A stretch of DNA of 5,240 bases from JALXCG01 sp026991065 [NCBI: Gemmatimonadota bacterium]. GTDB lineage: Bacteria > GCA-2686955. Numbering within the stretch: the stretch's first letter is position 1; the number at the start of each line of letters is the position of its first letter. The translations under genes and the position numbers were made by a program. The stretch is from NCBI GenBank assembly GCA_026991065.1, contig JALXCG010000539.1:1-5240 (forward strand), in the 5' to 3' direction. The notes below the pieces were generated by a model, which saw only the letters and a program-made list of their open reading frames with translations, searched no databases and had not been told where the DNA came from. Positions 1-5,240 of this stretch are shown here, piece after piece.

Positions 1-135
1 TGCTCCGATCTCTGCGTTGCTAAGTCCTTGAAAGGCAACCAGCCTTCCTGCGGACTCAGCGCCTTGATCTCGAAACAGGCCCGAATACGGGGCTCGAAAG
101 CCAATGCGCGACACGCTCCTGGGCGCGGTGCGCAA

Positions 136-1629
136 TCAATTGCTGTACAAGAGATTGAGTCGCTGGATCCGGCGCCGCAGTGTAGATTCAGGGAGCTGCA
201 GGTAGTCCGCGGCCCTGACCTGCGTGCCGCCGGAGATCTGCAGGGCAAAGCGGATCAACTGTCTCTCCCGCTGCCTCTTGGCCTCCGCGAGCGAGAGTGA
301 AGCGGGTCTCCGCTTTGTGATTCTACCTTCCGGCCAGGCCTTGCGCCAATTCTGCAGCGCTCCGCGTACCTGGGCCCGGCGGAGCTGTCTGCCCTTTGCC
401 CGGAGCGCAAGGTCGCGCAAGAAGAGCTGCAATTCAGAGACGTTCCCGGGCCAGGTGTAGTTCTGCAACTCTGCATAGGAGTCGGGGCTGAGCCGGCAGC
501 GCAGCCGCTCGCCCCAACGGATCTCGGCCCGTTGCTCCAGGGCTTTGGCGAGAATCGGGATGTCCGCGCGCCGCAGACGCAGCGGTGGGAGTCGAATCAC
601 CAGGGATTCGAGTTGCTCCAGAAGCTCGGGAGCGAATTGCCTGGTCCGCACGCAGGCGGCCAGGTCGCGGCTCGAGGTGGCAATCAGTCGGGCGACGAAG
701 GGAACCTCTCTGCCGAGATCCAACGATATGATTCGCTTGCGCCGCAGCGTCTGTGCCAGGAGTCCTTGTAAGCGGAGGCTGAGCGCATCGAGGTCGATCA
801 GGGCCACCGAGCCCTGTCCAGCCTCCACCAGAAAACCGTCTCGACTGGAATCGGCGCGGTCAAAGGCCAGCGAGAAGTCGCCAAACGCTTCGCGTTCAAG
901 CGCCCCCGCCGGGTAGGTCGGCGTTTCGATGGAGAGCAACACACCCCGCCCTCTTACCCGGTGCAGGGCCCTGGCCACAACACTCTTTCCGGTACCGATC
1001 TCGCCCAGCACCAGTACCGGTTGGTCCATGGCACCGAAGATCGCAATGCGCTCACGGACGCGTTCCATGATCTCTGTGCGTCCGAAAAGGTCGCGGGTCG
1101 GCAGACAACTCCAGGCGCGACGGGCGCGTGCCCGGGCGCGCTGGTGTGCCTGCATGAGGTCCACGTAAAACGATAGCATGCGCGCCAGATCGGCCGCCGC
1201 CCGGCGTGCCCGCACACCGTCCAGGGAGCGTGTCTCCGAGTCCAGGTACAGGGATCCGACACAACCGCCGGTACCATCCAGGGGGGTCGCAATCAGACTC
1301 GCCACGGTGGGGTCCAGACGTTCGTGGCTCCAATCTCGATCAACGGCGCAGAGGGTTCGTCCCTCGCGCAGCGAACGCTGCGCCAGAGCACGTGCCGAGT
1401 TCCGCCTCGGGCCCCGACCGACAATGCTGTTGATGAGCCCCGCTGTGCCGATGCCGATGATCACCGCCGCATCGATCTGCACGGCTTTGTCAACACCGAG
1501 CCAATGCACGGCGATCCCAAGCGCGTCGGCCAGGAAATGATCGAGGCTCAGGCCTTGGGCCATCGCCTTAATTAAGGTGTGATCGAAACCGGTTCTCAGC
1601 CGGGTTCTGGCGTTGAGACCACTGTCCAT
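136..1629 (-). CDS. Degenerate sigma-54-activator-like regulator (GAF / inactive AAA+ / Fis-type HTH)
   Basis: A 497-residue protein starting at ATG 1629, likely a cytoplasmic DNA-binding regulator. Order: GAF-like sensor (about 14-160), Arg-rich linker (RARARARR, about 165-172), AAA+ domain (about 180-415), C-terminal Fis-type HTH (about 469-494, containing PESTLRRR). It aligns nearly gap-free with the protein at 2076-3611. Walker A is kept (GEIGTGKS, 209-216). GAFTGA has become LAFDRA (254-259). The Walker B Asp-Glu pair reads Ile-Asp (278-279), sensor I Asn is Ser (320), the two putative arginine fingers are Ala333 and Gln339, and sensor II Arg is Ser398. From what is known of the family, such a protein should not remodel sigma-54 RNA polymerase and probably hydrolyses ATP poorly or not at all. 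The start is chosen because GGGGAGG lies 8 bases upstream and homology with the paralogue begins here. In-frame ATGs at 1857, 1806, 1776 and 1767 would add up to 76 unlike residues. The frame is intact, so it is not called a pseudogene. Target genes and ligand are unknown. Confidence 0.9.
   Translation of the reverse strand: MDSGLNARTRLRTGFDHTLIKAMAQGLSLDHFLADALGIAVHWLGVDKAVQIDAAVIIGIGTAGLINSIVGRGPRRNSARALAQRSLREGRTLCAVDRDWSHERLDPTVASLIATPLDGTGGCVGSLYLDSETRSLDGVRARRAAADLARMLSFYVDLMQAHQRARARARRAWSCLPTRDLFGRTEIMERVRERIAIFGAMDQPVLVLGEIGTGKSVVARALHRVRGRGVLLSIETPTYPAGALEREAFGDFSLAFDRADSSRDGFLVEAGQGSVALIDLDALSLRLQGLLAQTLRRKRIISLDLGREVPFVARLIATSSRDLAACVRTRQFAPELLEQLESLVIRLPPLRLRRADIPILAKALEQRAEIRWGERLRCRLSPDSYAELQNYTWPGNVSELQLFLRDLALRAKGRQLRRAQVRGALQNWRKAWPEGRITKRRPASLSLAEAKRQRERQLIRFALQISGGTQVRAADYLQLPESTLRRRIQRLNLLYSN
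1566..1577. repeat. 12-bp AT-rich perfect palindrome inside the degenerate regulator gene
   Basis: CCTTAATTAAGG is a perfect palindrome in otherwise GC-rich coding DNA, near the 5' end of the gene ending at 136. On the coding strand it spans Thr-Leu-Ile-Lys-Ala codons and includes a TTA leucine codon, uncommon in GC-rich genomes. It may be a chance result of the protein sequence; a regulatory role is not shown. Confidence 0.3.
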
Positions 1630-1637
1630 CGCTCCAC

Positions 1638-1644
1638 CCTCCCC
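1638..1644 (-). promoter_or_regulatory. Ribosome binding site deciding the start at 1629
   Basis: The minus strand reads GGGGAGG, then 8 bases, then ATG at 1629. This is a good match to the 16S rRNA tail at normal spacing. It supports the short form of the regulator over the in-frame ATGs further upstream. Confidence 0.55.
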
Positions 1645-1817
1645 GACCTCGTGAGTGCGAGTGCCGAGCCCGCGGGTGCTGCTGTTCGGAATTGGCGGGA
1701 GCACGTCGCAAAGAGGGCATCTCCCCGCTGGGCCATGGGTGAGCGCGAGCGCTGCCGGCTGGGCCATCTCCGGCATCCATGATTCCCAGGGGGAGGTGAC
1801 ACACATACTGTAGCGTC

Positions 1818-1832
1818 GCAAGAAGCACGCCA
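1818..1832 (-). promoter_or_regulatory. Candidate sigma-54 (-24/-12) promoter for the degenerate regulator
   Basis: The minus strand reads TGGCGTGCTTCTTGC. Against the known consensus TGGCACG-N4-TTGCA it matches TGGC, the G at position 7 and TTGC. The invariant GG and GC are exactly 10 bases apart. A transcript would start near 1806, giving a leader of about 177 bases before ATG 1629. It would also exclude the longest possible start at 1857. It is directed into the degenerate paralogue, immediately downstream of a gene for an intact sigma-54 activator. Confidence 0.55.
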
Positions 1833-1870
1833 CGTCCGGCGCCGCCGCGCAATCCACAACTGGTGCGTGT

Positions 1871-1884
1871 CAACCGCGGGGTTG
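1871..1884. repeat. Inverted repeat upstream of the -24/-12 candidate
   Basis: CAACC-GCGG-GGTTG, perfect 5-base arms around 4 bases. It lies about 65-78 bases upstream of the start inferred from the promoter candidate at 1818-1832, so it could be a regulator site. Five-base arms are common by chance in GC-rich DNA. Confidence 0.25.
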
Positions 1885-2075
1885 CGCGAAGATCCGCGAC
1901 TCCCGTTCCGCCGGCCGGTCGCAGCGATCTGCGAGCAACCTCACCCCGCCCCGCGCGTTATTCCCTGTACCATTGGCGCTGACTGCAATTCGCCATTTCT
2001 TGTGCTTGCGCCGGATGCGGCGAGCCGTGGACGATGTCGGCGCCAGGAGCCTGTCGCATTCGGTGAGTTTGCTGT

Positions 2076-3611
2076 TCAACTCTGGTGAATGGCGACGGAT
2101 CGATGAAGGCCCAGGTGCGACATTTTGCGCCGCAGCGTACTCTCGGGCACCCCAAGAGTGCGGGCCGCGATGGTCTGCACTCCGTCAGCTTCGCGCAGCG
2201 CATCGCAGATCAACTCCCTTTCGAATTCACGCAGGTCTTCCACCAGGTTGCGCCCCCGAGACGGCCTGGGGGAGAGGCCGCGGTCACTGGGCCGGCCCGC
2301 GCGCCACTCCCGCAGTTCCTCCCGAAGCTCCTGTACCCGGATCACGCGATGACGGCTGTGGGTCGAGATCCGTTCCAGGAAGCCTCTGAGTTCACGCGTG
2401 TTGCCGGGCCAATCGTGCGTCGCCAGAGCGTCGATTCCAGCCTCGGTAATTGCGCGTGGGGTGGGGAGTTCCAGGCGCTCGGCCGCCTGTCTGAGCAACT
2501 CCTCGACCAGCAACGGCAGATCCTCCAAATGCTTGCGCAGGGGCGGCAGTTCGATGACCAGCGTGCGAATCCTCTCGAAGAGATCGGCCCGGAAGCGGCC
2601 GGAGAGGACATCCGCGCCGAGGTTCCGGTTGGTGGCCAGAATCAGCCGCGCGGAGATCTCGACCCGGTCATTGGATCCGACCGGTCGCACGCTTTTTTCC
2701 TGAATGGCGCGAAGCAGTTTGGCCTGCAAATCCAGCGGCAGATCCCCGATCTCGTCCAGGAGAATGGTGCCGTCTCCGGCCGATACAAGAAGCCCATCCC
2801 GGTCCCGGTTGGCTCCGGTGAAGGCCCCCTTCTTGTGCCCGAAGAGTTCTCCCTCCAGCATGCTCGGCGGGATCGAGGTGACTTCGACGGGCAGGAAACG
2901 CCCGATCCCACGCTCGCGATGCAATGCCCGCGCGACCAACTCCTTGCCGGTGCCGGGCTCGCCCAGTAGAAGCACCGGAATGTTGAGGTGTCCGTACAGC
3001 GCGATCTGTTCCAACACGCGTTGCAACAATCGGCTGCAGCCGGCGAGGCCGTAGTGGAGCGGGCCGTCGCGAACGGTACCGGCACACCAGAGGCTCCGCT
3101 GGTGGGTCTGAATGATCTCCAGGTAGGGCGCCAGCGCGGCGCAGAGTTGCTCGGCGACGGGACGCACCGCCGCACCGGCGGATCCGCCGGAATGAGCCCC
3201 GAAGAGGAGTACGCCGATCGGGCCCGCCTGGCCCAGTATGGGGCTGGAGATGAAGCTGTACGGCCCGGGGCGGGCAGCGCCGTGCCGGGTTCCGCGCCGA
3301 AAATCGCCACCCTGGTCCCGCGCAATCAAGGTGCGCCCGGACCGCAACGTACGTTCCACAATGGTGCGTGAAACTTCCCGTGCCCGGTCCGTCATCCCTG
3401 AACTTGCCAGAACAAAACGTTCACCGCTCTCCAGGCCCAGCAGCGCGGCGGAATGGACCGGGATCTGAACCTCGCGGTCGAGCCACTCCAGAGTCGTGCG
3501 CAACACACGGAGAAGCAGCTGCTCCAGTTCCTCCCTGCTGGAAACAGCATCGAGCAGTATTCGGTCCAGGACTCCGCGCAGCTCGAAGATCAACAGTCTG
3601 AAATCTGTCAC
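2076..3611 (-). CDS. Sigma-54-dependent transcriptional activator (GAF / AAA+ / Fis-type HTH)
   Basis: A 511-residue bacterial enhancer-binding protein starting at GTG 3611. It would bind upstream DNA sites and use ATP hydrolysis to open sigma-54 RNA polymerase complexes. Order: GAF-like sensor (about 6-165), AAA+ domain (about 185-415), Fis-type HTH (481-502, PESTLRRK). Visible motifs are Walker A GEPGTGKE (217-224), an exact GAFTGA loop (262-267), Walker B ILLDEIGD (283-290), sensor I Asn328, putative arginine fingers Arg341 and Arg347 in FRADLFERI, and sensor II WPGNTREL (401-408). There is no receiver domain, so control is probably by ligand binding to the GAF domain; the ligand is unknown. 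One oddity: the Asn usual in the segment after Walker A (family VNCAAIP, PspF Asn64) is Glu243 (VEVTSIP). The GTG start has AAGGGGG 6 bases upstream and matches where the paralogue starts. An in-frame ATG at 3863 would add 84 residues that look non-coding. It lies tandem with the degenerate paralogue and divergent from the HD-domain gene. Confidence 0.95.
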   Translation of the reverse strand: MTDFRLLIFELRGVLDRILLDAVSSREELEQLLLRVLRTTLEWLDREVQIPVHSAALLGLESGERFVLASSGMTDRAREVSRTIVERTLRSGRTLIARDQGGDFRRGTRHGAARPGPYSFISSPILGQAGPIGVLLFGAHSGGSAGAAVRPVAEQLCAALAPYLEIIQTHQRSLWCAGTVRDGPLHYGLAGCSRLLQRVLEQIALYGHLNIPVLLLGEPGTGKELVARALHRERGIGRFLPVEVTSIPPSMLEGELFGHKKGAFTGANRDRDGLLVSAGDGTILLDEIGDLPLDLQAKLLRAIQEKSVRPVGSNDRVEISARLILATNRNLGADVLSGRFRADLFERIRTLVIELPPLRKHLEDLPLLVEELLRQAAERLELPTPRAITEAGIDALATHDWPGNTRELRGFLERISTHSRHRVIRVQELREELREWRAGRPSDRGLSPRPSRGRNLVEDLREFERELICDALREADGVQTIAARTLGVPESTLRRKMSHLGLHRSVAIHQS

Positions 3612-3617
3612 TGATTG

Positions 3618-3624
3618 CCCCCTT
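3618..3624 (-). promoter_or_regulatory. Ribosome binding site deciding the GTG start at 3611
   Basis: The minus strand reads AAGGGGG, six bases, then GTG. It favours the GTG start over the in-frame ATG at 3863, together with the homology boundary shared with the downstream paralogue. Confidence 0.5.
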
Positions 3625-3679
3625 TTTGCAGAGATTTCCCTGTCTCGTCCGCTCTGGTGGGCGACCGTCGCAACGGCGA

Positions 3680-3695
3680 TGCATGCGGATCGCCA
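3680..3695 (-). promoter_or_regulatory. Weak candidate sigma-54 (-24/-12) promoter for the activator gene
   Basis: The minus strand reads TGGCGATCCGCATGCA. It matches TGGC and TGCA of the consensus, with GG and GC exactly 10 bases apart; the positions between are poor. Transcription would start near 3669 with a leader of about 58 bases before the GTG at 3611. If real, it would allow the activator to drive its own gene. It is weaker than the match at 1818-1832. Confidence 0.35.
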
Positions 3696-3711
3696 CCTGA
3701 ACTGACGGCTG

Positions 3712-3729
3712 AGTGGAGTCTCTCCCACT
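3712..3729. repeat. Imperfect dyad just upstream of the activator promoter candidate
   Basis: AGTGGAG-tct-CTCCCACT pairs over 7 bases with one unpaired C at 3724. It sits about 43-60 bases upstream of the start inferred from the candidate at 3680-3695, a place where an operator or accessory site could lie. Function is not shown. Confidence 0.3.
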
Positions 3730-3870
3730 ACATTCTGCATGGATTTGCGAAAAGCTGCCCGCTTCTCGGTGCCACTGAAGGTCCACAGGCCTTCTATCCT
3801 ACCACAATAACGCCTATATCTTCCGCAGCGCAGAAATTTGCGATTTGTGTGGCTGTTTCTCAAGAGTGGG

Positions 3871-3891
3871 CCGGCGGCAATCGCCGGTTTT
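3871..3891 (+). repeat. GC-rich hairpin followed by TTTT
   Basis: CCGGCG-GCAAT-CGCCGG has perfect 6-base arms, extended by G-U pairs in plus-strand RNA, then four T (3888-3891). It resembles a short intrinsic terminator on the plus strand. No plus-strand gene lies before it, so it would be a leader element if the HD-gene transcript began further upstream, or simply an operator dyad. Confidence 0.35.
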
Positions 3892-3897
3892 GGCGCT

Positions 3898-3925
3898 CCG
3901 ACCCGGCCGCGCGGTCGGCGCGGCC
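3898..3925. repeat. Two overlapping, mutually exclusive hairpins
   Basis: Arms GGCCGCGC (3905-3912) and GCGCGGCC (3918-3925) form a perfect 8-base stem with a 5-base loop. A second stem pairs CCGACC (3898-3903) with GGTCGG (3913-3918). The second overlaps the loop and one arm of the first, so only one can form at a time. This could be an RNA switch in a leader or a protein-binding dyad; in GC-rich DNA chance is also possible. Confidence 0.4.
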
Positions 3926-3952
3926 TTCGAAACTGATCGAGGTCGCTCCGGA

Positions 3953-3999
3953 TCTGTCACTGCCGCGCAGAGTCCACGCGAGTGATTTATCTCTGTCAC
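3953..3999. repeat. Octamer direct repeat with an embedded dyad
   Basis: TCTGTCAC occurs at 3953-3960 and 3992-3999, 39 bases apart. Between and overlapping is a dyad: TCACT-gc-CGCG (3957-3967) against CGCGAGTGA (3977-3985), complementary except for a 2-base bulge. It could be a regulator-binding site for either divergent gene. The evidence is pattern only. Confidence 0.3.
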
Positions 4000-4113
4000 A
4001 CAGGGAGGAATTCGCCGATCGTATGGTATTGTCCGATTCATGATCGCGGCGGGCGTCGCACGGCACCGGGCCGCGATGCCCACTACTGTCTGCTCGGTCG
4101 CAGCCACGATCGG

Positions 4114-4125
4114 GGAGGAGCAGGA
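4114..4125 (+). promoter_or_regulatory. Ribosome binding site for the HD-domain gene
   Basis: GGAGGAG at 4114-4120 lies 11 bases before ATG 4132, with a second AGGA at 4122-4125 six bases before it. Either could serve. The frame stays open upstream, so this purine-rich stretch is the main reason for choosing ATG 4132. Confidence 0.55.
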
Positions 4126-4131
4126 AACTGC

Positions 4132-5240
4132 ATGGAAAAACGTGAAATCCTCTCCACCGAAGCCTTCCTCGCTCTCTCCGCCGAGATCCACTACCAGCTC
4201 GCGGCCAAGCGCCTGAACCGTCCGGCGTTGCTGGCGCTGATTCTTGGCCCGGCGCGCGCTCCGGCGCAGATCGATCTGCTCAGCAGCGTGGTGGACCTGC
4301 TCAATCTGGGCTACGAAAAGCGGCGCCGCCGGTTGGGGCCGGCGGCGGTGCTGCATCCCCTGCGCACCGCCGCACTCCTGGCGCGCAGCATGCCTGAACC
4401 CTCGATCCTCGACTTTCTCGGGGCACTGCTGCATGACAAGGATGAAGATATCGTCGAGTCTCACCTGGGGCCGGAGCAGTGGTCCCGTTTCGACCGCGAC
4501 TACCAGGCTCTTCTGGAACGGATCGATCCCGACCACCGCTGGTATCTGGAGGAGCGCATCAGCTTGCTGACCCGCCGTGAAGCGCAAACCTACAACGCCT
4601 ACCTGGGCGGGATCCTCGACCATGCCCGGGCCATGCCCGACCTGCTGCATGTCAAGTTGGCCGATCGCCTCGACAACACCTTCGATGTCAATGTCGCCCG
4701 GCCCGGGGTGAACCAGTACAACTTCTTCCGCACGGTGTTCGAGTTGCTGTTTGTTCCGGTCCAGTGCACGGTCAGCACCGAGGATTACCATTTCCTGCCG
4801 GATGAGCCGGAAGGGGTGCAGATTCTCAGCAATCTGTTCAAGAACGCGGTGTTTCTCTCGCTGCTCCGGCAGGCGGGGTTGGCCACGCTCGATGCCACCA
4901 CCGAGCGTCTTGCCGGCGCGCTTTCGGTGGCCAGCATCCGCGTTTCGCAGTGGATCGCGCTGGAGATCTTCGCCTCCCGCGTCACCGATCCGGAGCTGCA
5001 GCAAAGTCTGCTCCGCGAAGTGATGACCTACAGCCGGGATGGCGGGCTCAGCGCGGTCACTCGCAAGCAGCGCGGAGGTGAACTCGACGGCATGTTTCTG
5101 GACCGCTACTCCACCGAGGACTCGGTGCTGCGCAAGAAGCAGTTCGCCGCGCTCTACCAGGACAAGGAGCTGCTGGCCAAGATGGCGGTGGTGTTTATCG
5201 CCATTTTCTCTTGTTTTCTCAACGACCCGGGGTTCTACAT
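4132..5240 (+). CDS. RelA/SpoT-type HD-domain phosphohydrolase-like protein, 3' end outside window
   Basis: The frame is open from ATG 4132 to the window end (369 codons, no stop). The N-terminal part carries all hallmarks of the HD hydrolase domain of RelA/SpoT proteins: a basic RRRRLG stretch (64-69), HPLRTA (His75), LLHDKDED (His101-Asp102, Glu105-Asp106) and VKLADRLDN (Asp178, Asn182). In that family these residues bind a manganese ion and guanosine nucleotide and remove the 3' pyrophosphate from (p)ppGpp. The match makes that activity plausible, but another nucleotide substrate is possible. No (p)ppGpp synthetase motif is seen after the HD domain. Residues about 190-345 look helical and are not recognised. 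Residues 351-363 (MAVVFIAIFSCFL) are hydrophobic and could begin a membrane segment. The gene is divergent from the sigma-54 activator, which may or may not control it. No -24/-12 promoter with correct spacing was found before it. Confidence 0.85.
   Translation, partial: MEKREILSTEAFLALSAEIHYQLAAKRLNRPALLALILGPARAPAQIDLLSSVVDLLNLGYEKRRRRLGPAAVLHPLRTAALLARSMPEPSILDFLGALLHDKDEDIVESHLGPEQWSRFDRDYQALLERIDPDHRWYLEERISLLTRREAQTYNAYLGGILDHARAMPDLLHVKLADRLDNTFDVNVARPGVNQYNFFRTVFELLFVPVQCTVSTEDYHFLPDEPEGVQILSNLFKNAVFLSLLRQAGLATLDATTERLAGALSVASIRVSQWIALEIFASRVTDPELQQSLLREVMTYSRDGGLSAVTRKQRGGELDGMFLDRYSTEDSVLRKKQFAALYQDKELLAKMAVVFIAIFSCFLNDPGFY

Follow-up and report, generated by a model that had tools for sequence, protein, structure and literature searches.

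Most described GAFTGA-less activators are treated as converted sigma-70 regulators. According to the excerpts cited, TyrR/PhhR, HupR, DhaR, VpsR and the NtrC proteins of the Rhodobacterales and Caulobacter act at sigma-70 promoters (PMC3162934, PMC10274813), in line with the statement in the initial annotation that family members without GAFTGA can act without sigma-54. Paralogous activators are also described to hetero-oligomerise (i.e., VnfA1/VnfA3, HrpR/HrpS, FleQ/FleT, and RedR1/RedR2), and the VnfA paralogues possess N-terminal GAF domains, as stated in the part of the report cited (PMC9542535). Both GAFTGA-less activators (TyrR, HupR, VpsR, and NtrX) and heteromeric pairs (HrpR/S, FleQ/T, and VnfA) are already known. 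For PspF, the cited excerpt reports that changes at R162, D164, and R168 lower ATPase activity and yield constitutive hexamers, and that defective subunits mix in trans (PMC3419264).

Here, two paralogous genes, P2 and P1, lie in tandem on the minus strand of the window, i.e., the whole stretch of DNA analysed (5,240 nt), which is exactly one contig. Since the contig ends where the window ends, target genes beyond position 136 are out of view. The coordinates initially assigned to the pair (136-3611) are right; P2 comes first on the minus strand and P1 next, with an intergenic gap of 446 bases:

2076..3611, minus strand: P2, predicted intact sigma-54 activator, 511 aa (GTG start at 3611, stop at 2076-2078)
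1818..1832, minus strand: candidate sigma-54 (-24/-12) promoter TGGCGTGCTTCTTGC, 189 bases upstream of the P1 ATG, in the same direction
136..1629, minus strand: P1, paralogue with a predicted dead motor, 497 aa (ATG start at 1629, stop at 136-138)
988..1011, minus strand: Walker A of P1, GEIGTGKS, intact (residues 209-216 by alignment; window coordinates counted from ATG 1629)
853..870, minus strand: L1 loop of P1, LAFDRA replacing GAFTGA (residues 254-259; model confidence 57, i.e., low, in block 251-260)
139..267, minus strand: HTH region of P1 (approximately residues 455-497; HTH_8 match at residues 452-490)

A purine-rich AAGGGGG precedes the GTG start of P2. For P1, an alternative longer frame runs from GTG 1857 and its 76 additional codons score coding-like, but ATG 1629 was taken as the start because it aligns with that of P2. 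An rpoN gene is present in the same genome. Mis-binning of the contig was considered and rejected: in tetranucleotide use, the window correlates at 0.960 with other loci of its genome (leave-one-out range of 29 loci, 0.804-0.969) and at 0.859 with loci of a relative from the same family (G001).

P2 carries a Walker A (GEPGTGKE), GAFTGA, a Walker B (LLDEIGDL), ATNR, RxDxxxR, WPGNTREL, and a Fis-type HTH; judged by these signature motifs it is a sigma-54 activator, but with a Glu at the glutamate-switch position. The initial view that the upstream gene has every activator motif thus holds for the signature motifs and not for this position, where both P1 and P2 have Glu while Asn is found in 128 and Asp in 28 of the 170 ORFs compared. 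We take the position to be equivalent to N64 of PspF, from an alignment with the PspF motif. The AAA+, lid, and HTH_8 domains score above the Pfam cut-offs in both proteins (in P1 80.8 bits for AAA+ PF00158, 43.7 for the lid, and 29.1 for the Fis-type HTH; cut-offs 20.2, 27, and 22), and P1 belongs by homology to the bacterial enhancer-binding protein family. The GAF/AAA+/HTH order that had been proposed is accordingly confirmed for AAA+ and HTH, whereas the GAF label is weak: the GAF_2 match in P2 (26.4 bits) falls below its cut-off of 28.6, and in P1, the N-terminal model of which is of low confidence, a Pfam search at E up to 1 gave no GAF match. The AlphaFold2 model of P1 is confident for AAA+ and HTH, with most blocks from residue 181 onward above 87 except 251-260, 301-310, 431-450, and the tail. 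The structures nearest to it are NtrX, NtrC1, FleQ, and ZraR, and the closest folds also include VpsR.

The motor of P1 differs sharply from that of P2. As noted at the outset, P1 lacks GAFTGA (now LAFDRA), the Walker B Asp-Glu pair (DE to ID, so that Asp occupies the Glu position), the sensor I Asn (now Ser), both arginine fingers (RxDxxxR to AxExxxQ), and the sensor II Arg (now Ser), while Walker A and HTH are kept. By its GAFTGA, Walker B, arginine-finger, and sensor II positions P1 does not qualify as a functional sigma-54 activator, and all three residues equivalent to R162, D164, and R168 of PspF are gone. P1 is therefore predicted to be unable to hydrolyse ATP, to act in trans on the ATP site of a neighbour, or to grip sigma-54, although it probably still binds ATP through Walker A and DNA through the HTH. 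Conserved family columns are kept in 36 of 52 cases in P1 and 50 of 52 in P2. The losses in P1 comprise 7/9 remodelling columns versus 9/43 other conserved columns (Fisher p = 0.002, with column classes chosen from family knowledge after the list had been seen), and the sequence comparison supports a heavier loss in the remodelling parts than in the rest of the protein. Among 165 activator ORFs, P1 alone has lost all five scored motifs (1/165) and six have lost three or more; the survey comprised 172 rows minus 7 without a motif block, duplicate loci having been removed beforehand, and was mostly drawn with P1 as query, so that 1/165 is not a population rate.

The shared Glu at the switch position bears on the idea of an obligate P1-P2 heteromer with P1 as a positive, specialised subunit, as in HrpR/HrpS and FleQ/FleT. 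Because of this Glu, the ATPase activity of P2 may be weak when it acts alone; N64Q makes PspF strongly defective, as the excerpt cited has it (PMC3419264), and heteromeric activators exist according to the sections cited (PMC9542535, PMC4145663). However, the Glu of P2 is not the Gln of PspF N64Q, so the effect may not carry over, and P1, without a cis catalytic site, trans arginine fingers, or sigma-54 loop, would add nothing to catalysis. We consider such a heteromer improbable.

P1 and P2 align over nearly their full length, with 174/503 residues identical (35%), and are sister sequences in the tree with a support of 100. The branch of P1 (2.02) is 4.6 times longer than that of P2 (0.44), and because of this long branch and an unusual composition the position of P1 is less certain than the support suggests. 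Similarity to P2 alone is no proof of sisterhood, because among the matches listed another match to P2 (244.3 bits, residues 194-502) scores above P1 (233.8 bits); the relation, as read from the sequences, rests on the tree and the N-domain alignment. P1 arose from the same ancestor as P2 and probably turned pseudo-ATPase.

The two proteins have not diverged evenly. Their HTHs are identical in 21/44 positions, a level attained by 23 of the 2388 ORF pairs of similar AAA+ identity; conversely, ORF pairs with a similar HTH identity have a median AAA+ identity of 0.53, and in 27/481 it is as low as in P1-P2. This supports, at the level of sequence, a held-back change in the HTH and a sped-up change in the motor, the HTH being better kept. 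In the recognition stretch 12 of 24 residues are identical, but common DNA sites are not proven by this since 8/164 other ORFs match P2 equally or better there. The N-domains share only 47/178 residues, so the input signals of P1 and P2 may differ, and the lids (22/80) are no closer than those of unrelated pairs. P1 and P2 agree in only 84 of 256 non-conserved columns and, consequently, the 34 of 43 conserved columns outside the motor motifs that P1 keeps are held above background.

An alternative is that P1 works on its own at sigma-70-type promoters and has separate targets, its adjacency to P2 being only a relic of duplication, which seems somewhat unlikely to us. R. capsulatus NtrC reportedly needs ATP binding but not hydrolysis (PMC3162934, PMC10274813), which fits the kept Walker A of P1; NtrX and VpsR are among the folds closest to P1, and the gap between P2 and P1 allows separate control. 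GAFTGA-less activators are, moreover, described as sigma-70 regulators in the excerpts cited (PMC3162934, PMC10274813). However, most GAFTGA-less family members in our comparison have a more complete motor than P1 (the NtrX of loci L042 and L051 retain both arginine fingers and sensor II), and the HTH of P1 remains close to that of P2.

The many replacements in P1, evident from its branch length, might also mark a duplicate heading for loss, in which the motor was lost first and the remainder is decaying. The loss of other conserved columns as well (9/43) fits this, as does a codon score slightly under that of P2 and clearly under that of the neighbouring P3 (0.15, 0.20, and 0.35, respectively; shuffles -0.13, sd 0.04). 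However, the frame is intact, as had been observed initially: the 497 codons contain no stop or frameshift, where 13 stops would be expected in a random sequence of that composition, and neutral drift simulated from P2 accumulated 5 to 8 stops at 60 to 45% identity, with 0/100 runs stop-free at 60, 50, or 45%. Position-specific GC is preserved (0.69, 0.50, and 0.74), and P1 still has its Walker A and the majority of its fold positions. The open frame, the coding-like codon use, and the neutral runs argue against long-standing neutral decay of P1, although an end of selection, if any, could be recent. Absence from close relatives had been named as a sign of simple decay. No clear orthologue of either P1 or P2 was found in 386 genomes, including G001, the only family relative. 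P1 was searched in 41 and then 386 genomes plus a genome contig collection (68 loci), and P2 in two genomes of the phylum, in the 386 genomes, and in IMG/VR (11 loci); few top candidates were scored per genome, and among the matches listed, best first, the best non-pair matches cover mainly AAA+ and HTH, and those to P1 reach at most 141.8 bits, versus 234.9 bits for P2 itself. The absence of P1 from G001 (84% complete) is weak evidence toward decay, but P2 and P3 were equally not found there, so the whole locus is missing and not P1 alone. A fate of loss is hardly probable.

We tentatively favour the view that P1, as a pseudo-ATPase paralogue, counteracts or adjusts P2 at common sites or in mixed rings, possibly with feedback. 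P1 may act as a negative modulator of P2 if it sits on the enhancer sites of P2 and/or joins P2 rings as a dead subunit, which would interrupt the circle of GAFTGA loops and arginine fingers. The initial annotation proposed selection for a non-activating role; a protein that is motor-dead by sequence yet intact, with its HTH better kept than its motor, agrees with this, whereas the roles named (anti-activator, mixed-oligomer modulator, or sigma-70-type repressor) can only be inferred. Less firmly, P1 might be transcribed from the candidate promoter, perhaps driven by P2, as a negative-feedback brake; that P2 via sigma-54 switches on its dead twin, which then poisons P2 rings or takes P2 sites and so switches the circuit off as a dedicated pseudo-AAA+ subunit, is rather unlikely. 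The candidate (1832-1818) is the only exact TGGC-N7-TTGC in the window; in a weighted scan, 4.7% of 300 shuffles of 1560-2100 scored as high as this site, and the pattern occurs at 265 sites genome-wide versus 116 for the reversed control. At least one exact match appears in 50/200 shuffles of the whole window, and the site could be chance. Between the candidate promoter and P2 no enhancer-like dyad rose above shuffles, and between P2 and P3 the best sigma-54 site of the weighted scan was not above chance (34% of shuffles). If modulation of P2 is true, P1 would be a naturally occurring pseudo-ATPase subunit of a hexameric transcription machine, and a dead sister beside a live twin would open to experiment the number of dead subunits that can be accommodated in a ring of sigma-54 activators. 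If P1 acts elsewhere, it shows that in a protein of this type the HTH can persist after the entire motor is lost.

Among known systems, HrpR/HrpS, FleQ/FleT, VnfA1/VnfA3, and RedR1/RedR2 are cooperating paralogous activators comparable to P1/P2, but they are described as co-activators, and loss of the whole motor in one partner is not stated in the excerpts concerned. In the literature searched, as far as its excerpts go, no fully motor-dead activator paralogue acting on a live twin is described, although one may still be in print. A dead GAF-type relative (L162, on contig C139 of G001) has lost GAFTGA, Walker B, sensor I, and both arginine fingers and kept Walker A. It retains the sensor II Arg, however, shares 28% identity with P1 over 210 residues, does not group with P1 in the tree, and is the sole PF00158 match on its contig. 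TyrR/PhhR, HupR, DhaR, VpsR, and the NtrC of Rhodobacterales and Caulobacter are, in the parts of the reports cited above, like P1 in having AAA+, a Fis-type HTH, and a GAFTGA that is missing or changed. Compared with TyrR/HupR-type proteins, P1 additionally lacks the Walker B pair, both arginine fingers, and sensor II, a distinction drawn from descriptions and profile scores. P1 is neither TyrR (NCBIfam NF008085, 95.7 bits, cut-off 576) nor NtrX (NF051870, 115.1 bits, cut-off 600; no REC match). The NtrC-NtrX pair of the Alphaproteobacteria resembles P2/P1 in placing a motif-complete activator and a GAFTGA-less relative at one locus; the NtrX of L042 and L051 pass the cut-off (653 and 631 versus 600 bits), and each is preceded, at approximately 2.4 to 2.6 kb, by another activator ORF in which every scored motif is present. 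That pair differs, however, in its REC input domains, in being orthologous across an order, and in an NtrX whose two arginine fingers and sensor II are retained, whereas P1 and P2 are mutual closest relatives and P1 has lost more than NtrX.

The window comprises one entire contig, 5240 bases long, from a 4.14 Mb draft genome (902 contigs, 83.8% complete) with which its tetranucleotide composition agrees. The tandem paralogues with shared AAA+ and HTH domains described in the initial annotation are indeed present: P1 and P2, encoded 446 bases apart on the minus strand, align over nearly their full length (174/503 identical), and PF00158, the lid and HTH_8 score above cut-off in both.

Features of the locus
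3611-2076, minus strand: P2, sigma-54 activator, 511 aa
1629-136, minus strand: P1, activator paralogue with a dead motor, 497 aa
4132-5238, plus strand: P3, divergent from P1 and P2, truncated by the contig end
1832-1818, directed towards P1: candidate sigma-54 promoter, TGGC-N7-TTGC, a pattern match

The motifs HPLR, LLHDKDED and KLADRLDNT of P3 resemble those in the HD hydrolase portion of RelA/SpoT proteins; in profile searches it matches RelA/SpoT-type PDB chains weakly (best E 8e-4). P3 shares 41% identity with a 412-aa protein of another compared genome (G128) and has matches in 7 of 192 genomes, the family relative G001 not among them.

Of 52 columns, each at least 85% conserved, with 170 other activator ORFs as the comparison set, P2 keeps 50 and P1 36. 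The 16 lost from P1 include the G and T of GAFTGA, the D and E of Walker B, the two arginine fingers and the Asp that separates them, the sensor II Arg and the Gly preceding sensor I; Walker A and its flanking positions are intact. With column classes drawn from general knowledge of the family and assigned after the list was seen, P1 lost 7 of 9 sigma-54 contact/catalysis columns and 9 of 43 remaining ones (Fisher p=0.002). Among 165 ORFs in which every motif block aligned, P1 being one of them, 149 retain all five scored motifs; 16 have lost one or more and 6 three or more, and the loss of all five is confined to P1. These counts serve as a comparison rather than a rate because most rows were retrieved with P1 as query. 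The earlier reading of a downstream gene stripped of motor motifs and retaining Walker A thus holds; that of a motif-complete upstream gene holds for the signature motifs of P2 and not for the glutamate-switch position, where P2, like P1, carries Glu, so that P2's own ATPase strength is uncertain.

Motor losses occur in other activator-family ORFs too. One with a dead motor in G001 (C139; L162 and L201:4775-6373), not a P1 orthologue, lost GAFTGA, Walker B, sensor I and both arginine fingers. A deltaproteobacterial ORF (L041:1303-2547) combines an FHA domain profile match with a dead activator motor, approximately 2 kb from a response-regulator activator with complete motifs. The activators L024:1093-2496, L100:4569-5957 and L101:1-1314 retain the GAF residues of the L1 loop but no longer have the Walker B Asp or either arginine finger; NtrX is the best profile for the latter two, with scores under its cut-off. 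PF00158 domains also occur in open frames of ~1500-1700 codons, presumably large fusions, in the source genome (C837, C244, C412) and G001 (C174, C135).

The AlphaFold2 model of P1 (44 sequences) has a mean pLDDT of 74.7; most blocks from residue 181 onward exceed 87, the former GAFTGA block is at 57 and residues 1-140 are poorly predicted. Its best Foldseek PDB matches were NtrX, NtrC1, FleQ and ZraR; VpsR ranked 15th. Among the matches listed, TM-scores normalised by query length are 0.41 to 0.47, because single domains align. The predicted fold is that of an activator, and the matches include known GAFTGA-less members. P1-P2 identity amounts to 47/178 in the N-domain, 72/168 in AAA+, 22/80 in the lid and 21/44 in the HTH. 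The AAA+ value does not exceed that of P2 with unrelated activators, for which the median is 0.44; by contrast, 5 of 164 such activators attain the HTH value or more. The motor therefore drifted while the DNA-binding end was held. Weighing against this, 12 residues are identical in the 24-residue recognition stretch, a level that 8 of 164 other ORFs also reach, so identical target sites are likely rather than certain.

The P1 frame is, as initially described, intact over ~1.5 kb: 497 codons are open, with ~13 stops expected in random sequence of the same composition. Its codon score is coding-like (0.15; shuffles -0.13, sd 0.04; P2 0.20; P3 0.35), and codon-position-specific GC is retained. 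In neutral drift simulated by substitutions alone, from P2 rather than the ancestor, stop-free runs numbered 21 of 100 at 90% identity, 8 at 80%, 4 at 70% and none at 60, 50 and 45%; the actual identity of 35% lies below this range. A quick maximum-likelihood tree (172 rows) groups P1 with P2 (support 100), with branch lengths of 2.02 and 0.44, respectively, and the program flags P1 for its long branch and unusual composition. No clear orthologue of P1 or P2 was found among 386 genomes searched, nor one of P3 in G001, and the entire locus is therefore missing from G001.

P1 should retain ATP binding without hydrolysis, and would neither supply arginine fingers to a neighbouring subunit nor hold sigma-54; a P1 subunit would therefore be expected to form a dead link inside a P2 ring and, when occupying P2's sites, would compete with it. 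Paralogous activators are known to assemble into heteromers (PMC9542535). TGGC-N7-TTGC occurs 265 times genome-wide (116 for the reversed pattern), which by arithmetic predicts ~0.014 sites on that strand in the 446-base gap; several regions were inspected, and 50 of 200 whole-window shuffles held at least one site. If the promoter is real, P1 is itself a sigma-54 target, and we conjecture that P2 is its nearest candidate activator. Directly upstream of the candidate lies the dyad CGCGCAATCC / GGGTTGCGCG (1846-1888; arms 23 bases apart). The P2-P3 gap contains overlapping G+C-rich palindromes (3894-3923), and within 3612-4131 dyads whose arms are 8-9 bases long outnumber those of most shuffles (count reached by 3 and 2 of 200).

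The case of P1 and P2 comes from one draft genome, and the function of P1 is inferred. GAFTGA is missing from TyrR, DhaR, HupR and other family members, which act with sigma-70 (PMC3162934, PMC10274813), in line with the initial annotation, which held that such relatives can act without sigma-54. In Alphaproteobacteria (L042, L051) a GAFTGA-less NtrX lies near a motif-complete activator, as P1 lies near P2, and live and GAFTGA-less activators side by side are therefore not new. What is new here, in contrast to the NtrX pairs, is the sister relationship of the live and dead activators and the extent of the loss, which takes in the entire motor.
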